Assembly: GCA_025517465.1 (NCBI GenBank)
Contig: JAOPKE010000003.1
Span: forward strand, 372,001 to 436,000
Reading direction: 5' to 3'
Origin: Halobacteria archaeon HArc-gm2
GTDB lineage: Archaea > Halobacteriota > Halobacteria > Halobacteriales > Haloarculaceae
Length of the DNA: 64,000 bases
The notes under the pieces were generated by a model. That model did no database searches and was not told the DNA's origin. It saw only the letters and a program-made list of their open reading frames with translations. This document shows, piece by piece, positions 1-64,000 of this stretch. Made by a program: the position numbers and the translations under genes. Numbering within the stretch: position 1 is the stretch's first letter; every line of letters begins with the position of its first letter.

Positions 1-775
1 CCGAGCGCCCGACCTCGATCTCGTACGTGCTGTCGAAGCCATCACAGCAGTCGCCGGTCGAGCCGAAGAAGTACCAGTAGTCGCCCCGCTGGAAGATGAC
101 CGTCCCCTCGTAGGCGCTCCCGGCGATCTGGTCGAACGTCCCGGACCGGAACTCCTGGAGGTCGGGAGTGAGTTCCACCACGTAGACGCCGGCGAAGTTG
201 GCCCAGAAGAGGTACGGCGTCCCGTTCTGGTAGACGAAGTACGGGTCGATGGTGTTGCCCGGGTAGGGGTGATCCGGGTTGGAGAGGATCTCCCCGTGGT
301 CCGTGAACGGGCCGTCGGGCGTGTCGGACGTGGCGACGCCGATGCCCGGCACCAGACTGTCGTCGTCTCCCCGCGGCCAGAGGGAGTAAAACAGCACCCA
401 CTGGCCGTTGTGGTAGTGAACGTCCGGCGCCCAGATCGACCCGTACAGCCACCCGGGCCTGGAGTCGAACGCGTCCCCCTCGTCCGTCCAGTTGACCAGG
501 TCCTGCGAGGAGAGAATCGGCACCAGCCGCTCGTCGGCGTCGTTGTTGTAGCTCATGTTCGAGGCGTACGCCCACCAGGTCCCGTCGTCGGCCCGGTGAA
601 TCGTCGGGTCGGCGAAGTCCGGTCCGTACAGCGGGTTGTGGTAGTGCGTCGAGCTCGGGTCTGCCGTCGCCGAACCGGTCGAGACGGCCGCCCCGGCCGC
701 GCCGAGTGCCCCTGCGCCGAGTGATTTCAGGACGCTACGTCGTTCTATCTGCGGATCGTCATGACTGTCTGTCAT
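1..775 (-). CDS. Secreted glycoside hydrolase, GH43-like (arabinanase/xylosidase type), 3' end outside window
   Basis: The first 258 codons are visible; the C-terminus lies beyond the left edge. The protein starts with a Tat signal (RRSVLKS followed by an Ala/Gly-rich hydrophobic stretch ending ATA), so it is probably exported folded. The mature part begins YHNPLYGPDFADPTIHR, the typical first blade of a five-bladed GH43 propeller with its catalytic-base Asp. It continues with WAPDVHY, NTIDPYFVY and YEGTVIF, which match the GH43 pattern of a second Asp and a general-acid Glu. Family members cleave arabinan, xylan or similar plant polysaccharides. The ATG at 775 has a TATA box 33 nt upstream. 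The substrate cannot be read from the sequence. The family call is fairly sure. Confidence 0.85.
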   Translation of the reverse strand, partial: MTDSHDDPQIERRSVLKSLGAGALGAAGAAVSTGSATADPSSTHYHNPLYGPDFADPTIHRADDGTWWAYASNMSYNNDADERLVPILSSQDLVNWTDEGDAFDSRPGWLYGSIWAPDVHYHNGQWVLFYSLWPRGDDDSLVPGIGVATSDTPDGPFTDHGEILSNPDHPYPGNTIDPYFVYQNGTPYLFWANFAGVYVVELTPDLQEFRSGTFDQIAGSAYEGTVIFQRGDYWYFFGSTGDCCDGFDSTYEIEVGRS

Positions 776-801
776 GCGGTTCGGACTAATGCAGGCGAAC
801 T

Positions 802-814
802 TGATATATATTTT
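802..814 (-). promoter_or_regulatory. TATA box of the GH43-like gene
   Basis: An A/T-only core on the minus strand (tatatatca type), centred about 33 nt before the ATG at 775, stands out in GC-rich DNA. It predicts a very short 5' leader. Confidence 0.6.
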
Positions 815-876
815 CCACAATATAATTTTAGTGAGACGGTAGGCGTGGAAAGTTGAAAGCCCGTACGAGGGAGCGA

Positions 877-1062
877 CATCAGGTCGAAGGTCCATCACCG
901 ACCGTCACCAACCAGCCGGTCGTACTGTACCACGGTCGCACTGTCCGCTGTCGAGACGTCCTCGACGTCGGCGACGCATCAGGAGGTGACGTTCACCAGG
1001 CAGGAGGTGCCGTCGTCACCGTCGACAACGGGCCACTGTCGAACGGGGCCGTGTCGGACCAC
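877..1062 (-). pseudogene. Decayed ricin-type beta-trefoil lectin domain (CBM13/RicinB-like)
   Basis: Read in one minus-strand frame, this stretch gives HGPVRQWPVVDG, then GTSCLVNVTS, a stop, CVADVEDVST, ADSATVVQYD, and finally a stop before WTFD. This is the order expected of a RicinB repeat (QW, LVNV.SG.CLDV, STADGA.VVQYD, QQWTF). Two TGA codons interrupt it, one exactly where the family has SG (GGA to TGA) and one before the final W. No start codon or upstream domains remain. It lies on the same strand as the GH43-like gene, and such lectin domains often accompany GH43 enzymes, so it is probably the tail of a lost neighbour or a duplicated C-terminus. The assignment rests on visual motif matching only. 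Confidence 0.6.
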
Positions 1063-1687
1063 ACAATCATACTATCACAAATAGGACTATCGAATATTCA
1101 GAAATCCTATGCTATTCGAGAGCGCTCCCCCGGGCTGGAAAGAAATGCCATCGCAAGAACGGGCAAGCGAACGAAAATGTCCCAGAGAGGCCGTGTACGC
1201 GCTTACCGTCGACGAACGTGCCCCATCAACACACCGATCGCGAACGTGCGGAGTGGGTTGCCCAGAGTGACGAGTCCGAGACACAGATCAGCCATGATAC
1301 CACCTGAAACATCAGTATCCGGCGGATTTAGTCAGCACGTCGTCGACCGGGATCGTGCAAGTCGTCTCTGGCACGATCACCGGCCGACAGCTCGTCTGCC
1401 ACCAGTGTTGACAGAGAAAATTTGTATATGTGAATCTGATATTATTGCCCCGTAGCACCGCTACAGCTCGGCCCGCGGTTCGGACCCGTCGACGGAATCC
1501 GTCGTCGTCCGGACGACTGCTGGCGTGGCCCCGGCGGGTCTCGGCCCCACCGTCGCCGCGTCCTCGGCCCCGAACCGGTCACTCACAGACGGCTACATTT
1601 ATTGCCTGCCGAGAACCAAACGAACTATCACGAGTGCAGTCCCCCAACGCCTTCCGTGCGGTCCGTCGATTATCATCCCCCTGAGGC
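1063..1687. other. Non-coding stretch before MoxR island 1
   Basis: No convincing full-length gene was found. It contains a perfect 8-bp inverted repeat (gatcgtgc 1351-1358 / gcacgatc 1371-1378), a 30-codon hydrophobic minus-strand ORF from 1295 that I do not trust, and an A/T-rich patch at 1419-1446. A TATA-like acatttattg near 1593-1602 could drive the downstream operon with a leader of about 60 nt. Confidence 0.5.
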
Positions 1688-4543
1688 ATGTCTACTGACG
1701 ATTCTCCGTTTCCCGACCTCGACGGCTCGCGCGACTACTCGCGAGTGCTGCTCGTCCTGGTCTCGCTGCTCGCCGTGCTGGTCGCCGCCTCGGCCCTCCC
1801 GGTGCTCGCACCGGCGGGCACCCAGAGCCCGGTCGAGTCCATCGTCCCGATTCCCGCCGGCTCCTCCGGCGGGGGCGGCGTCTCGACGGCCGGCCCCGGC
1901 GGCGGCAGCATGGGCGCGCTGAGCCCCGGCCAGCAAACGAACGTCGGCGGGTCGCTCGGCGGCCAGAACGCACTGCAGTCCCAGAACGCCGAGATACACT
2001 TCGTCGTCCGGAGCACCGACCCAGCCTACTGGCGCACCGGCGTCTACGGCAACTATACGGGCACCGGATGGAAGCAGGACGGGGAGACCCGACCGTACAA
2101 CGGGTCCATCGAGACGCGCGGCCCGGACGGCCGCGAGGTGACCTACGAGGTGGAGCTCAACCGCACTGCGAGGTCGCTCCCGACCGTCTGGCGCCCGGAG
2201 ACAGTCTCGCGGGAGAACCTGCTGGTCACCGACGGCGGCGCCGTCCAGGCCGAGGCGGCGCTCGGCCCCGGGACGACCTATCGTGGCGTGAGCGACCGGC
2301 CGCCGTCGGACGAGAACCTGCTCCGGACCGCCGGCACGGACTACCCCACCGAGATCGAGGAGCGGTACACCCAGTTGCCGGCCAGCACCGAGGGACGCCT
2401 CGGGGCGAAGACGAGTCAGATAACAGACGGCGCCTCGACGCCCTACGAACGGGCCACCCGGATCGAGGCCTGGCTGGAGTCGAACAAGGAGTACACGCTG
2501 AACGTGAGCCGACCACCCGACGACGACGTCGCCAGCGAGTTCGTCTTCGAGATGGACGCGGGCTACTGCGAGTACTTCGCCACCTCGATGGTGACGATGC
2601 TGCGGAGCCAGGACGTCCCGGCCCGCTACGTCGTCGGCTACTCCACCGGCCAGCCCGTCGGCGAGAACACCTACACCGTCCGCGGGATGAACGCCCACGC
2701 CTGGGTCGAGGTGTACTTCCCCGACGTCGGCTGGGTGCAGTTCGACCCGACGCCGGCGAGCGACCGTCTCCAGCAGGAGCAAGAATCCCTGGAGAACCAG
2801 ACCGGCGAGTCATTCGAGACGCCGTCGCCCGAAACGACCCCCACGCCCGGCGCGACGCCGACACCCAACGAGACAGACGGGCGCGCCGGCACGGAGACGG
2901 CGGACGGCTCGGCGTCCACCACGCCGACCGGGACGCCAACTGACACGCCCACGCCGACCGGGAGCACCGACGGCGAAGGTGACGAGACGGGCCCCGGCAG
3001 CGGCGAGGGCGAGGGAGGGGGCGGCGGGACTGACGACCGACAGCGCGACGCCGGCGAGTACACCGTCGCGCTCAACCGCTCGGCCGCGCCCGGCGCGACG
3101 GTGGAGGTCACGGTGACGCGAGACGGACAGGTCGTCCCCGACGCGACCGTCCTGTTCAACGGCGACTCCGTCGGCGAGACCGGACCAGCGGGCACCGTCG
3201 TCGGCGAGGTTCCCTACGCCGAGCAGTTGAACGTCTCCGTCGTCGACGGCCGCAACGCCGGGCTCGTCGCACCCATCGTCCCCCGGGGCGAGGACGGACG
3301 CCTCTTCGCCGTCGACGGCCCGCAGGCCAACTCCTCGACGACGTTCACCCTGTCGACGAACGCGACGGTGACGGTGACCGGCGACGCCGTCACCGGCAAC
3401 ACGGTGACCGTGACGGCGTTCGTCGACGACGTCCCCGTCCGTGACGCCCCGATCACTCTCGACGGCGAGGAAGTCGCCCGGACTGACCGGGACGGCCGGG
3501 CGGACGTGCGGCTCCCGACCGAACCCGGGAACGTGACGCTGGCCGTCGAACGCGGCTCCGTCACTGGCGAGACGACGCTCGACCTGGCGCGGCTGAACGT
3601 CACCACGGAGCCGACAGCCCCGCTCGCGCTGCCCTTTACCGGCGTCGCGGTCGACGCGACCGTGGACGGCGACCCGGCGCCCGGCGCCAACGTCACCGTC
3701 GACGGCGAGCGGGTCGCGACCACCGGCGTCGACGGCACGGCGACGGCGACGCTTCCCTTCGCGTCCGGGGCCACCGTCGAAGTCGCGAAGTACGGCCAGC
3801 GCCGCGGGACGACCTACGACGGCCTCTTCCTGAATCTCGGGCTGGTCGGCCTGGCAGCCGGCGTCCTCGTCGGCGGCGTCGTCCTCGGGGCGGGCCGCTA
3901 CGGCGTCGACGCCGCCCGCGGTCGCCACTGGGTCTGGCTCGCCGGCCAGTGGGTCGTCGGAGCGGTCGTCGCCGTCGGAGACGCCGCCGACACCGCGCTC
4001 ACCCGACTCGCGGTGCGGGCGCGCCTGACCGTCGAACACCTCCGGGCGCTGGTCGAGGGCCGGCGCGACGTCGCGGACCTGCTCGACGCGTTCCGGGCGT
4101 GGCTCCGCGAGCGGGTCGCGGAAGCACGGACTCCAGTCGAAGATCTGGGCGTCGCCGGCGTCGTCTCGAACGGCGACGACGACGGGTACGCCGGAGACGC
4201 CCACGCGACGATCCGGGAATCGTGGGGCCGCTTCCTCGACGCCGTCTCGATCCGGCGGCCACACACCCGGACGCCGGGCGAGATAGCCGCCCACGCCGTC
4301 GCCGTCGACGGCCTCCCCGAGACCGAGGTCGAACGGCTCCGGGACGCGTTCCGTGCCGTCGAGTACGGCCAGCGCGACCCGGACGAGCGGGCACCCGGCG
4401 TCGAATCGGCTGCCGAGGCCATCGAGGCCGCGGTCGAGGCTGCCGACGCCGCGGCGGCGAACGACGCGGGCGACGCCGACGACGCGTCGGACCGCGACGC
4501 CGAGGCGGATCCCGGCGGAACCGACGCGGGGGTGGCCGACTGA
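1688..4543 (+). CDS. Membrane transglutaminase-like protein with C-terminal DUF4129 domain
   Basis: This 951-residue protein has a TM helix at about 18-37 and then an extracellular transglutaminase/cysteine-protease fold. The triad is visible: Cys294 in GYCEYFATS, His337 in NAHAWVEVYF and Asp353 in QFDPTPAS. A Thr/Pro/Gly linker (about 378-455) and Ig-like carboxypeptidase-regulatory-type repeats follow, then a second TM (about 713-739) and a cytoplasmic DUF4129 segment (about 842-895, RTPGEIAAHAV...GLPETEVERL...VEYG). It heads a tightly overlapping operon with a DUF58 protein and lies near a MoxR ATPase, the classic haloarchaeal arrangement. The family probably crosslinks or processes cell-surface proteins; the substrate is unknown. 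Confidence 0.85.
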   Translation: MSTDDSPFPDLDGSRDYSRVLLVLVSLLAVLVAASALPVLAPAGTQSPVESIVPIPAGSSGGGGVSTAGPGGGSMGALSPGQQTNVGGSLGGQNALQSQNAEIHFVVRSTDPAYWRTGVYGNYTGTGWKQDGETRPYNGSIETRGPDGREVTYEVELNRTARSLPTVWRPETVSRENLLVTDGGAVQAEAALGPGTTYRGVSDRPPSDENLLRTAGTDYPTEIEERYTQLPASTEGRLGAKTSQITDGASTPYERATRIEAWLESNKEYTLNVSRPPDDDVASEFVFEMDAGYCEYFATSMVTMLRSQDVPARYVVGYSTGQPVGENTYTVRGMNAHAWVEVYFPDVGWVQFDPTPASDRLQQEQESLENQTGESFETPSPETTPTPGATPTPNETDGRAGTETADGSASTTPTGTPTDTPTPTGSTDGEGDETGPGSGEGEGGGGGTDDRQRDAGEYTVALNRSAAPGATVEVTVTRDGQVVPDATVLFNGDSVGETGPAGTVVGEVPYAEQLNVSVVDGRNAGLVAPIVPRGEDGRLFAVDGPQANSSTTFTLSTNATVTVTGDAVTGNTVTVTAFVDDVPVRDAPITLDGEEVARTDRDGRADVRLPTEPGNVTLAVERGSVTGETTLDLARLNVTTEPTAPLALPFTGVAVDATVDGDPAPGANVTVDGERVATTGVDGTATATLPFASGATVEVAKYGQRRGTTYDGLFLNLGLVGLAAGVLVGGVVLGAGRYGVDAARGRHWVWLAGQWVVGAVVAVGDAADTALTRLAVRARLTVEHLRALVEGRRDVADLLDAFRAWLRERVAEARTPVEDLGVAGVVSNGDDDGYAGDAHATIRESWGRFLDAVSIRRPHTRTPGEIAAHAVAVDGLPETEVERLRDAFRAVEYGQRDPDERAPGVESAAEAIEAAVEAADAAAANDAGDADDASDRDAEADPGGTDAGVAD

Positions 4544-5178
4544 TGCGACCGCGGATCCTCCTCTTCGGCGCCCTCGGCACGCTGGTGACGGTGCTGGCGG
4601 CCGTCGCGGTGTTCGCCTCCGGCGTCGTCGAGGCCATCGGGCCGCTCGCCGGCCTCGCGAGTGCGCTGGGGGAGGTCGACCGGCGACACCTGCTGCTCGC
4701 GGCGAGCGCCGTCGTCGGGCTGTTCGTGTCGGCGGTGAGCTGGCGAGCGACCGCGGCGGGCGGCGGCGAGGCCGACGCCTTCGACGCTGCGACCGCCGGC
4801 CCGCCGGAGTCGGTCACGAGCGCGCGCCAGCACCTGACGGCGGCGGGAATCGAACGAGATATCGACGCCGCCGTCCGGGGGAACGACGGTGCGACCCGGC
4901 ACGTCCGCGACCGCCTCAGAGAGACGGTGACGGGCGCCTACGCACGCGCCACGGGGTGTTCGGTGGCCGAGGCGCGCACCGCCGTCCGGAACGGCGAGTG
5001 GACCGACGACCGGACCGCGGCGGCGACGCTCGCCGACGACGACGGGCCGACTCACTCACTGTGGTCGCGACTGCGCCTCTGGCTCGACCCGGAGGGCGAG
5101 CGCCAGCGGCGGTTCGATGGGACCGTGCGTGCCGCCGGTCGACTGGCCGGCGACGACCCGGTAGGGGGTGAGTCATGA
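4543..5178 (+). CDS. Small membrane protein of MoxR/DUF58 operons (DUF7269-like)
   Basis: The 211-residue product starts at an ATG that overlaps the preceding stop by one base (TGATG), which indicates translational coupling. Two TM helices lie near residues 5-28 and 48-67. A soluble domain follows with the motif ARQHLTAAGIERDID and a helical segment (ATGCSVAEARTAVRNGEW). The same architecture recurs in the gene at 54988-55671 (DCARETAARRVAEGTW), confirming that this is a conserved subunit of the locus. Its function is unknown. It probably sits in the membrane beside the transglutaminase and DUF58 proteins. Confidence 0.75.
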   Translation: MRPRILLFGALGTLVTVLAAVAVFASGVVEAIGPLAGLASALGEVDRRHLLLAASAVVGLFVSAVSWRATAAGGGEADAFDAATAGPPESVTSARQHLTAAGIERDIDAAVRGNDGATRHVRDRLRETVTGAYARATGCSVAEARTAVRNGEWTDDRTAAATLADDDGPTHSLWSRLRLWLDPEGERQRRFDGTVRAAGRLAGDDPVGGES

Positions 5179-6623
5179 GCGAGCGCGTCGGCCGCTGGGG
5201 CGTCGCGCTCGTCGGCGCGCTGACGCTCGTGAGCGTCGGGCTGCTCGCCGCCGAACCGTTCCTGCTCGCGGCGACGGCCGTCCCGCTCGCCTACGTCCTC
5301 TACGGCGCCGTCGCGCGCGTCCCGCCGGGCGCCAGCCTCCGCGCCGAGCGGACCGTCGAGACGGACAACCCGACGCCGGGGGAGGCCGTCGACGTCGCGC
5401 TCACGGTGACGAACGACGGCGACGCGGCGCTGACGGACGTCCGGATCGTCGACGGCGTCCCCGGCGAACTCACCGTCGTCGACGGGTCGCCGCGGGCCTG
5501 CGAGTCGCTCCGACCCGGCGACTCCGTCACCGTTCGGTACTCGCTGCTGGCCAAGCGCGGCACCTTCGCCTTCGACGACCCGGTCGCCCGGGTGCGCCCG
5601 CTGGCGGCGACGGCCGTCGCCACCGCGACGCTCGACGCCGAGGGCGACGCCTCGGTCACCTGCGCCAACGTCGTCTCGGAGGTCCCCCTCGCGGACGCGA
5701 CGCTGCCGCGGGCCGGGACGCTCCCCACCGACAGCGGCGGGAGCGGCCTGGAGTTCCACGCGACGCGCAACTACCAGTCCGGCGACCCCGTCTCCCGCAT
5801 CGACTGGCGCCGGTTCGCCAAGACGAACGAGCTCACGACTGTCCAGTACCGTGAAGAACAGGCGGTCCGGACGGTGCTGGTGGTCGACGCCCGCACCGTC
5901 ACGCGTGTCACCCCCGACGCCGGCTACCCGACGGGGGCGGAACTGGGCGCCTACGCCGCCGAACGGCTCTTCGACGCGCTGGGCCGGACGAGCGTCGTCG
6001 CCAGCGTCGTCGCCGTCGGTCTCGACGCCGACGACGTCGTCGGTGGCCTCGACCCCGACGACCTGGTCTGGGTCGACCCCGGCGGCGACGGCGGCACGGC
6101 CGTCCGGGTGTCGCAGGTGTTCGACGGGATACAGGCGGCTGTAGCGAACGACGTGAGTGACGCCGCCGGACGAGCGAGCGGCGAGCGTGAGCGACCCGCG
6201 AGCCGCAGGGACGCCGACGTAGCCACCGACGAACCCCCGAACACCGACGCGCCGCCGTCCCCGGAGACCGACGACGAGACGGTTCCCGCTGCGGACGGCG
6301 GCGAGACGCCACACGTCGACGACGCGGCCCGACGACTGCTGGCGCGCCTGCCGCCAACGGCCCAGGTCGTCCTCTTCTCGCCGTTCGTCGACGACTGGCC
6401 GGTGACGTTGACCCAGAGCCTGGCGGCCCGGGGCTACCCGACGACGGTGGTGAGCCCCGACGTCACGCGCGGCGACGGGCTGGGCCAGTCCGTCGTCGGG
6501 CTGGAGCGCGACCTGCGCGTCCAGTCGGTCGAACTGGCCGGCGCGACGTGTATCGACTGGAACCTGGACGAGCCGATCGACATCGCCCTGCGAGCGTCGC
6601 TCGCGGACCTCTTCAAAGCATGA
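5175..6623 (+). CDS. DUF58 domain protein (MoxR partner, vWA-like)
   Basis: The 482-residue product has two N-terminal TM helices (about 10-45), an Ig-like section (TPGEAVDVALTVTNDG) and the DUF58 signature at about 190-230 (GLEFHATRNYQSGDPVSRID followed by WRRFAK). A vWA-like region follows (VLVVDART...VVLFSPFVDDWP). A hydrophilic insert rich in Asp, Glu, Pro and Arg (about 325-375) is absent from the paralog at 55668. The ATG overlaps the upstream stop (ATGA). In studied MoxR systems the AAA+ ATPase and its vWA/DUF58 partner remodel or mature other proteins; which ones here is unknown. Confidence 0.88.
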   Translation: MSERVGRWGVALVGALTLVSVGLLAAEPFLLAATAVPLAYVLYGAVARVPPGASLRAERTVETDNPTPGEAVDVALTVTNDGDAALTDVRIVDGVPGELTVVDGSPRACESLRPGDSVTVRYSLLAKRGTFAFDDPVARVRPLAATAVATATLDAEGDASVTCANVVSEVPLADATLPRAGTLPTDSGGSGLEFHATRNYQSGDPVSRIDWRRFAKTNELTTVQYREEQAVRTVLVVDARTVTRVTPDAGYPTGAELGAYAAERLFDALGRTSVVASVVAVGLDADDVVGGLDPDDLVWVDPGGDGGTAVRVSQVFDGIQAAVANDVSDAAGRASGERERPASRRDADVATDEPPNTDAPPSPETDDETVPAADGGETPHVDDAARRLLARLPPTAQVVLFSPFVDDWPVTLTQSLAARGYPTTVVSPDVTRGDGLGQSVVGLERDLRVQSVELAGATCIDWNLDEPIDIALRASLADLFKA

Positions 6624-8239
6624 CCGGACACGACGCCGTCGACGACCCGGAGCCGACCCGCACGAGCACGCTCGTCGTCGTCCTCGCGAGCGTCCTCACC
6701 GCCGCGACGCTGGTCCGCGCCGCGGACGTCGTCTGGCCGGCCCTCCTCGGCGCGATGGGCGCCGTCACGCTCGCCGGGGTCGTCTGGGCGTCGGGGTGGG
6801 AGCGCCACGAGGCCGCCGGCAGTGTGCTTGCCAGCGTGCTGGTCCTCCCGGTCGGCGTCGGCATCGTGGCCGCGACCGCCGGGACGGTGCTGGTGCTGGC
6901 CGGCGGACTCTTTCCGGTCCCGTCTGCCGCCGACGTCCCGGGGACGGTCATCGCGCTCACCGCGCGAGCGGCGGTCGTCACCGGCGCGGTGGCGGCGGTC
7001 TTCGGCGCGACGACCGCGACGCGGGGCGTCCTCGACGCCGACACGCTCGAAGACGCGACGACGACGGCGGTCCGCACCGCCGTCGTCCCGTTCTGTCTCG
7101 CCATACTGCTCGCCGGCAGCGCCGCACTGCAGTTCCTCGAATCGAACGCCGCCGGTCCGGGGATACAGACCGTCGTCGGCGACGTCCTCCGGGGGATCAC
7201 GAGCCTGTTCTTCCAGCCCGACCCGCTCGGACCGCACCTGCCCACGTTCGCGGTGATGGCCGGCGCCGCCCTGCTGGCCGCCCACCGGGGAGTCCACGCG
7301 CTACCGATCACCGAGCTTCTCCCCGAGAACGAGACCGGAGACGACTACCGCGAACGCATCGAGGCGGGACAGCGACGACTGTTCTGGGCGGGCCTCGTCG
7401 TCGTCGCAGCGGCCCCGATTGCCGCCATCGTCCACCTCGCCGTCCCGCCCCGCCAGCTGCGGGCCGCGCTCGGGTCGGGACTGTACGACGTCGTGCTCGC
7501 CGTCACCGCCAACCCCGCGCTCCGATCGCTGGCCTGGTGGCTGATCCTCTGTGGCGTCGCCGTCGCCGGCGTCGTCTGGTTGCTGCGGCGCCTCGTCCAG
7601 AGCTCCCCCGACCGCATCGGGAGCGTGCTCGCCCCCTTCGCCGGCGGCGTGGGCGTGGTCGCGCTGGCGTTCGCCGTCTCCGATAATACGGTGTTCAAGT
7701 CAGTCGCGTGGGTCGCCGACCAGCTCCCCGGAAAATTCTCGGTCCAGTTCATGGACGCCGCCACGCCCGTGATGAACGTGTACGGCTTCACGACCATCGG
7801 CGTCGCCGCAGCGGCGGCGCTGCTCTTCCTGGCGACGGTGGCCGTGAGCGCGCTCTGGGCCGTCCTCGCCACGGGCTACGTCGAGGGGCGGACCGCCGGC
7901 GTCACCATCGCCAGCCTGGCGCTGTTCAACACCGCCGCCTTCGCCGGGGTCCTCGACGTCTCGAACGTCCTCGTCCTGGGCGCGCTCGTCGGCGCCGTCC
8001 TCGTCTGGGACGCCGGCGAGTTCGGCGTGACGCTGGGCCAGGAAGTCGGCCGTCTGGCGAACACCCGCCGCGCCGAACTCGTCCACGCGACCGGGACCCT
8101 CGCCGTCGGCGGCGTCGGCGCCGGCGTCGCCCTGCTCATCGGCGGTGTCGGTGCCGTCGACGCCAGCACCGGGCCCGTGGCGCTCGGCCTCGTCGCCGTC
8201 CTCGGCGGCCTGCTGTTGCTGGTCGTGGCGCTCAGGTGA
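6620..8239 (+). CDS. Polytopic membrane protein ending the MoxR island 1 operon (DUF7519-like)
   Basis: The 539-residue product has a dozen or more hydrophobic segments and no obvious catalytic motif. The start at 6620 overlaps the DUF58 stop (ATGA); a longer in-frame ORF from 6548 exists but would run deep into the DUF58 gene. The last about 80 residues (VWDAGEFGVTLGQEVGR...AELVHATG...LLLLVVALR) match the end of the shorter paralog at 56921-57610 (AWDAGEQAIGLGEQLGR...LELVHVGA...LLLLVVALR). The C-terminal module is therefore the conserved part. It may be a scaffold for the other operon products; the function is not known. Confidence 0.75.
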   Translation: MTGHDAVDDPEPTRTSTLVVVLASVLTAATLVRAADVVWPALLGAMGAVTLAGVVWASGWERHEAAGSVLASVLVLPVGVGIVAATAGTVLVLAGGLFPVPSAADVPGTVIALTARAAVVTGAVAAVFGATTATRGVLDADTLEDATTTAVRTAVVPFCLAILLAGSAALQFLESNAAGPGIQTVVGDVLRGITSLFFQPDPLGPHLPTFAVMAGAALLAAHRGVHALPITELLPENETGDDYRERIEAGQRRLFWAGLVVVAAAPIAAIVHLAVPPRQLRAALGSGLYDVVLAVTANPALRSLAWWLILCGVAVAGVVWLLRRLVQSSPDRIGSVLAPFAGGVGVVALAFAVSDNTVFKSVAWVADQLPGKFSVQFMDAATPVMNVYGFTTIGVAAAAALLFLATVAVSALWAVLATGYVEGRTAGVTIASLALFNTAAFAGVLDVSNVLVLGALVGAVLVWDAGEFGVTLGQEVGRLANTRRAELVHATGTLAVGGVGAGVALLIGGVGAVDASTGPVALGLVAVLGGLLLLVVALR

Positions 8240-8268
8240 CCCAGATCTGGGCAATTCACGCGAGATAG

Positions 8269-8775
8269 TTAGAGCAAGAACCGAGTGACGGCGAGATAGG
8301 CAGCTACGACAATGATAGAGATGACGCCAATATAAACAACATCGACGAGTAAAGAACTCGGACGAGTCTGGTACCGTTCCAGACGGGCTCCGACAGCCCA
8401 CCACAGACGGCGCCCAATAGTAGCCGTGTCGGAAGAATCTGGGGCCGCTGACTCTGTCGATGATAGTATCGATCCGTCAGGGGCAACATCAGGTCCGGTA
8501 CTGTAATCTGGTTCTGGCCTCCGTCCGGGAAGGTGGCCGAGATCGTTCTTTTCGAGCGCAACGGGGGCCTTCTGGCGATACCGGTTTGCTTCTTCAGTAC
8601 CTGCCGTCACAGTCGCTTTCGCAGTATGGAACCACGACGGATCCTTGTCGTAGATCTGGAGGCCTGGACAGTCATGATTTTCAGGAAGACGGTGTTCTGG
8701 GCAATGATCCTGCCCGCAAAGTTTGCAAACGAAGCTCAGCCCACCGCCGTCTCCACAGACTGTACAACCCGCCAT
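8269..8775 (-). CDS. AN1-type zinc-finger protein with C-terminal membrane anchor
   Basis: This 168-residue protein opens with a complete AN1 finger: Cys4, Cys7, Cys17, Cys20, Cys25, His28, His34 and Cys36 have exactly the C-x2-C-x9-C-x2-C-x4-C-x2-H-x5-H-x-C spacing. A charged linker (about 40-140) leads to a single C-terminal TM helix (LLVDVVYIGVISIIVVAAYL) and a short tail. AN1 fingers bind zinc and, in eukaryotes, often act near ubiquitin or the proteasome; haloarchaea also fuse them to membrane proteases. Here the finger would face the cytoplasm. The gene is convergent with the operon and has a TATA box (8808-8819) giving a leader of about 12 nt. Confidence 0.82.
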   Translation of the reverse strand: MAGCTVCGDGGGLSFVCKLCGQDHCPEHRLPENHDCPGLQIYDKDPSWFHTAKATVTAGTEEANRYRQKAPVALEKNDLGHLPGRRPEPDYSTGPDVAPDGSILSSTESAAPDSSDTATIGRRLWWAVGARLERYQTRPSSLLVDVVYIGVISIIVVAAYLAVTRFLL

Positions 8776-8866
8776 CGACTATCTATTCAATCTCTGCGGC
8801 CCTGCCGACATAAATGCATAGCCCAGTCAAAATCGTATATTCGCCCGATTCAGCAGACGACAGGGT

Positions 8867-8977
8867 GGGACTGAAAGGGGCGGGCGGTTCGACGAACCCC
8901 GGTGACGCAAGCACCGAAGCGAACAGAGTGAGCGAGGAGCGCAGCGAGCCGCGGGAGTCGAACCGCCCGGGGCTTTC
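8867..8977. repeat. Dispersed haloarchaeal inverted-repeat element (GGGACTGAAAGG ... GGGGCTTTC)
   Basis: Arms at 8873-8893 and 8957-8977 are nearly perfect inverted complements (19 of 21). They enclose a loop of monotonous GAGCG/GAAGCG-type sequence that stays open in several frames. The outer motif gggactgaaagg (8867-8878) recurs in reverse orientation at 21441-21452 and, with one change, at 22329-22340. A related version occurs near 60535-60644. It sits between the AN1 gene and the MoxR gene, and a T-rich tract follows it (8977-8992), so it might also end transcription. Confidence 0.65.
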
Positions 8978-9027
8978 CTTTGTTGTTTGTTACGCCGCAC
9001 ACTCTGCAGTTCAGCGACAAACAAATT

Positions 9028-9981
9028 CTAGGGCGCAACAGCCGGGACTTCGACCTCGCTCACGACGTCTTCGACCACGTCGTGGCGCTCGACGCCGCGG
9101 ACGCTCGCGTCGGCCGTGAGCACCAGTCGGTGAGCGAACACGTCAGCGACCACGGCCTTGACGTCGTCCGGGACGACGTAGTCGCGGCTCTCGATGACGG
9201 CGCGGGCGCGCGCGGCCTCGAAGAGGCGCTGGATGCCGCGTGGAGAGACGCCGACGTCGACGCGGTCGTCCTCGCGGGTCGCCCGCCCCAGTTCGACGAC
9301 GTAGTCCCGGATCTTGCCGTCCACAGTCACCGACTCGGCGACGCGCTGGAGTTCGGGGATCTGCTCGCCGTCGACGATGGCGGTGACGCTGGGGGCCTGG
9401 GCCGTGCGGTCGGCGCGCCGGTCGATGAGTTTCCGCTCGCCCTCGAACTCGGGGTAGCCCATGGCGGTCTTGACGACGAAGCGGTCGCGCTGGGCCTCCG
9501 GGAGGCCGAAGGTCCCTTCCTGCTCGACGGGGTTCTGCGTCGCGATGACGAAGAACGGGTCGGGGAGGGCGTGGGTCTGGCCGTCGACGGTGACCTGACC
9601 CTCGCCCATCGCTTCGAGCAGGGCGGCCTGGGTCTTCGGCGGCGCGCGGTTGATCTCGTCGGCCAGGACGACGTGAGAGAAGATGGGACCGGGCTGGAAC
9701 TCGAAGGTGCCAGCGCCCTCGTTGTAGACGTTCGAGCCGGTGATGTCCGCCGGCAGCAGGTCGGGCGTGAACTGGATCCGCCGGAAGGACAGGTCGAGCG
9801 CGTTCGCGAAGGAGCGTGCGGTCAGGGTCTTCCCGGTACCGGGGACGTCCTCCAGCAGGACGTGCCCGCGGGCGAGGACGCCCGTCAGCACCGCTTCCAG
9901 AAAGGCGTCGTCGGCGATGACGGCGCTGCCCACCGCGTCGAGGATCTCGGCGCAGCGGACGGCGGCGGTCTCGTGGTCCAT
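9028..9981 (-). CDS. MoxR-family AAA+ ATPase
   Basis: The 317-residue product shows Walker A in EDVPGTGKT, Walker B in VVLADEINRAPPKTQAALLEA, sensor 1 in FFVIATQNPVEQEG and sensor 2 in PRGIQRLFEAARA. Length and order are standard for MoxR chaperone-type ATPases that act on a DUF58/vWA partner. Here the partner is presumably the DUF58 protein at 5175-6623, although this gene is on the opposite strand and 0.8 kb beyond the operon end. A TATA box lies about 25 nt before the ATG. A second copy with the same relation to its operon is at 57650-58618. Confidence 0.93.
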   Translation of the reverse strand: MDHETAAVRCAEILDAVGSAVIADDAFLEAVLTGVLARGHVLLEDVPGTGKTLTARSFANALDLSFRRIQFTPDLLPADITGSNVYNEGAGTFEFQPGPIFSHVVLADEINRAPPKTQAALLEAMGEGQVTVDGQTHALPDPFFVIATQNPVEQEGTFGLPEAQRDRFVVKTAMGYPEFEGERKLIDRRADRTAQAPSVTAIVDGEQIPELQRVAESVTVDGKIRDYVVELGRATREDDRVDVGVSPRGIQRLFEAARARAVIESRDYVVPDDVKAVVADVFAHRLVLTADASVRGVERHDVVEDVVSEVEVPAVAP

Positions 9982-10000
9982 ACCGATTCCCCGTCGCGCG

Positions 10001-10010
10001 GGAAAATAAG
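10001..10010 (-). promoter_or_regulatory. Promoter of MoxR gene 1
   Basis: The minus-strand cttattttcc core is centred about 25 nt before the ATG at 9981. It predicts a leaderless transcript made independently of the toxin gene that ends at 10018. Confidence 0.5.
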
Positions 10011-10017
10011 TGTGGCT

Positions 10018-10356
10018 TCACCGGGTCGGCGATTCGGGAGTGTACGAGTGCAACGCACTCGCGACGCGCTCTATCAACGGCTCGTGAAGCGAGCCCTGTC
10101 GCCTGTCGAACGCGGCGTGTTTCATCGTCGCCACGTACCACGGCGAGACGTACGCCTGCTTGCTCGACCCGCCGCTGGTCCAGGCGTCGTCTGGAACTCG
10201 AATAGCTTCCGTGTGGCTCTGTGTTGTCATGGCAACGCCGATGCACTCCTCGGCCGCAAACGGATGCTCGTCCGTACTGAGAAGTAGCCACGGTCGATAG
10301 GCCGACGTCTCCTTGTGCGGCGCTGGTCCCCACCAGACCTCATCCCGTTCGGGCAT
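10018..10356 (-). CDS. PemK/MazF-like toxin
   Basis: The 112-residue protein has the MazF/PemK layout: an opening EVWWGPAP, the RPWLLLSTDEHPF strand where MazF has RPVVVVS, a central IGVAMTTQSH, and a second half with AYVSPWYVATMKH where the family has a conserved Pro-Trp segment before the last helix. The ATG directly abuts the stop of the upstream winged-helix gene (TAG then ATG), the usual antitoxin-toxin order. Family members are sequence-specific mRNA endoribonucleases; the cleavage site here is unknown. A stand-alone regulatory role cannot be excluded. Confidence 0.75.
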   Translation of the reverse strand: MPERDEVWWGPAPHKETSAYRPWLLLSTDEHPFAAEECIGVAMTTQSHTEAIRVPDDAWTSGGSSKQAYVSPWYVATMKHAAFDRRQGSLHEPLIERVASALHSYTPESPTR

Positions 10357-10722
10357 CTACTGACCCTCCAAATCGTCCTCCGCCCCTGGCCCCCACTCTT
10401 CCGGGTCTTCGTTCCCCAGCCGCTCGGCCGCGGCCTGTGCTGTGCGGGCTGTCGTCAGCGCTACGTCGACGTCCGCGTCTTCGGCTATCGCCCAGTACTC
10501 GCCGCGGTGGCGGACGAGTCCCCGGTCTTCCAGCCTGGAGAGGACGACGCCGACGCTCCCGCGTGGGACCTCCGTCTCGACGCGAATCTCCTTGGGCGTG
10601 AACGCCTGGTCGTCGTTGGCACCGAGGAACGCTAACACGCGTTCAGCGTTGGTGGGACCGTCTCCTGTAGCCGTGAGTTCGGCTTCCCGAGCCGTCTCGA
10701 ACTCCTCGACGTCGATGGGCAT
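10357..10722 (-). CDS. Winged-helix protein, probable antitoxin/autoregulator
   Basis: The 121-residue protein starts at MPIDVEEFETARE. A longer frame reaches back to 10794 but crosses the promoter region. It has a winged-helix core (ERVLAFLGANDDQAFTPKEI, then VPRGSVGVVLSRLEDRGLVR with a wing at HRGEYWAI) and an acidic C-terminal tail (EDPEEWGPGAEDD) that could mask the toxin. It is translationally contiguous with the MazF-like gene. By analogy it neutralises the toxin and represses the pair. The assignment is by position and fold, not by a known antitoxin family. Confidence 0.65.
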   Translation of the reverse strand: MPIDVEEFETAREAELTATGDGPTNAERVLAFLGANDDQAFTPKEIRVETEVPRGSVGVVLSRLEDRGLVRHRGEYWAIAEDADVDVALTTARTAQAAAERLGNEDPEEWGPGAEDDLEGQ

Positions 10723-10757
10723 CGTAATCACCGTAACTACGTAATCAGATGTAATAG
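10723..10757. promoter_or_regulatory. Promoter and possible operator of the toxin-antitoxin pair
   Basis: Three gtaat-type words (10724, 10741 and 10751; two read gtaatca) are spaced 17 and 10 nt apart just upstream of the winged-helix start. On the minus strand ctattac (10751-10757) lies about 32 nt before the ATG and can serve as TATA box. The repeated words overlapping it could be the autorepressor site. Confidence 0.4.
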
Positions 10758-10817
10758 AACTGGCGCCGAAGCCGTGGCGACGACCGTCCATCATTCATGA
10801 TGCTACAGCGCCAGTTC
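10757..10817. repeat. Inverted repeat between the toxin pair and the VOC gene
   Basis: A perfect 10-bp inverted repeat, gaactggcgc (10757-10766) and gcgccagttc (10808-10817), lies in the divergent region, 41 nt apart. The right arm falls between two candidate VOC starts (10797 and 10824), which favours the later start. Confidence 0.5.
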
Positions 10818-10823
10818 CAGAGC

Positions 10824-11291
10824 ATGAACGACTCCGATACCTCGCGCGCTCGCCTCGTCGGCATCAACCACGTCGCGCTGGAAGTCGGCGACGTCGATGA
10901 CGCCCTGGACTTCTACGGCGAAATCTTCGCGTTCGGGTTGCGCGGCCGAACCGGCTCGGGCGCATTCCTCGATATGGGCGACCAGTTCCTCGCGCTCTCC
11001 GAAGTCGACGACCCCGAGGATTCCGACCAGCACCATCACTTCGGGCTGGTCGTCGACGACGCCGACGCCGTCGAGCGACGGCTCGAAGCACTGGACGTCG
11101 AGATGCTGCCCGTCTCGGGCCTGGACTTTCTGGACCCCTGGGGCAACCGGATCCAGGTCGTCGACTACGAGGAGATCCAGTTCACGAAGGCCGACCGCGT
11201 GCTCCACGGGATGGGTTTCGATGGCCTGGAGAAGTCCGACGACGCCGTCGCCGAACTCGACGAGAAGGGGATGGCGCCACCGGACGAGTAG
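10824..11291 (+). CDS. VOC-family (glyoxalase/dioxygenase fold) protein
   Basis: The 155-residue protein has two beta-alpha-beta-beta-beta modules. GINHVALEVGDVDDALDFYG carries a potential metal-ligand His, HHHFGLVVDDAD a second, and DFLDPWGNRIQVVDYEE supplies the C-terminal acidic ligand. VOC enzymes include glyoxalase I, epimerases, extradiol dioxygenases and antibiotic-binding proteins, and the substrate cannot be inferred. Starts at 10797 and 10800 would add eight or nine residues (MMLQRQFQS); I prefer 10824 because the inverted repeat sits between them. No operon partner is evident. Confidence 0.75.
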   Translation: MNDSDTSRARLVGINHVALEVGDVDDALDFYGEIFAFGLRGRTGSGAFLDMGDQFLALSEVDDPEDSDQHHHFGLVVDDADAVERRLEALDVEMLPVSGLDFLDPWGNRIQVVDYEEIQFTKADRVLHGMGFDGLEKSDDAVAELDEKGMAPPDE

Positions 11292-11421
11292 TGATCCGGC
11301 CGGTCCGCAGTCAGCCGGGAACGAACTCGCCGTCCGGACCTGACACGCAGTAGAGGTTTGTCCCCGGGGCCCCTATCTCCGCGTCGACGCGCCGGGACCC
11401 CCCGCCCCGGGAACACGACTC

Positions 11422-12855
11422 ATGCAAGAACCTACCCACGCCGCCACCGAGCCCCGCACGACGGGCGCGAGCGCGGACGCGACGCCCGACGGGCCGACCG
11501 GTCTCCCGTTCGTCGGTAGCGTCCGCCCGTTCGCACGCGACCCGCTCGAGTTCGTCACCAGAACGGCCCGCGAGTACGGGCCCGTCTCGTACTACGAACT
11601 CGGGACGTACTCCGTCTACCAGGTGAGCGACCCCGACCTCGTCAGGCACGTCCTGGTCGACCGCAACGAGCGCTACGTCAAGGGCGACCTCTTCGATCGG
11701 ACGCTCCGACCCGTCCTTGGCCGCGGACTGCTCACCAGCGAGGGGTCGTTCTGGCGCGAACACCGCCACCGCCTCCAGCCCGCGTTTCACCCGGACCAGA
11801 TCGCCGACGCCGCGGAGACGATGACGACCTACGCGAGCGACGTCTCGGCCGAGTGGACCGACGGCGAGGCGCGTGACGTCCACGCCGACATGATGCGCCT
11901 GACCGTCGAGGTAGTCGCCGACGCGCTGTTCGACGCCGACATCCGCGAATCCGAGGCCGACATCGGACGGGCGCTGACGGTGGTGATGGACGTCGTCTCC
12001 GACCGGATGGGCTACCCGGTCGAGGTGCCGTCGTGGCTGCCGACGCGGAACAACCGCCGCTTCCGGCGGGCGGTCGAGACGCTCCGGCGGGTCGCCGACG
12101 AGATACTCGCGGACCACGACCGCTCGGCCGACCCGGACGAGGGCGACGTCGTCTCGCTGCTGGTCGACGGCCAGGCCGGCGCAGTCGACGACCACGCCGG
12201 TTCGGGTGCGAGTGGGAACGGAGTGACAGGGGTGCACGACGGCGGCCTCCCTCGCGAACAGGCCCGGGACGAGATCGTGACGATACTGCTCGCCGGCCAC
12301 GAGACGACGGCGCTCGCGCTCACCTACGCGTTCCACGTCCTCGGGCGCTACCCCGACGTCGAACGACGCCTCGGCGCGGAACTCGACGACGTGCTCGGCG
12401 GCCGCCCGCCGACGGTCGAGGATCTCGCCGACCTCACGTACACCGAGCGGGTGGTCAAGGAGTCGATGCGCCTCTACCCGCCGGTCTGGGAACTCGTCCG
12501 CGAACCAGTGGTCAACGACGTCGTCGGTGGCTACCGGATCCCGGCCGGCGAGACGGTGTCGATGCACCAGTGGGTCCTCCACCGCGACCCCGACCTGTAC
12601 GACGACCCGCTCGCCTTCCGGCCCGACCGCTGGACCGAGGAGATGGAGGCGTCGCTCCCGCCCTACGCGTACTTCCCCTTCGGCGGCGGCCCGCGGCGCT
12701 GCATCGGCGACCGGTTCGCGATGCTCGAAGCCAGGCTGGTGCTCGCGACCATCGCCCAGGAGTGGCGCTTCGAACCGCTCGACGACCTCTCCTTCTCGCC
12801 CTCGATCACGCTACGACCCGACGGGCCCGTGGAGATGGTGACCCACCGGCGGTAG
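11422..12855 (+). CDS. Cytochrome P450
   Basis: This 477-residue protein carries all P450 hallmarks: the I-helix oxygen-activation motif LLAGHETTAL, the K-helix E-x-x-R in KESMRLYPP, and the haem loop FGGGPRRCIGDRF with Cys427 as axial thiolate ligand. The N-terminus is hydrophilic (MQEPTHAATEPRT), so it is probably soluble. Similarity in style is to bacterial class I and CYP102-like P450s found in several haloarchaea. It needs a ferredoxin or flavodoxin redox partner, and none is encoded nearby. The substrate is unknown. It lies alone, downstream of the VOC gene on the same strand with a 130-nt gap. Confidence 0.93.
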   Translation: MQEPTHAATEPRTTGASADATPDGPTGLPFVGSVRPFARDPLEFVTRTAREYGPVSYYELGTYSVYQVSDPDLVRHVLVDRNERYVKGDLFDRTLRPVLGRGLLTSEGSFWREHRHRLQPAFHPDQIADAAETMTTYASDVSAEWTDGEARDVHADMMRLTVEVVADALFDADIRESEADIGRALTVVMDVVSDRMGYPVEVPSWLPTRNNRRFRRAVETLRRVADEILADHDRSADPDEGDVVSLLVDGQAGAVDDHAGSGASGNGVTGVHDGGLPREQARDEIVTILLAGHETTALALTYAFHVLGRYPDVERRLGAELDDVLGGRPPTVEDLADLTYTERVVKESMRLYPPVWELVREPVVNDVVGGYRIPAGETVSMHQWVLHRDPDLYDDPLAFRPDRWTEEMEASLPPYAYFPFGGGPRRCIGDRFAMLEARLVLATIAQEWRFEPLDDLSFSPSITLRPDGPVEMVTHRR

Positions 12856-12945
12856 GACGCGTCAGGCCGATGGATGGAGCGAGAGCGGCCCGCTGCCCTC
12901 GGCGTGAAGTAGTGTAAAGTGACAACACGAGTGACGATCGGAATT

Positions 12946-12955
12946 GCTAATTACG
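12946..12955 (+). promoter_or_regulatory. TATA box of the zinc-ribbon membrane protein gene
   Basis: The sequence gctaattacg is centred 29 nt before the ATG at 12979. That spacing supports a leaderless start there rather than at 12919. Confidence 0.55.
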
Positions 12956-12978
12956 GCCCCCGAGTCGTCGAAACGAGG

Positions 12979-13485
12979 ATGGCCACGGATCCCCGCTGTC
13001 CGCGCTGTGACGGGAAGGTGAGCGCCAGGGCCGCGTGGTGCATGCACTGCGGTGCGGACTTCGAAGTGCCGGGCGACGCCCGCCGTGTGGCCAGCGGAAC
13101 GGCCACCGAGGAGGGGACGCTGGCCCGACTCGTCAGGAGTTTCGACCGGAACGACGGGACGCGCCAGGTGCTCTCGATTCTCGTCACGATTCCCGTACTG
13201 ATCATTCTGGTCACTGTCGGCGTGTTGCGGGGCGGTGTCGGTCTCGCACTCGTAGGAGCCGTCGCGCTCGGCGTGTACTTTCGGCTCTGCGGGAGCGCGA
13301 GACGGATCGTCGTCCACGGCGCGTACGGCACCGCGGCGCTGATCGGCTGCATCCACCTCGTCGCTGCTGATCTCGATTCCGCGAACCTGCCCGGTGATCT
13401 CCTCCATGGACCGGTGATCCTGACCGTCGCGCTGCTCGTCGCTGCCGGCTGGTGGACCGACCAGCGCGTCTCCCGGCGGGGCTGA
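12979..13485 (+). CDS. Zinc-ribbon membrane protein, unknown function
   Basis: The 168-residue product begins MATDPRCPRCDGKVSARAAW, continuing into CMHCGADF, a C-x2-C...C-x2-C zinc ribbon. About four TM helices follow (from about residue 58: VLSILVTIPVLIILVTVGVL, GGVGLALVGAVALGVYF, ahead of two more near the C-terminus). An upstream in-frame ATG at 12919 would place the TATA box inside the gene, so 12979 is preferred. Proteins of this sort are widespread in haloarchaea without known role; the ribbon would face the cytoplasm. It is monocistronic. Confidence 0.7.
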   Translation: MATDPRCPRCDGKVSARAAWCMHCGADFEVPGDARRVASGTATEEGTLARLVRSFDRNDGTRQVLSILVTIPVLIILVTVGVLRGGVGLALVGAVALGVYFRLCGSARRIVVHGAYGTAALIGCIHLVAADLDSANLPGDLLHGPVILTVALLVAAGWWTDQRVSRRG

Positions 13486-13575
13486 GCGAGCGGGCCCGAG
13501 CGCTCCATTCCGTGACGGTATCAAAACTACCATACCGTCCCGCCGCAACGGGACCACTACTGAGAGGTGTCCTGC

Positions 13576-14688
13576 GTGAGCAACAAACGCGAATACAAAG
13601 ACGACTACCCCGACAAGACGCTGTACATCCCGGGTCCGACCGAGGTACGCGAGGACGTCATCCAGGAGATGGCCCAGCCGATGTTCGGCCACCGGATGGA
13701 CCGGATGACCGACCTCTACACCACCATCGTCGAGGACACGAAGGAGTTCCTCGACACCGACAACGAGGTCATCATCCTCACCGGGTCGGGGACGGAGTTC
13801 TGGGAGGCCTCGACGCTCAACCTCGTCGACGAGAACATCCTCGTGCCGACCTGTGGGAGCTTCAGCGAGCGCCACGCCAACGTCGCCGAACGCCTCGGGA
13901 AGGACGTCGACCGTCTCGAGTACGAGTGGGGCCAGGCGATCAAGCCCGAGGACATCCGCGAGACGCTCGAAACGAGTGACAAACACTACGACGTCGTCGC
14001 GACCGTCATGAACGAATCCTCGACCGGCGTCCGGAATCCCATCGAGGAGATCGGCGACGTCGTGGCCGAGTACCCGGACACGTACTTCGTCGTCGACGCC
14101 GTCTCCGCGCTGGGCGGGGACTACGTCGACATCGACGAACACTCGATCGACGTCATCTTCACGTCCACGCAGAAGGCCTTCGCGATGCCGCCCGGACTCG
14201 CCGTCTGCGTCGTCAGCCAGGACGCCTACGACCGCGAGGTCGAGAAAGAGACCTCCTCCTGGTACGGCGGCTTCCGCCGCTGTCTGGACTACTACGACCG
14301 GAAGGGCCAGACGCACTCGACGCCGGCCATCCCGGTCATGCTCGCCTACCGCAAACAGATGAAACACATGCTGACGGAAGGTCACCTCGGCAGGGACCGA
14401 CGCCACGAGGAGATGGCCGAGTACGTCCGGGACTGGGCCGACGAGCACTTCGCGATGTTTCCCGAGGCGGGCTACGAGTCCCAGACGGTCGCGTGCATCG
14501 AGAACACGCAGGACATCGACGTCGCCGGCACCATCGAGACCGTCTCCGAAGAGTACGACATGGTGTTCTCCAACGGCTACGGCTCCCAGCTCGGCGAGCA
14601 AACGTTCCGCATCGGTCACATGGGCGAACACGACGTCGAGAGCGTGAAAGCCCTGACCGACGCCATTGAGGACGTCGCCGGGCTGTAG
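13576..14688 (+). CDS. PLP-dependent class V aminotransferase (alanine-glyoxylate / serine-pyruvate type)
   Basis: The 370-residue product starts with GTG as MSNKREYKDDYPDKTLYIPG. A GTG at 13567 adding three residues is possible. The fold-type I pattern is clear: an N-terminal IPGPTEV...MFGHR segment typical of the alanine-glyoxylate family, a glycine-rich LTGSGTEFWEA region, VVDAVSALGGD with the PLP-contacting Asp, and the Schiff-base lysine at K200 in STQKAFAMPPG. Relatives transfer amino groups between alanine, serine or glycine and glyoxylate or pyruvate. The exact pair cannot be read here. It stands alone between a membrane protein gene and convergent genes. Confidence 0.88.
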   Translation: MSNKREYKDDYPDKTLYIPGPTEVREDVIQEMAQPMFGHRMDRMTDLYTTIVEDTKEFLDTDNEVIILTGSGTEFWEASTLNLVDENILVPTCGSFSERHANVAERLGKDVDRLEYEWGQAIKPEDIRETLETSDKHYDVVATVMNESSTGVRNPIEEIGDVVAEYPDTYFVVDAVSALGGDYVDIDEHSIDVIFTSTQKAFAMPPGLAVCVVSQDAYDREVEKETSSWYGGFRRCLDYYDRKGQTHSTPAIPVMLAYRKQMKHMLTEGHLGRDRRHEEMAEYVRDWADEHFAMFPEAGYESQTVACIENTQDIDVAGTIETVSEEYDMVFSNGYGSQLGEQTFRIGHMGEHDVESVKALTDAIEDVAGL

Positions 14689-14770
14689 AGACGAATCCTG
14701 GGGATTTCAGACGCTTTCTCCGTTACGCGCCTCGATCGGACGGCGAGAGCCATCGTCGCGGCAGAGGTGG

Positions 14771-15250
14771 TTACGCATCAGTCCTCGAACCACGGGTCGC
14801 GATACGCAGGTGCCAGACGCCGCCAGCGACGAAAGCGAAGAACCCCACGACGGTCAAGACGGCCCAGGCACCGAAGAGCGGCCCGATCGCACGGTACGCG
14901 AGGGCATTGAGCTCCGATCTGTACGGCGTAACGAAGACGAAACCGGTCGAGAGGAGCGGGAAGAGCGAAGCCAGTCCGCCGGCGAGGGCACCGGCTTCGA
15001 GCAACCGCCGTGACCAGCCTGTCGGATCAGACCGACGAAGCGAAAGGGCGAGCAGTATCGCCTCGCCGAGGGCCACGAGACTGGTCGTCCCGACGACCAA
15101 CGCCAGCGCCACCGCGAGACCGGCGACGAAGCCACCCCCAGACTGATCGCCCGAGACAGTGACCAGGAGGTAGGCCGCCAACGCCAGACCGAGGACGGCG
15201 AAGAACCCGGATAGAGCAGGGACCAGAGGGATTCGGGATCCGAGGCGCAT
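14771..15250 (-). CDS. Four-helix membrane protein, tandem paralog A
   Basis: The 159-residue product starts at MRLGSRIPLVPALSG. A longer frame extends far upstream through the neighbouring gene but lacks coding character. It has four hydrophobic helices with a conserved loop WSRRLLEAGALAGGLASL between helices 2 and 3. The next gene (15373-15831) has the same length, helix pattern and loop (WPRRLLSLGAVLGALGAS), so the two are tandem duplicates. No domain is recognised and function is unknown. Confidence 0.65.
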   Translation of the reverse strand: MRLGSRIPLVPALSGFFAVLGLALAAYLLVTVSGDQSGGGFVAGLAVALALVVGTTSLVALGEAILLALSLRRSDPTGWSRRLLEAGALAGGLASLFPLLSTGFVFVTPYRSELNALAYRAIGPLFGAWAVLTVVGFFAFVAGGVWHLRIATRGSRTDA

Positions 15251-15372
15251 ACGATCCACACCGGACGAGCGGAAGAAAAGTGTTCCCAAGACGTCATCAG
15301 ACCGGAGTTTGTCCTCGTTCGATCGCTCGAACGAGGCCCGTCGAGGACTGCCAGAACACGCCTCCGCAGTCC

Positions 15373-15831
15373 TCAGCCCGAACCACGAACCTCTGTTATC
15401 AACTGGGCTACGACGCCCACGCCGGACGCGGCCAGACCACCAACGACGGTCAGGGCAAGCACCCCCGTGACGAGACCTGGAGTCGGATCGAGGAACTCCG
15501 GCACCCGAATCCCGGCCGGGACGAGCGACGTGAGCGGCCACAGGAGAACTACCGACGCGCCGAGCGCGCCGAGGACGGCACCGAGCGAGAGCAAGCGACG
15601 GGGCCACACCGCGGGCGTTCCCCATCGCAGCACCGCGGCGAGCGTCCCGGCTTCGGCCAGCGGCGGTAGCGCCAGGAGTAATCCGATCGCGAAGAAGAGG
15701 CCGGCGACGCTCGTCCCGCCGTCGTTGGCTGGCTCGTGCGTGACGATGGCGTAGACGACGACAACGAGGGCGACGCCGCCGACGAGGACGCTCCCGGCGG
15801 CGACCCGTCGCGGGGTGACGTCGGGGACCAT
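15373..15831 (-). CDS. Four-helix membrane protein, tandem paralog B
   Basis: The 152-residue product has an N-terminal MVPDVTPRR and four hydrophobic helices. The loop WPRRLLSLGAVLGAL matches the neighbouring copy. Both copies share a polar segment before helix 2 (GDQSGGGFVAGL here aligned with NDGGTSVAGL). It is transcribed divergently from ligA, away from a shared 150-nt region. Function is unknown. Confidence 0.68.
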   Translation of the reverse strand: MVPDVTPRRVAAGSVLVGGVALVVVVYAIVTHEPANDGGTSVAGLFFAIGLLLALPPLAEAGTLAAVLRWGTPAVWPRRLLSLGAVLGALGASVVLLWPLTSLVPAGIRVPEFLDPTPGLVTGVLALTVVGGLAASGVGVVAQLITEVRGSG

Positions 15832-15833
15832 AA

Positions 15834-18158
<2,325 letters not shown>

Positions 18159-18194
18159 CGACTGCGGATCGCTCGGGTTCCCGCCTCCTGGGTG

Positions 18195-18914
18195 CTACTC
18201 GGACTTCGACGCCCGAACGCACAGGAACGTCGGGTGTGTCAGCCGTTTCTCGTAGGATTCGGGCTGCTTCTCCTCGAACGTGTCTCTCGGCTTCGGTTCG
18301 ACCAGTTCGTCCAGTCGAAACCCGGCTTCGACGAGCGGGTTGACGACTTCGCCGAACGGGCGACGATAGAACGGGACCTCGACCGGTTCGCCGTCGACCG
18401 ACCACGTCATCCGCTCGCGTTCGGTCTCGAAGTAGTTCTTGGCGTCGAACGCCTCGTAGACGTCGAGCGGATGGTGGGTCGAGAACACGAGGAATCCCTC
18501 CGGCCCGAGAATACGGGCGAACTCCCCGAACGCTCGTCGCCACGCTTCGACGTAATGCAGCGTGAGGCCGCTGACGATGCCATCGAACTCGCCATCGTCC
18601 GCGAATGCCAGGGATTCCTCCAGGTCTACCCGGTGAATCTCTGCGCGACCGCCGACCCGATCTCTGGCCTCTCCGAGCATCTCACTGCTCTGGTCGACGG
18701 CGACGACATCCGCACCCCGCTCGATCAGCCACTCCGCGTACCGACCGCTCCCGCAGCCCGCGTCGAGAACCCGTTTTCCCTCGACGTCCGGAACGAGTTC
18801 GGTCGTCGCGGGAAATTCCAGGTCGGCACAGTACGGGTCGTCTTCTTGCTCGTCGTACGTCGTCGATAACCTGTCGTATGCGTCTTCGACGGTGGGACTC
18901 TCGTCAGGGGGCAT
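18195..18914 (-). CDS. Class I SAM-dependent methyltransferase
   Basis: The 239-residue protein has the Rossmann-like SAM fold: motif I VLDAGCGSGRYAEWL, motif II acidic residue in VVAVDQSS, the DL of HRVDLEESL, and FDGIVSGLTLHYV before the post-motif helix. It resembles UbiE/Bud23-like small-molecule methyltransferases, without enough detail to name a substrate. The C-terminal half (YRRPFGEVVNPLVEAGFRLD) is the usual cap. It ends 37 nt after the ligA stop on the opposite strand, so the two are convergent. Confidence 0.85.
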   Translation of the reverse strand: MPPDESPTVEDAYDRLSTTYDEQEDDPYCADLEFPATTELVPDVEGKRVLDAGCGSGRYAEWLIERGADVVAVDQSSEMLGEARDRVGGRAEIHRVDLEESLAFADDGEFDGIVSGLTLHYVEAWRRAFGEFARILGPEGFLVFSTHHPLDVYEAFDAKNYFETERERMTWSVDGEPVEVPFYRRPFGEVVNPLVEAGFRLDELVEPKPRDTFEEKQPESYEKRLTHPTFLCVRASKSE

Positions 18915-19090
18915 GGATGTAGTTTCGTGTCACCTTCCCAATTAGTTACTGTGGTTTCGATTTCCGTCCGGTACTCGTTCGAAATCACCACCGGAAACGG
19001 CCCCGGAGGATCAGCCGGCGAAAAGAGACGGCCGCTCTACCGAACGGGATCGCGGACGGAATCGAGAGAAAACGACCGGTCAGGTGCTCC

Positions 19091-20059
19091 TTACAGGTCG
19101 TACTGGTTGAAGGTGTAGTAGCTGACGGCGGCGGCCAGTCCGATCCACAGCAGCAGGTAGAACAGCGCGGCGCCGTCCGAGAAGTACAGCGGGACGGACT
19201 GGGCGCTTTCCTGGCACACCGTCCGATTGCCCATAAATCCAGGGACCTCAGTCGCGTTCCCGGCCAGCACGTCGCTACAGATGGTCGCCTGTTCGGAGTT
19301 GTTGCCGCCGCTGAACATACGATACCGCGCCAAGCGCTCGGCGTTACTTCCGTCGCCGAGCATCGAATTCATGATCGTCTTGTACGCCTGCGAGGGATTC
19401 AGTAGCTTCAGGAAGAGGACGGTGGTCCAGTTCGCGGCGCCGGTGACGCCGAGGTACTCCCCCAGGCCGTCGCCGATGGAGTTGGCCCAGAGGTTCCAGA
19501 AGAAGGTGATCGAGACGAAGAACGTCATGTTCCCGACGATGGAGTAGAGGCTGTTCTCGACGGCGCCGGAGATGCTGACCGCCACGGCCACCATCACCAG
19601 CGCGAACACCATCGAGAACAGGGCGAAGGTGACGTACAGGCCGGGCTTGAACGTGAGGCGAGAGGCGATGAGGAAGAGTGCGTTGACGAGGAAGGCCCCG
19701 GCCAGCGGGACACCGACGACGCCGCAGCGACCGACCACTTTCCCGATGATGACGTCCCTCCGGGAGTGGGGCAGCGACAGCAGCAGCTTCAGCGACCCGC
19801 TGGTTCGCTCCTTGCTGATCGCCGCGTAGCCGGCGAAGATGGCCACCAGCGGCAGGAACAACGTGACGATGTTGAGGTAGATGTACTCGATGAGCAACTG
19901 CAGACCGACTTCCTGGCCGCCCCGTATCCCGACATCCCACCAGAGGGCGGCCCCGGCCGGGATGACGAAGAAGGCCGTGAAGACGAGCGAGAGGACCCAC
20001 AGGCCCTTCGAGCGCAGCGCGTCGCGGAACTCCTTCCTGGCGACGACGTCCCAGCTCAT
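19091..20059 (-). CDS. ABC-2 type transporter permease
   Basis: The 322-residue protein starts MSWDVVARKEFRDALRSKGL, the typical cytoplasmic helix of NosY/ABC-2 permeases. It has six hydrophobic helices (about 22-44, 58-80, 105-130, 145-165, 175-200, 290-315) and the conserved SGSLKLLLSLPHSRRDVIIG loop that contacts the ATPase. A large external loop near residues 215-285 is Asn-rich with several N-x-S/T sequons. The start overlaps the stop of the ATPase gene (ATGA), so one ATPase and one permease form the exporter. The substrate is not evident. Confidence 0.9.
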   Translation of the reverse strand: MSWDVVARKEFRDALRSKGLWVLSLVFTAFFVIPAGAALWWDVGIRGGQEVGLQLLIEYIYLNIVTLFLPLVAIFAGYAAISKERTSGSLKLLLSLPHSRRDVIIGKVVGRCGVVGVPLAGAFLVNALFLIASRLTFKPGLYVTFALFSMVFALVMVAVAVSISGAVENSLYSIVGNMTFFVSITFFWNLWANSIGDGLGEYLGVTGAANWTTVLFLKLLNPSQAYKTIMNSMLGDGSNAERLARYRMFSGGNNSEQATICSDVLAGNATEVPGFMGNRTVCQESAQSVPLYFSDGAALFYLLLWIGLAAAVSYYTFNQYDL

Positions 20060-21012
20060 GCGTCACCCTCCGCACCGGCGGTCGCCGCACGCGACTGTGG
20101 CTGGTCCGTCCCGTCCGTGTAGGCCGCGAACAGCTCTTCGAGGGAGGGCTCGTGGGTATCGAAGTCCTCGACCTCGCCGCCGGCCTCCTCGATGGCGTTG
20201 AGGACGTCCATCTTGATGTCGTCCGAGCAGGTGACGACCAGTTCCGACCCGGTTTCGTCGACTGCGGTGACCCCCGACACGTCGCGGACGGCCGAGACGA
20301 CCGCGTCGGTCCGCTGGTCCACGCTGACGGTGAGCGTCGTCTCCACGTCCGTCGCCTCCTGAAGGTTCTCGATGGAGTCCTCGGCGATTACCTGTCCGTC
20401 CTGGATGATCCCGACCCGGTCACAGACCGACTCGACCTGGCCGAGGATGTGCGAGGAGAAGAAGACCGTCGCGCCGCGCTCGTTCTCCTCGCGGACGATC
20501 TCGCGCATCATGCGCGCGCCGTTCGGGTCCAGCCCCGAGGACGGCTCGTCGAGGATGAGCAGGTCGGGTTCGCCGACGAGTGCCATCGCGAGCACGAGGC
20601 GCTGGGCCATCCCCTTGGAGTAGCCGCCGGCCTTCCGCTGGGCGTCCTCGGGGTCGAGTCCGACCCGGTCCAGCAGTTCCGCCGGGTCGACGTAGGCGTC
20701 CTTGGAGTCGATGACGAACTCCAGATGCTCGCGGCCGGTCAGCCGGTCGTACACGTCGTAGCCCTCCGGCAGGACCCCGGTCCGCTCCCGGATGGCCGTC
20801 GATTCCTCGCGCACGTCGTGACCCAGGACGCGCGCCGTGCCGTTCGTCGGCCGGACGAAGTCGAGCAGGACGTTGATCGTCGTCGACTTCCCGGCCCCGT
20901 TCGGGCCGAGGAAGCCGTATATCTCGCCCTCCTCGACGGTGAGGTCGACCCCTTCGAGGGCCGTCACCCCACCGAACTGTTTACGTACTCCGTCGAGTTC
21001 GATGGCAGCCAT
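20056..21012 (-). CDS. ABC transporter ATP-binding protein
   Basis: The 318-residue protein starts at MAAIELDGVRKQFGG. An upstream in-frame Met eight codons earlier is less likely. Walker A is GPNGAGKST (residues 36-44), the signature is YSKGMAQRL, Walker B is LLILDEPSSGLDP and the switch His is in FSSHIL. A C-terminal domain of about 95 residues (TLTVSVDQRTDAVVSAVRDV onward) is typical of NatA/DrrA-type exporters. It is the first gene of a two-gene operon with the permease at 19091. Confidence 0.93.
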   Translation of the reverse strand: MAAIELDGVRKQFGGVTALEGVDLTVEEGEIYGFLGPNGAGKSTTINVLLDFVRPTNGTARVLGHDVREESTAIRERTGVLPEGYDVYDRLTGREHLEFVIDSKDAYVDPAELLDRVGLDPEDAQRKAGGYSKGMAQRLVLAMALVGEPDLLILDEPSSGLDPNGARMMREIVREENERGATVFFSSHILGQVESVCDRVGIIQDGQVIAEDSIENLQEATDVETTLTVSVDQRTDAVVSAVRDVSGVTAVDETGSELVVTCSDDIKMDVLNAIEEAGGEVEDFDTHEPSLEELFAAYTDGTDQPQSRAATAGAEGDA

Positions 21013-21079
21013 ACGCGCCGGTTTATCCCCGCCCACGTATAATCTTTCGTGGATTCCGTCGACGAGTGCAACAACCGGA

Positions 21080-21340
21080 TCAGACCTCGTCGTCGGGGCT
21101 GTGCTGCTCCCTCATCCGCTCTGCCTCCCGGGCGTACCGCTCGCGGTCCGCGTCGTCCCGCACCGGCTCCAGGTCCTCCTCGGCCACGTCGACGGCAGCC
21201 GTGACGGCCTTGTTTCGCAGCATCGCCGACGACCGCTGGCTCGTCTGCTGGCGCTCCCCGTCCGGCGTCGCGTAGACGAGCGTCACCAGTCCCTTCGTCC
21301 CGTACTCGCGCTCGACCAGCCAGCATCGCGTCTCGCTCAT
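21080..21340 (-). CDS. Small acidic hypothetical protein
   Basis: The 86-residue protein starts at MSETRCWLVEREYGTKGLVT, continuing VYATPDGER, then a charged helical C-terminal half ending REQHSPDDEV. A longer frame to 21436 begins in the adjacent repeat region and is unlikely. The N-terminal half looks like a small beta-sheet domain. I recognise no family. It is placed upstream of the ABC ATPase gene on the same strand with a 67-nt gap, so co-transcription is possible. Confidence 0.6.
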   Translation of the reverse strand: MSETRCWLVEREYGTKGLVTLVYATPDGERQQTSQRSSAMLRNKAVTAAVDVAEEDLEPVRDDADRERYAREAERMREQHSPDDEV

Positions 21341-21426
21341 ACGATCAGCCGTTTTGGTGCTAGTAGTCTTGTAGGCTGTGTTCTCTGCAACAGATGTTCG
21401 AGACGGAGACCGATCCAACAACAGCA

Positions 21427-21452
21427 GAAAGCCCACGGACCCTTTCAGTCCC
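21427..21452. repeat. Minimal copy of the GAAAGCCC...CCTTTCAGTCCC element
   Basis: It has gaaagccc at 21427-21434 and cctttcagtccc at 21441-21452, the reverse complement of the ends of the element at 8867-8977, with almost the whole internal part missing. It lies in the divergent region between 21340 and 21593. Confidence 0.5.
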
Positions 21453-21592
21453 GCCCGGGGGATGTTCCACAGAGCGAACCCAGTGTGGAGAGTGCCGGCG
21501 TTCGGCCACTACATCCCGAGGCCAGCCCACCGAATATCACATTTCGATATTTCGGGCGAGGATTCAAGCCAGGGCACCGGAATGGGAGGGTA

Positions 21593-22231
21593 ATGGCACG
21601 CTGGCGTACGCGCGTGGACGACCTGCTCTACGACGGGGAGGACGTCGACACGGAAGTCGAAGTCGGCGAGGGGGCTGTCGTCGTCACGAGCCACCGCGTG
21701 CTAGCGTTCACGCCCGAGAGCGACGGGGCGAACTACGACTACGTCGACCGACCGAACGTCGCCGGCGTCGAGCGGACGGCCCGCGGGACCGTCGCCTACC
21801 TCTTCCACGCCGTCAGGGCGCTGCTCGTCGGCGGCGTGCTGCTCGCCGCCGGGCAGCTCGTCAGCCTCGACGACATGGTCGGCGGCGTCGACCTGGGGAC
21901 GACCGGGGGAGCGGGGATGGGGCTCGGCGGCTTCCTCTCTATGATGCAGACGCTGCTGGACGTCCTGGCGATGCTCGACGAGATAATGACACTCGCCGGG
22001 GCCGGCGCGCTACTGCTCGGCGCGGTCCTGCTCGGCGCCTACGCGCTGAGCAGAGAGACGCTGCTCGTCGTCGAGGTGGCCGGCGACGACGACCTCGAAC
22101 TACCGGCGGGCGAGGACGGCGAGGACGACTCCGTCGCCGACCAGCTGGACCGACTTGTTCGTCCCGACGACGGCAGCGAGGATGGGGACGAAGCACGGGA
22201 CTCGAACCGGGACCCGGACCCGCTCGCCTGA
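21593..22231 (+). CDS. Membrane protein with N-terminal PH-like domain
   Basis: The 212-residue protein starts MARWRTRVDDLLYDGEDVDT. The section EVEVGEGAVVVTSHRVLAFT has the look of bacterial PH-like/YdbS-type domains, which read 'VVVTNRRVL.FT'. It is followed by VAGVERTARG and then two to three TM helices (AVRALLVGGVLLAAGQLVSL; GAGALLLGAVLLGAYALS), a short C-terminal strand (ETLLVVEVAGDD) and a very acidic tail. Upstream the sequence catttcgatatttcg (21540-21554) is a plausible promoter. The function is unknown; such proteins may sense or organise lipids. Confidence 0.65.
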   Translation: MARWRTRVDDLLYDGEDVDTEVEVGEGAVVVTSHRVLAFTPESDGANYDYVDRPNVAGVERTARGTVAYLFHAVRALLVGGVLLAAGQLVSLDDMVGGVDLGTTGGAGMGLGGFLSMMQTLLDVLAMLDEIMTLAGAGALLLGAVLLGAYALSRETLLVVEVAGDDDLELPAGEDGEDDSVADQLDRLVRPDDGSEDGDEARDSNRDPDPLA

Positions 22232-22240
22232 ATCGTGGAC

Positions 22241-22446
22241 GGCGCCAGACTGCTCGCGTGTCACTAGCGCTCCCGCTCGCGTTTAGCTGGCCCCTCCCTG
22301 CGGTCGGGGACGCCCGCTGCTCGCGGTTCCTTTCAGTCACCGCTCCCACATTCGGCGGCCCCTCCCTCCGGTCGGCGCCGCCCGTCCCTCGGCGCCAGCC
22401 TGCTCGCGTGTCGCTAGCGCTCCCGCTCGCATTTAGCTGGCCCCTC
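22241..22446. repeat. Pair of 56-bp direct repeats with a dispersed-element fragment between them
   Basis: Copies at 22241-22296 and 22391-22446 differ at three positions and are spaced 150 bp apart. Between them lies cctttcagtc (22329-22338), the motif of the dispersed element at 8867. It fills the gap between the PH-like membrane protein and uvrC, and the uvrC promoter must lie in or after it. Confidence 0.65.
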
Positions 22447-22507
22447 GCTTCGCTCGGGGCCAGCCTAACCGTGCCGCTCAAATTCTCCGAGCGCCAACCC
22501 CGGGTAG

Positions 22508-24244
22508 ATGGACGTCACCACCCTCCGGGAGCGTGCCGACGAGTTGCCGCGCGAGCCGGGGGTCTACCACTTCCTCGCCGACGACGACCGCGTCCTCTAC
22601 GTCGGGAAGGCCGTCGACCTGCGGAGTCGAGTGCGTTCCTACGCCGACCCGCGGTCGGCCCGCATCGGGAAGATGGTGCGCCGCGCCGTCGACGTTGACT
22701 TCGCGGTGACGGACACGGAGACGCAGGCACTCTTGCTGGAGGCGAACTTCATCAAGCGCCACCAGCCGCCGTACAACGTCCGCCTGAAAGACGACAAGTC
22801 CTACCCGCTGGTGCAACTCACCGAACATCCCGTCCCGCGCATCGAGGTGACCCGGGACCCCGACGAGGGCGCGACCGTCTACGGCCCGTTCACGAACAAG
22901 GGCCGCGTCGACACGGTCGTCAAGGCTCTCCGGGAGACCTACGGGCTGCGCGGCTGTTCCGACCACAAGTACTCGAACCGCGACCGGCCGTGTCTCGACT
23001 ACGAGATGGACATCTGCACCGCCCCGTGTACCGGCGAGATAAGCGAAGCGGAGTACCTCGGCGACGTCGAGAGCGTCCGGCGGTTCTTCGAGGGGGAGAC
23101 GGGCGTGCTCGCCGACCCGCTCCGGCGGGCGATGGACGAGGCCGCCCAGGCCACGGAGTTCGAGCGCGCGGCGAACATGCGCGACCGGCTGGCCGCCGTC
23201 GAGGCGCTGGGCGGCGACAGCGATTCGGCCGTCAGCGACACCGCCGACGAGCGGAGCGTCGACGTCCTCGGCGCAGTCCGTGAGGGCGAGCGCGCGACCG
23301 TTGCCCGCCTCCACTCCGAGGACGGCCAGCTCGTCGAGCGGGACCGCTACCGCCTCGACGCGCCCGAGGGTGACGGCGTCGGCGAGGTGCTCGCCGCCTT
23401 CGTACCGCAGTTCTACGCCGAGCGAGACCTCCCCGACGCCATCCTCTGCTCCGAGCACCCTGCCGACGCGGACATCGACGCCTGGCTCGCCGCCGAGAGC
23501 GTCGACCTCCGGGTGCCCGGTGCCGGCCGGGAGGCGACGCTCGTCGACCTCGCACTGAAGAACGCCCGGCGCGGCGGCCCCGCCAGGGACGACACGGCCG
23601 CTCTCGCGGAGGCGCTCAACCTCGACGCCGCCGACCGCATCGAGGGATTCGACGTGAGCCACGCCCAGGGGACGGCCGCCGTCGGGTCGAACGTCACCTT
23701 CGTCGACGGGAGCCCCGAGAAGTCACACTACCGGCGGAAGAAGCTCACCGACGAGAACGACGACTACGCCAACATGCGCGCGCTCGTCCGCTGGCGCGCC
23801 GAACGCGCCGTCGAGGGCCGCGACGACCGGCCAGACCCCGACCTGCTCCTCATCGACGGGGGCCAGGGTCAGCTCGGCGCCGCCCAGGACGCACTCGCCC
23901 TCGTCGGCTGGGACGTCCCGGTCGTCGCGCTGGCGAAGGAAGAAGAGCTGGTGGTCACGCCCGACAGAACCTGCGACTGGGACGACGACGCGCCGCACCT
24001 CCACTTGCTCCAGCGCGTCCGCGACGAGTCTCACCGCTTCGCCGTCCAGTACCACCAGACCGTCCGCGACACCGTCGACACCGTCCTCGACGAGGTACCC
24101 GGCGTCGGGCCGTCGACGCGCAAGCGCCTTCTCCGGCGGTTCGGCAGCGTCGACAGCGTCCGCGAGGCGTCGCTCGACGAACTGCGGACCGTCGACGGCG
24201 TCGGCGACGAGACGGCCACGACTATCGACCGGCACCTGAGTTGA
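22508..24244 (+). CDS. uvrC: Excinuclease ABC subunit C
   Basis: The 578-residue nuclease makes both incisions in nucleotide excision repair with UvrA and UvrB. It has the GIY-YIG domain ([20 protein letters not shown]), a Cys-rich segment ([20 protein letters not shown]...CTAPC), a UVR motif ([20 protein letters not shown]) that binds UvrB, the RNase H-like second nuclease domain ([34 protein letters not shown]) and C-terminal helix-hairpin-helix repeats. Length is normal. Haloarchaea have the full UvrABC set; uvrA and uvrB are not in this window. No operon partner. Confidence 0.96.
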
Positions 24245-24681
24245 GAGCGTCGCCATCGGCGACGTGCAGGGCGTTCCAGAAACAGGTAACGCGTTCGAAA
24301 CGGCCTCACGGGTGCGTCTCGGCCAAAAAAGGTCGAACGGGATTCCGTCACCCCTTGGGTGGTGGTGGGTGGTTGATAGGGGGTGTGAGCGCGGTCGGGT
24401 CCACGCGGCAAGCGCGTTTCCGCTCTGTGGACCCAGCAGGACAGTAACACGTAAACGGGTTCACTATACACCGCATAAGCGTCACCCCCGTGGCCCGCGA
24501 CCGGATCCGACAACCGAACCGGCGCAGTCCACCGGTTTTCGATCGGGTTCGGATCCGTACCTGTTTCGAACTGTCGACGTGGACCGGGCCCGGGAACCCG
24601 TCGGTTTCGACGGACGTGACCGGCCCTTCGGTGGGCGTCCGGACGGACCGAAAACGCGAATCAGCGCCGGCCAGTCGAGAT
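24245..24681. other. Intergenic stretch after uvrC
   Basis: No gene was seen. A run of six A at 24325-24330 and G/T-rich sequence at 24358-24388 follow the uvrC stop; neither forms a clear hairpin terminator. The remainder is high-GC with stops in all frames or unconvincing short ORFs. Confidence 0.5.
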
Positions 24682-25215
24682 TCACCTGGAGCGGAGCCGC
24701 CGTGCCGTCGCGACGACGACGAGGGCGTGTATCGTGAGCACGGTCGGAACTCCGTACGACTGGGCGGCGGGGACGACGTACGCCGTTGCACCGAGGACGA
24801 GGAGCGTCGCGAGACTCACGAACGCGTAGTACGAGGTGTACTCGTCGTCGCCGTCACCGGTGGCCTCGACCTGGAGATGGCGCTCGACCACCGGAAACGC
24901 CGGCCCCGGCCCGACGGTCTTCTCCGCGGAGTCGTACCCGACGACGCCGGCGTCGGCGAGTTTGGGGAGGTGATTCTGGCACAGTGAGATGTAGACGCTG
25001 TCCCGAATGTCGTCCGGTGACGTCTCCTCGTCGCTCACGCGCGTCGCGACGTCGGTGGCCAGCTCCTGGACTGTAGTCGATCCGCCGACCGAGGCCAGAC
25101 ACTGGAGACACGACCTGCGACGCTCGTTACCCAGCAGGTCGAACAACCGCTCTTCGCTGAGACCCGCGTCGCCGTGTGACGGCCCCGCCGCCGTCTCGAT
25201 CCGAGCGCCGTTCAT
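24682..25215 (-). CDS. DUF7344-like winged-helix protein with C-terminal membrane helices
   Basis: The 177-residue protein has an N-terminal winged-helix domain (LSEERLFDLLGNERRRSCLQ, then a recognition region RDSVYISLCQNHLPKLADAG with wing VVGYDSAEKTVG). The wording matches the haloarchaeal DUF7344 pattern: FD.L.N.RRR, YI.L.QNHLPKL...GV..Y. Two C-terminal TM helices follow (YAFVSLATLLVLGATAYVV; VPTVLTIHALVVVATA). This fits a membrane-tethered DNA-binding regulator. It is a paralog of the next minus-strand gene. A TATA-like tattcagt/cagtact region lies at 25216-25240. Confidence 0.75.
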   Translation of the reverse strand: MNGARIETAAGPSHGDAGLSEERLFDLLGNERRRSCLQCLASVGGSTTVQELATDVATRVSDEETSPDDIRDSVYISLCQNHLPKLADAGVVGYDSAEKTVGPGPAFPVVERHLQVEATGDGDDEYTSYYAFVSLATLLVLGATAYVVPAAQSYGVPTVLTIHALVVVATARRLRSR

Positions 25216-25292
25216 ACGATATTCCAGTAGTACTGAATAAAACCTATAGACGGCCTAAGGGTGAATCGTCGGTTCAGTGAGTGTGCCACCGA

Positions 25293-25974
25293 TTACGCGC
25301 CCGCCTCGACGATTGATTCGCGATAATAGTACACGCCAGCCAGCACGGCGACCAGTGCGCCTATCGCGACGGCGACGAGCGCAGCCGGTCCCGCCAGAGT
25401 CGTCGCCGCGTAGACGCTCGCGAGGAGCGCCAGTCCGCCACCGGCAGCGACCAGAGTCGGCTGATCCCAGCCGCCGTCAGTGTCGCTCGCGGAGGTCGCA
25501 TCATCTCGGTTCTGGTCGACCGGGCCCTCGTCGACCGGACCCTCGTTGACTGGGCCTTCGTCGACCGGGCCCTCGTCGGCCGTTTCGGACTCGGGAAGGA
25601 GCGTCGGTTCGTTGACGAGGTACGGGTCGAACTGAGCGGTCCGCGCCGTTCGCTCGACGACGCCACGGTCCTGTTCGTAGTTGATGATACCGTCACGGTC
25701 CATCTTCGGGAGGTGTGACTGATAGAGCGCGATGTACACGCGCTGGCGCTCCTGTGAGCGCAACTGGGCGACCGTCGTGTCGTTCTCGACGGCCGCGATA
25801 GCCTCCGTAACGTCACGCATGTCTGCGGGCCCGTCGTGTTCCTGCAGGTACTTGAGGACCAGTCGGCGACGCCGACACTGAAGGATGTGGAAGACGTCGT
25901 CGCGGTCGAGTCGGTCGGTCGGTCGGTGCCTCTGTCTCCGTGATCAGCGTGGATCCCTCGTGAGTGGAGGACAT
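25293..25974 (-). pseudogene. DUF7344-like membrane regulator frameshifted at a (TCGG)4 repeat (possible phase-variable gene)
   Basis: From an ATG at 25974 the reading starts MSSTHEGSTLITETEAPTDR. The winged-helix domain continues one frame over: DDVFHILQCRRRRLVLKYLQ (from 25901), then RDVTEAIAAVEND, RVYIALYQSHLPKMDRDGII and NYEQDRG. After it come five DEGPV-type pentapeptide repeats, two TM helices and YYYRESIVEAGA at 25293. The two frames meet at four tandem TCGG units (25911-25926, plus strand). Losing one unit (4 nt) joins them exactly as TEAPTDRLDRDDVFHIL. The domain frame alone has a stop at 25944-25946 and no start before Met at 25820. This is either a pseudogene, a contingency locus or a sequencing error. 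Confidence 0.75.
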
Positions 25975-26595
25975 GTTCTACACCCACCTCTATCGACGCC
26001 GGGACCATATACCGGGTCGAACGTTCCCCCCGTGAAACAGTCTTAACACCGCGTATGACCGTTCCAGACGACGGTTTCACCAGTTTCGCCGACCGTCGAC
26101 ACCTGCGACGTGACGTCCGCAGGCCCGAGTAATCCACGCGAGAACGGACGACAGCGGGAAGAGACACCGCAGCTCGACAAGGGACGGGGACGCCCAGTAG
26201 GACGCCAAATGAGGCGATCGTGGCCGCACGACGGCTCCACAGCGACACGCAGGCCATCGACCGGCGCTGGAACCGGTTCCTCCCGAAACAGGCCGCAGCC
26301 TGTCGATTGAAACGACTGAAACAGTCTGGATAGCCGGTTCAGGCGGTGCCAGAGGAGAGTTTCGAGCGGGCTCCACAGGGACACGCCGGAAACGAGACCT
26401 CGGTCAGTCGGCTACGGAGAATCGTGTGCGGGACCTGTCGCGCTTGCCGTAGCTCCGACGGCACGTGCTGGGCAACGAGACGACGCCGAACGGCCATCGG
26501 TCCGGTGGAGACGTGTCGTGATGGAGCTATCGCTGGCGGAGAATCGGCCCCGAACGGTGGGGACGAGCGGTCGAAGCGGTAACGGCTGCGCCGTG
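25975..26595. other. Intergenic stretch upstream of the DUF7344-like gene
   Basis: No gene was seen. It holds a candidate TATA (gtatatgg, minus strand, near 26007-26014) about 36 nt before the ATG at 25974. It also has the 20-nt motif at 26032-26051 that recurs at 32724-32743, and a related word (ctgaaacagtct) near 26309. The rest shows no coding bias that I trust. Confidence 0.5.
26032..26051. promoter_or_regulatory. Shared 20-nt motif, copy 1
   Basis: The sequence gtgaaacagtcttaacaccg matches 18 of 20 positions with 32724-32743. It lies 58 nt upstream of the ATG at 25974, in upstream-activator or operator range. Confidence 0.4.
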
Positions 26596-28410
26596 CTATC
26601 CGCCGGTCGCGGTGCTCACGAGACGAGACGACGACACACCGCCCGGGTCAGTCTGACGGGCGGGCTCCGGCGTCTGTTCGGGGAGGCAGATGAGGTTCTC
26701 CCTGCCGAGAGACACCTTCACGACGTCTCCCTCGTCGTCCATCCGTGAGAGGAGCCTGCTCACCTTCGCTTTCGACCAGGACGTCGAGTCGACGATCTCG
26801 CTCTGTTTCATCTGTCCGCCTTCGGCCTCGAGCATCCGCAAGGTCCGCTCGGCGTCGGTCACCAGCGCGTCCTGGTGGCGCTCGAAGACGTCTCTCGCGG
26901 TCGAAGCGTCGGTCGCCTCCCGTTCCCCGCCGGCGTTGCTCGCCGCCTGAACAGACGCCGCGGGCGGGTCACTGACGCCGGTGGAGTCCTCGGACGGGGA
27001 AGGCTGGCCACGACCACTTCGGAAGACGGATCGGGCCCACGCTCGCGGGCTCCGGTCGATGGTCGAGAGGGCGACGCCGATGCCGAGCAGGAATCCGACC
27101 AGTCCGCTCCCGTACAGCGCCGGCGTGTACGGGTTCGTCGGGTCGAAGCCGAGCTCGGCTTCCGTGCCGTCGGCGATGTAATCACCGTCCGTGTCAGCCA
27201 CGGTCGGATCGGCACCCTGCGCTAGCTCTCGGGCGTCGCCGAGTCCGTCGTCGTCGGTGTCGGCCACGGTCGGGTCAGTGCCTAGACCCGCCTCTCGTCC
27301 GTCGGCGAGCCCGTCGTCGTCGGTGTCGGCCACGGTCGGGTCAGTGCCCGCATCGAGTTCGCGGGCGTCACTGAGCCCGTCGTCGTCAGTGTCGACCAGG
27401 GTCGGATCCGTGCCCAGTTCGACCTCGCGGACGTCGTCCAGCCCGTCACCGTCCGTGTCGACCAGGGTCGGATCGCTACCGAGCTTGGCCTCTCGGGCGT
27501 CGTCCAGCCCGTCGCCGTCTGTGTCGACCTGCGTCACGTTGGCACCGAGTGCGACCTCTCGCCCGTCCTCGAGCCCGTCACCGTCCGTATCCGGTACCGT
27601 CGCGTTCGCACCGAACGCGAGTTCTCGTTCGTCGTCCAGCCCGTCGCCGTCCGTGTCGACGGCCATCGGGTCCGTGCCCAGTTCAACCTCACGGGCGTCG
27701 TCCAGCCCGTCGCCGTCCGTGTCGACGGCCGTCGGGTCCGTGCCCAGTTCGACCTCACGGGCGTCGTCCAGCCCGTCACCGTCCGTGTCGACGGCCGTCG
27801 GGTCCGTGCCCAGTTCGACCTCGCGGGCGTCACCGAGGCCGTCACCGTCCGTATCGGCCAGGACCAGTGAGGTCCCCGCTTCGACCTCTCGCTCGTTGCT
27901 GACACCGTCTCTATCGAGGTCGGCGCCAGGCTCGATTCGCCAGACGGTGACCGTCGCGTTATCGACGGTCCCGCCATCACGCGTGCGCCGTAACGAAACC
28001 GTGACAGACGTCTTGTCCGCGGGCTTGCTGACGTTCGTGAATACGACAGTCTGCTGATCACCGACGTCACGGACCTGTTTGCACGCGCCCGAGCCGAGAC
28101 AAACCTCGTGGTCCGCAGTCGCCACGGTCGACACCGAGACGTCGATCTGCCCGTCAGTCGTGTTCGCTCCGTCCGCCCACACGAAAGCCATCTCGTCCGT
28201 ACGGAAGACGGACTCGTTGACGGTGACCCCCGTAATGGCCGGCGTCGCGTCCGATTCGACCGTCTGTTCCCCGTGACCCGTATCGGTGACTGAGCCCCCC
28301 TGATGTACACCTGCTGCTGCGGCCGCAGTGAACGGCACGATGCTGACCCCCATCAGCACCAGTAGCAGCAGCGGGAATACAGGGTTCATCACCCCCCTTG
28401 GTATTCTCAT
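26596..28410 (-). CDS. Membrane protein with extracellular calcium-binding (TSP3-type) repeats and cytoplasmic winged-helix domain
   Basis: The 604-residue protein has a signal peptide (MNPVFPLLLLVLMGVSIVPF region; start at 28410, or 28389), then an Ig-like domain. Twelve 22-residue repeats of the type DTDGDGLDDAREVELGTDPT (about residues 170-423) form DxDxDG calcium loops as in thrombospondin type 3 repeats. One TM helix follows (GLVGFLLGIGVALS, about 437). The cytoplasmic side has a linker and a winged-helix domain (about 520-574: LRMLEAEGGQMKQSEIVDST, SKAKVSRLLSRMDDEGDVVK, then VSLGREN). The layout suggests a one-component transmembrane regulator that senses calcium, salt or a surface ligand. 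The TATA (ctatatatta) is 37 nt upstream of the ATG. Confidence 0.85.
   Translation of the reverse strand: MRIPRGVMNPVFPLLLLVLMGVSIVPFTAAAAAGVHQGGSVTDTGHGEQTVESDATPAITGVTVNESVFRTDEMAFVWADGANTTDGQIDVSVSTVATADHEVCLGSGACKQVRDVGDQQTVVFTNVSKPADKTSVTVSLRRTRDGGTVDNATVTVWRIEPGADLDRDGVSNEREVEAGTSLVLADTDGDGLGDAREVELGTDPTAVDTDGDGLDDAREVELGTDPTAVDTDGDGLDDAREVELGTDPMAVDTDGDGLDDERELAFGANATVPDTDGDGLEDGREVALGANVTQVDTDGDGLDDAREAKLGSDPTLVDTDGDGLDDVREVELGTDPTLVDTDDDGLSDARELDAGTDPTVADTDDDGLADGREAGLGTDPTVADTDDDGLGDARELAQGADPTVADTDGDYIADGTEAELGFDPTNPYTPALYGSGLVGFLLGIGVALSTIDRSPRAWARSVFRSGRGQPSPSEDSTGVSDPPAASVQAASNAGGEREATDASTARDVFERHQDALVTDAERTLRMLEAEGGQMKQSEIVDSTSWSKAKVSRLLSRMDDEGDVVKVSLGRENLICLPEQTPEPARQTDPGGVSSSRLVSTATGG
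27140..27900 (-). repeat. Tandem 66-bp coding repeats (calcium-binding loops)
   Basis: These are twelve in-frame 66-bp units within the gene at 26596, each encoding a D-x-D-x-D-G loop and an E-x-x-x-G-T-D-P linker. The three units at about 27661-27836 are nearly identical at DNA level, so recent expansion or recombination is likely. Confidence 0.85.
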
Positions 28411-28781
28411 CGGTCTCAGGTATCAGCACATCACCACATAATATATAGCTTTTTACTCCGTAATCTGATATTAAACCCAGGAGAGTGTTATTAGTACCAA
28501 CATACGTCCCAGATAGTCCATCGCCGGCTCTTACAGAGTAGCTCCGGCGTTTTTCGCCCAGATTACGCGATCCGAAGATCCAGGAAAATGAGCGAAAAAT
28601 GCCGAATCGTCGTATATTAATGTTTGGACCGTTTCGCCGAATTGAGTTGAGTTTCGTATCTGATCGCTTATACAACGGCGATTAATACGATATTGTCAGC
28701 CGGGCGTCTGACGGATCGGCGCGCCGCCCGGGTCAGGAGTCACCGACGAGGACGACCGTACACCGCAACGGCTGACAGCAA
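28411..28781. other. A/T-rich intergenic region
   Basis: It contains the promoter of the calcium-repeat regulator (28440-28452) and long A/T-rich tracts (28575-28700) unlike the GC-rich surroundings. No ORF with coding character was seen. Low GC here may mark a junction of transferred DNA at the start of the glycan island. Confidence 0.5.
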
Positions 28782-30527
28782 TCAGCCGGTCAACCAGCCA
28801 GTCAGTTCGTGTTCGTCCCGCTTCCCGTCGAGGAGTTCGACCGGACGGACCGGGCAGTGGGCCGTCGCCGAATCGAGCCACGTCGTGATGTCGTTGATCC
28901 GGAGCTTCAGCCGCCACGGGAGCTTCTGGACCACCGGGTCCTCGCCGAAGTTCACGCGGTCCAGATCCGTCTGGTCGTAGAGGGCGCCCCGATCCGGCCA
29001 TGGCCCCTCGTAACCGGAGACGAACGGGAGCTTTCGGCGAACGAAGTTGGTGATCTGGTTGATGGTGAACGAGTCGGTGGGCCTGTCCGGCGGGCGGTGC
29101 CGCAACATGTCCTCGTCGAGTTTTCGAAGCGCCCGCAGAAACGTCCGCGTGTTCCGATGCTCGGGGGGCGTCGCGAGGTGCCACTCGATCAGTTCCGCGT
29201 CGAGCATGACGCAGGATTCGACGAAGTGGTCAGCGAGGTGGTAGCGAAACGACCTGGTCGGCTGGTTCTGGACGCCGATCAGTGCCATTCCGTTGTAGGG
29301 GTTGTCGAATCGATCGCCCCACTCTTCGTAGAGTTCGCGTATGCGGCGCCGGACGAGCGATTTCCTGGATTCGTCGTACCGGTCGTTCGTCGCCGCCAGG
29401 TGCCGACACTCCCCGAGGAACCCGAACGTCTCGATCAGATGGTCGACCACGTTCGGGTCCTGTGTCAGGCGATAGGGCGGGAACGTGTGGTCGAGGAGGT
29501 CGATGCCGTCGACCGGTAGAAAGTGGCCGTGGAGGAGTGAATCGGCCATGGCGCCGTGGTAAATCGTCGTGACGTCCATCTGGTCGACGTAACTTGCGTG
29601 GTGGGCGTGAAGGGACTCTACTATCCCGTAGCCGTACTGGATGTCGTCGATGTCCGTGTTCAGGTACGACTCGTCTGGAACGAGCGTCGCGTGAGAGACG
29701 TCGTACTGGTCGGCCAGCGCCGCCGCGACGCCGACCTCCGCGTCGTCCCGCCCCCCGAGGGTGAACGCCGATTCGATGTCGGGGATCCCGGCCAGAACCG
29801 CTCGCGAGTCGTACCCGGCACTCAGGAGCATCCCCTTCCGCCCGGGAAGACGAGCGCGTCGTTCGAACGCCCGCTCCAGCCTGTTCGCCAGTTCGCTCAC
29901 GTAGTCGAACTCGCGTGGTTGATAGACGAACCGCTGGAGCGTCTCGGTCGACGTTGCCGTGATATAACCGTCGAAGGGGACCCGCGACAGGCCGTCGAGG
30001 GTCGTTCGGTTCTCGAAGACGAAGCCGAGAGCGAGAAACTCGTCCAGGGGCTCGGCGGCCACCTCCGGTGACGGGATCGTTCGCGCGACCGTCGCCGCGT
30101 CGGTCCCGAAACAGCGCGTGGCGGACGCGTCCGCGTAGTAACACTCCCAGCTCCGGACGGGATCGGTCCCGACGATCGCCTCACGGTCGACGTGGTCGAC
30201 GACGGCCAGAAAGGAGCCGTTGAGACCGGCGAGCGCGTCCGTCCCGCGACGGCCGAATGCATCGAGCAACCACGCGGCGGGGTCGGTCTGGTCGGTGTTC
30301 CGGAGGTACACCTCGCCCCAGATGACGCAGACGCCGTCTTCGTCCTCGACGGCCGCCGAGCGCCCGTACATCCCGAGCGCCGGGTCGCGAATGCCGACCG
30401 TCACGCTCGGCCCCTCGAGTACCCGGTCGAATGCCGACGGCTGCCGGTGTCGCTCGAACGTCGACCGGGGGCCGAACGTCCCGAACAGCTCCTTGTTCGG
30501 GCGCGTGGACCCCTGCGAGTGAGACAT
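28782..30527 (-). CDS. Asparagine-synthase-like protein lacking the glutaminase cysteine
   Basis: The 581-residue product starts at MSHSQGSTRPNKELFGTFGP; a GTG three codons upstream is possible. The N-terminal class II amidotransferase-like fold is present (VCVIWGEVYLRNTDQTD; ALAGLNGSFLAVVDHVDREA, where true AsnB has FNGMFAF). There is no Cys at position 2, so it cannot hydrolyse glutamine that way. The synthase half has a PP-loop variant LLSAGYDSRAVLA, suggesting ATP activation of a carboxylate. It starts 12 nt after the glmS stop, so the two are probably co-transcribed. Such proteins in glycan clusters may amidate uronic acids; this is inference. Confidence 0.75.
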   Translation of the reverse strand: MSHSQGSTRPNKELFGTFGPRSTFERHRQPSAFDRVLEGPSVTVGIRDPALGMYGRSAAVEDEDGVCVIWGEVYLRNTDQTDPAAWLLDAFGRRGTDALAGLNGSFLAVVDHVDREAIVGTDPVRSWECYYADASATRCFGTDAATVARTIPSPEVAAEPLDEFLALGFVFENRTTLDGLSRVPFDGYITATSTETLQRFVYQPREFDYVSELANRLERAFERRARLPGRKGMLLSAGYDSRAVLAGIPDIESAFTLGGRDDAEVGVAAALADQYDVSHATLVPDESYLNTDIDDIQYGYGIVESLHAHHASYVDQMDVTTIYHGAMADSLLHGHFLPVDGIDLLDHTFPPYRLTQDPNVVDHLIETFGFLGECRHLAATNDRYDESRKSLVRRRIRELYEEWGDRFDNPYNGMALIGVQNQPTRSFRYHLADHFVESCVMLDAELIEWHLATPPEHRNTRTFLRALRKLDEDMLRHRPPDRPTDSFTINQITNFVRRKLPFVSGYEGPWPDRGALYDQTDLDRVNFGEDPVVQKLPWRLKLRINDITTWLDSATAHCPVRPVELLDGKRDEHELTGWLTG

Positions 30528-30539
30528 TACAGACACACC

Positions 30540-32357
30540 TCACTCGACGGTGACACTCTTCGCCAGGTTACGAGGTTTGTCGATCGAACGACCGAACCTG
30601 TCGGCCGTGTGGTAGGCCACGAGCTGGAGCTGGACGTTCGCGAGCAGCCCCTGGCAGACGGGATGGGTATCCGGAACAGTGAGATGTGCGTCGGAGATCT
30701 GCACGCCCGCACTGTCCGGGGGCCCGACGGCGATGATCTCCGCACCCCGGGTCTGGGCCTCCTGGGCGTTCGTCACCGTCTTCTCCGTCTCCTCGCCGGT
30801 GAACAGCGCGAAGATGGGCGTCTCGGGAGTGACGAGCGCGAGCGGGCCGTGTTTGAGCTGACCCGAAGCGAAGCCCTCCGCGTGCTCGTAGGTGATCTCC
30901 TTGAACTTGAGCGCCCCTTCGAGGGCGACGGAGCGCGCCAGGCCCCGGCCGATGAAGAAGTACGACTCGTAGTCGATGATTCGGTCGGCGAGCCGTTCGG
31001 CCTGGTCCAGTTCCATCACTTGCTCGACGTCCTCTGGAAGCCGTTCGAGAGCGGCGAGCAGGTCGGCGAGGTCCTCGCGCGGCGAGGCGCCGTCGATCTC
31101 ACCGGCCACGACCTGGGAGAGGAGCGTCAGCGTGACCGCCTGCGAGGTGAACGTCTTCGTCGCTGCGACCCCGATCTCGGGACCGGCTCTGATGTACAGC
31201 GTCTCGTCGGCCTCGCGTGCTGCAGTCGACCCGACGACGTTCGTCACGGCCACCGTCGGTGCGCCGTGAGCGCTGGCCTCTCTGAGCGCCGAGAGCGTGT
31301 CCGCGGTCTCGCCGCTCTGGGTCACCGCGACGGTCAGCGTCCCGCCGGCGATCGGACCCGCCGATTCGACGTACTCGCTGGCCCGGATCGCTCGCGACGG
31401 CACGCCCGCCTCGTTCAGCAGTCGAGACGCGTAGAGGGCAGCGTGGTACGACGTCCCGCAGGCGACGAAGTGGACCTGCGTGACCGGGTCGAGGACGTCG
31501 AGGTCGAACTCCTCGAACGTGATCGCCCCGTTACGGGCGTCGACGCGGCCCCGGATGGCGTTCGCGAGCGAGGTCGGCTGTTCGTGGATCTCCTTGAGCA
31601 TGTAGTGGTCGTAGGCGCCCTTTCCGGCCTCTTCGGGGTCCCACTCGACCGTCTCGACGTCGCGCGAGACCGGCTCACCGTCGGTGTCGGTCATCGCGAC
31701 GCTGGTCGGCGTCAGGACCACGACGTCGCCGTCCTCGAGGTAGACGACACGGTCGGTGTGCTCGAGGAAGGCGGGGATGTCGCTGGCGAGGAAGTACTGC
31801 TCGTCGCCGACGCCGAGCACGAGCGGGGAGCCCTTTCTGGTCGCGTACACGGCGTCCTCGCCCTCGAACATCGCGGCGATGGCGTAACTCCCCTCGAGTT
31901 CGTCGACAGCACGTCGGAACGCGGCCTCCGGGTCGGCGACCTCGTCGCGGTAGTAGTCGATCAGGTGGGGGACCACTTCCGTGTCGGTCTCGCTCGTGAA
32001 CTGGTGGCCCGCATCGACGAGCCGTTCCCGGATCGCCCGGTGGTTCTCGATGACGCCGTTGTGGACGACGGCGACGTCACCGGACTGGCTCGTGTGCGGG
32101 TGCGCGTTCTCGTCCGTCGGCGGGCCGTGCGTGCTCCAGCGGGTGTGGCCGATCCCGACCTCACCGGTCGGTGCAGCGGACTGGATCTCCGATTTGACCG
32201 CCGAGATCTCGCCCGCCTGCTTGTGGACCGACAGGCCGGATCCGTTCTGGATAGCGAGCCCAGCCGAATCGTACCCGCGGTATTCGAGCCGTTCGAGGCC
32301 CGTGACGAGGTGGCCGACAGCGTCGTCGTGGCCGACGCGGGCGATGATCCCACACAT
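30540..32357 (-). CDS. glmS: Glutamine--fructose-6-phosphate aminotransferase (isomerizing)
   Basis: The 605-residue enzyme converts fructose-6-P and glutamine to glucosamine-6-P, the entry to UDP-GlcNAc. The start is fixed by the N-terminal nucleophile: MCGIIARVGHDDA with Cys2, which must be processed. Glutaminase motifs RLEYRGYDSAGLA, GHTRWSTHGPPTDENAHPH and HNGVIENH are intact. Two SIS domains follow (ACGTSYHAALYASRLLNEA; SQSGETADTLSALREA; GRGLARSVALEGALKFKEIT), ending KPRNLAKSVTVE. It opens the operon with the asparagine-synthase-like gene and supplies amino sugar for the glycan island. A TATA-like tactattg lies about 75 nt upstream. Confidence 0.97.
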   Translation of the reverse strand: MCGIIARVGHDDAVGHLVTGLERLEYRGYDSAGLAIQNGSGLSVHKQAGEISAVKSEIQSAAPTGEVGIGHTRWSTHGPPTDENAHPHTSQSGDVAVVHNGVIENHRAIRERLVDAGHQFTSETDTEVVPHLIDYYRDEVADPEAAFRRAVDELEGSYAIAAMFEGEDAVYATRKGSPLVLGVGDEQYFLASDIPAFLEHTDRVVYLEDGDVVVLTPTSVAMTDTDGEPVSRDVETVEWDPEEAGKGAYDHYMLKEIHEQPTSLANAIRGRVDARNGAITFEEFDLDVLDPVTQVHFVACGTSYHAALYASRLLNEAGVPSRAIRASEYVESAGPIAGGTLTVAVTQSGETADTLSALREASAHGAPTVAVTNVVGSTAAREADETLYIRAGPEIGVAATKTFTSQAVTLTLLSQVVAGEIDGASPREDLADLLAALERLPEDVEQVMELDQAERLADRIIDYESYFFIGRGLARSVALEGALKFKEITYEHAEGFASGQLKHGPLALVTPETPIFALFTGEETEKTVTNAQEAQTRGAEIIAVGPPDSAGVQISDAHLTVPDTHPVCQGLLANVQLQLVAYHTADRFGRSIDKPRNLAKSVTVE

Positions 32358-32989
32358 CAGCCCGACACCTCCACGCACCGAGTCGGTACGCGCCCCGTCG
32401 CTATCGATCGCCTGGCCGTCCGTTCGGCTGCAATAGTATTCTTCGCGCGCGCACGCGAAAGAAATTCCGATTCGCAGTCGCCGTGGTGGATATGTGTGGT
32501 GGCCATTGGTCTCTCAGTGTCGCCGCAAGGGCGGCAGTGTCACAGTTAACATCGTACCGAACCATACCTAATGACGGTCTAATCGGACGATACACGCCGT
32601 CGGCGGTGACGGAGTCAGCCCAGTTCGGGACGTACTGGTCCAGGCACCGGTGCCGCCAGAGGGCGCCCGCCCGGGAATCCAAACGGCGAACGTACCGGGT
32701 GGCAACCGACCATCGATCGGTTGGTGAAACGGTCTTAACAGCGTGTTAAACCCGGGATCAACTGTTTCTCGGGCACGCGACCGTTCGCGAGACGGACGAA
32801 TGCCGCAAAAATTGGTGTATAGCACCCCCTTCACCGGAAATTCTGGCTTATCCGCTGTATAGGAATGGGTCGGTACGCCTCAGGAAGTAACGAGTTCGGC
32901 CCGGCCGCGGACTGCCACAGCCGCAACCCAGGCGACGACCGGTGCGGCGACGTGGTCGTGTCCCAGCCGGCCGACGAAGACCAGACACC
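32358..32989. other. Divergent regulatory region between glmS and the sugar dehydrogenase
   Basis: No gene was seen. It holds the second copy of the shared motif (32724-32743) overlapping a perfect dyad ttaaca/tgttaa (32735-32749), and two candidate TATA boxes for the rightward operon (gtgtatagc near 32815, ctgtatagg near 32858), each implying a leader of about 100 nt or more. The glmS promoter lies near 32430-32440. Confidence 0.5.
32724..32749. promoter_or_regulatory. Shared 20-nt motif, copy 2, with TTAACA dyad
   Basis: Positions 32724-32743 match 26032-26051 at 18 of 20. It runs into ttaacagcgtgttaa, a perfect 6-3-6 dyad typical of a dimeric repressor site. It lies between two divergent sugar-metabolism operons. 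Confidence 0.45.
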
Positions 32990-34345
32990 ATGAACTCCCT
33001 CTCAGAACCGGACGACGGACTCGAAGGCATCGAAACGGAACGCGAGAACCAGTTGCTCGACCCGACGGCGACCACAGTCGCCGTCGTCGGTCTCGGCTAC
33101 GTCGGCCTCCCACTGGCGGTGGGCTTCGACGACACCGGTTTCGACGTCGTCGGCTACGACGTCAGTCAGGAGACCATCGCTGCACTGGAAGCGGGGACGG
33201 ACACGACGGGCGACCTCGGTGACGAGGCCATCGTGGAGAGCGAGGTGTCGTTCACGACGAGCCCGGACGCCATCTCACGCGCCGAATACGTCGTCGTCAC
33301 GGTTCCGACGCCGGTCGACGACGACGACCGCCCGAGCATGGAGTACGTCGTCGCGGCGGGCGAGGAGGTCGGACAGCACATGACCCGCGGGACGACCGTC
33401 GTCCTCGAATCGACGGTGTATCCCGGTGCGACGCGCCAGGAGTTCGCGCCGGCGATCGAACGCGGCTCGGGGATGACCTGTGGTGAGGACTTCTTCGTCG
33501 GCTACTCACCCGAGCGGGCCAATCCCGGGGACGAGGAACACGGCCTCTCGAACGTCATCAAGGTCGTCAGCGGCCAGGACGAGACCGTCAGAGAGGACGT
33601 CGCGGCACTGTACGACCTGCTCGTCGACGCCGGCGTCCACCGGGCACCCTCGATGGAGGTGGCCGAATCCGCGAAAGTGATCGAGAACGTCCAGCGGGAC
33701 CTCAACATCGCGCTGGTCAACGAACTCGCGACCGTGTTCGAGGAACTCGACGTCGACACGCGCGCCGTCCTCGAAGCCGCGGGGACCAAGTGGAACTTCC
33801 ACGAGTACGAACCCGGGCTGGTCGGGGGCCACTGCATCCCCGTCGATCCGCACTTCCTCGCGTACCGCGCTCGCCAGGCGGGAGCCGAGCCCGAACTGAT
33901 CCAGACCGCCCGCGCGGTCAACGAGTCGATGCCCCACCACGTCGCCGACCTGATGGTGAAGGCGCTGAGTGAGGCGGGACACCCCCTCGGCGAGAGCCGC
34001 GTGCTCGTACTCGGGCTCTCGTACAAACCCAACGTGGGCGACCTGCGAAGTTCGAAAGTCGCCGACGTCATCGCCGCGCTCAAGGAGTACGGGATCGACG
34101 TCGTCGGTCACGACCCCTACGCCGACGACGAGGCGATCGAGGCGCAGTTCGACGTCGAAGCACAGGCGACCCTGTCGCTGGAGGGATTCGACGGCCTCCT
34201 CCTGGCGACGCCCCACGAGGAGTTCCGCGACGTGGACCCGCGCGTCCTGGCCGACCGACTCGACGACGACCCGGCCATCGTCGACGTCGACGGGACGGTC
34301 GACCGGTCGCTCCTCCCCGAGTCTGTCAGTTACCGGAGGGTGTAG
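32990..34345 (+). CDS. Nucleotide-sugar dehydrogenase (UDP-glucose/UDP-HexNAc 6-dehydrogenase family)
   Basis: The 451-residue enzyme oxidises the C6 hydroxyl of a UDP-sugar to a uronate with 2 NAD+. It has the N-terminal Rossmann motif VAVVGLGYVGLPLAVG (30-45), ESTVYPGAT, the central VNELATVFEEL helix, GTKWNFHEYEPG, the catalytic Cys282 in GGHCIPVDPHFLAY, and the C-terminal second Rossmann domain (LVLGLSYKPNVGDLRSSK). The GHCIPVDPHFL wording is typical of the WecC/WbpO/TviB branch acting on UDP-N-acetylhexosamines. The chosen ATG begins MNSLSEPDDG. It heads a four-gene operon. Confidence 0.9.
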   Translation: MNSLSEPDDGLEGIETERENQLLDPTATTVAVVGLGYVGLPLAVGFDDTGFDVVGYDVSQETIAALEAGTDTTGDLGDEAIVESEVSFTTSPDAISRAEYVVVTVPTPVDDDDRPSMEYVVAAGEEVGQHMTRGTTVVLESTVYPGATRQEFAPAIERGSGMTCGEDFFVGYSPERANPGDEEHGLSNVIKVVSGQDETVREDVAALYDLLVDAGVHRAPSMEVAESAKVIENVQRDLNIALVNELATVFEELDVDTRAVLEAAGTKWNFHEYEPGLVGGHCIPVDPHFLAYRARQAGAEPELIQTARAVNESMPHHVADLMVKALSEAGHPLGESRVLVLGLSYKPNVGDLRSSKVADVIAALKEYGIDVVGHDPYADDEAIEAQFDVEAQATLSLEGFDGLLLATPHEEFRDVDPRVLADRLDDDPAIVDVDGTVDRSLLPESVSYRRV

Positions 34346-35185
34346 ATGTACCGCGACCACACCGTCGGGGTGGTCGTCCCAGCGTACAACGAGGTCGAAC
34401 ACGTCGGAACGGTCATCGAGAAGGTCCCGTCGTTCGTCGACCGGGTCTACGCCGTCGACGACTGCTCGACGGACGGGACCTGGGAGGTCATCTGTGACCA
34501 CGCGACCTGTGAACCGACGGCCGAAACTGCGTCGTCCGCGGCGACGGCGACCAGAGCGACGCCCGTGGCCGACGGAGGGACGTTGGGTACGACCGTCGTC
34601 CCCATCCGCCACGACCAGAACGCGGGCGCCGGCGGCGCCCTGAAGACCGGCTATCGCCACGCGCTGCTCGACGGGATGGACGTCACCGTCAGCATCGACG
34701 CCGACGACCAGATGGATCTCTCCCGGATGGATCGGCTCCTCGACCCGGTCGTCGAGGGAACGGCCGGGTTCGCAAAGGGGAACCGGCTCGCAGACGCGAG
34801 CACCCGCGAGGAGATGCCGACCTTCCGCCTCGTCGGGAACGTGATCCTGACCGGCCTCACCAAGATTTCGAGCGGGTACTGGCGGATGCGGGACCCCCAG
34901 AACGGCTACACCGCCATCTCCTACGACGCCCTCGCCGCGATCGACCTCGATTCGGTCCCGGACGGCTGGGGATACCTCAACGACCTGCTCGCGCGGCTGA
35001 ACGTCGCCGGCGTGGCCGTCGCCGACGTCAGGATGCCCGCACGGTACGGGGACGAGGAGAGTACTATCGACTTCTGGCAGTACGTTCGGTACACGTCGCT
35101 GTCGCTGCTCCGGATGTACCTCTGGCGCCTGCGAGAGACGTACGTGCGACGCGGCGGTGACTCGACGGAGGGCGAATACGGATGA
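34346..35185 (+). CDS. Glycosyltransferase family 2 (DPM1/DPG-like)
   Basis: The 279-residue GT-A enzyme has an ATG directly following the dehydrogenase stop. Motifs are VGVVVPAYNEVEHVGTVIEK, VDDCSTDGTWEV, GAGGALKTGYRHAL and the D-x-D-type ISIDADDQMD (Val-Ser-Ile-Asp-Ala-Asp-Asp). It also has the acceptor-side DPQNGYTAISYDAL, which in dolichyl-phosphate sugar synthases carries the QDG/QNG element. The family typically loads a sugar onto dolichyl phosphate. An insert of about 30 residues rich in Ala/Thr (CDHATCEPTAETASSAATAT) interrupts the nucleotide-binding half. No TM is obvious except weak C-terminal hydrophobicity. Confidence 0.85.
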   Translation: MYRDHTVGVVVPAYNEVEHVGTVIEKVPSFVDRVYAVDDCSTDGTWEVICDHATCEPTAETASSAATATRATPVADGGTLGTTVVPIRHDQNAGAGGALKTGYRHALLDGMDVTVSIDADDQMDLSRMDRLLDPVVEGTAGFAKGNRLADASTREEMPTFRLVGNVILTGLTKISSGYWRMRDPQNGYTAISYDALAAIDLDSVPDGWGYLNDLLARLNVAGVAVADVRMPARYGDEESTIDFWQYVRYTSLSLLRMYLWRLRETYVRRGGDSTEGEYG

Positions 35186-36222
35186 GAGTCGTCGTCACGA
35201 TACAGCACGCGGGCCACGTCCACTTTTTCAAACACGCGATCGCGGCCCTCGAGGACGAAGGCCACGACGTGTTCGTCTTCGCCCGCGAGAACGCCATGTC
35301 GACCGCACTGCTCGAGCGCTGTGACATCGAGTACGAACTACTGGCCGGCGAGTCCGATTCGATCGTCTCGCTGGCGCGGGCCCAGTTCGTCTACGAGGCC
35401 CGGCTACTCGGTCGCGCACGCGAGATTCAGCCGGACGTGATGACGGCGGTCGGCGGGGTGGCCGTCTCCCACGTCGCCTCGCTCGTCGGCGCGCGGAGCG
35501 TCGTCTTCTACGACACCGAGCACGCCTCGATCATCCGGAACCTCTCCTTCCCGTTCGCGGACGTCATCTGCACCCCCGAGTGCTTCGAGGCGGACCTGGG
35601 CGACAACCACCACCGCTACCCGGGCTACCACGAACTCGCCTACCTCCACCCGGACCGGTTCACGCCGGACCCGGACGTGCGCGAGGCCGTCGACGTCGCG
35701 CCCGACGACCAGCTCGTCGTCCTCCGGCTCGGCGACTGGGGAGCGTCCCACGACGTCGGCGAGGGCGGCTTCGACGACCACCGGTCCGTCGTCGAGCGAC
35801 TGGAGGCCGCCGGGGCGACGGTCCGCATCACCGCCGAGGGGGACCTCGACGACGACCTGACGGACTACGAGCTATCGGTCCAGCCCGAACGCCTCCACGA
35901 CCTGCTCGCCGCCGCCGACCTCTACGTCGGCGAGGGCGCGACGACCGCGGCCGAATGCGCCGTCCTCGGAACGCCGGCCATCTACGTGAACTCGCTCCCG
36001 CTCGGCTACCTCACCGAACTCGAAGCGGAGTACGGACTCGTCCACGCGTTCACCGACGACGACCGACACGTCCGTGCGGTCAATCGGGCCACGGCGATTC
36101 TGCGGGAAGGCGGAGAAGGCGAGCCGTGGCAGCGCCGGCGCGAGCGCCTGCTCGCCGACAAGTGCGACGTGACGGACGTCGTTCTGGACCAGATCGGTAC
36201 CGCGGCACCAGTCGAACCATGA
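35182..36222 (+). CDS. DUF354 protein (MurG-like glycosyltransferase/epimerase fold)
   Basis: The 346-residue protein starts MRVVVTIQHAGHVHFFKHAI, diagnostic of the archaeal DUF354 family. Other features are TAVGGVAVSHVASLVGARSV, FYDTEHASIIRNLSFPFADV, and a C-terminal Rossmann half with YVGEGATTAAECAVLGTPAI, the nucleotide-sugar-binding loop of GT-B enzymes. It overlaps the GT2 stop (ATGA) and the next gene's start, so the operon is translationally coupled. By fold it is a GT-B transferase or UDP-GlcNAc-2-epimerase-like protein. Exact reaction unknown. Confidence 0.82.
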   Translation: MRVVVTIQHAGHVHFFKHAIAALEDEGHDVFVFARENAMSTALLERCDIEYELLAGESDSIVSLARAQFVYEARLLGRAREIQPDVMTAVGGVAVSHVASLVGARSVVFYDTEHASIIRNLSFPFADVICTPECFEADLGDNHHRYPGYHELAYLHPDRFTPDPDVREAVDVAPDDQLVVLRLGDWGASHDVGEGGFDDHRSVVERLEAAGATVRITAEGDLDDDLTDYELSVQPERLHDLLAAADLYVGEGATTAAECAVLGTPAIYVNSLPLGYLTELEAEYGLVHAFTDDDRHVRAVNRATAILREGGEGEPWQRRRERLLADKCDVTDVVLDQIGTAAPVEP

Positions 36223-37181
36223 AGGTGCTACAGCTGACGACGACGCCGCGATCGTTCTTCGAGAACCAGGTGACAGCGCTCGAACGACAGGGAGTCAACT
36301 GCACGACGCTGGCCATTCCCGGCAGCCATCGCCCGGACTCGCCGCGAAGCGTCGGCGACTACCTGAAGTACGCGCCCGCGGTCCTCGGCCACTCGCTCGA
36401 CGGATACGACGTCGTCCACGCCAACTACGGACTGACACTCCCGTTCGCGCTCGCGCAACCGACGCGTCCCGTCGTGTGCACGCTCTGGGGGACCGACCTG
36501 ATGAGCGACCGCCGGTGGCTCACGGCACTCAGTCGGTTCGGTGCTCGGCGCGCCGACGGGGTCGTGGTGCCCAGCGACGCGATGGCGGGCGAGCTATCCG
36601 TCAACAACGCCGTCGTCCCGTTCGGCATCGACGCGGATATGTTCCGACCGATTCCCAGGGACGAAGCCCGTGAGCGCGTCGGGTGGGACCTCGACGGAAC
36701 CTACGTCCTCTTCCCGTACGAGTCGACGCGCCCGGAGAAGGACTACCCGCGGGCCAGGCGGATCGTAGAAGGGTGCACCGCGGACGCGGAGTTGAAGCAG
36801 GTCAGCGGCGTCGACTACGAGGAGATGCCATACTACATGAACGCGAGCGACGCCCTGCTCGTCACCTCGCGACGCGAGAGCGGCCCGATGGTGGTCAAGG
36901 AGGCGGCGGCCTGTAACGTCCCCGTCGTCTCGACCGACGTGGGGTTCGTCGAGCGAACGCTCACCGACGTCGACAACTCGTTCGTCGCCGACTCGGACGC
37001 GGCGCTCACTTCCTCCCTCGACGACGTACTCGCGAGCGACGCGCGCTCGAACGGCCGTGAGGTGCTCGACGGACTCGGCCTCGACGCCATGGGCGAGCAG
37101 TTGCTCGGTGTCTACGAGCGAGTGCTCGACGAGCGAGGGGAACGGGCCTCGCTGCCGTCACCGCGATCGGTCACGCGGTAG
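36219..37181 (+). CDS. Glycosyltransferase family 4-like
   Basis: The 320-residue protein starts MKVLQLTTTPRSFFENQVTA at an ATG overlapping the DUF354 stop. GT-B layout: an N-terminal domain with VVHANYGLTLPFALAQPTRP and LWGTDLM, a linker NNAVVPFGIDADMFRP typical of GT4 ('vi.nGvD...F'), and a C-terminal donor domain (YVLFPYESTRPEKDYPRARR) with the E-x7-E motif in ESGPMVVKEAAACNVPVVST. It probably uses a nucleotide sugar to extend a lipid-linked glycan. It is the last gene of the operon beginning at 32990, convergent with the beta-helix gene 24 nt downstream. Confidence 0.85.
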   Translation: MKVLQLTTTPRSFFENQVTALERQGVNCTTLAIPGSHRPDSPRSVGDYLKYAPAVLGHSLDGYDVVHANYGLTLPFALAQPTRPVVCTLWGTDLMSDRRWLTALSRFGARRADGVVVPSDAMAGELSVNNAVVPFGIDADMFRPIPRDEARERVGWDLDGTYVLFPYESTRPEKDYPRARRIVEGCTADAELKQVSGVDYEEMPYYMNASDALLVTSRRESGPMVVKEAAACNVPVVSTDVGFVERTLTDVDNSFVADSDAALTSSLDDVLASDARSNGREVLDGLGLDAMGEQLLGVYERVLDERGERASLPSPRSVTR

Positions 37182-37205
37182 CGGTGCGTCGGCGGGGAGC
37201 CGCTC

Positions 37206-38735
37206 TCAGTACTCGGTACCCGTCTCGACGACGTTCGTCGCTCCCCAGTCGCTGACGCCGTCCGGGAACGTATTGTTCTTGAGCCGGACGTCGTTGGCCG
37301 TGTCGTACAGCCGAATCGAGTTCACGTCGCGCGTGGAGTTGGAGTAACAGTCCTGGATCCAGACTTCGTCACCCTTGACAGTTATGCCGCGACCAGACGT
37401 CTGGATGTCGCAGTCGTACACCAGGCTATCCTGGCCGAGCAACGCGATGCCGCGGCGTTGCTCGCCGGCCGTCTGGTCGATCGTGACCGAGCGAAACGAC
37501 GCGTTGTTGCGTTCACACCGTATCGCGTGGCGCATCAGATTACCCTCAGCGTCGCCGGTGATAGAGACGTTCTCGACGCCAATTTCGCCGGCGTCGTCGC
37601 CTTCGGCCAGGATGGCACAGTTGCTGTCGTTCATCTCGAACTCGGTGTTGACGATGTAGGTCGGCCCGGCACTGGGATTGATCTCGACACCCAGGAACGC
37701 CGGCGTCTCCATTCGTATCGACGAGTTCTTGATGGTCGTCCCGTCGACGTCGTTCTGAACGTGGATCGCTTCGCCGTGGGGCTGGTCCATCTCGATAGTG
37801 ACGCCGTCCACGATGTGCCAGTCGCCGTACTCCAGCCGGATCCCCTCCTGGTTGATGTCCCAGGGCTGATCGTCGACGAAGACCGTCGCGTTCCTGACGT
37901 CACCCCGGCTCGCACCGATACGGATCGACGCGGTTCCGCTATTGTAGTAGCGGCCGCCTTCGACGATGACGCGACCCGTTCCGCCCGACGCGTAGAGCCC
38001 GTTGTCCGGAAACGCGCCGAGTTCGCAGTCTACGAACCGTATCGTTCCCGCGTGGCCCTGGTTACAGAGGATGCCGTTCGGGCCGACGTACCCGTCCCCG
38101 GGCGAGTTCTCGACGAGTGTCCCGCCACCGTGTGCGCGGAAGTCCTTGACGAGCCCGTCGCCGTCGGGGTCCGTGACGACGAACAGTCCGGGCCCCCACG
38201 TCCCGCTGTCGTGTCGCCCGACGACGTTGATATTGCGGACTTCCAGGGTGTCCGAGGCGTACGTCTCGAACGCGCGGATACCGGTGTCCTCGGCCGTCTG
38301 GTCGACGGTGAAGTGTCCGATGCGGAGGTGCTTCCCGGGAGCGTAGTGCGTTCCGAGGCGGAAGAGCCGGTACTGCGGCCCCTCGAAGTCGTACCAGTTC
38401 GCCGGTACCAGTGTGGCGTCGTTCCCCCGGAGGCCCAGGTTGTCGAAGTCCGTGAAGCGGACCTGTTCGTCCATGTAGTACCGGCCCGGCGGGAACTGGA
38501 GCAGCGTGTCGTCCTCGATGACGTCCCTGATGACTGGCGTGATGGACTCGTTGCCCTCGTTGTCCGCTCCGGCGTCTACCACGTCGACGACGGATCCGTA
38601 GTGGTCGGTGCTGACGTCGGCTGCGGCGGTCCCCGTCGTCGCCACCGACGCCGCTGCCGTGGCAGTCACCCCACCTGCGAGCGACGTTAGATACTTCCGT
38701 CTGCGAATCCCCCGTGTTGCCTCCTGCTTTGCCAT
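37206..38735 (-). CDS. Tat-exported right-handed beta-helix protein A
   Basis: The 509-residue protein starts MAKQEATRGIRRRKYLTSLA with a twin-arginine motif RRRKYLT and an Ala/Thr/Val-rich hydrophobic stretch. The mature part has an N-cap like pectate lyases (VVDVVDAGADNEGNES; LLQFPPGRYYMDEQVRFTDF) and then short repeated turns (NVVGRHDSG, DCELGAFPDNGLYASGGTGR, IEMDQPHGEAIHVQND). Catalytic residues of a specific lyase family are not evident. The paralog at 48315-49880 shares long near-identical stretches. It probably binds or cleaves surface polysaccharide. The TATA (38759-38769) is 29 nt upstream. Confidence 0.8.
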   Translation of the reverse strand: MAKQEATRGIRRRKYLTSLAGGVTATAAASVATTGTAAADVSTDHYGSVVDVVDAGADNEGNESITPVIRDVIEDDTLLQFPPGRYYMDEQVRFTDFDNLGLRGNDATLVPANWYDFEGPQYRLFRLGTHYAPGKHLRIGHFTVDQTAEDTGIRAFETYASDTLEVRNINVVGRHDSGTWGPGLFVVTDPDGDGLVKDFRAHGGGTLVENSPGDGYVGPNGILCNQGHAGTIRFVDCELGAFPDNGLYASGGTGRVIVEGGRYYNSGTASIRIGASRGDVRNATVFVDDQPWDINQEGIRLEYGDWHIVDGVTIEMDQPHGEAIHVQNDVDGTTIKNSSIRMETPAFLGVEINPSAGPTYIVNTEFEMNDSNCAILAEGDDAGEIGVENVSITGDAEGNLMRHAIRCERNNASFRSVTIDQTAGEQRRGIALLGQDSLVYDCDIQTSGRGITVKGDEVWIQDCYSNSTRDVNSIRLYDTANDVRLKNNTFPDGVSDWGATNVVETGTEY

Positions 38736-39738
38736 AGTTGAAGCTAACCCCCTGGGGCATATACTATACGGGCCGTAGTCGGAGATATTTCGATATTAAG
38801 TTCTGGAAAGGCCGGCTATCGAGTCGGCGAGAAGTCGCTGGTCCGGTGGGACTGGTCGTCTGCGTGAGAGCGAATCGGCGACAGTCCAGATTCCAGCCGC
38901 TTCGAAACGCGTTCCGTGACTGTCGATCCATCCGACACACCGGTGCGTACACGAGTCACGGGCCCAATCAGAACCCAGTGCCTCGGGAGCGGCCGTTCAC
39001 ACTGACGGGCCCCCTTTCCCGGCTCATCTTGGGTTGGCGGGATCCCGTGTCGACCACGGTCTCGCTACACACGGGCTGCGGTGGCCGCCGAGACTGCGCG
39101 CGAAATTCACCCGTGAGCACACAACTCGTCGAGCGCGTCGCCCCGGTCGGCCACGGTGACGACAGTGTCAGTATATTCGATCGATCCCCGAGAAATCGTC
39201 CTCGTCGCTGTTCGTCTCACGACGGACCCAATCGAACGCCGCCCAGTCGGAGCCGAACGTCGCCCCGTCGTTCGTCGAACTCGCCGACGAGGGTCGAAGC
39301 TGCGCGCAGCGTCCGAGGAACGTGCACGAATGGCCCGTATTCGTTCAGTGAGCGGAATCGGAGCGTGTTTAGCAATGTCATAAGCCCGCAATCGGCCGCC
39401 GGAGAGCGGTCCCGTCGCCGACCCGAACGGGTGGTTAGCAGCTGTGTAGTAAGGGAAACGCAGAGCGTGAATCCCGTATCCCCAGCCGCGCCCATGACGA
39501 AGACGACACGACGGTCGTCACGGTCGTCCAGGCGTGGTGCACCAGCGGGCCCAACTGCCTCGACGATCTGTCGTCTCTCTCGTCTGAGGACGTACGCCCG
39601 ATGGCGAACACGGAGGAGACTTCCACGTGAACAAGGATCATCTGCGACCGACGACGCGCATCGACGGGCCAACCCAGCTGCGGTCGGTTCAGGGACCAGC
39701 GCACCGACTGGCAAGACGCGGTCGCTGGAGGGGCACCG
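38736..39738. other. 1-kb stretch with possible gene remnants
   Basis: No intact gene is convincing. Fragments with haloarchaeal codon character appear in changing frames. On the minus strand near 39170-39290 there is a fragment reading ATFGSDWAAFDWVRRETNSD. On the plus strand near 39490-39560 another reads HDEDDTTVVTVVQAWCTSG and then stops at 39628-39630, with a frame-shifted continuation GGDFHVNKDHLRP. These may be remains of decayed genes. The promoter of the GT-C-like gene at 39739 must be here, but I see no clear TATA at the expected distance. Confidence 0.35.
38759..38769 (-). promoter_or_regulatory. TATA box of beta-helix gene A
   Basis: The minus-strand gtatagtatatg core is centred 29 nt before the ATG at 38735, consistent with a leaderless transcript. 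Confidence 0.55.
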
Positions 39739-41724
39739 ATGAGTAGCGCGCTCCGTCACCGGGTCGCGACGGCGCGATTCGACATCGTCGCCGCGGCCGT
39801 TGGACTCCTGATCGCACTCGCCCTGTTCCCGCTTCGCTTCTTCGCCTCGCAGATATACATCCGGACGATACCGATCGTCCTCGGCAGTTCGTGTATCATC
39901 TACCTGCTGGCGACGTATCGATCGTCCCCCCGCATTCAGGAGTTGCCGACCCTCTCGAAGGGGTTCAGGCGAGCGCTCCCGTCACTGGTGTTTCTGTGCC
40001 TCGCCGTTCTCGTCGCGCTCGCGGTTCAGGACGGCCAGCGTTCGCCCCGGTTCCTGGTCGTCGCCGGACTGACCGGGACGCTGATCTTCCTGCAGATAGC
40101 GTTCGTTCGCTCCGAGGGGTTCAACAGGACGCGCGTGCTGGTACAGATCGTCGCACTGGCGGCCGTCGTCAGGTTCGCCGCGCTGTACACGACACCGGGA
40201 CTGATCGGGATCGACATCTGGACGCACATCACCGGGCTGGCGGGGGACGTCTTCGCTGCCGAATCCCTGGAAGCGATCAGCGACAACAAACACTACACCT
40301 CACCGCTGTACCACCTGCTCGTCGTCGCGACGGCGCTACTCGGAGACGTCTCGCTTCGCCTCGGCCTCTACCTGTCACTCGGAGTCGTGATGCCGGTCTC
40401 CGTGCTCCTCGTCTTCGCGTCGGCGAACCTGCTCGTCGACGAGCGGTGGGCCGCCTTCGCCGCGATGCTGTACTCCGTGGGCGATTACGTCATCGAGTGG
40501 GGGATCCACCTCATCCCGACGAGCATGGGGCTGGTGCTGTTTCTCGGGCTCTGTTACTGGCTCGTCCGGACGATGCGGACGGGTCAGGACAGAGTCGCAC
40601 TGTCGTTCATGTTCGTCCTCAGCATCGCCATCATCCTGACCCACCAGGTGTCCTCGTTCATCACGCTCGTGATGCTCGGCGGCGCGTTCCTCGCGTACCT
40701 CTTCATGGGACTGGACGTGTTCCGGCCCTCTATCCTCGACCCAGACGTGTTCCGCATCAACCAGCCGGTCAACATCGCCGGCCTCATCGCGTTCGACCTC
40801 GGCTTCAGTACGTTCCTCTGGTCGATGACCCCCTACAAGGGAGATACGTTCCTCCTGACGCTCCTGAGCTACCTCCGGCAGACGCTGATCTCGAGCGCGG
40901 GCGTGTTGAACCTCGCTGGCCCGAGCTCCGCGGACGGCGCAGCCTCCGAGGGTGCCGACCCGACGCTGATCGACATCCTCGTTCCGTACATCGACACGCT
41001 CGGCTTCCTGCTCCTCCTCTTCGGGACCTTCCTCGGCTGTCTCTACGTCGTCAACCGAACGCGGGCCCGCCAGTCGACGTTCACGCTGCTGTTCAGCGCG
41101 GCTATCATGCTCGTGTTCGTCCTCGGACTCCCCATGTTCGGCATCCGGAGCTTCATCCCCCAGCGCTGGTTCGCGTTCCTCTACCTCCCGCTCGTCCTGC
41201 TGACCGTCATCGGCCTCCGCCACCTCGAACTATCTCTCAATCGACGCATCGTCGTCGTCGTCCTGCTTCTCTTCGCGGCCGCGTTTCCGACGGTGATGAT
41301 GGTGTCGGCGAACGGGACGGTCGACAACCCGGTGTTCGAGGGACAGGGTGCACAGCTCGCCTACAATCAGCAGGAACTGGCCGCCGTCGACACCATCGGG
41401 CGGATCACCGGATCGCCGGACAGCGCGAACATCCTCCCGGAACAGCTGCTCTACACTGACCACCCCTACCAGACGGTGTTGAATCGAAACGAGGCGTATC
41501 CGTCCCGGACTGCCGGGATCAACGGGACCGATCCGGTCGACCACGAGATGGTCGTCTACCGGCAGGAGCAAGCGAGAGACACGACGTTCTTCGAGAACAG
41601 TCAGGGGTTCGGCGTGAGTCGTGACGTCAACGAATCCGCGGTCTGTCGCCCGGAGATGGCCGTCGTCTACACCAACGACGAAGTCCGCATGTGCACGCAA
41701 CCGCCAGCGGCGACGACGACGTAA
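39739..41724 (+). CDS. Polytopic membrane protein, GT-C glycosyltransferase-like
   Basis: The 661-residue protein has about 12-14 TM helices in the first 520 residues and an extracellular C-terminal domain (about 535-661) containing several N-x-S/T sequons. The first large loop holds LIGIDIWTHITGLAGDVF, in the place where GT-C enzymes carry an acidic catalytic motif. YTSPLYHLLVVATALLGD follows, similar in style to PMT/AglB-like and DUF2206-type proteins (DxH loop and helix). A lipid-linked sugar transferase or polymerase role is likely in this cluster but not proven. It is transcribed away from beta-helix gene A. Confidence 0.65.
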   Translation: MSSALRHRVATARFDIVAAAVGLLIALALFPLRFFASQIYIRTIPIVLGSSCIIYLLATYRSSPRIQELPTLSKGFRRALPSLVFLCLAVLVALAVQDGQRSPRFLVVAGLTGTLIFLQIAFVRSEGFNRTRVLVQIVALAAVVRFAALYTTPGLIGIDIWTHITGLAGDVFAAESLEAISDNKHYTSPLYHLLVVATALLGDVSLRLGLYLSLGVVMPVSVLLVFASANLLVDERWAAFAAMLYSVGDYVIEWGIHLIPTSMGLVLFLGLCYWLVRTMRTGQDRVALSFMFVLSIAIILTHQVSSFITLVMLGGAFLAYLFMGLDVFRPSILDPDVFRINQPVNIAGLIAFDLGFSTFLWSMTPYKGDTFLLTLLSYLRQTLISSAGVLNLAGPSSADGAASEGADPTLIDILVPYIDTLGFLLLLFGTFLGCLYVVNRTRARQSTFTLLFSAAIMLVFVLGLPMFGIRSFIPQRWFAFLYLPLVLLTVIGLRHLELSLNRRIVVVVLLLFAAAFPTVMMVSANGTVDNPVFEGQGAQLAYNQQELAAVDTIGRITGSPDSANILPEQLLYTDHPYQTVLNRNEAYPSRTAGINGTDPVDHEMVVYRQEQARDTTFFENSQGFGVSRDVNESAVCRPEMAVVYTNDEVRMCTQPPAATTT

Positions 41725-41734
41725 GAACGGTTCG

Positions 41735-42304
41735 TCACCGAAGGTCCGTGACGGCACCCCTGGACGGCACGCCCGGACAGCCGTCCCGGAACCATATCCA
41801 GGCAGTGAACGACAGCAACAGGAGCTCCAGCGACAGGAACGCCAGCCCGCGGTCCGTCGTGAGGAAGAACAGGAACCGAAGCGCGTAGTACGCGACGTTG
41901 TCGAGGAAGCCGCTGCTCGCGGAGGGGGCCGCCTCGACGAGCGGCCAGAAGAACGGTCGAAGTTTGATCTGGCCGTCGAACACCGCCCCGTACACCGCGT
42001 CGGCGGGGAGGTGGGAGAGGTAGCCGACGACGAACGCCGCGCCGAGTTTCGGCCGTCCGACCCGACGAGTGAGGGCGACGACGACGGCCGAGAGCGCGAC
42101 GGCGGTGAACACCGAGTGGGCGACCGAGACGCCGCCCTGGAAAAGGTCCAGCAGCCACCCGAGCGGTTTGTCGACCAGGTCGGGGAACTGCGTCCCGAAC
42201 GCGACGACGACGAACGCCGCCGTCGTCGGCGGGTTACCGGACCAGTATCGCGTGAGGGCCGAGTAGAGGAGGTAGCCGACGGCGAGGTGTTCCCAGGGCC
42301 ACAT
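41735..42304 (-). CDS. YdjM/DUF457-like membrane-bound metal-dependent hydrolase
   Basis: The 189-residue protein starts MWPWEHLAVGYLLYSALTRY. Family hallmarks are the N-terminal His in an E/x-H-L motif, GTQFPDLVDKPLGWLL (D-x-x-D/K), VAHSVF, and GYLSHLPADAVYG (S-H-x-x-x-D), giving a cluster of His/Asp at the membrane face that would bind a divalent metal. It has four to five TM helices. The physiological substrate of YdjM-type proteins is unknown, probably a lipid. It lies 5 nt downstream of the DUF1616 gene stop/start boundary and is likely in its operon. Confidence 0.85.
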   Translation of the reverse strand: MWPWEHLAVGYLLYSALTRYWSGNPPTTAAFVVVAFGTQFPDLVDKPLGWLLDLFQGGVSVAHSVFTAVALSAVVVALTRRVGRPKLGAAFVVGYLSHLPADAVYGAVFDGQIKLRPFFWPLVEAAPSASSGFLDNVAYYALRFLFFLTTDRGLAFLSLELLLLSFTAWIWFRDGCPGVPSRGAVTDLR

Positions 42305-42309
42305 CCGAC

Positions 42310-43341
42310 TCAGGCACCCCCGGCGTCGGCGTCGGTCGTGACGTCGATCGGGAGCCTGAGGGACCGGTAAGCCGAATCGATAGCGGGATCCGCTGGCGGA
42401 CTGTCCTCGTACAGCAGGACGACGAGGCGGCGGTCGGTCCCGGTCCCGGTCGGTGAGACCGACAGCGGGAGGACCGTCCGCTCGCCGTGGTCGAGCGACA
42501 CCGTTCGCCGGTCGAGTTCCGCCTCGGAGCGCACCGACGCGTTCTCGCCGGCGCCGTCCACCCGCTGTTCGAGGACGACCAGGTGGTAGTCGACGGACCG
42601 CTGCTCGTGGTTCTCGATTCCGACGGGCAACGTCCGGGTCTGTCCGGGCGCGAACTGCGAGGGATACGTCGACTCCACGTCACCGGAGATGTTCTCGGTC
42701 TCGACGTAGAACTCGGTGAATCCCGCCGCCTTGGTCTCCTGTGGCGGATTCACCGCGGCGTAGCCGAGGCTCGTCGCGAACACCAGAATCGAAAGGCCGA
42801 GCGCGACGTCGAACATCGTCGAACGGGACTCGTTCCCCCACGACGCGGACGGGCCACCGGAGAACCGGAGTGCGGAGACGAGTCCCAGCGGTCGGGGAAC
42901 GTATCGCTCCGCTGGGTCGAGCCGAACCCGGCGTACCAGCGCCCCTAGCGTCCACAGCAGCGTCCAGCCGGCGACGCCGAACAGGATCGGGACGACGCTG
43001 ACGCCCCAGGGAGTGAAGTTCGCGATCAACGCGACCACCGCCACGACGACGACGCTCAGGAGGACCGAGAATGCGAATCGCTCGGCCCCGTCGACGCCGG
43101 ACTTCGTGGGCATCGGGTTCTCGAGCCCGCTCTCGTTCCGGTCGAAGGGATACGTCCGGTGAGTCCCTCCCTGCGGGAACAGGGTGGCGAGGAGCGTGTA
43201 GCCGGGAAAGAGCGTCACGAACGGGACGATCGCCGCCGCGCGTAACCAGCCAGTCGCCCCCTGTGAGACGAGCGTGACAGTGAAACAGGTCCAGAGTACG
43301 ACGAACGCCAGATCGAGAAACCAGCCGAACCTTCGGGTCAT
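42310..43341 (-). CDS. DUF1616 membrane protein
   Basis: The 343-residue protein has an N-terminal block of TM helices (AFVVLWTCFTVTLV; AAAIVPFVTLFPGYTLLATL; FSVLLSVVVVAVVALIAN; VVPILFGVAGWTLLWTLGAL), a further TM near residue 190 and an external beta-sandwich (SGDVESTYPSQFAPGQTRTL; ENHEQRSVDYHLVVLEQR). The LFPGYTLLA..FP signature is typical of DUF1616, common in archaeal polysaccharide/S-layer glycosylation loci. The function is unknown. The promoter cgttattatc (43367-43376) is 30 nt upstream of the ATG, so this gene and the hydrolase gene form a unit. Confidence 0.82.
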   Translation of the reverse strand: MTRRFGWFLDLAFVVLWTCFTVTLVSQGATGWLRAAAIVPFVTLFPGYTLLATLFPQGGTHRTYPFDRNESGLENPMPTKSGVDGAERFAFSVLLSVVVVAVVALIANFTPWGVSVVPILFGVAGWTLLWTLGALVRRVRLDPAERYVPRPLGLVSALRFSGGPSASWGNESRSTMFDVALGLSILVFATSLGYAAVNPPQETKAAGFTEFYVETENISGDVESTYPSQFAPGQTRTLPVGIENHEQRSVDYHLVVLEQRVDGAGENASVRSEAELDRRTVSLDHGERTVLPLSVSPTGTGTDRRLVVLLYEDSPPADPAIDSAYRSLRLPIDVTTDADAGGA

Positions 43342-43366
43342 CGGCCAAACCTCTGGACCGCACGAC

Positions 43367-43376
43367 CGTTATTATC
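43367..43376 (-). promoter_or_regulatory. TATA box of the DUF1616 gene
   Basis: The minus-strand gataataacg is centred 30 nt before the ATG at 43341. Confidence 0.5.
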
Positions 43377-43402
43377 TGTTGGTTAAGTCCGCGTGTCCCG
43401 GC

Positions 43403-44383
43403 TCATTCCAGGGATCTGACCGCCGTGACCACGCCGTACAGAACGGTGACCGCCACGAGTCCGACCACGACGGTCGCCGGGGTGGAGGTGCGATGTCGGA
43501 ACCCGGAGACGCCAGCCCAGGCGAGTCCCGGCCAGTGGCGCGCCGGGACGTCGGCTCGCAGGAGGTGGGCGCCGGCGGGCGCGAACTTCCCCTCCTCGAG
43601 GAAGCGCATCCCGAGCAGGAGTTCGTGAGCCTGCCGGACGCGGTAGCCCTGGGACTCGACCTCCCTGACGAGCGCGTCGTGCTTGGCCAGGTACTCCTCG
43701 TCCGCCCGGCGTATCGTCTCCGCCTCGGGCGTCGCCGTCTCGTAGCGAACCACCAGCGGTTCGTCAACGTAGGCCAGTTCCCCCTCCTGGATGACGCGCA
43801 ACAGGAACTCCGGGTCCTGGAACCGGTCGAGTTCCTCGTCGAAGCCGCCGATGCGGCGGGCGACCCCGGTCTCGACGAGCAGTGTCGACCCCGCACCGGA
43901 GTGGAGGTTGTCTGCGAGGATCTCGCCGGCCAGTTCCTTCCCGCCCTCCATGGGGACGTCGCCGTCGGCCCTGGCCAGCAGCGACGCCACTGCCCCGATG
44001 ACGCGACCGCCGAGGCCGGAATGCGAGCGCTCGGAGTCGCAGTACGCGGCGACGTAGTCGCTATCCCGAACGCGGTCGAGCTGACGCTCCAGCTTTCGGG
44101 GGTGCCACTCGTCGTCGGAGTCGAGGAAGGCGACGTACTCGCCCTCGGCCTCCCGGATGCCCGTGTTTCGCGCCGCGTTAGCCCCCTGGTTCGTCTCGTG
44201 TTCGACGACGCGCAGTCGCTCGTCGTCGTACGCTTCGAGGAGCGCGACCGTCCCGTCGGTCGACCCGTCGTCGACGACGAGCAGTTCCAGGTCCGCGACG
44301 GTCTGGTCGAGGACGCTCCCGACCGCCCGTGGCAACACGTCGGCCCGGTTGTACGTCGGAATGACGACGCTGACGGTAGTCAT
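43403..44383 (-). CDS. Glycosyltransferase family 2 with C-terminal membrane helix
   Basis: The 326-residue protein has the classic GT2 order: VSVVIPTYNRADVLPRAVGS, LLVVDDGSTDGTVALLEAYD, QGANAARNTGIREAEGEYVA and FLDSDDEWHPRKLERQL with the D-x-D metal site. An acceptor region with GGFDEELDRFQDPEFLLRV (ED-like catalytic element) follows, and a final TM helix (TPATVVVGLVAVTVLYGVV). It is likely a membrane-associated transferase acting on a lipid-linked acceptor. TATA-like ctagtaattc (about 44410-44420) is 31 nt upstream. It is the third gene between the flippase and DUF1616 genes on the minus strand. Confidence 0.9.
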   Translation of the reverse strand: MTTVSVVIPTYNRADVLPRAVGSVLDQTVADLELLVVDDGSTDGTVALLEAYDDERLRVVEHETNQGANAARNTGIREAEGEYVAFLDSDDEWHPRKLERQLDRVRDSDYVAAYCDSERSHSGLGGRVIGAVASLLARADGDVPMEGGKELAGEILADNLHSGAGSTLLVETGVARRIGGFDEELDRFQDPEFLLRVIQEGELAYVDEPLVVRYETATPEAETIRRADEEYLAKHDALVREVESQGYRVRQAHELLLGMRFLEEGKFAPAGAHLLRADVPARHWPGLAWAGVSGFRHRTSTPATVVVGLVAVTVLYGVVTAVRSLE

Positions 44384-44476
44384 AGTACACGAGATACCCC
44401 GCTCCTGAATTACTAGTCACCGGGTAAACGGCCAGGTGCCGGCGGGCCTGGGCTGGAGGCTACGGGTGCGGTCCGG

Positions 44477-46873
44477 TTAGAAACTCGTCGGGAACCGTAC
44501 CAGCGAGAGGATCCCGCCGGATCCCGAGTCGTCCGTCGATTCGGTCTCGTCGCCGGACGTCGTGTCTGTCGTCGACCCGTCTGTTTCGGTATCGTCAGTC
44601 CCAGTCCCGTCTGTCTGGGTGTCGGTGGCCGTGTCCTCCGGCGTATCAGTCTCGGTATCCGTGTCAGTCTCGGTCGCGGTGTCAGTATCGGTCTCCGTCT
44701 CGGTTCCCGTGTCCGTCGCCGTGTCAGTGTCCGTCTCGGTCTCTGTCGGGCTGTCCGTCTCGGTATCCGTGTCCGTCTCGGTCGCGGTGTCCGTCTCGGT
44801 GTCAGTATCGGTCTCCGTCTCGGTTTCCGTGTCCGTCTCCGTGTCAGTGTCCGTCTCGGTCTCTGTCGGGGAGTCCGTCTCGGTTTCCGTGTCTGTCTCG
44901 TTCTCTGTCGGAGTGTCCGTCTCGGTATCCGTCTCCGTGTCGTCGGAGCCATCGGAACCGTCGGACCCACCCGATGAACCGGACCCGTCCGACCCACCGG
45001 AGTCGTCCGAAGAGTCGGACCCGCCGGACGAGCCGGATCCACCGGTGTCGTCGTCTCCGTCGTCCGCGTCGGTCCTGATGTCGATCGGTGTGACGCTATC
45101 GCTCTCGCGCTGACCCCGGTCGACCGTTCCCGTCCCGTCCGACGACGACGAAGCAGTGGTCTCGCTGTCCGAGGCCGTCGTCGGCCCGGGCGTCGCGTCG
45201 GTCGGTATCGGGGTCTCGGTGCCGTTCATCGCCGTCGACTCGTTGCCGCCGTCGTCCAGCACCGCCGTGGCGAGCGCGAACCCGGTCCCGGCCGCGAACA
45301 GCAGGATACCGAGGACGGCGAGCCAGCGCTGGCCGTTGACGACGGCGCGTTTGCTCATCAGCGCCGGCCGGTCGGGGTCGCGTGCGCGGGCGACGAGTCC
45401 GGGAACCGGTCCAGGGAACGCCGAGAGGAGGTCCCAGCACTCCTCGACGTCGAGTGCCCCCGTCACGAAGGAGAGTGCGAGGAAGATCGCGAGGCCGACG
45501 GGCGGAACGACGACGATGGCGACCCAGCCGGACAGGACCGTCGGGAGCAGCAAGATGGGGATCGCCGACAGCCCTGCCGTCACGGCGATGCGGGCGAGTC
45601 GCGAATCACTCAGCGGGTTGAAACCGAGCTTTCGAGCGCTCCAGACGTGGAAGAGGAACATCGACCCGTAGCCGACGCTCGTCGCGACGGCCGCGCCCCG
45701 CATCCCGGCGACGGGGATCAGTATCGCGTTGAGGACGAAGTTGATCCCCGCCGCAGCGCCCGTCGCGTACAGCGAGTATCGCAAGTTGCCGTGGCCCTCC
45801 TCGATGGCGAGCGTCGGCCGAACCGCCGCGAAGCCGAGAGCACCGGGGAGCAAGAACAGCAGGGGCGTGACCACTGGCGCCGAATCCTGGCCCCAGTATA
45901 TCGGAACCACGATCTCGGCGAGTGACGCCAGCCCGAGACACATGAGACACGTCAACAGGAGCGTGTACCGCGTCGTCTTCGAGGCGATGTTCGCCACCCG
46001 GTCTAACTGCCCCTTCGACCACATCTCGGAGGTCGAGTGGATGTACACCGCCTGGATCGTCGCCGGGACGAACCACAGGAACTCGGCGAGTTTGAGCGCC
46101 GCCTTGTAGTGGCCGACCATGTCGCCCCCGCGCAGGTTCTGGAGCATGATGACGTCGACGTGGTACAGCGACAGCATCAGGAACGACAGGGCGATGGCGC
46201 TCGTGTTGTAGGTGAATATCTTCTCGCGCGGGAACCCCGGGTGGGGGTTGCGTACGAGTGCCCGGACGCCGACCTGTCGGACGACCAGAAGCATCCCACC
46301 AATTGCGGCGATCAGCGTCCCGAGCATCTGCCCGGCCAGTGCGCCAACGACGCCGTATCCGAGCGAGACGAATCCAAGCGCGAGAACGCCGAAACCCACC
46401 CATTTGACGATCATCAACGGCTCGGAGTGGCGCTCGAGACCGAGACCCATCAGTCCCCGCCGAGCGAACGACCAGGTCTGCGAACTCACGACCGCAGCGA
46501 TCATGATCAGGAAGTACGTCTCGAACGTCGGGTCGTACAGCCACGCTATCACCCCGAACCGAACGGCCAGGAAGTACACGAGCGCCCCGGCGGTAGCGAG
46601 CGCGACTGCGAGACGAAAGTAGAACCCCACGACGTGCGCTTCCCAGTCGGGCAAATAGCGGTCCTCGGCGACGTACTTCTGGACGCCACGCGTGATGCCC
46701 GAGCTGACGAAGATCATGAGCAGCGCGTGGGTCGAGAGGACCGTCGCGTACTCCCCGAACTTTGCTGGTCCGAGCATTCGATACAGGAGCGGCGAAGCCA
46801 CGAGACCGATGACCAGCGTGACCACTTTCGCCGAGACGACCGAGAGGACGCCGCTGACAATGTTCCGTGACAT
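44477..46873 (-). CDS. Polysaccharide flippase (Wzx/MATE-like) with long acidic repeat tail
   Basis: The 798-residue protein starts MSRNIVSGVLSVVSAKVVTL, the usual beginning of archaeal Wzx-type flippases. About 14 TM helices span residues 5-500 (PLLYRMLGPAKFGEYATVLS is the family loop after helix 2). Unusually, an extra TM (about 510-535) leads to an extracellular tail of about 260 residues. The tail comprises a Thr/Ser stretch with N-x-S/T sites, a GSGSSGGSD section, then many TETD/SPTE repeats, and a hydrophobic end ILSLVRFPTSF. The repeat DNA spans about 44560-44940. An A/T-rich TATA (47018-47029) implies a leader of about 120 nt. Confidence 0.85.
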   Translation of the reverse strand: MSRNIVSGVLSVVSAKVVTLVIGLVASPLLYRMLGPAKFGEYATVLSTHALLMIFVSSGITRGVQKYVAEDRYLPDWEAHVVGFYFRLAVALATAGALVYFLAVRFGVIAWLYDPTFETYFLIMIAAVVSSQTWSFARRGLMGLGLERHSEPLMIVKWVGFGVLALGFVSLGYGVVGALAGQMLGTLIAAIGGMLLVVRQVGVRALVRNPHPGFPREKIFTYNTSAIALSFLMLSLYHVDVIMLQNLRGGDMVGHYKAALKLAEFLWFVPATIQAVYIHSTSEMWSKGQLDRVANIASKTTRYTLLLTCLMCLGLASLAEIVVPIYWGQDSAPVVTPLLFLLPGALGFAAVRPTLAIEEGHGNLRYSLYATGAAAGINFVLNAILIPVAGMRGAAVATSVGYGSMFLFHVWSARKLGFNPLSDSRLARIAVTAGLSAIPILLLPTVLSGWVAIVVVPPVGLAIFLALSFVTGALDVEECWDLLSAFPGPVPGLVARARDPDRPALMSKRAVVNGQRWLAVLGILLFAAGTGFALATAVLDDGGNESTAMNGTETPIPTDATPGPTTASDSETTASSSSDGTGTVDRGQRESDSVTPIDIRTDADDGDDDTGGSGSSGGSDSSDDSGGSDGSGSSGGSDGSDGSDDTETDTETDTPTENETDTETETDSPTETETDTDTETDTETETETDTDTETDTATETDTDTETDSPTETETDTDTATDTGTETETDTDTATETDTDTETDTPEDTATDTQTDGTGTDDTETDGSTTDTTSGDETESTDDSGSGGILSLVRFPTSF
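44560..45030 (-). repeat. Low-complexity coding repeats in the flippase tail
   Basis: Repeated units built on gtctcggt/gtgtccgt hexamers encode Thr-Glu-Thr-Asp. A stretch near 44751-44870 repeats 44641-44760 with few changes. The plus strand is also open here but reads only Val-Ser repeats and is not a gene. Confidence 0.8.
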
Positions 46874-47345
46874 ATGATATAGCAGCTGCCCGTTTCCGAC
46901 CCACCGCATCAGAAGACAGGGAACGCGTCTGTTCCCTGCAATACGTCGCGGAGAGGCGGACCCCGTCGAATATGGATCGCGGGCGGACAGTTTGCATAGA
47001 TAGTCGGCCCTCACTGGAATTATTATACACCAGCTATCCGAGCGCACGCTCGCGTTCCGGCCTCAGGTGACGAGGATGCCTGCCGCCAGGGGCGACTGAG
47101 TAGGCGGTCGAAAAACTCCGGCATGCGCTCAGATACCGCGCCCGATCGGGCCGGATTCGGCGATGGAGACGTAATTCGCGTGATATGTGCCAGGTCGGAC
47201 GGCCTCGTGGCAAAGCCGCATACGTCTGCGTCGGCTCCGTCAGCCGTTTCGCCGAAATGCGGAGGGCCAACACGGGTGAAAGTCCCGCACTGACGCCGTT
47301 TTATCACATCCATAACCTTGGCCGGCGGCGTGGTCGGATCCGATA
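46874..47345. other. Divergent intergenic region, flippase / deacetylase
   Basis: It holds the flippase TATA (47018-47029) and a TATA for the deacetylase (gttttatca, 47298-47306). Just before the latter lies a compact hairpin-capable segment (cggg tgaaagt cccg, within 47273-47289) with a faint resemblance to part of a cobalamin-riboswitch core. No gene was seen. Confidence 0.45.
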
Positions 47346-48272
47346 ATGGGATCAGTCGTTATCTCTCTCGACGCCGAGCTCGGGTGGGGGTTCCACCACG
47401 AGCGGCCACTTCCCGCCGCGCGAATCCGTGACGCTCGGTCCGCGTGGACCGACCTCCTCGGACTCTTCGACGAGTACGAGATTCCCGCGACGTGGGCGGT
47501 CGTCGGGCACCTGTTCCTCGAAGACTGTGCAGGCGGTCACACCAACCATCCGGCCGGATCGCAGTGTTGCGTCGACACCCCGGCCGGCATTCCGAGGGAC
47601 GACGCGTGGTTCGCCAACGGACTGGTCGACCAGGTCGCAGACGCCGACGCCGACCACGAACTGGCGAGTCACGGCTTCAGCCACGTCCACTTCGCCCACG
47701 AACGCATGAACCGGGACCTGGCCGAGTCGGAGTGTGCGGCCGCTGCCGAGACGCTCGCACCGTACGCTAGCGAACCACGATCGTTCGTTTTTCCGGTGAA
47801 CGAGGTCGGGTACCGCGAGTTACTCGCGGAACATGGATTCGCCTGCTATCGGGGATCGGCACCTGCCGAGCGAGGGCCCGTCGAGAAGCTCTGGAACGGT
47901 CTCAGGACCCGGAACTCGCCCCCGATCGTGCGACCGGCCGTCGACGAGTACGGGCTCGTGAACGTCCCCGCTTCGCTGTATCTATTCTGTTTCGAAGGCC
48001 TCGTACGAAGAATCATCGAGGGGGTCCACGACGACCCCATCGTGGATGCCGTCCGACTGGGGGTCGACGCGCTCCGGGAAACGGACGGTGTACTCCACCT
48101 CTGGCTCCACCCCCACAACGTCGTCGACGAGCACGACCGGGAACGGATGGAACGGGTGCTCGCGACCGTCGACCGCGCCCGTCGAGAGACAGACGTGACC
48201 GTCGAAACGATGGGGGACGTCGCTCGGCGAGTCAGAAACGACGAGCCAGCGAGCAAGCCGTCGATCGTCTAG
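47346..48272 (+). CDS. Polysaccharide deacetylase (NodB-like)
   Basis: The 308-residue protein starts MGSVVISLDAELGWGFHHER. SLDAELGWG carries the catalytic Asp pair region of the NodB fold. HELASHGFSHVHFAHERM contains the metal-binding H-x3-H type motif, and FVFPVNEVGYRELLAEHGFA corresponds to the conserved R-x-P motif with substitution. LHLWLHPHN supplies the final His. No signal peptide is visible, so it may act on a cytoplasmic sugar nucleotide or lipid-linked sugar, as several NodB-like enzymes in O-antigen clusters do. It is transcribed alone and convergent with beta-helix gene B. Confidence 0.82.
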   Translation: MGSVVISLDAELGWGFHHERPLPAARIRDARSAWTDLLGLFDEYEIPATWAVVGHLFLEDCAGGHTNHPAGSQCCVDTPAGIPRDDAWFANGLVDQVADADADHELASHGFSHVHFAHERMNRDLAESECAAAAETLAPYASEPRSFVFPVNEVGYRELLAEHGFACYRGSAPAERGPVEKLWNGLRTRNSPPIVRPAVDEYGLVNVPASLYLFCFEGLVRRIIEGVHDDPIVDAVRLGVDALRETDGVLHLWLHPHNVVDEHDRERMERVLATVDRARRETDVTVETMGDVARRVRNDEPASKPSIV

Positions 48273-48314
48273 TGTCATGGTTCGGGTCCGACGCTACTGT
48301 GAGGAAAAACCAGT

Positions 48315-49880
48315 CTAGAACTCGTTGCCGACCAGCTTCAGCCCGGCAGATCCGGCGTCCCTGATACCGCCCCGGAGGCGGTTGTTCTTCAGGTAGACGT
48401 CCGCGCTGTCGTCGTGGAGCACGATGGCCTCGTGGTCACCGTAGGAGTTAGCGTAGTTGTCCTCGACGTGGGTCCCGGTGCCGGCCTCGAGCAGGGGGTA
48501 GTTCGCGGTCCGGACGTTCGACTTGTACACGAGGCAGTCGTCTCCGAGATTGACCAGGCCGTAGCGCTTCTGGCCCCCGGGCTGGTCGATGGAGACGGCC
48601 CTGAAATCGACGTCGTCGCGCGTGTTCCGGATCGCTGCGCGGGCGCCCTCGTCCCCCACGTCACCGACGATGTCCACACTCTCGACGTGGGCAGAGGCCG
48701 ACGCATCGGGCCCCTCGAAGACGATGCCGTATCCACCGGGTGCGCTCATGTCGATAGTCGACCTGTACACCGTCGTCTTCCCCGCGTCGGGGGAGACCGA
48801 GATCGCCGTATTGCCGACCGACGAATCGACGGTCACGTCCACGTCTTCGATCCAGACCGTCCCGGCCGAACCGGGAACGTGGATGGCAGTGACCCCCTGG
48901 TCGACCTGGACGTCGACCGTCGTCTGCAGAATTTCCGCGTCGGCGGCGTTCTGCAGGCGGATACCGCGCTGGTCGTCGAACCCGACGGCGGGCGTCTCGT
49001 CGACCGTCACCGTGACGCCCCGAACGACGGCCTTCGCCCCGCCGACCCGGATGTTCGGCGCGTTGCTGTTCCGGTAGTGACCACCGTCGACGATGATCCG
49101 GCCGGACCCGCCGGACGCGTAGAGACCGTTGTCCGGGAAGCCACCGAGTTCGCAGTCCTCGAACCGGAGCGTGCCCGCGGTCATGTTCGCGAGGATACCG
49201 GTCGGCCCGCGCCAGATGTTACCGGCGTTGGGCGTCTCGCTCTCCCACTGGCCACCGTCGGGAGCCCTGAACCGCCTGACGAGACCGTCCCCTCCGGCGT
49301 CGAGCACGTTGAACCGGCCCGGACCGAACGTACCGCTGTCGTGACGTCCGTCCACGTAGACGTCCTCGACGTGCAGGCCGTCGTCGACCACCGCGTCGAC
49401 GACGCGGATTCCGGTGTCCGGCGCGGTCTGGTCGACGGTGAATCCCACGACCAGCAGGTCCGTCCCGGGACTGTAGTGGGTCCCGAGACGGAAGAGCCGA
49501 TACTGCGGCCCGTCGAAGTCGTGGAAGTTCGCCGGCACGAGCGTCGCGTCGTCCCCGACCAGTCCGACGTTGTCGAAGTCAGTGAAACGGACCTGCTCGT
49601 CCATGTAGTATCGACCAGGGGGGAACGCCAGCAGCGTGTCGTCGTCCAGGTGTTCCTGCAGCACGGACGACACCGATTCCTGGCCGGAGTTGTCCGCGCC
49701 TGCGTCGACGACGTCGACGACGGTGTCGAACCGGTCGGCGTACTGGCTCGGGTCTGCGGCCGCAGCTGCACCAACCAACCCGCCACGCTGAACGAGACCA
49801 CCAGCCAGTCCAGCTGCGCCCAGTCCCCGAAGATAGCTCCGGCGGGAAAATGTCGTAGTACTGTGATCGGTCGGTGCGTC
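48315..49880 (-). CDS. Tat-exported right-handed beta-helix protein B
   Basis: The 521-residue product from ATG 49880 starts MDAPTDHSTTTFSRRSYLRG with a Tat motif SRRSYLRG and an Ala/Gly-rich hydrophobic region. GTG 49922 and TTG 49952 are in-frame alternatives. The mature protein shares with protein A the stretches VVDVVDAGADN, FPPGRYYMDEQVRFTDFDN, GPQYRLFRLGTHY and FPDNGLYASGGSGR, then diverges. It is a pectate-lyase-like solenoid without a recognisable catalytic set. It lies at the right end of the glycan island, in the same orientation as protein A. Confidence 0.78.
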   Translation of the reverse strand, partial: DAPTDHSTTTFSRRSYLRGLGAAGLAGGLVQRGGLVGAAAAADPSQYADRFDTVVDVVDAGADNSGQESVSSVLQEHLDDDTLLAFPPGRYYMDEQVRFTDFDNVGLVGDDATLVPANFHDFDGPQYRLFRLGTHYSPGTDLLVVGFTVDQTAPDTGIRVVDAVVDDGLHVEDVYVDGRHDSGTFGPGRFNVLDAGGDGLVRRFRAPDGGQWESETPNAGNIWRGPTGILANMTAGTLRFEDCELGGFPDNGLYASGGSGRIIVDGGHYRNSNAPNIRVGGAKAVVRGVTVTVDETPAVGFDDQRGIRLQNAADAEILQTTVDVQVDQGVTAIHVPGSAGTVWIEDVDVTVDSSVGNTAISVSPDAGKTTVYRSTIDMSAPGGYGIVFEGPDASASAHVESVDIVGDVGDEGARAAIRNTRDDVDFRAVSIDQPGGQKRYGLVNLGDDCLVYKSNVRTANYPLLEAGTGTHVEDNYANSYGDHEAIVLHDDSADVYLKNNRLRGGIRDAGSAGLKLVGNEF

Positions 49881-50230
49881 CATCTCGCGAGTTTCCGAAC
49901 TCCGGTTGTCTTCCTTCGTCACGGCATGTGACCCTTGTGTACTTTCTCGCAATACCCTTGGCCTGTCCCACTCCAGTGTTTAAGAAGTCATTAAGCCAAG
50001 TAGGGATCGATTAGTCATCGTTTAATCGTGGAAAACTGACGTGACCGAGAGCACCTACTGCTCGGAATTGCCTAATTATTTCTAGTAACACCAACACAAA
50101 AAAGTCCCGCCGGTAAATTCGCTGCCTTTATTTCCCGATCGCAGTCTCACCAGCTTCGACTGGACGCCGAAAGACTCGCTCCGCTCGTCTTTCGAGCCCG
50201 GCCTCTCACAGTTCGGCCGACGCCCGGTAG
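49881..50230. other. Intergenic region upstream of beta-helix gene B
   Basis: It includes the alternative N-terminal codons of beta-helix gene B to 49952, an A/T-rich tract with cttcttaaac and taatgac (49977-50000) that may be its promoter, and a run of A (50096-50102). Nothing else was recognised. Confidence 0.45.
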
Positions 50231-51013
50231 TCAAAACCGAGTCCGGAACCTGGAGGACGCCAGCGTCTCGGCGAGCAACTGGTTCGTCGCGCGACGGATG
50301 CGCTGGGAGACGGCCGACGGCGAGATGTCCAGCTGCCCGGCGAGTTCCTCCTGTGTCGCACCGCGGGGCACCTCGAAGTAGCCCATCTCGTGGGCGGTCG
50401 AGAGCGTGTCCCACTGGCTCGCGGTCAACCCGAGGTCGTCGCCACGCGTGTGCTGTTCGTCCGCAGAGAGTTTGAAGAGCCGAAGTGTCACTTCGTGACT
50501 CGAACAGTAGTTCCGGAAGGACGCGAACGCCTCGCGCGACGGAAAGCGGACGTGAAACGACCAGCTTCGACCCGCCGTCCGGACGTCGTACAGGAGCGCC
50601 CCGAGCTCGGCGAACACCGGTGAGAACTGCAACGCCTCGGAGCTAAACCGAACGCGGTACGTGCAGGCGTCGTCGGTTCTCGCCAGGAGTTGCGGATCGC
50701 GGACGGTGTGGTCCGTCGGCAGCGCCGCGTCGAACTCGACGATAGATTCGCCTGCGGCGGTAAACACGAGGACGGCGTCGCCGTCGTCGGTCGTCCGGTA
50801 GTTCGGTTCGACCGTGACCGACGGCGCGGCACGGATGGCCTCGCCCAGCACGACGTCGCGGTGTGAGACGGCAAGTTTGGCGACGACCGGGTCGTCGTCC
50901 CGGGCACTCCCGAGCGAACACAGGACCACCTCCGAGTCGGTCGGCCCGTCACGCTGGTCGGCGTCGTCTGCCCTGGCGTCGGAATCCATCGGATCGCCGG
51001 CAGAGTTCCACAT
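50231..51013 (-). CDS. Bat-type HTH transcriptional regulator
   Basis: The 260-residue product starts at MWNSAGDPMDSDARADDADQ (start 51013; 50989 is possible). The first about 190 residues match the N-terminal sensor of haloarchaeal bacterio-opsin-activator relatives (VVLCSLGSARDDDPVVAKLA...YRVRFSSEALQFSPVFAELG). The C-terminus is an HTH_10 domain: LTASQWDTLSTAHEMGYFEV, then ATQEELAGQLDISPSAVSQR with the recognition helix. A TATA-like ccattacag is 27 nt upstream and a palindrome ccacatgtgg (51018-51027) sits just before the start, suggesting autoregulation. Confidence 0.85.
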   Translation of the reverse strand: MWNSAGDPMDSDARADDADQRDGPTDSEVVLCSLGSARDDDPVVAKLAVSHRDVVLGEAIRAAPSVTVEPNYRTTDDGDAVLVFTAAGESIVEFDAALPTDHTVRDPQLLARTDDACTYRVRFSSEALQFSPVFAELGALLYDVRTAGRSWSFHVRFPSREAFASFRNYCSSHEVTLRLFKLSADEQHTRGDDLGLTASQWDTLSTAHEMGYFEVPRGATQEELAGQLDISPSAVSQRIRRATNQLLAETLASSRFRTRF

Positions 51014-51017
51014 GGGA

Positions 51018-51027
51018 CCACATGTGG
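51018..51027. promoter_or_regulatory. Palindrome at the start of the Bat-type regulator
   Basis: The perfect 10-bp palindrome ccacatgtgg lies 5-14 nt upstream of the ATG at 51013, with a half-site ttccacat overlapping the start. It is a possible autoregulatory operator between TATA box and start codon. Confidence 0.35.
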
Positions 51028-51115
51028 ATTCCCTGTAATGGATTTTCTCGCTACACTGTTCGTACCAGAAGCGATCGACTACGCTAGCATGCTAGCTTCC
51101 GAAGCGATCGAGCCC

Positions 51116-52807
51116 TCAGGACTGTTCGGCGACGAATAGCAGCGACAGTAGCTTGCGCTCGGCGGTCCGGAGGTGGCGACTGAACGTCGGTTGCGAGATA
51201 TCCAGCAACTGGGCGACTTCCTCGCCCGTGCTCTCACGGGGCCACTCGAAGTAGCCGCTCAGGTACGCCGTCCGGAGCGTCTCCAGTTGCCGGTCGGTGA
51301 GGGACTCCTCGAGTTTCGCCCAGACGTGCTGCTCGCGGGCGACCGGCCGGGTCCGCTCGCGTCGCGACCGGAGACCTACCTTGTCGTACCGCCGTTCGAG
51401 CGAGTCGACGAACCCCTCGACGTCCGCGTCGGTCGGAAGCGTCAGGACGACGCGCGTCCCGTCCGCGGTGGCCTCCACCGACTGGGGAACCGCGCCGGCC
51501 TCGACGAAGTGCGACAGGAGCCACTCCTCGCGCAAGAGCACCTCGAGGCAGTCGGCGTCGTCCCGGCGCACCGGTTTCACCGAAGCGACCGCCGGATCAC
51601 CGGCGAGCGTGGATTCGACCGAACCGTCGCCACGGCTGCCGGTCGTCAGAAACAGAACGAGCTGGCCGTTGCTCGTGGTCACCCCGTCGAGTCGGAGGTC
51701 GGTCTCCGCCGCCCGGGCGACCCGTCCGAAGACGTCGTCACCGCCGACCAGCTGTAACTCCAGTTCGACGACCGCGTCGGAGAGCAACGCCCGTTTGCGG
51801 TCGAGGGACCCGACGGCGTGGGTGACGACCGCTGCGACGTGGTCCAGCGTTCGCCGCCACAGGTCGGTCCCGGCGCTGTCGTCTGCCGAGTACACCGCGA
51901 GGACCCCGGCGAACCGGTCGTCGACGGTGAGCGGAACCGCCTGGGCCGACTGCACGTCCCGGGCGAGCGCTTCGCGCCGCCACGACGCCGACCGGCGTCC
52001 GCTGGCGACGGTACCGACGGTTGTCGCCTCGCGGTCGCGGGCCGCGACGACCGCAGGCTCGGAGTTCGACGACGTGAGCGTGCGGTCGACCGCGTCGAGG
52101 TAGCCCCGCTCGCGGCCGGCGGTCGCCGCCGGGACGACCCGTTCGTCGTCCGGGCCGACGTGGCCGACCCACGCGAAGGCGATCCCTTCGCTCGCCGCGA
52201 GCCGTTCACAGACTGTCCGTTCGATGTCCGCCCGACTCGTCGCGGCGGTCACCGCACGTTCGAGCCCGAACATCACGTCGGTCACGTCGTCGAACCGGGC
52301 GAGGCGGGCACTATCGCGCTGGCGGTCTCGCGTACACCGGCGAAGTCCACGCTCGCATTCGATCCGTTCGAGTCGGTGCGTGGCGACCGCCGCGAGCGAC
52401 GTGAGAAGCGTCCTGGATTCACCATCGACGGTGGCCCCACTGGTGACGGAGACGAGGGTACCGTAGCCGCCGAGCGGCTCGATGGTCGCGCTGGCGGCCG
52501 TCCCGCTATCGGTGTTCAGTTCGGTACAGACGACCGGGTCGCCGTCCACGTAGGCGTCCCGGGCGATGGTCCCGATTCCGTCGACCAGTGACCGGTCGTC
52601 CCGGTCGAACGTGCTGGCGGTCTCCCGGAGACTGCCCGCCGTCCCGTCCATCAGGAACGCTGCGGCGCCGTCGATTCCGCGGATGGCAGTCACTACCTCG
52701 ACGAGCACGTCCGCGACTGCCTGCGGCGAGGCCGCGGCGGAGAGCGCCTCGCTCGCGGCTCGGACGCCGCTCGCACGTCGTCTGGGGGCTTCGTCGCGGT
52801 CAAGCAT
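51116..52807 (-). CDS. GAF-domain, Bat-type transcriptional regulator
   Basis: The 563-residue protein has two GAF-like sensor segments (about 15-150: AVADVLVEVVTAIRGIDGAA; about 185-335: TVCERLAASEGIAFAWVGHV, AQAVPLTVDDRFAGVLAVYS). A bacterio-opsin-activator-associated region follows (FGRVARAAETDLRLDGVTTS; LLREEWLLSHFVEAGAVPQS), then a C-terminal HTH_10 (LTDRQLETLRTAYLSGYFEW; VAQLLDISQPTFSRHLRTAE). Cytoplasmic one-component regulators of this type respond to redox, light or small molecules. The ligand is unknown. It lies 62 nt from the lipoprotein gene and 102 nt from the second Bat-type gene, both on the same strand. Confidence 0.87.
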   Translation of the reverse strand: MLDRDEAPRRRASGVRAASEALSAAASPQAVADVLVEVVTAIRGIDGAAAFLMDGTAGSLRETASTFDRDDRSLVDGIGTIARDAYVDGDPVVCTELNTDSGTAASATIEPLGGYGTLVSVTSGATVDGESRTLLTSLAAVATHRLERIECERGLRRCTRDRQRDSARLARFDDVTDVMFGLERAVTAATSRADIERTVCERLAASEGIAFAWVGHVGPDDERVVPAATAGRERGYLDAVDRTLTSSNSEPAVVAARDREATTVGTVASGRRSASWRREALARDVQSAQAVPLTVDDRFAGVLAVYSADDSAGTDLWRRTLDHVAAVVTHAVGSLDRKRALLSDAVVELELQLVGGDDVFGRVARAAETDLRLDGVTTSNGQLVLFLTTGSRGDGSVESTLAGDPAVASVKPVRRDDADCLEVLLREEWLLSHFVEAGAVPQSVEATADGTRVVLTLPTDADVEGFVDSLERRYDKVGLRSRRERTRPVAREQHVWAKLEESLTDRQLETLRTAYLSGYFEWPRESTGEEVAQLLDISQPTFSRHLRTAERKLLSLLFVAEQS

Positions 52808-52869
52808 CCTCGATAGCCCGACCGATGTGGCCGCTTTCGGCGCCAGGACGCATCGTCACCGACCCCGGA

Positions 52870-53868
52870 TCACCCCGTCGTTTCGACGACGATGCGAACC
52901 GAGTCGCCGTCCTTCATCACGTACTCGTCCATATCGACCGGTTCGTCGTTGACGGTGACCTCGACGGTCGTGTCGTCGTCCGCGGGGTCGTACGTCGTCC
53001 CGTTGTACTCGACGACGCCGTCCGCCGCGTGGATCCCCTCGAGCGTGGAGAGCGCGTACGAAAGCGTGATCGACGTGGAGTGGGCGTGCCAGATCTCGCC
53101 GTCCCCGTGCTCGTAGTGGAAGTGCCGGTGGCCCGCCTGGTACTTCTCCTTCGAGAAGTCGACTTCCTCGTCCTCGACGACGAAGCTCATCTCGCCGTGT
53201 GCATGCTGCTGGGCGGCCTTGATGTAGGTTCCCGGCCCCGACACGTTCGTCTCCGCCGTGGTGACGGTTATCCAGACCATGTCGGCGTCTTCGAGGACGT
53301 AGGCCTCGGGGTCGACCGACTCGCCGTCGACGCGGTAACTGACCGTCGTCCCCTCGGTCGACCCGGTGTACCGCTCGCCGTCGACCGCGAGTGTGGACTC
53401 GGTTGCGTTCACGTCGAGACGCGACAGGGCCGCCGCGAGCGTCAGATCGGAGTCGTTGGCGGCCCAGGTGTGCTCGTCGGACTCGGCGACGCCGAACGCG
53501 TCACCGTCTCGGTCCCGGTCCTGGAGGTCGAGTTCGGAGCCGTTGACCGCGATAGTCATCTTGCCGCCCAGTTCCGCCAGCGTCGCGTTGGCAGGGGCGG
53601 ATTCGGCGTCCGCGTCGTCGCCGGTGTCGTTCCCGGCCTCGTCACCGCCGTGGCTGTGGCCGTCGTGGCTGTGCCCGTCGTCCGAGGTCGATTCGCTCTC
53701 GGTGGCCGTCGCCACGGTTCGGTCGTCCGTGACGTTCTCGGCCGTTCCCTCGGTCGATGATGCACCGACGTCGCCGTCACCGAGACCGATCCCGGAACAC
53801 CCGGCCATGAGGACCAGGGCGCCTGCGAAGACGAGCGTCACGACGGTGCGCGTCGAAGTCGTCTGCAT
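52870..53868 (-). CDS. His-rich lipoprotein A with duplicated beta-domain
   Basis: The 332-residue protein has a signal peptide with lipobox LMAGCSG (lipidated Cys24). An Asp/Ser/Thr linker contains GHSHDGHSHGG, and two homologous modules follow (first about 125-215, second about 255-330), each ending V(D/N)xExVDxxxYVxxDGDxVxI. Between them lies HAHGEMSFVVEDEEVDFSKE, then HRHFHYEHGDGEIWHAHSTS. The density of His suggests Zn, Ni or Cu binding at the cell surface. A paralog (58953-59852) sits on the other side of MoxR island 2. No named family is recognised. Confidence 0.75.
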   Translation of the reverse strand: MQTTSTRTVVTLVFAGALVLMAGCSGIGLGDGDVGASSTEGTAENVTDDRTVATATESESTSDDGHSHDGHSHGGDEAGNDTGDDADAESAPANATLAELGGKMTIAVNGSELDLQDRDRDGDAFGVAESDEHTWAANDSDLTLAAALSRLDVNATESTLAVDGERYTGSTEGTTVSYRVDGESVDPEAYVLEDADMVWITVTTAETNVSGPGTYIKAAQQHAHGEMSFVVEDEEVDFSKEKYQAGHRHFHYEHGDGEIWHAHSTSITLSYALSTLEGIHAADGVVEYNGTTYDPADDDTTVEVTVNDEPVDMDEYVMKDGDSVRIVVETTG

Positions 53869-54115
53869 AGTGTTCGCTCACTCCCACGCGACCATCGGGG
53901 ATTACTATCCATCGGGTATGCCCCGCTTACCCCCCGCATAAGTACGGTATCGGCGGCCAACCTGTCGGTTAGATGACCGACGGACGCCGTTCGGACTCCG
54001 AGGGGGACGGACCCACCGAATCGACGGAAGAGGGGTGGTGGGGCCGTGGGGCGACAGTATCGACGGACCGAACAGGGATCGATGCGGGCCGACGAGGACC
54101 GGCCGAGATGGAGCG

Positions 54116-54991
54116 ATGAACCGCGAGCGAGTGGTCGTCGTTCTCTGTGCGGCCTGCTGTTGCTTCGCGCTGGTGACGCTTTCCTCGTCGCTCGACGCCA
54201 CCGTCTCCGGGAGCCCGGAAGACGAGTTCGACGTCGGCGCGGACGAACTCCCGCTGTCCGGCGACGACACCAGCGAACTGAAAGACGCGTACCAGTCCGG
54301 CAGCGGAGCGGAGGGAGAGTCGTCGAGCAGCGATCAGGAGGGGGAGGGTGCGCCTGCCGCTGCGGAGAGCCGGAACTCGGATACGGGAGAACAGGATGGC
54401 GACCCGAGTAGTGACGCCAGTAGCACGCGGACGGCGACGGACCAGGCGGCGGACCGATCGGCGGCCCAGTCGGCCGACGCCAGCGACAGTGGATCGAGCC
54501 AGTCCGGCGAGGGAACCGGACCGACGACCCAGGACGAGCAACGCGACTGGCTGGCGACGGCACGGGACCTGTTGTCTGGCGTGCTGGGTCTCGGCGTCGT
54601 CGGCGCGGTGGGTGCCCTCGGGTGGCTTGCGGTCCGTTACCGGGAGCGACTCCTCGGTCGGGTAGTCGGCGACCAGGGCGGCGAGGAGCGATTCGGTACC
54701 GCCGGGTCGACGGACGGACCGGCGTTCGAGCCGCCGGCGAACGAAGTCGAACGGGTCTGGGTCGAGATGGCCGATCGTGGCGACGTCGCCATCGACCCCG
54801 GCATGACGCCGAGCGAGTGCGCAGACCGGCTCGAAGCTGACGGGTTCGACCGCGACGCCGTCGAGGAACTCACCGACCTGTTCCAGCGGGTCCGCTACGG
54901 CAGCGCCGTCACGACGACCGAACGCGTCGAGCGGGCCCGCGAGTGCCTGCAGCGGTCGGTGCCGACGACGGACGGAGGAGAGCGACAGTGA
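54116..54991 (+). CDS. DUF4129 membrane protein, first gene of MoxR island 2
   Basis: The 291-residue protein starts MNRERVVVVLCAACCCFALV; an in-frame extension to 54035 is unlikely. It has an N-terminal TM or signal, an acidic Ser/Glu/Gly-rich external linker (about 40-140), one TM helix (about 148-170) and a cytoplasmic DUF4129 domain (about 209-262: VERVWVEMADRGDVAIDPGM, CADRLEAD, TDLFQRVRYG). It is positioned exactly where island 1 has the transglutaminase gene, but no transglutaminase domain is present. Its stop overlaps the next GTG start. Confidence 0.8.
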   Translation: MNRERVVVVLCAACCCFALVTLSSSLDATVSGSPEDEFDVGADELPLSGDDTSELKDAYQSGSGAEGESSSSDQEGEGAPAAAESRNSDTGEQDGDPSSDASSTRTATDQAADRSAAQSADASDSGSSQSGEGTGPTTQDEQRDWLATARDLLSGVLGLGVVGAVGALGWLAVRYRERLLGRVVGDQGGEERFGTAGSTDGPAFEPPANEVERVWVEMADRGDVAIDPGMTPSECADRLEADGFDRDAVEELTDLFQRVRYGSAVTTTERVERARECLQRSVPTTDGGERQ

Positions 54992-55671
54992 CGGCCGCTC
55001 CCTCGACCGAAAACCGCGTCGCGCCCGTCGGCCGGGTCCTCCTGGGACTCGCCGGTATTCTCGTCCTCGCCGTGGCCGTCGTCGCCGACGGTCCCGTTCG
55101 CGGGACAGTGAACGCGCTCCTGACGCTGTTCGGTAGCGAGTACCTGCTGGTCGCGGTCATCGGCCTGGTGGCGTTCGTCGTCGGCGTCGCCGCGTTCGTG
55201 ACCAGCCGCGAGGCGGCGACCCAGGCGGCGCCGCCCGACCCCGAGCGGGCCGTCGCAGTCCCCGCCCCCGGCGAGTCGTTCGACGAGATGGCGGCCGACT
55301 GGCGGTGTCTACTCCCGGGTGCGGGTCGCGAACACCGGGCAGCAGTCCAGGAGCGGCTCCACCGGACCGCCGTCGAGACGGTGGCAGTCAGCGACGACTG
55401 CGCCCGGGAGACGGCCGCTCGGCGTGTCGCCGAGGGAACCTGGACAGCCGACGACGTGGCGGCGGCGTATCTCGCCGAGCCGACGGACGCGACGGACGCG
55501 ACGGACGAAGAGGGGTGGTTCGAACTGCTAGTGGGCCGCCAGACGCCGACGCAGTACCGCGCAGAGCGGACCGTCTCGGCCATCGCCGACGTCGCCGGCG
55601 TCGCCCAGAGGGACGAGGGGGCCGGGGAGGGATCCGAGGAGGCCGACGGATCCGAGGAGGCCGATCGATGA
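54988..55671 (+). CDS. Small membrane protein of MoxR/DUF58 operons, copy 2 (DUF7269-like)
   Basis: The 227-residue product starts at GTG (as MTAAPSTENRVAPVGRVLLG), overlapping the DUF4129 stop (GTGA). Two TM helices (about 15-35 and 52-72) precede a soluble domain with CLLPGAGREHRAAVQERLHR, then DCARETAARRVAEGTWTADD, matching GCSVAEARTAVRNGEWTDD in the island 1 copy. A Glu/Gly-rich tail ends the protein. It probably works with the DUF58 protein encoded next. Confidence 0.78.
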   Translation: MTAAPSTENRVAPVGRVLLGLAGILVLAVAVVADGPVRGTVNALLTLFGSEYLLVAVIGLVAFVVGVAAFVTSREAATQAAPPDPERAVAVPAPGESFDEMAADWRCLLPGAGREHRAAVQERLHRTAVETVAVSDDCARETAARRVAEGTWTADDVAAAYLAEPTDATDATDEEGWFELLVGRQTPTQYRAERTVSAIADVAGVAQRDEGAGEGSEEADGSEEADR

Positions 55672-56924
55672 CTGACCCCTCGCCGACCCACCGGTGGCGC
55701 GGCGTGCTCGCGGTCACGCTCGTCGCAGGCGGACTCGCTCTGGTCGCAAAGCGGCCTGCGCTCCTGTCCAGCGCCGTCGTCGGCGTCGTCTTCGTCGCGT
55801 ACGCGCGCGTCACGTCGCCACCGTCGCCGACGCTCGAACTCGACCGGCGCCTCGACGAGGCAAGCCCCAGCCACGGCGATCAGGTCGACGTTCGCACGAC
55901 CGTCAGGAACGTCGGCGACCGGACGCTGTTCGACCTGCGAATCGTGGACGGCGTCCCGCCCGCGCTCGCGGTGGTCGAGGGGACGCCGCGTCACGGGACG
56001 GTTTTGCGCCCGGGTGAGGCGACCACGTTCAGCTACACCGTCGCGGCACGGCGCGGTCGGCACCGTTTCGAGCCGGCGACCGTCGTCGCGCGCGACGTCG
56101 GCGGGTCCTGGGAAGTGGAGGTCCAAATCGACGACGGGACCACGGTCGACTGCACGACCGACGTCCCGGCGGCGCCGTTACGCGGTCGGACGCTCGAAGC
56201 CGTCGGCCGCGTCCTCGCCGACGACAGCGGCGCCGGCACCGAGTTCCACCAGACCCGCGAGTACCGCCGCGGCGACGCGCTCAGCCGGGTCGACTGGAAC
56301 CGCTACGCGAGCACGGGCGACCTGACGACCATCGAGTTCAGGAAGGAACAGGCGACCCGCGTGATCCTCGTCGTCGACGCCCGGCCGGTCGCCTACCGGG
56401 CGCCCGAGGGAGATCCCCACGCCGTCTCGTACGCCGTCGCCGCCGCCGGCCAGCTCGCCAGGGCCATCGTCGACAACCGGAACCACGTCGGTCTCGCGGC
56501 CTTCGGCCGGGAGCCCTGCTGGCTCGAACCGGGAACCGGGCGCAACCACGCGCTCCGCGTCCAGCAACGGCTGGCCGACCACGCCGCCTTCGGGGCCCGG
56601 CCACCCGACGACGCACCGGCCGTCGCGGACCAGGCGAAGGCCCTCCAGGCCCGGCTCGAGAACGGCGACCAGTTGCTCGTCCTCTCGCCGCTGCTCGACG
56701 ACGAAGTCGTCGAGACCGTTCGCCGGTTCGAAGCGGAGGAGACGCCCGTCAGCGTCCTGTCGCCTGACGTTACCGACGCCGATGGCGGCGGGCGGACGCT
56801 GGCCCGTATCGAACGCGACCACCGCCACCGAACGCTCCGCCGTGCCGGCGTTCGCGTCGTCGACTGGGACCCCGAACGGCCGCTGTCGGTCGCGGTCACC
56901 GACGCGATGGGGGCCCAGCAGTGA
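55668..56924 (+). CDS. DUF58 domain protein, copy 2
   Basis: The 418-residue product starts at ATG 55668, overlapping the upstream stop (ATGA). Two TM helices (GVLAVTLVAGGLALVAK; LLSSAVVGVVFVAYARV), an Ig-like region (HGDQVDVRTTVRNVGDRTLF) and the DUF58 signature TEFHQTREYRRGDALSRVDW at about residue 190, the same position as in the island 1 copy. Then comes a vWA-like segment (RVILVVDARPVAYRAPEG; QLLVLSPLLDDEVVETVRRF). It lacks the hydrophilic insert of copy 1. The partner ATPase is probably the MoxR at 57650. Confidence 0.9.
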   Translation: MTDPSPTHRWRGVLAVTLVAGGLALVAKRPALLSSAVVGVVFVAYARVTSPPSPTLELDRRLDEASPSHGDQVDVRTTVRNVGDRTLFDLRIVDGVPPALAVVEGTPRHGTVLRPGEATTFSYTVAARRGRHRFEPATVVARDVGGSWEVEVQIDDGTTVDCTTDVPAAPLRGRTLEAVGRVLADDSGAGTEFHQTREYRRGDALSRVDWNRYASTGDLTTIEFRKEQATRVILVVDARPVAYRAPEGDPHAVSYAVAAAGQLARAIVDNRNHVGLAAFGREPCWLEPGTGRNHALRVQQRLADHAAFGARPPDDAPAVADQAKALQARLENGDQLLVLSPLLDDEVVETVRRFEAEETPVSVLSPDVTDADGGGRTLARIERDHRHRTLRRAGVRVVDWDPERPLSVAVTDAMGAQQ

Positions 56925-57610
56925 GCGCACAGCCCGTCCGACGGCGGCCGGCGACATCGAGCGGAACCCTCGCGGTGCTCGTCGCCAGTGGCGTCGCCCT
57001 GGTACTCGGCAGCGGTGCGGTCCGGACCGGGCTGGCGATAGAACTGGCCGGACTGGCCGGTATCGCGACCGGTTTCACTGTGTGGCGTCGGGAGCGGAAA
57101 CGGTGGAGTCTCGTGCTGGCCGGCCTCGGATTCGTGGGCTGCCTCGTCGGCGTCGTCGCCTTCCTGGGCCGGGCACCGGGGCCGAGCGCGGCGATACAGT
57201 CCCTCCCAGCCATGCTCGGCGTGCCGGTGCTCGCGGCGGCGCTCGTCCCCGTCCGCGGCAGTGGGTCGCGAACCCTCGTCAAACTCGGCGTGGGATCGGT
57301 GTTCCTCACCGTCCTGCTGGCCGGCTTCTTCCGCTCGGCCACTCCGGACGTCCTCCTCGGTGCGACGGCGGCCAGTGTCGTGGCCTGGGACGCCGGCGAG
57401 CAGGCCATCGGCCTGGGCGAACAGCTGGGCCGGTCGGCGACGACCTGGCAGCTGGAACTCGTCCACGTCGGGGCGACCGGGCTGGTCGCCGTCGCCGCCG
57501 TCGGCGGCGTCTACGCCACTCGCACCGTCGCGACCGGAACGCCGTCGTTCGCGGGCTTCACCGCGACGGCGGTCGCCCTGCTCCTGCTCGTCGTCGCGCT
57601 CCGTCCGTGA
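56921..57610 (+). CDS. Polytopic membrane protein ending MoxR island 2 operon (DUF7519-like, short form)
   Basis: The 229-residue product starts at GTG (as MSAQPVRRRPATSSGTLAVL), overlapping the DUF58 stop (GTGA). It has about eight short hydrophobic helices. The C-terminal VAWDAGEQAIGLGEQLGRSA, LELVHVGATG and LLLLVVALRP align with the end of the 539-residue protein of island 1, so this is a minimal version missing the first about 300 residues. Function is unknown. It is convergent with the MoxR gene 39 nt downstream. Confidence 0.75.
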   Translation: MSAQPVRRRPATSSGTLAVLVASGVALVLGSGAVRTGLAIELAGLAGIATGFTVWRRERKRWSLVLAGLGFVGCLVGVVAFLGRAPGPSAAIQSLPAMLGVPVLAAALVPVRGSGSRTLVKLGVGSVFLTVLLAGFFRSATPDVLLGATAASVVAWDAGEQAIGLGEQLGRSATTWQLELVHVGATGLVAVAAVGGVYATRTVATGTPSFAGFTATAVALLLLVVALRP

Positions 57611-57649
57611 CCGTGCGCTCGCCCGCCTCGTCCAGGTGTGCGTTCTACC

Positions 57650-58618
57650 CTACCGCTGTCCCTCGGGCGTGGGCCGCGGAACCGTCACCTGCTTGAGGAG
57701 GTCGGCGACGACGTCGGACCGCGTTGTGTCCTCGACGGTCGCGTCGGGCGTCAGCACCAGCCGGTGGGTGACGACGGCCGGCGCGACGGCTTTCACGTCG
57801 TCGGGCGTCGCGTACTCGCGCCCGTCGAGGGCGGCCCGCGCCCGACACACCTCGAACAGCCGCTGGCACCCCCGGGGCGAGACGCCGACCGACACCCGCG
57901 GGTCCTCGCGCGTCGCCCGGACGAGGTCGACGAGGTACGCCTTGACGTCGTCGGCGACGCGGAGGCGCTCGGGAACCCGCTGGAGCAGGAGGACGTCGTC
58001 CCTGCTCAACACCCGACCCGCAGACGGCGTCGGCTGGTCGCGCGCCTCGCGCCGGTCCAGGAGCGACCGCTCGCCCGCCTCGTCCGGGTAGCCCAGGCCG
58101 GTCTTCACGAGGAATCGGTCTTTCTGTGCCTCCGGCAGCGGGAAGGTCCCCTCGCCCTGCTCGACCGGGTTCTGGGTCGCGATGACGACGAACGGTTCCG
58201 GGAGGTCGTGAGTCGTCCCGTCGACGGTGACCTGCCCCTCCTCCATCGCCTCCAGCAGGGCGGCCTGGGTCTTCGGCGAGGCGCGGTTGATCTCGTCGGC
58301 CAGGACGACGTTGGCGAACACCGGCCCGCTGTTGAACTCGAACTCTCGCTCGCGCTCGTCGAACACGTACGTCCCGGTCACGTCGGTCGGCAGCAGGTCC
58401 GGCGTGAACTGGATCCGGTTGAACGAGAGTCCGAGCGCCGTCGCGAAGCTCCGCGCGGTCAGCGTCTTCCCCGTCCCCGGCACGTCCTCGAGCAACACGT
58501 GCCCCCTGGCGACGACCGCAGTCATGATCGTCCTGAGCACGTCCTCGTCGGCGACGACCGCGGTCGAAACCTCCTCGAGTACCTCTTCCCCCAGTGAACC
58601 CGCCGTGGTGACGTCCAT
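57650..58618 (-). CDS. MoxR-family AAA+ ATPase, copy 2
   Basis: The 322-residue protein has Walker A EDVPGTGKT, Walker B VVLADEINRASPKTQAALLE, sensor 1 FVVIATQNPVEQGEG and arginine/sensor 2 region VGVSPRGCQRLFEVCRARA. It is highly similar to the island 1 MoxR (VLLEDVPGTGKTLTARSFA in both). As there, the gene faces the opposite way to its DUF58 operon. The promoter (58641-58652) is 28 nt upstream of the ATG. Confidence 0.94.
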   Translation of the reverse strand: MDVTTAGSLGEEVLEEVSTAVVADEDVLRTIMTAVVARGHVLLEDVPGTGKTLTARSFATALGLSFNRIQFTPDLLPTDVTGTYVFDEREREFEFNSGPVFANVVLADEINRASPKTQAALLEAMEEGQVTVDGTTHDLPEPFVVIATQNPVEQGEGTFPLPEAQKDRFLVKTGLGYPDEAGERSLLDRREARDQPTPSAGRVLSRDDVLLLQRVPERLRVADDVKAYLVDLVRATREDPRVSVGVSPRGCQRLFEVCRARAALDGREYATPDDVKAVAPAVVTHRLVLTPDATVEDTTRSDVVADLLKQVTVPRPTPEGQR

Positions 58619-58640
58619 GGTGGCCGCCCGTCCACGGACA

Positions 58641-58652
58641 AGTTAACTATAC
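58641..58652 (-). promoter_or_regulatory. TATA box of MoxR gene 2
   Basis: Minus-strand gtatagttaact is centred 28 nt before the ATG at 58618, so the transcript is probably leaderless. Confidence 0.55.
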
Positions 58653-58914
58653 GACTGGTAGCCGGAGCGCACGTCGGACCAGATAGCGGTGACACCCGCG
58701 CACCGACGCCCACGGCCCCTGTAGTATCGATCGACGGTTCCTGCCACCCCGAACAGGATTGCGTACCGGTCACGGCCTGCGACACCTGCGAGTCGAACCG
58801 GGACTTATCCGGTCGATAAGGGGATCGGACGGGCGAGATAGTCACGAGAGGGAACGGAACTGCCGACTGGCCCGCCGTTCCGATGCGACGTGTCGACCCG
58901 CCGTAATTACCACC

Positions 58915-58925
58915 CCTTTAATAAG
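58915..58925 (+). promoter_or_regulatory. TATA box of lipoprotein B gene
   Basis: The sequence ctttaataagg is centred about 33 nt before the ATG at 58953, giving a leader of roughly 7 nt. Confidence 0.55.
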
Positions 58926-58952
58926 GACCGCTCCGGTCCGAGTGGGCCGCGT

Positions 58953-59852
58953 ATGGGATCACACGCTCATCGAACGTACGGGATCGCGATCGTCGTCGCG
59001 GTACTGGTGGTGATGGCCGGCTGCTCCGGGCCGTTCCAGTCCAGCGACGCGTCCACCGACGATCCGACGGAGACGACCGAACCGACGGTCACGACGACTG
59101 CAGCCACGGAAGCCGGCGATGCGGACGACGCGTCCGCGACGAACGAGACCGGGTCGGCGATAACCGGTCGAATGCTCCTCCTCCTCGACGGAAGTGACAC
59201 GCACGTCGACCCGTGGACGTCGAACCGGGCCGACGGCGTCTGGATGAACGACACCCAGACCCACCGGTGGCACGTCGAGAACGACTCGACGACCCTCGCG
59301 GCCGCACTGGGCGAGCTCGGTGTCGAGGCCACGGCCGATTCGCTGGCCTACGACGGCGAGACGTACAACGAGTCGACGAACGGGACGACGGTGGCCTACC
59401 GCGTCGACGGCACCGTCGTCGAGGACCCCAGCGAGTACCAGCTCGAAGACGGCGACGAAGTCCACGTCCTGGTCCACACCGCGAACGTCTCCGTCCCGGG
59501 CCGGGAGTACAGTTCGAGCCACCCGCACGCCCACGGCACGTTCGAAGCGAGCATCGACGGTGAGGAAGTGAACTTCTCGAAGGAACGCTACGTCATGAAC
59601 GACGACTACTTCCACTTCCACGGGGACGAAGACGGCAGCCGTTGGCACGCCCACTCGACCAACCTGACGGTGCGCTACGCCATCACCTCGTTCGACGAAT
59701 TCGACGTGGCGAACGGGTCGATAACGATCAACGAGACGACCTACGACGCGGACCAGACCACGTTCCGGGTCAACGGCGAGTCGGTCGACCCCGCCCGGTA
59801 CGTCCTGAAGGACGGCGACCGGCTCGAACTCGTCGTCGACGAGAGCGGCTGA
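58953..59852 (+). CDS. His-rich lipoprotein B with duplicated beta-domain
   Basis: The 299-residue product starts MGSHAHRTYGIAIVVAVLVV, with lipobox VMAGCSG. An in-frame extension to 58890 would include the TATA box, so ATG 58953 is right. After a Thr/Asp linker come two related modules (about 95-195 and 230-299), each ending in a YxLxDGDxxxxxV strand pair. Between them lie HPHAHGTFEASIDGEEVNFS and YFHFHGDEDGSRWHAHSTN. NFSKERY and RWHAHST match VDFSKEKY and IWHAHST of lipoprotein A. It probably binds metal outside the cell. The GHSH linker of protein A is absent here. Confidence 0.75.
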   Translation: MGSHAHRTYGIAIVVAVLVVMAGCSGPFQSSDASTDDPTETTEPTVTTTAATEAGDADDASATNETGSAITGRMLLLLDGSDTHVDPWTSNRADGVWMNDTQTHRWHVENDSTTLAAALGELGVEATADSLAYDGETYNESTNGTTVAYRVDGTVVEDPSEYQLEDGDEVHVLVHTANVSVPGREYSSSHPHAHGTFEASIDGEEVNFSKERYVMNDDYFHFHGDEDGSRWHAHSTNLTVRYAITSFDEFDVANGSITINETTYDADQTTFRVNGESVDPARYVLKDGDRLELVVDESG

Positions 59853-60131
59853 GCTTTCGGGAACGGCTCGAACAGGGCGACTAGTTTTGCAACACTTCCG
59901 GACTGTCCGCATTCCACGACGACGGTCCGAGTTCGAGATTTCTTCTCGGCCTCCGTGCAACCGATCGAACCGCGCCCAGTACCCGGCAGCACCTGAACGG
60001 GTATCACGGCGGCCAGCGATACCTGTCTCGATCGAATTCGGTCGCTATTGAACCAGCCGTTGAGCAGATGTGTGTAGTTAGTGGATAACTCTCGTTTGAA
60101 CGAGTGGGACGAACACCGACAGCAACATCAA

Positions 60132-60698
60132 GAAAGCCCTCGGCGGGGTCGGGTCGCGGGGACCACCCTGCGCTCCTCGTGGTTCGAGAGAGCTTCGCTC
60201 ACGAGGACACCAGGTCAGCACCGCAGCCCTGCCCTCCCCCTGGTCGCGCGAGCCTCGCGGCTCGCGTGTCGCTTCGCTCCCGCTCGCCCATCCGGCGGCC
60301 CTCGCTACGCTCGGCCCGCCCGCCGCTCGGCCACTCGCTCCCGGCCGACCGCCGTACGGTTGCGGAAGGACGCGTGATTCGGCGCGAAGGCGCCGAATCC
60401 GGGGAGGAATGGTGGTAATAATCGCGAGCGCAGGAAGGCGCTGAGCGAGGCGAGGGGCCTTCTGATGAGCGAACGGGGAGCGTAGCGACCCGTGAGCCCG
60501 TGCCGAAGGCCGCGCGAAGCGACGCTGAACCTGGTGGATGAAAGGGCGAGGCGGGGTCGCGTGGGCTGAGCGGGCTCTATCCGAGCGACGGAGGAGCGAG
60601 GATATCCCGCTCAGCGCGCGTCGAGCGCGCCGAGGGCTTTCGAGGTATTGCTGGCGGTCTCTGTTCCGACTCCAGAGAGCGCGCCGAGGGCTTTCGAG
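60132..60698. repeat. Cluster of GAAAGCCCTCGGCG / CGCCGAGGGCTTTC repeats
   Basis: Copies of cgccgagggctttc at 60628-60641 and 60682-60695 lie inside 22-bp direct repeats (60623-60644 and 60677-60698). Their inverted copy gaaagccctcggcg is at 60132-60145. The interior is GAGCG/CTCGC-type monotonous sequence, open in several frames. It contains a perfect hairpin gattcggcgc / gcgccgaatc (60376-60385, 60390-60399, 4-nt loop) and a tgaaaggg (60539-60546) that resembles the left end of the element at 8867. Confidence 0.65.
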
Positions 60699-62340
60699 TT
60701 CTTTGAATTCGTGGTCACAGTAGCTCGGCCAAATCGAAACGTAGTTGATCTGTATGGACCGGGGAAGAGAGATACCGATCGCATCAGACCCAGGAAATTT
60801 CAACGATACTCGCGCCCTACCAGCCGATCGGTAATATATTCATCTGAATAGCGCCACAAACATTCCATTCTTTCGTAACGTCCGACTTTCGAAGGCACTT
60901 GATCGGTTCGAGCTATCGAATTGGAACCGAGTAGAACCAACCCAACTGATTTCTATATAGCGATATCTAGTTTACCACCCGGCCCCACCGCAATTCGTCG
61001 TAATTGAAATATATCGCCCACACAAGCCCTCTAGGTGATTATTTTTAGTCAATATTACTAAATCTATTTTTAAATATGGAGATTTATAATCGGCCCTGGC
61101 GATAACTGTAATCGAGCGGGATCCGTCGAGAGAAGGGGTGCGGTCGGCACGTACACCTGGCAATCTCGCCGAAAACAGGCCACCGGCCACTTCGGAGAAA
61201 ATCGTGCACGACGTCGACGGTCGATTCTACTCCACAGATCCACGACTCCAACCCACACGAAACGCGAAAGCTCGGTCAGGTTTCCGAACGAACGCCATGG
61301 ACGCACCAGAGACCGATCCAGCCTCGAACGAGACGGCACCACTCCAGGAAGGGCTGGAAAGCGTCTGAACCCCGGGTTCGGGACGGGAACGCAGCGGTGC
61401 AACGAGAAAGAGCCGGAACCAGATACTCGCAATTCGACGTCAGACCGTCGCGCTGACTCTCAGCTCGATACGCGAATCTGGACTACCCAGAAAGACGGAG
61501 CAGGAATCGAATCGACGAACGATGCCCCACCCATTGGTATGCACCAACACCCCACACCAGCCACTGCCGAAATTCGGCACGAGAGACAGTCTACCAGCCA
61601 ACTACCGAAGAAGGTAGTCGGTACGACGGATCGCGGTATATCGCATTTCGCGATACTAAATCGAAGATCGCGACCCGAAAACGGCCACAGATCGAGTGAC
61701 GAAGACGGCGCGCCGTGCCGAATCGTCGGACTACCAACAGAAGCACACGTCGCAGAATTCAGGCCGAGGACTGATTGCTACTAGTCACGCATCGAGGAAA
61801 CGCAGTCTGCAATTTGGGTGCCGTCCGGCGCCGACTATACCGCGACTGCATTCGATCGCCCCGGCTAGCGGTTTCCGAGCCCACGTATCCCGTCTCGAAG
61901 CAGGGGTTCGTGGCTCGAACGGGGCCCTCCAGGCGCCGTGCAGGCGCCGCTCATGTAGATATTGTGAATGATAGCATACGACACACCATATAGACTCTCG
62001 GGCAAACAACATCGATCGCCCCAGAGAAATCGCGTAGCGATCCACCCGTTGCACCAGAAAATCGTGACCGCAGAACGCTGGACCGTGACAGGCAGAATCG
62101 AGAAACTGCTTTCCAGAGAACCAGAAGCCACGGGAGAGACTCGATCGAGTTTCCGCACAACTGGAGAGAACTGGGCCGCCGATTCGACCGGTTAGAGCTG
62201 GGGCCTGCGAACATTCGAAAGACGGCGGTTTCCGGCAAACGACGGGCCGGGACCTCGAGAATTCGAGACTGTCAGACAACCGAGAACGGCCAAAGGAGTG
62301 AATCCGGCCCTGCGGTGCCCTCGGACGGCGGAATCGACTG

Positions 62341-62422
62341 ATAGTGGTCGTTGTAAGCCCATACCGGCGTTCGACGCGGACGGTACCGGCGAACGACGGT
62401 AAAAAGTTACAACGACCACTAT
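62341..62422. mobile_element. MITE-like 82-bp inverted-repeat element
   Basis: Perfect 16-bp terminal inverted repeats, atagtggtcgttgtaa at 62341-62356 and its complement at 62407-62422, extend imperfectly inward (taccggcgttcg against taccgtcgttcg after complementing) to about 36 bp per arm. The element has no ORF. No target-site duplication is evident in the flanks. It looks like a miniature inverted-repeat element or abutted ends of an IS; the IS family is not known to me. Confidence 0.6.
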
Positions 62423-63064
62423 GAAACGAGTACGAGTTCTCGTTGCGCTCGTTCACGCGTGCACGCAATCAGGACCACTCCCATCATCGACGCGGGGAGA
62501 TCTGCGTCGAGCCCGTACCCCAGTTCTGGACCGGGACAGGCCCGGCGACCCACATCGCGGACGGGAACCGTACCTCCGGACGCTTCCGGCGTAAAGTCGG
62601 ACGAGCGTTCCCGAAAGTCACCCCGTGCGCTCGTGTGGCTGCCAGCCCACCCGGTAGCGGGCCAGGGCCCGGATGCCGATCCCTCGTTCCTCGGTACCAA
62701 TTCGAAGCTTCGAAGCGATCGAACCCGTTCGACGCGACGTCGAGCGTTCGACGAAGGAGAGTCTCGGAGTGTCGAGCGTCAGAGAACCGGGAAGGCGGCC
62801 AAAATCCCAGCGAATGCTCGATAGAAGGGTTCTCTGAGAGAAATTCTGTGTACACCGCGTTCCGAGCGAACAGAGGGGTGAATCGTATTTCGCTATATAG
62901 AATGTGAGTCACTGGCTACGTATCCGGACGGGCCGAGCTGTCGAGATCGGTCGATATAGTGCCCAGATCAGGCGATACCGAGCACCATTTATAAACAGAT
63001 CCAGCTTCTGTCGTCCAGCAGGTGAACCACCGGCGCCGTCGGCACACAAGCACAACCGTTTTGT

Positions 63065-63078
63065 TTAGGCTGGCCTAA
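63065..63078. promoter_or_regulatory. DtxR/iron-box-like operator overlapping the promoter
   Basis: The sequence ttaggctggcctaa is a perfect 6-2-6 dyad strongly resembling DtxR-family iron-regulator boxes (TTAGGnTnnCCTAA). It begins 27 nt before the ATG at 63092 and overlaps the only plausible TATA (gttttgttta, 63058-63067), so a bound repressor would block initiation. Haloarchaea use DtxR-type metal regulators (SirR/Idr). Confidence 0.55.
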
Positions 63079-63091
63079 TCGCCGGCAATCC

Positions 63092-63637
63092 ATGGAACTG
63101 ACGCGTCGAGACGTGCTCGGAGCGCTCTCCGCGGCCGGCGTCGGTTCCGTCAGCGGCTGCTCGGACCTGCTCGAGGACGGGGCAGCAGGTGAGAGCCCGA
63201 CCGAGGACGACCCCATCACGGACCACGACGTCGAGACGCTCGTCGCCCTGGCCGAGGTCGTCTATCCTTCCGGCGTGACGGAGATCGAGTCGTTCGTTCG
63301 CGAGTACTCCGTCGTGCGCGTCCGGGAGGACCCAACCTACGCCCGCGGCGTCGGCGAGACGGTGGCGCGACTCGACGATTACGTCGCGGAGTGGCACGAC
63401 GACGCGTACGCCGATCTATCTGCATCAGCGCGTGCGGACGTGCTGGAACAGATGGCCGTGGATACGGCCGATCCGGACCCGGACGGCGTCGCCGGCGAGC
63501 GGATCCGGTACTACCTCGTGAACGAGCTACTGTACGCCTTCTACGCGTCGCCCACGGGCGCCGGGCTGTTGGGCCTGGAGAATCCCCCGGGCCATCCCGG
63601 CGGGACGACGTCCTACCGGGAGGGGCCACATGAATAG
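63092..63637 (+). CDS. Gluconate 2-dehydrogenase subunit 3-like protein (exported lipoprotein)
   Basis: The 181-residue protein starts MELTRRDVLGALSAAGVGSV. The Tat motif TRRDVLG is followed by a lipobox-like SVSGCSD, so it is probably exported folded and lipid-anchored. The mature domain (DHDVETLVALAEVVYPSGVT; VREYSVVRV; YARGVGETVARLDD; NELLYAFYASPTGAGLLGLE; PPGHPGG) is characteristic of the small subunit of membrane GMC-type dehydrogenases. The next gene encodes that GMC subunit and overlaps it by 8 nt. The subunit is thought to escort and anchor the flavoprotein by piggyback Tat export. Probably repressed through the iron-box-like site upstream. Confidence 0.85.
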   Translation: MELTRRDVLGALSAAGVGSVSGCSDLLEDGAAGESPTEDDPITDHDVETLVALAEVVYPSGVTEIESFVREYSVVRVREDPTYARGVGETVARLDDYVAEWHDDAYADLSASARADVLEQMAVDTADPDPDGVAGERIRYYLVNELLYAFYASPTGAGLLGLENPPGHPGGTTSYREGPHE

Positions 63638-64000
63638 CCAGAACGGAGCCGATCTGGACCGGACGCCGGCTGACTCCCGCAGGTCGTCACCCGAGCCCGG
63701 TCGAACTGCGTTCGACCGGACGCCATCGGACCGCGTCGACGTCTGTATCGTCGGCGCTGGGCCGTCCGGCGCACTGATCGCGGCGGAGCTGTCAGCGGCG
63801 GGCCACGACGTCGTCGTCCTCGACGCCGGCCCCCGGTTCGACCCGGCGGACCGCGAAAACGAGATGGAGAACCACCTCCGGCCGGGGAACCCCGAGCCGC
63901 TGTGGGGGATGGGCGGCAAGCGGGACGCCTACAGCGCCACGGGCGACCACCACTACCCGCTGAACGCGGCCCGCGTCAAGGGCATCGGCGGGAGCACGCT
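63630..64000 (+). CDS. GMC-family oxidoreductase, 5' part (runs off window)
   Basis: The first 123 codons are visible. The ATG at 63630 overlaps the upstream stop by 8 nt. After a hydrophilic leader of about 35 residues comes the FAD-binding Rossmann motif VDVCIVGAGPSGALIAAELS, ending VVLDAGPRF, and then ARVKGIGGSTL, the start of the GMC signature 1. Without its own signal peptide it likely exports with its subunit 3 partner. Family members oxidise sugars, sugar acids or alcohols and pass electrons to the respiratory chain via a cytochrome, which could be encoded beyond the window. Substrate unknown. Confidence 0.88.
   Translation, partial: MNSQNGADLDRTPADSRRSSPEPGRTAFDRTPSDRVDVCIVGAGPSGALIAAELSAAGHDVVVLDAGPRFDPADRENEMENHLRPGNPEPLWGMGGKRDAYSATGDHHYPLNAARVKGIGGST

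Follow-up and report, generated by a model that had tools for sequence, protein, structure and literature searches.

The locus raises the question of what a haloarchaeal protein that joins calcium-binding-type repeats to a DNA-binding-type domain might sense, and what it might switch. The window (the whole stretch of DNA analyzed, 64,000 nucleotides from Halobacteria archaeon HArc-gm2) carries on its minus strand an ORF at positions 26596-28410 (604 codons with an ATG start, 604 aa), hereafter referred to as the regulator. From the N-terminus, the encoded protein comprises a signal-like segment, an eight-stranded beta-sandwich, 12 thrombospondin-3-type (TSP3) repeats, one transmembrane (TM) helix, a disordered linker, and a winged helix-turn-helix (wHTH) domain, located as follows.

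28306-28410, minus strand: signal peptide or N-terminal hydrophobic segment, aa 1-35 (Kyte-Doolittle 2.34 at aa 14-32, preceded by two Arg)
27934-28239, minus strand: N-terminal beta-sandwich, aa 58-159, with the conserved Cys pair C104/C110 (eight AlphaFold2 strands; weak PDB fold matches; two Cys in 28 of 28 relatives)
27130-27921, minus strand: 12 TSP3 (TSP3_bac) repeats, aa 164-427 (PF18884, 1.3e-48; 22-aa period, full ligand pattern)
27658-27855, minus strand: repeats 2-4, near-identical as DNA (86-95% pairwise identity)
27061-27126, minus strand: TM helix, aa 429-450 (hydropathy; positive-inside bias in 28 relatives; AlphaFold2 helix)
26866-27060, minus strand: linker, mostly disordered, aa 451-515 (AlphaFold2 pLDDT below 50 over aa 457-501)
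26680-26865, minus strand: DUF7343 wHTH, aa 516-577 (PF24034, 1.1e-26; AlphaFold2 pLDDT 92-96; PDB fold matches)

The regulator belongs to both TSP3_bac (PF18884; 162.9 bits, curated cut-off 25) and DUF7343 (PF24034; 92.9 bits, curated cut-off 27.6). Its scores against HTH_IclR (20.4 bits, cut-off 22) and MarR_2 (19 bits, cut-off 27) leave it outside the IclR and MarR families; relatives above an IclR/MarR Pfam cut-off exist, for example L055 and L117. The repeats start at aa 164, 186, 208, and so on to 406, each is exactly 22 aa long, and D1, D3, D5, D/N9, and E12 are present in all 12. The Ca2+ ligand residues thus appear complete throughout the array, and Ca2+ binding is predicted. An AlphaFold2 model built on an alignment of 15 homologs showed the eight-stranded beta-sandwich, 12 loop-helix repeats (mostly pLDDT 93-98), a TM helix at aa 429-450, and the wHTH (pLDDT 92-96). 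When compared with PDB folds, the sandwich weakly matched IPT/TIG, PKD, and SoxY beta-sandwiches, and the C-terminus matched MarR-type HsmR-DNA and AspA/pNOB8 centromere-binding proteins; a PDB search with the whole model ranked just loose beta-sandwich and wHTH matches. The top match in a viral fold library was unnamed, with 46% identity over 144 alignment columns. An Rfam scan of window positions 24000-31000 gave no match.

Two hydrophobic stretches were found in the regulator, at aa 14-32 (signal-like) and aa 431-449, and none of 28 homologs had a further TM-like segment beyond residue 40. Summed over these homologs, Lys and Arg numbered 9 in the 15 residues before the TM segment and 80 in the 15 residues after it, and the outer domain had exactly two cysteines in every case. 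Because of this positive-inside bias, the outer Cys pair, and the signal-like N-terminus, the predicted topology, with the ectodomain outside and the wHTH inside, is well supported by sequence and strongly inferred. An earlier sequence-only reading had proposed the same arrangement, with 12 TSP3-type repeats outside and a single TM segment leading to an inner winged helix, and both points held. The regulator combines a predicted DNA-binding domain and at least one TM segment in one chain, as in transmembrane transcription regulators (TTRs); its domain order is the reverse of that of ToxR-like proteins, which have an N-terminal cytoplasmic wHTH and a C-terminal extracytoplasmic domain. The protein is a predicted TTR, of a class already known, whose TSP3 ectodomain appears not to have been described before.

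The full architecture was found in about two dozen of 146 same-family genomes, mostly in genus g3 (Haloarcula). Some 20 other species conserve it, with identities of about 43-49%, which indicates that it did not arise by chance. Further examples come from Halorussus, Halovivax, Halorarius, and other families of the order, and the repeat number differs between genera (about 5-13). DUF7343 is also widespread in shorter proteins whose N-terminal parts differ; one of these, a paralog encoded in the same genome (L003), has the order DUF7345-TM-DUF7343, and DUF7343 therefore looks like a membrane-anchored output module that takes various sensors. In genome G029, a 1.7-kb run of N (L155:1777-3477) lies just upstream of the DUF7344-1 ortholog (see below), at the place and of the size expected for a TSP3 regulator; the assembly either has a gap at the repeats there or was masked over this stretch.

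The near-identity of three DNA repeats had been noted from the sequence and taken as a sign of ongoing change in repeat number. The near-identity is real: repeats 2, 3, and 4 are 86-95% identical as DNA, and repeat 8 is 83-89% identical to them, compared with 55-77% for most other pairs. The proposed change in number was not supported, since 12 repeats are present in both the window and its sister genome (G064), and 15 of 17 Haloarcula orthologs have 11 repeats with one common spacing pattern (the other two, G025 and G022, have 12). Drift in repeat number is thus rejected for close relatives. Repeat 8 is only 86% identical between the sisters, whereas repeats 1, 5, and 6 are 98-100% identical, and repeats 3 and 8 are 98% identical within G064. 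With the number constant, these values indicate that the recent process is apparently homogenization of repeats 3, 4, and 8.

Codon changes between the sister species were distributed unevenly over the protein. Non-synonymous and synonymous changes numbered 0 and 3 in the wHTH, 11 and 4 in the outer domain, and 13 and 27 in the repeats, making the wHTH the most conserved part of the regulator and the beta-sandwich tip the fastest to change. The wHTH helix WSKAKVSRLLS is near-invariant, which, together with the lack of non-synonymous changes, agrees with the earlier view that the winged helix looks DNA-binding. Such a pattern would be expected if the DNA target is fixed, the tip diversifies, and the rod is constrained, and the tip may be the sensor.

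The sequence-only reading had favored direct sensing of calcium or salt. In such a model, the array would fill cooperatively with Ca2+ or other divalent ions, stiffening or shortening the rod and altering the wHTH across the membrane. Consistent with this, the ligand set is kept in 12 of 12 repeats, the ligand columns are invariant in most orthologs, and profile matches include EF-hand proteins, lanmodulin, and the Ca-regulated Staphylococcus Bap. However, brines hold millimolar Ca2+ or more, so the sites are likely saturated. Other TSP3 arrays encoded in the same genome (L002, L005, and L007) lie in open frames in which no wHTH was matched, and the tip, rather than the rod, evolves fastest; the array thus has no specific support as a Ca2+ sensor. 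In L121, a homolog in which the outer domain and the wHTH are both kept, the array consists of no more than about three degenerate repeats. That the array itself senses Ca2+ is a possibility that we consider unlikely. A fast-evolving outer domain on a saturated, rigid stalk fits these observations equally well or better. A more speculative version, which we regard as quite improbable, has the string of 5-13 Ca2+ sites transduce a mechanical or ionic input: outside divalent-ion strength or envelope tension would directly set the tethered wHTH at one helically phased operator and so switch a cascade of membrane-anchored wHTH proteins.

The genes and the promoter element next to the regulator may bear on its output, and the sequence-only reading, supported on topology and the DNA-binding-like wHTH and not supported on repeat number, had missed both.

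26007-26087, minus strand: conserved promoter element, with GAAAC/GGAAC half-sites from 26087, 26078, 26065, and 26027 and TATAT at 26011-26007 (footprint, spacing, genome uniqueness)
25293-25974, minus strand: DUF7344-1 gene (wHTH and TM segments), its reading frame disrupted by an insertion of 4 bp at 25912-25927 (Pfam on the remnant and the intact G064 copy; alignment, frame check)
24682-25215, minus strand: DUF7344-2 gene (wHTH and TM segments), intact (PF24035, 7.6e-25; conserved neighbor)

The regulator usually has one or two same-strand DUF7344 genes downstream, and two are present in the window. A downstream DUF7344 gene was detected by blastp in the window, in G064, and in nine of 10 further Haloarcula/g1 regions; in the tenth (Haloarcula salina, L058), it was recovered by an HMM search. 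Such a gene is also present downstream in Halorussus, Halovivax, and G361. Exceptions are G138, G088, and G249, which have a TSP3 regulator but lack the canonical DUF7344 arrangement, and G423, in which the DUF7344 gene is upstream instead. An AlphaFold2 model of DUF7344-1 (L052 copy) had a mean pLDDT of 48.7 and was set aside. At window positions 25912-25927, near the DUF7344-1 start, the tract (CGGT)4 has one copy more than the three in G064, and the extra 4 bp break the frame of a gene that is otherwise conserved. The extra copy could mean that the gene is a pseudogene or that this is a slippage-prone on/off tract, or it could be an assembly error. Because DUF7344-1 is frameshifted, the regulator-DUF7344 circuit may be broken in the window genome. 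The DUF7344-1 linker also contains a 15-bp tandem repeat of 4.5 copies (25515-25582), encoding GPVDE-like repeats.

Sequence footprinting upstream of DUF7344-1 identified a conserved element, with the Haloarcula form TGAAACAGTCGCAACCGGCGGAACAGTCGACCCGGTATAT. The spacing of its GRAAC half-sites is 18 bp in most Haloarcula, 28 bp in G025, G022, G063, and G019, and 38 bp in G000 and G064, in steps of 10 bp, or about one helical turn. TATAT lies 25-32 bp upstream of the DUF7344-1 ATG, a position that would suit a leaderless haloarchaeal promoter. We searched 77 genomes with a 21-base pattern from the proximal part of the element, allowing one mismatch. Eight genomes had one match each, with seven of these matches at the regulator locus, and a reversed-pattern control gave zero matches. 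The strict element was absent from 655 kb of DUF7343 loci that lack TSP3, and inspection by eye of the regulator's own upstream region revealed no obvious copy. Variant forms are found upstream of DUF7344 in Halorussus and Halovivax. The element is a candidate operator that the regulator, rather than DUF7344, may bind, and DUF7344 autoregulation or another factor could also account for it.

The protein might instead be mainly a surface adhesin or contact sensor, with the element a DUF7344 autoregulatory site and DUF7343 acting elsewhere or weakly. TSP3 rods are known in adhesins and motility proteins (the CglD and MtsD NCBIfam matches to the regulator were sub-threshold), and the wHTH of DUF7344-1 is itself nearly invariant. 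This explanation leaves unaccounted for the wHTH as the most conserved part of the regulator, and the element tracks the regulator locus and was not seen at distant DUF7344 paralogs, all of which makes it rather unlikely.

To the reading that we favor, a one-component tethered regulator that switches the adjacent DUF7344-1 promoter, with the tip receiving the signal and the TSP3 array serving as a Ca-loaded stalk, we assign about an even chance. The sequence itself shows the architecture, its conservation, the neighboring genes, and the promoter footprint on which this reading builds. The exceptional loci (G138, G088, G249, and G423), the failure to see an obvious element copy upstream of the regulator, and the DUF7344-1 frameshift in the window count against it. 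The signal peptide would export an Ig-like beta-sandwich borne on a rod of 12 TSP3 repeats, which probably hold Ca2+ constitutively in brine and would act as a rigid spacer keeping the tip off the membrane. On the cytoplasmic side, a MarR/IclR-like winged helix would be tethered by the single TM helix through a flexible linker. The tip or the whole ectodomain may take a surface signal, such as a ligand, contact with a cell, the state of the envelope, or divalent ions, and this signal would alter the pairing (putative dimerization) of the tethered wHTH. The wHTH would act through the phased GRAAC half-sites that immediately precede the DUF7344-1 TATA box. Its output would be further wHTH proteins anchored in the membrane, in a local cascade. 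Alternatively, signal-dependent proteolysis in or beside the membrane could free the wHTH as a soluble factor, for which the disordered linker of about 50 residues between the TM helix and the wHTH would be suited. We consider this very unlikely, as no protease gene was identified among the annotated conserved neighbors and an adjacent, single-copy target element suits a tethered factor.

The favored reading, a tethered one-component regulator, has parallels and differences among known systems. ToxR/CadC-like receptors share one TM segment, an extracytoplasmic sensor, and a tethered winged helix, but have the DNA-binding domain at the N-terminus, the reverse polarity, and a different wHTH family. 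L003 shares the secreted N-terminus, single TM segment, and C-terminal DUF7343, but has a DUF7345 ectodomain in place of the beta-sandwich and TSP3 array, which suggests that sensor modules have been swapped onto DUF7343. Staphylococcal Bap (PDB 7c7r; PMC4915627) has a short Ca-binding-type repeat segment that resembles the TSP3 array; unlike the regulator, it is an adhesin and biofilm protein. TTRs, defined by a predicted TM segment and a predicted DNA-binding domain in one protein, are most commonly single-pass and include archaeal members (Demey et al. 2023, PMC10269533). The regulator shares that one-chain combination and differs in its C-terminal DUF7343 wHTH and TSP3-rod ectodomain; the words "calcium" and "IclR" do not occur in the survey text. 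ArnR/ArnR1 of Sulfolobus acidocaldarius (PMC6396743), as described in PMC13286277, is likewise an archaeal membrane-bound one-component regulator, but is crenarchaeal, with an N-terminal HTH and a different ectodomain. Membrane-bound one-component regulators are thus already known in bacteria and archaea (PMC10269533; PMC6396743).

In the literature searched, we found no mention of DUF7343 or DUF7344, no TSP3 paper when TSP3 was combined with haloarchaeal terms, and no account of a C-terminal wHTH that carries a TSP3-rod ectodomain and is accompanied by a conserved partner gene and a phased element. What is new here is the downstream DUF7344 gene or genes and the conserved element with its GRAAC spacing; in our best reading, the regulator would be a local switch for the DUF7344 genes. 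Archaeal surface sensing is poorly known, and the locus offers a compact, conserved unit in culturable Haloarcula: an exported sensor, a tethered wHTH, a candidate operator with an 18/28/38-bp spacing code, and adjacent candidate targets. Tentative functions would follow for two unnamed Pfam families, DUF7343 and DUF7344.

Two further observations concern the surroundings of the locus and the same genome. An asparagine-synthase-like gene (28782-30536) and a glmS-like gene (30540-32378) lie upstream of the regulator, and blastp found matches to them, similarly placed, in G064, G025, G022, and G063. Among the other TSP3 arrays of the genome, those of L005 and L007 lie within open frames of 1758 and 2134 codons, and L002 encodes a secreted-looking protein of 411 aa with a HELLH motif, possibly a metalloprotease.
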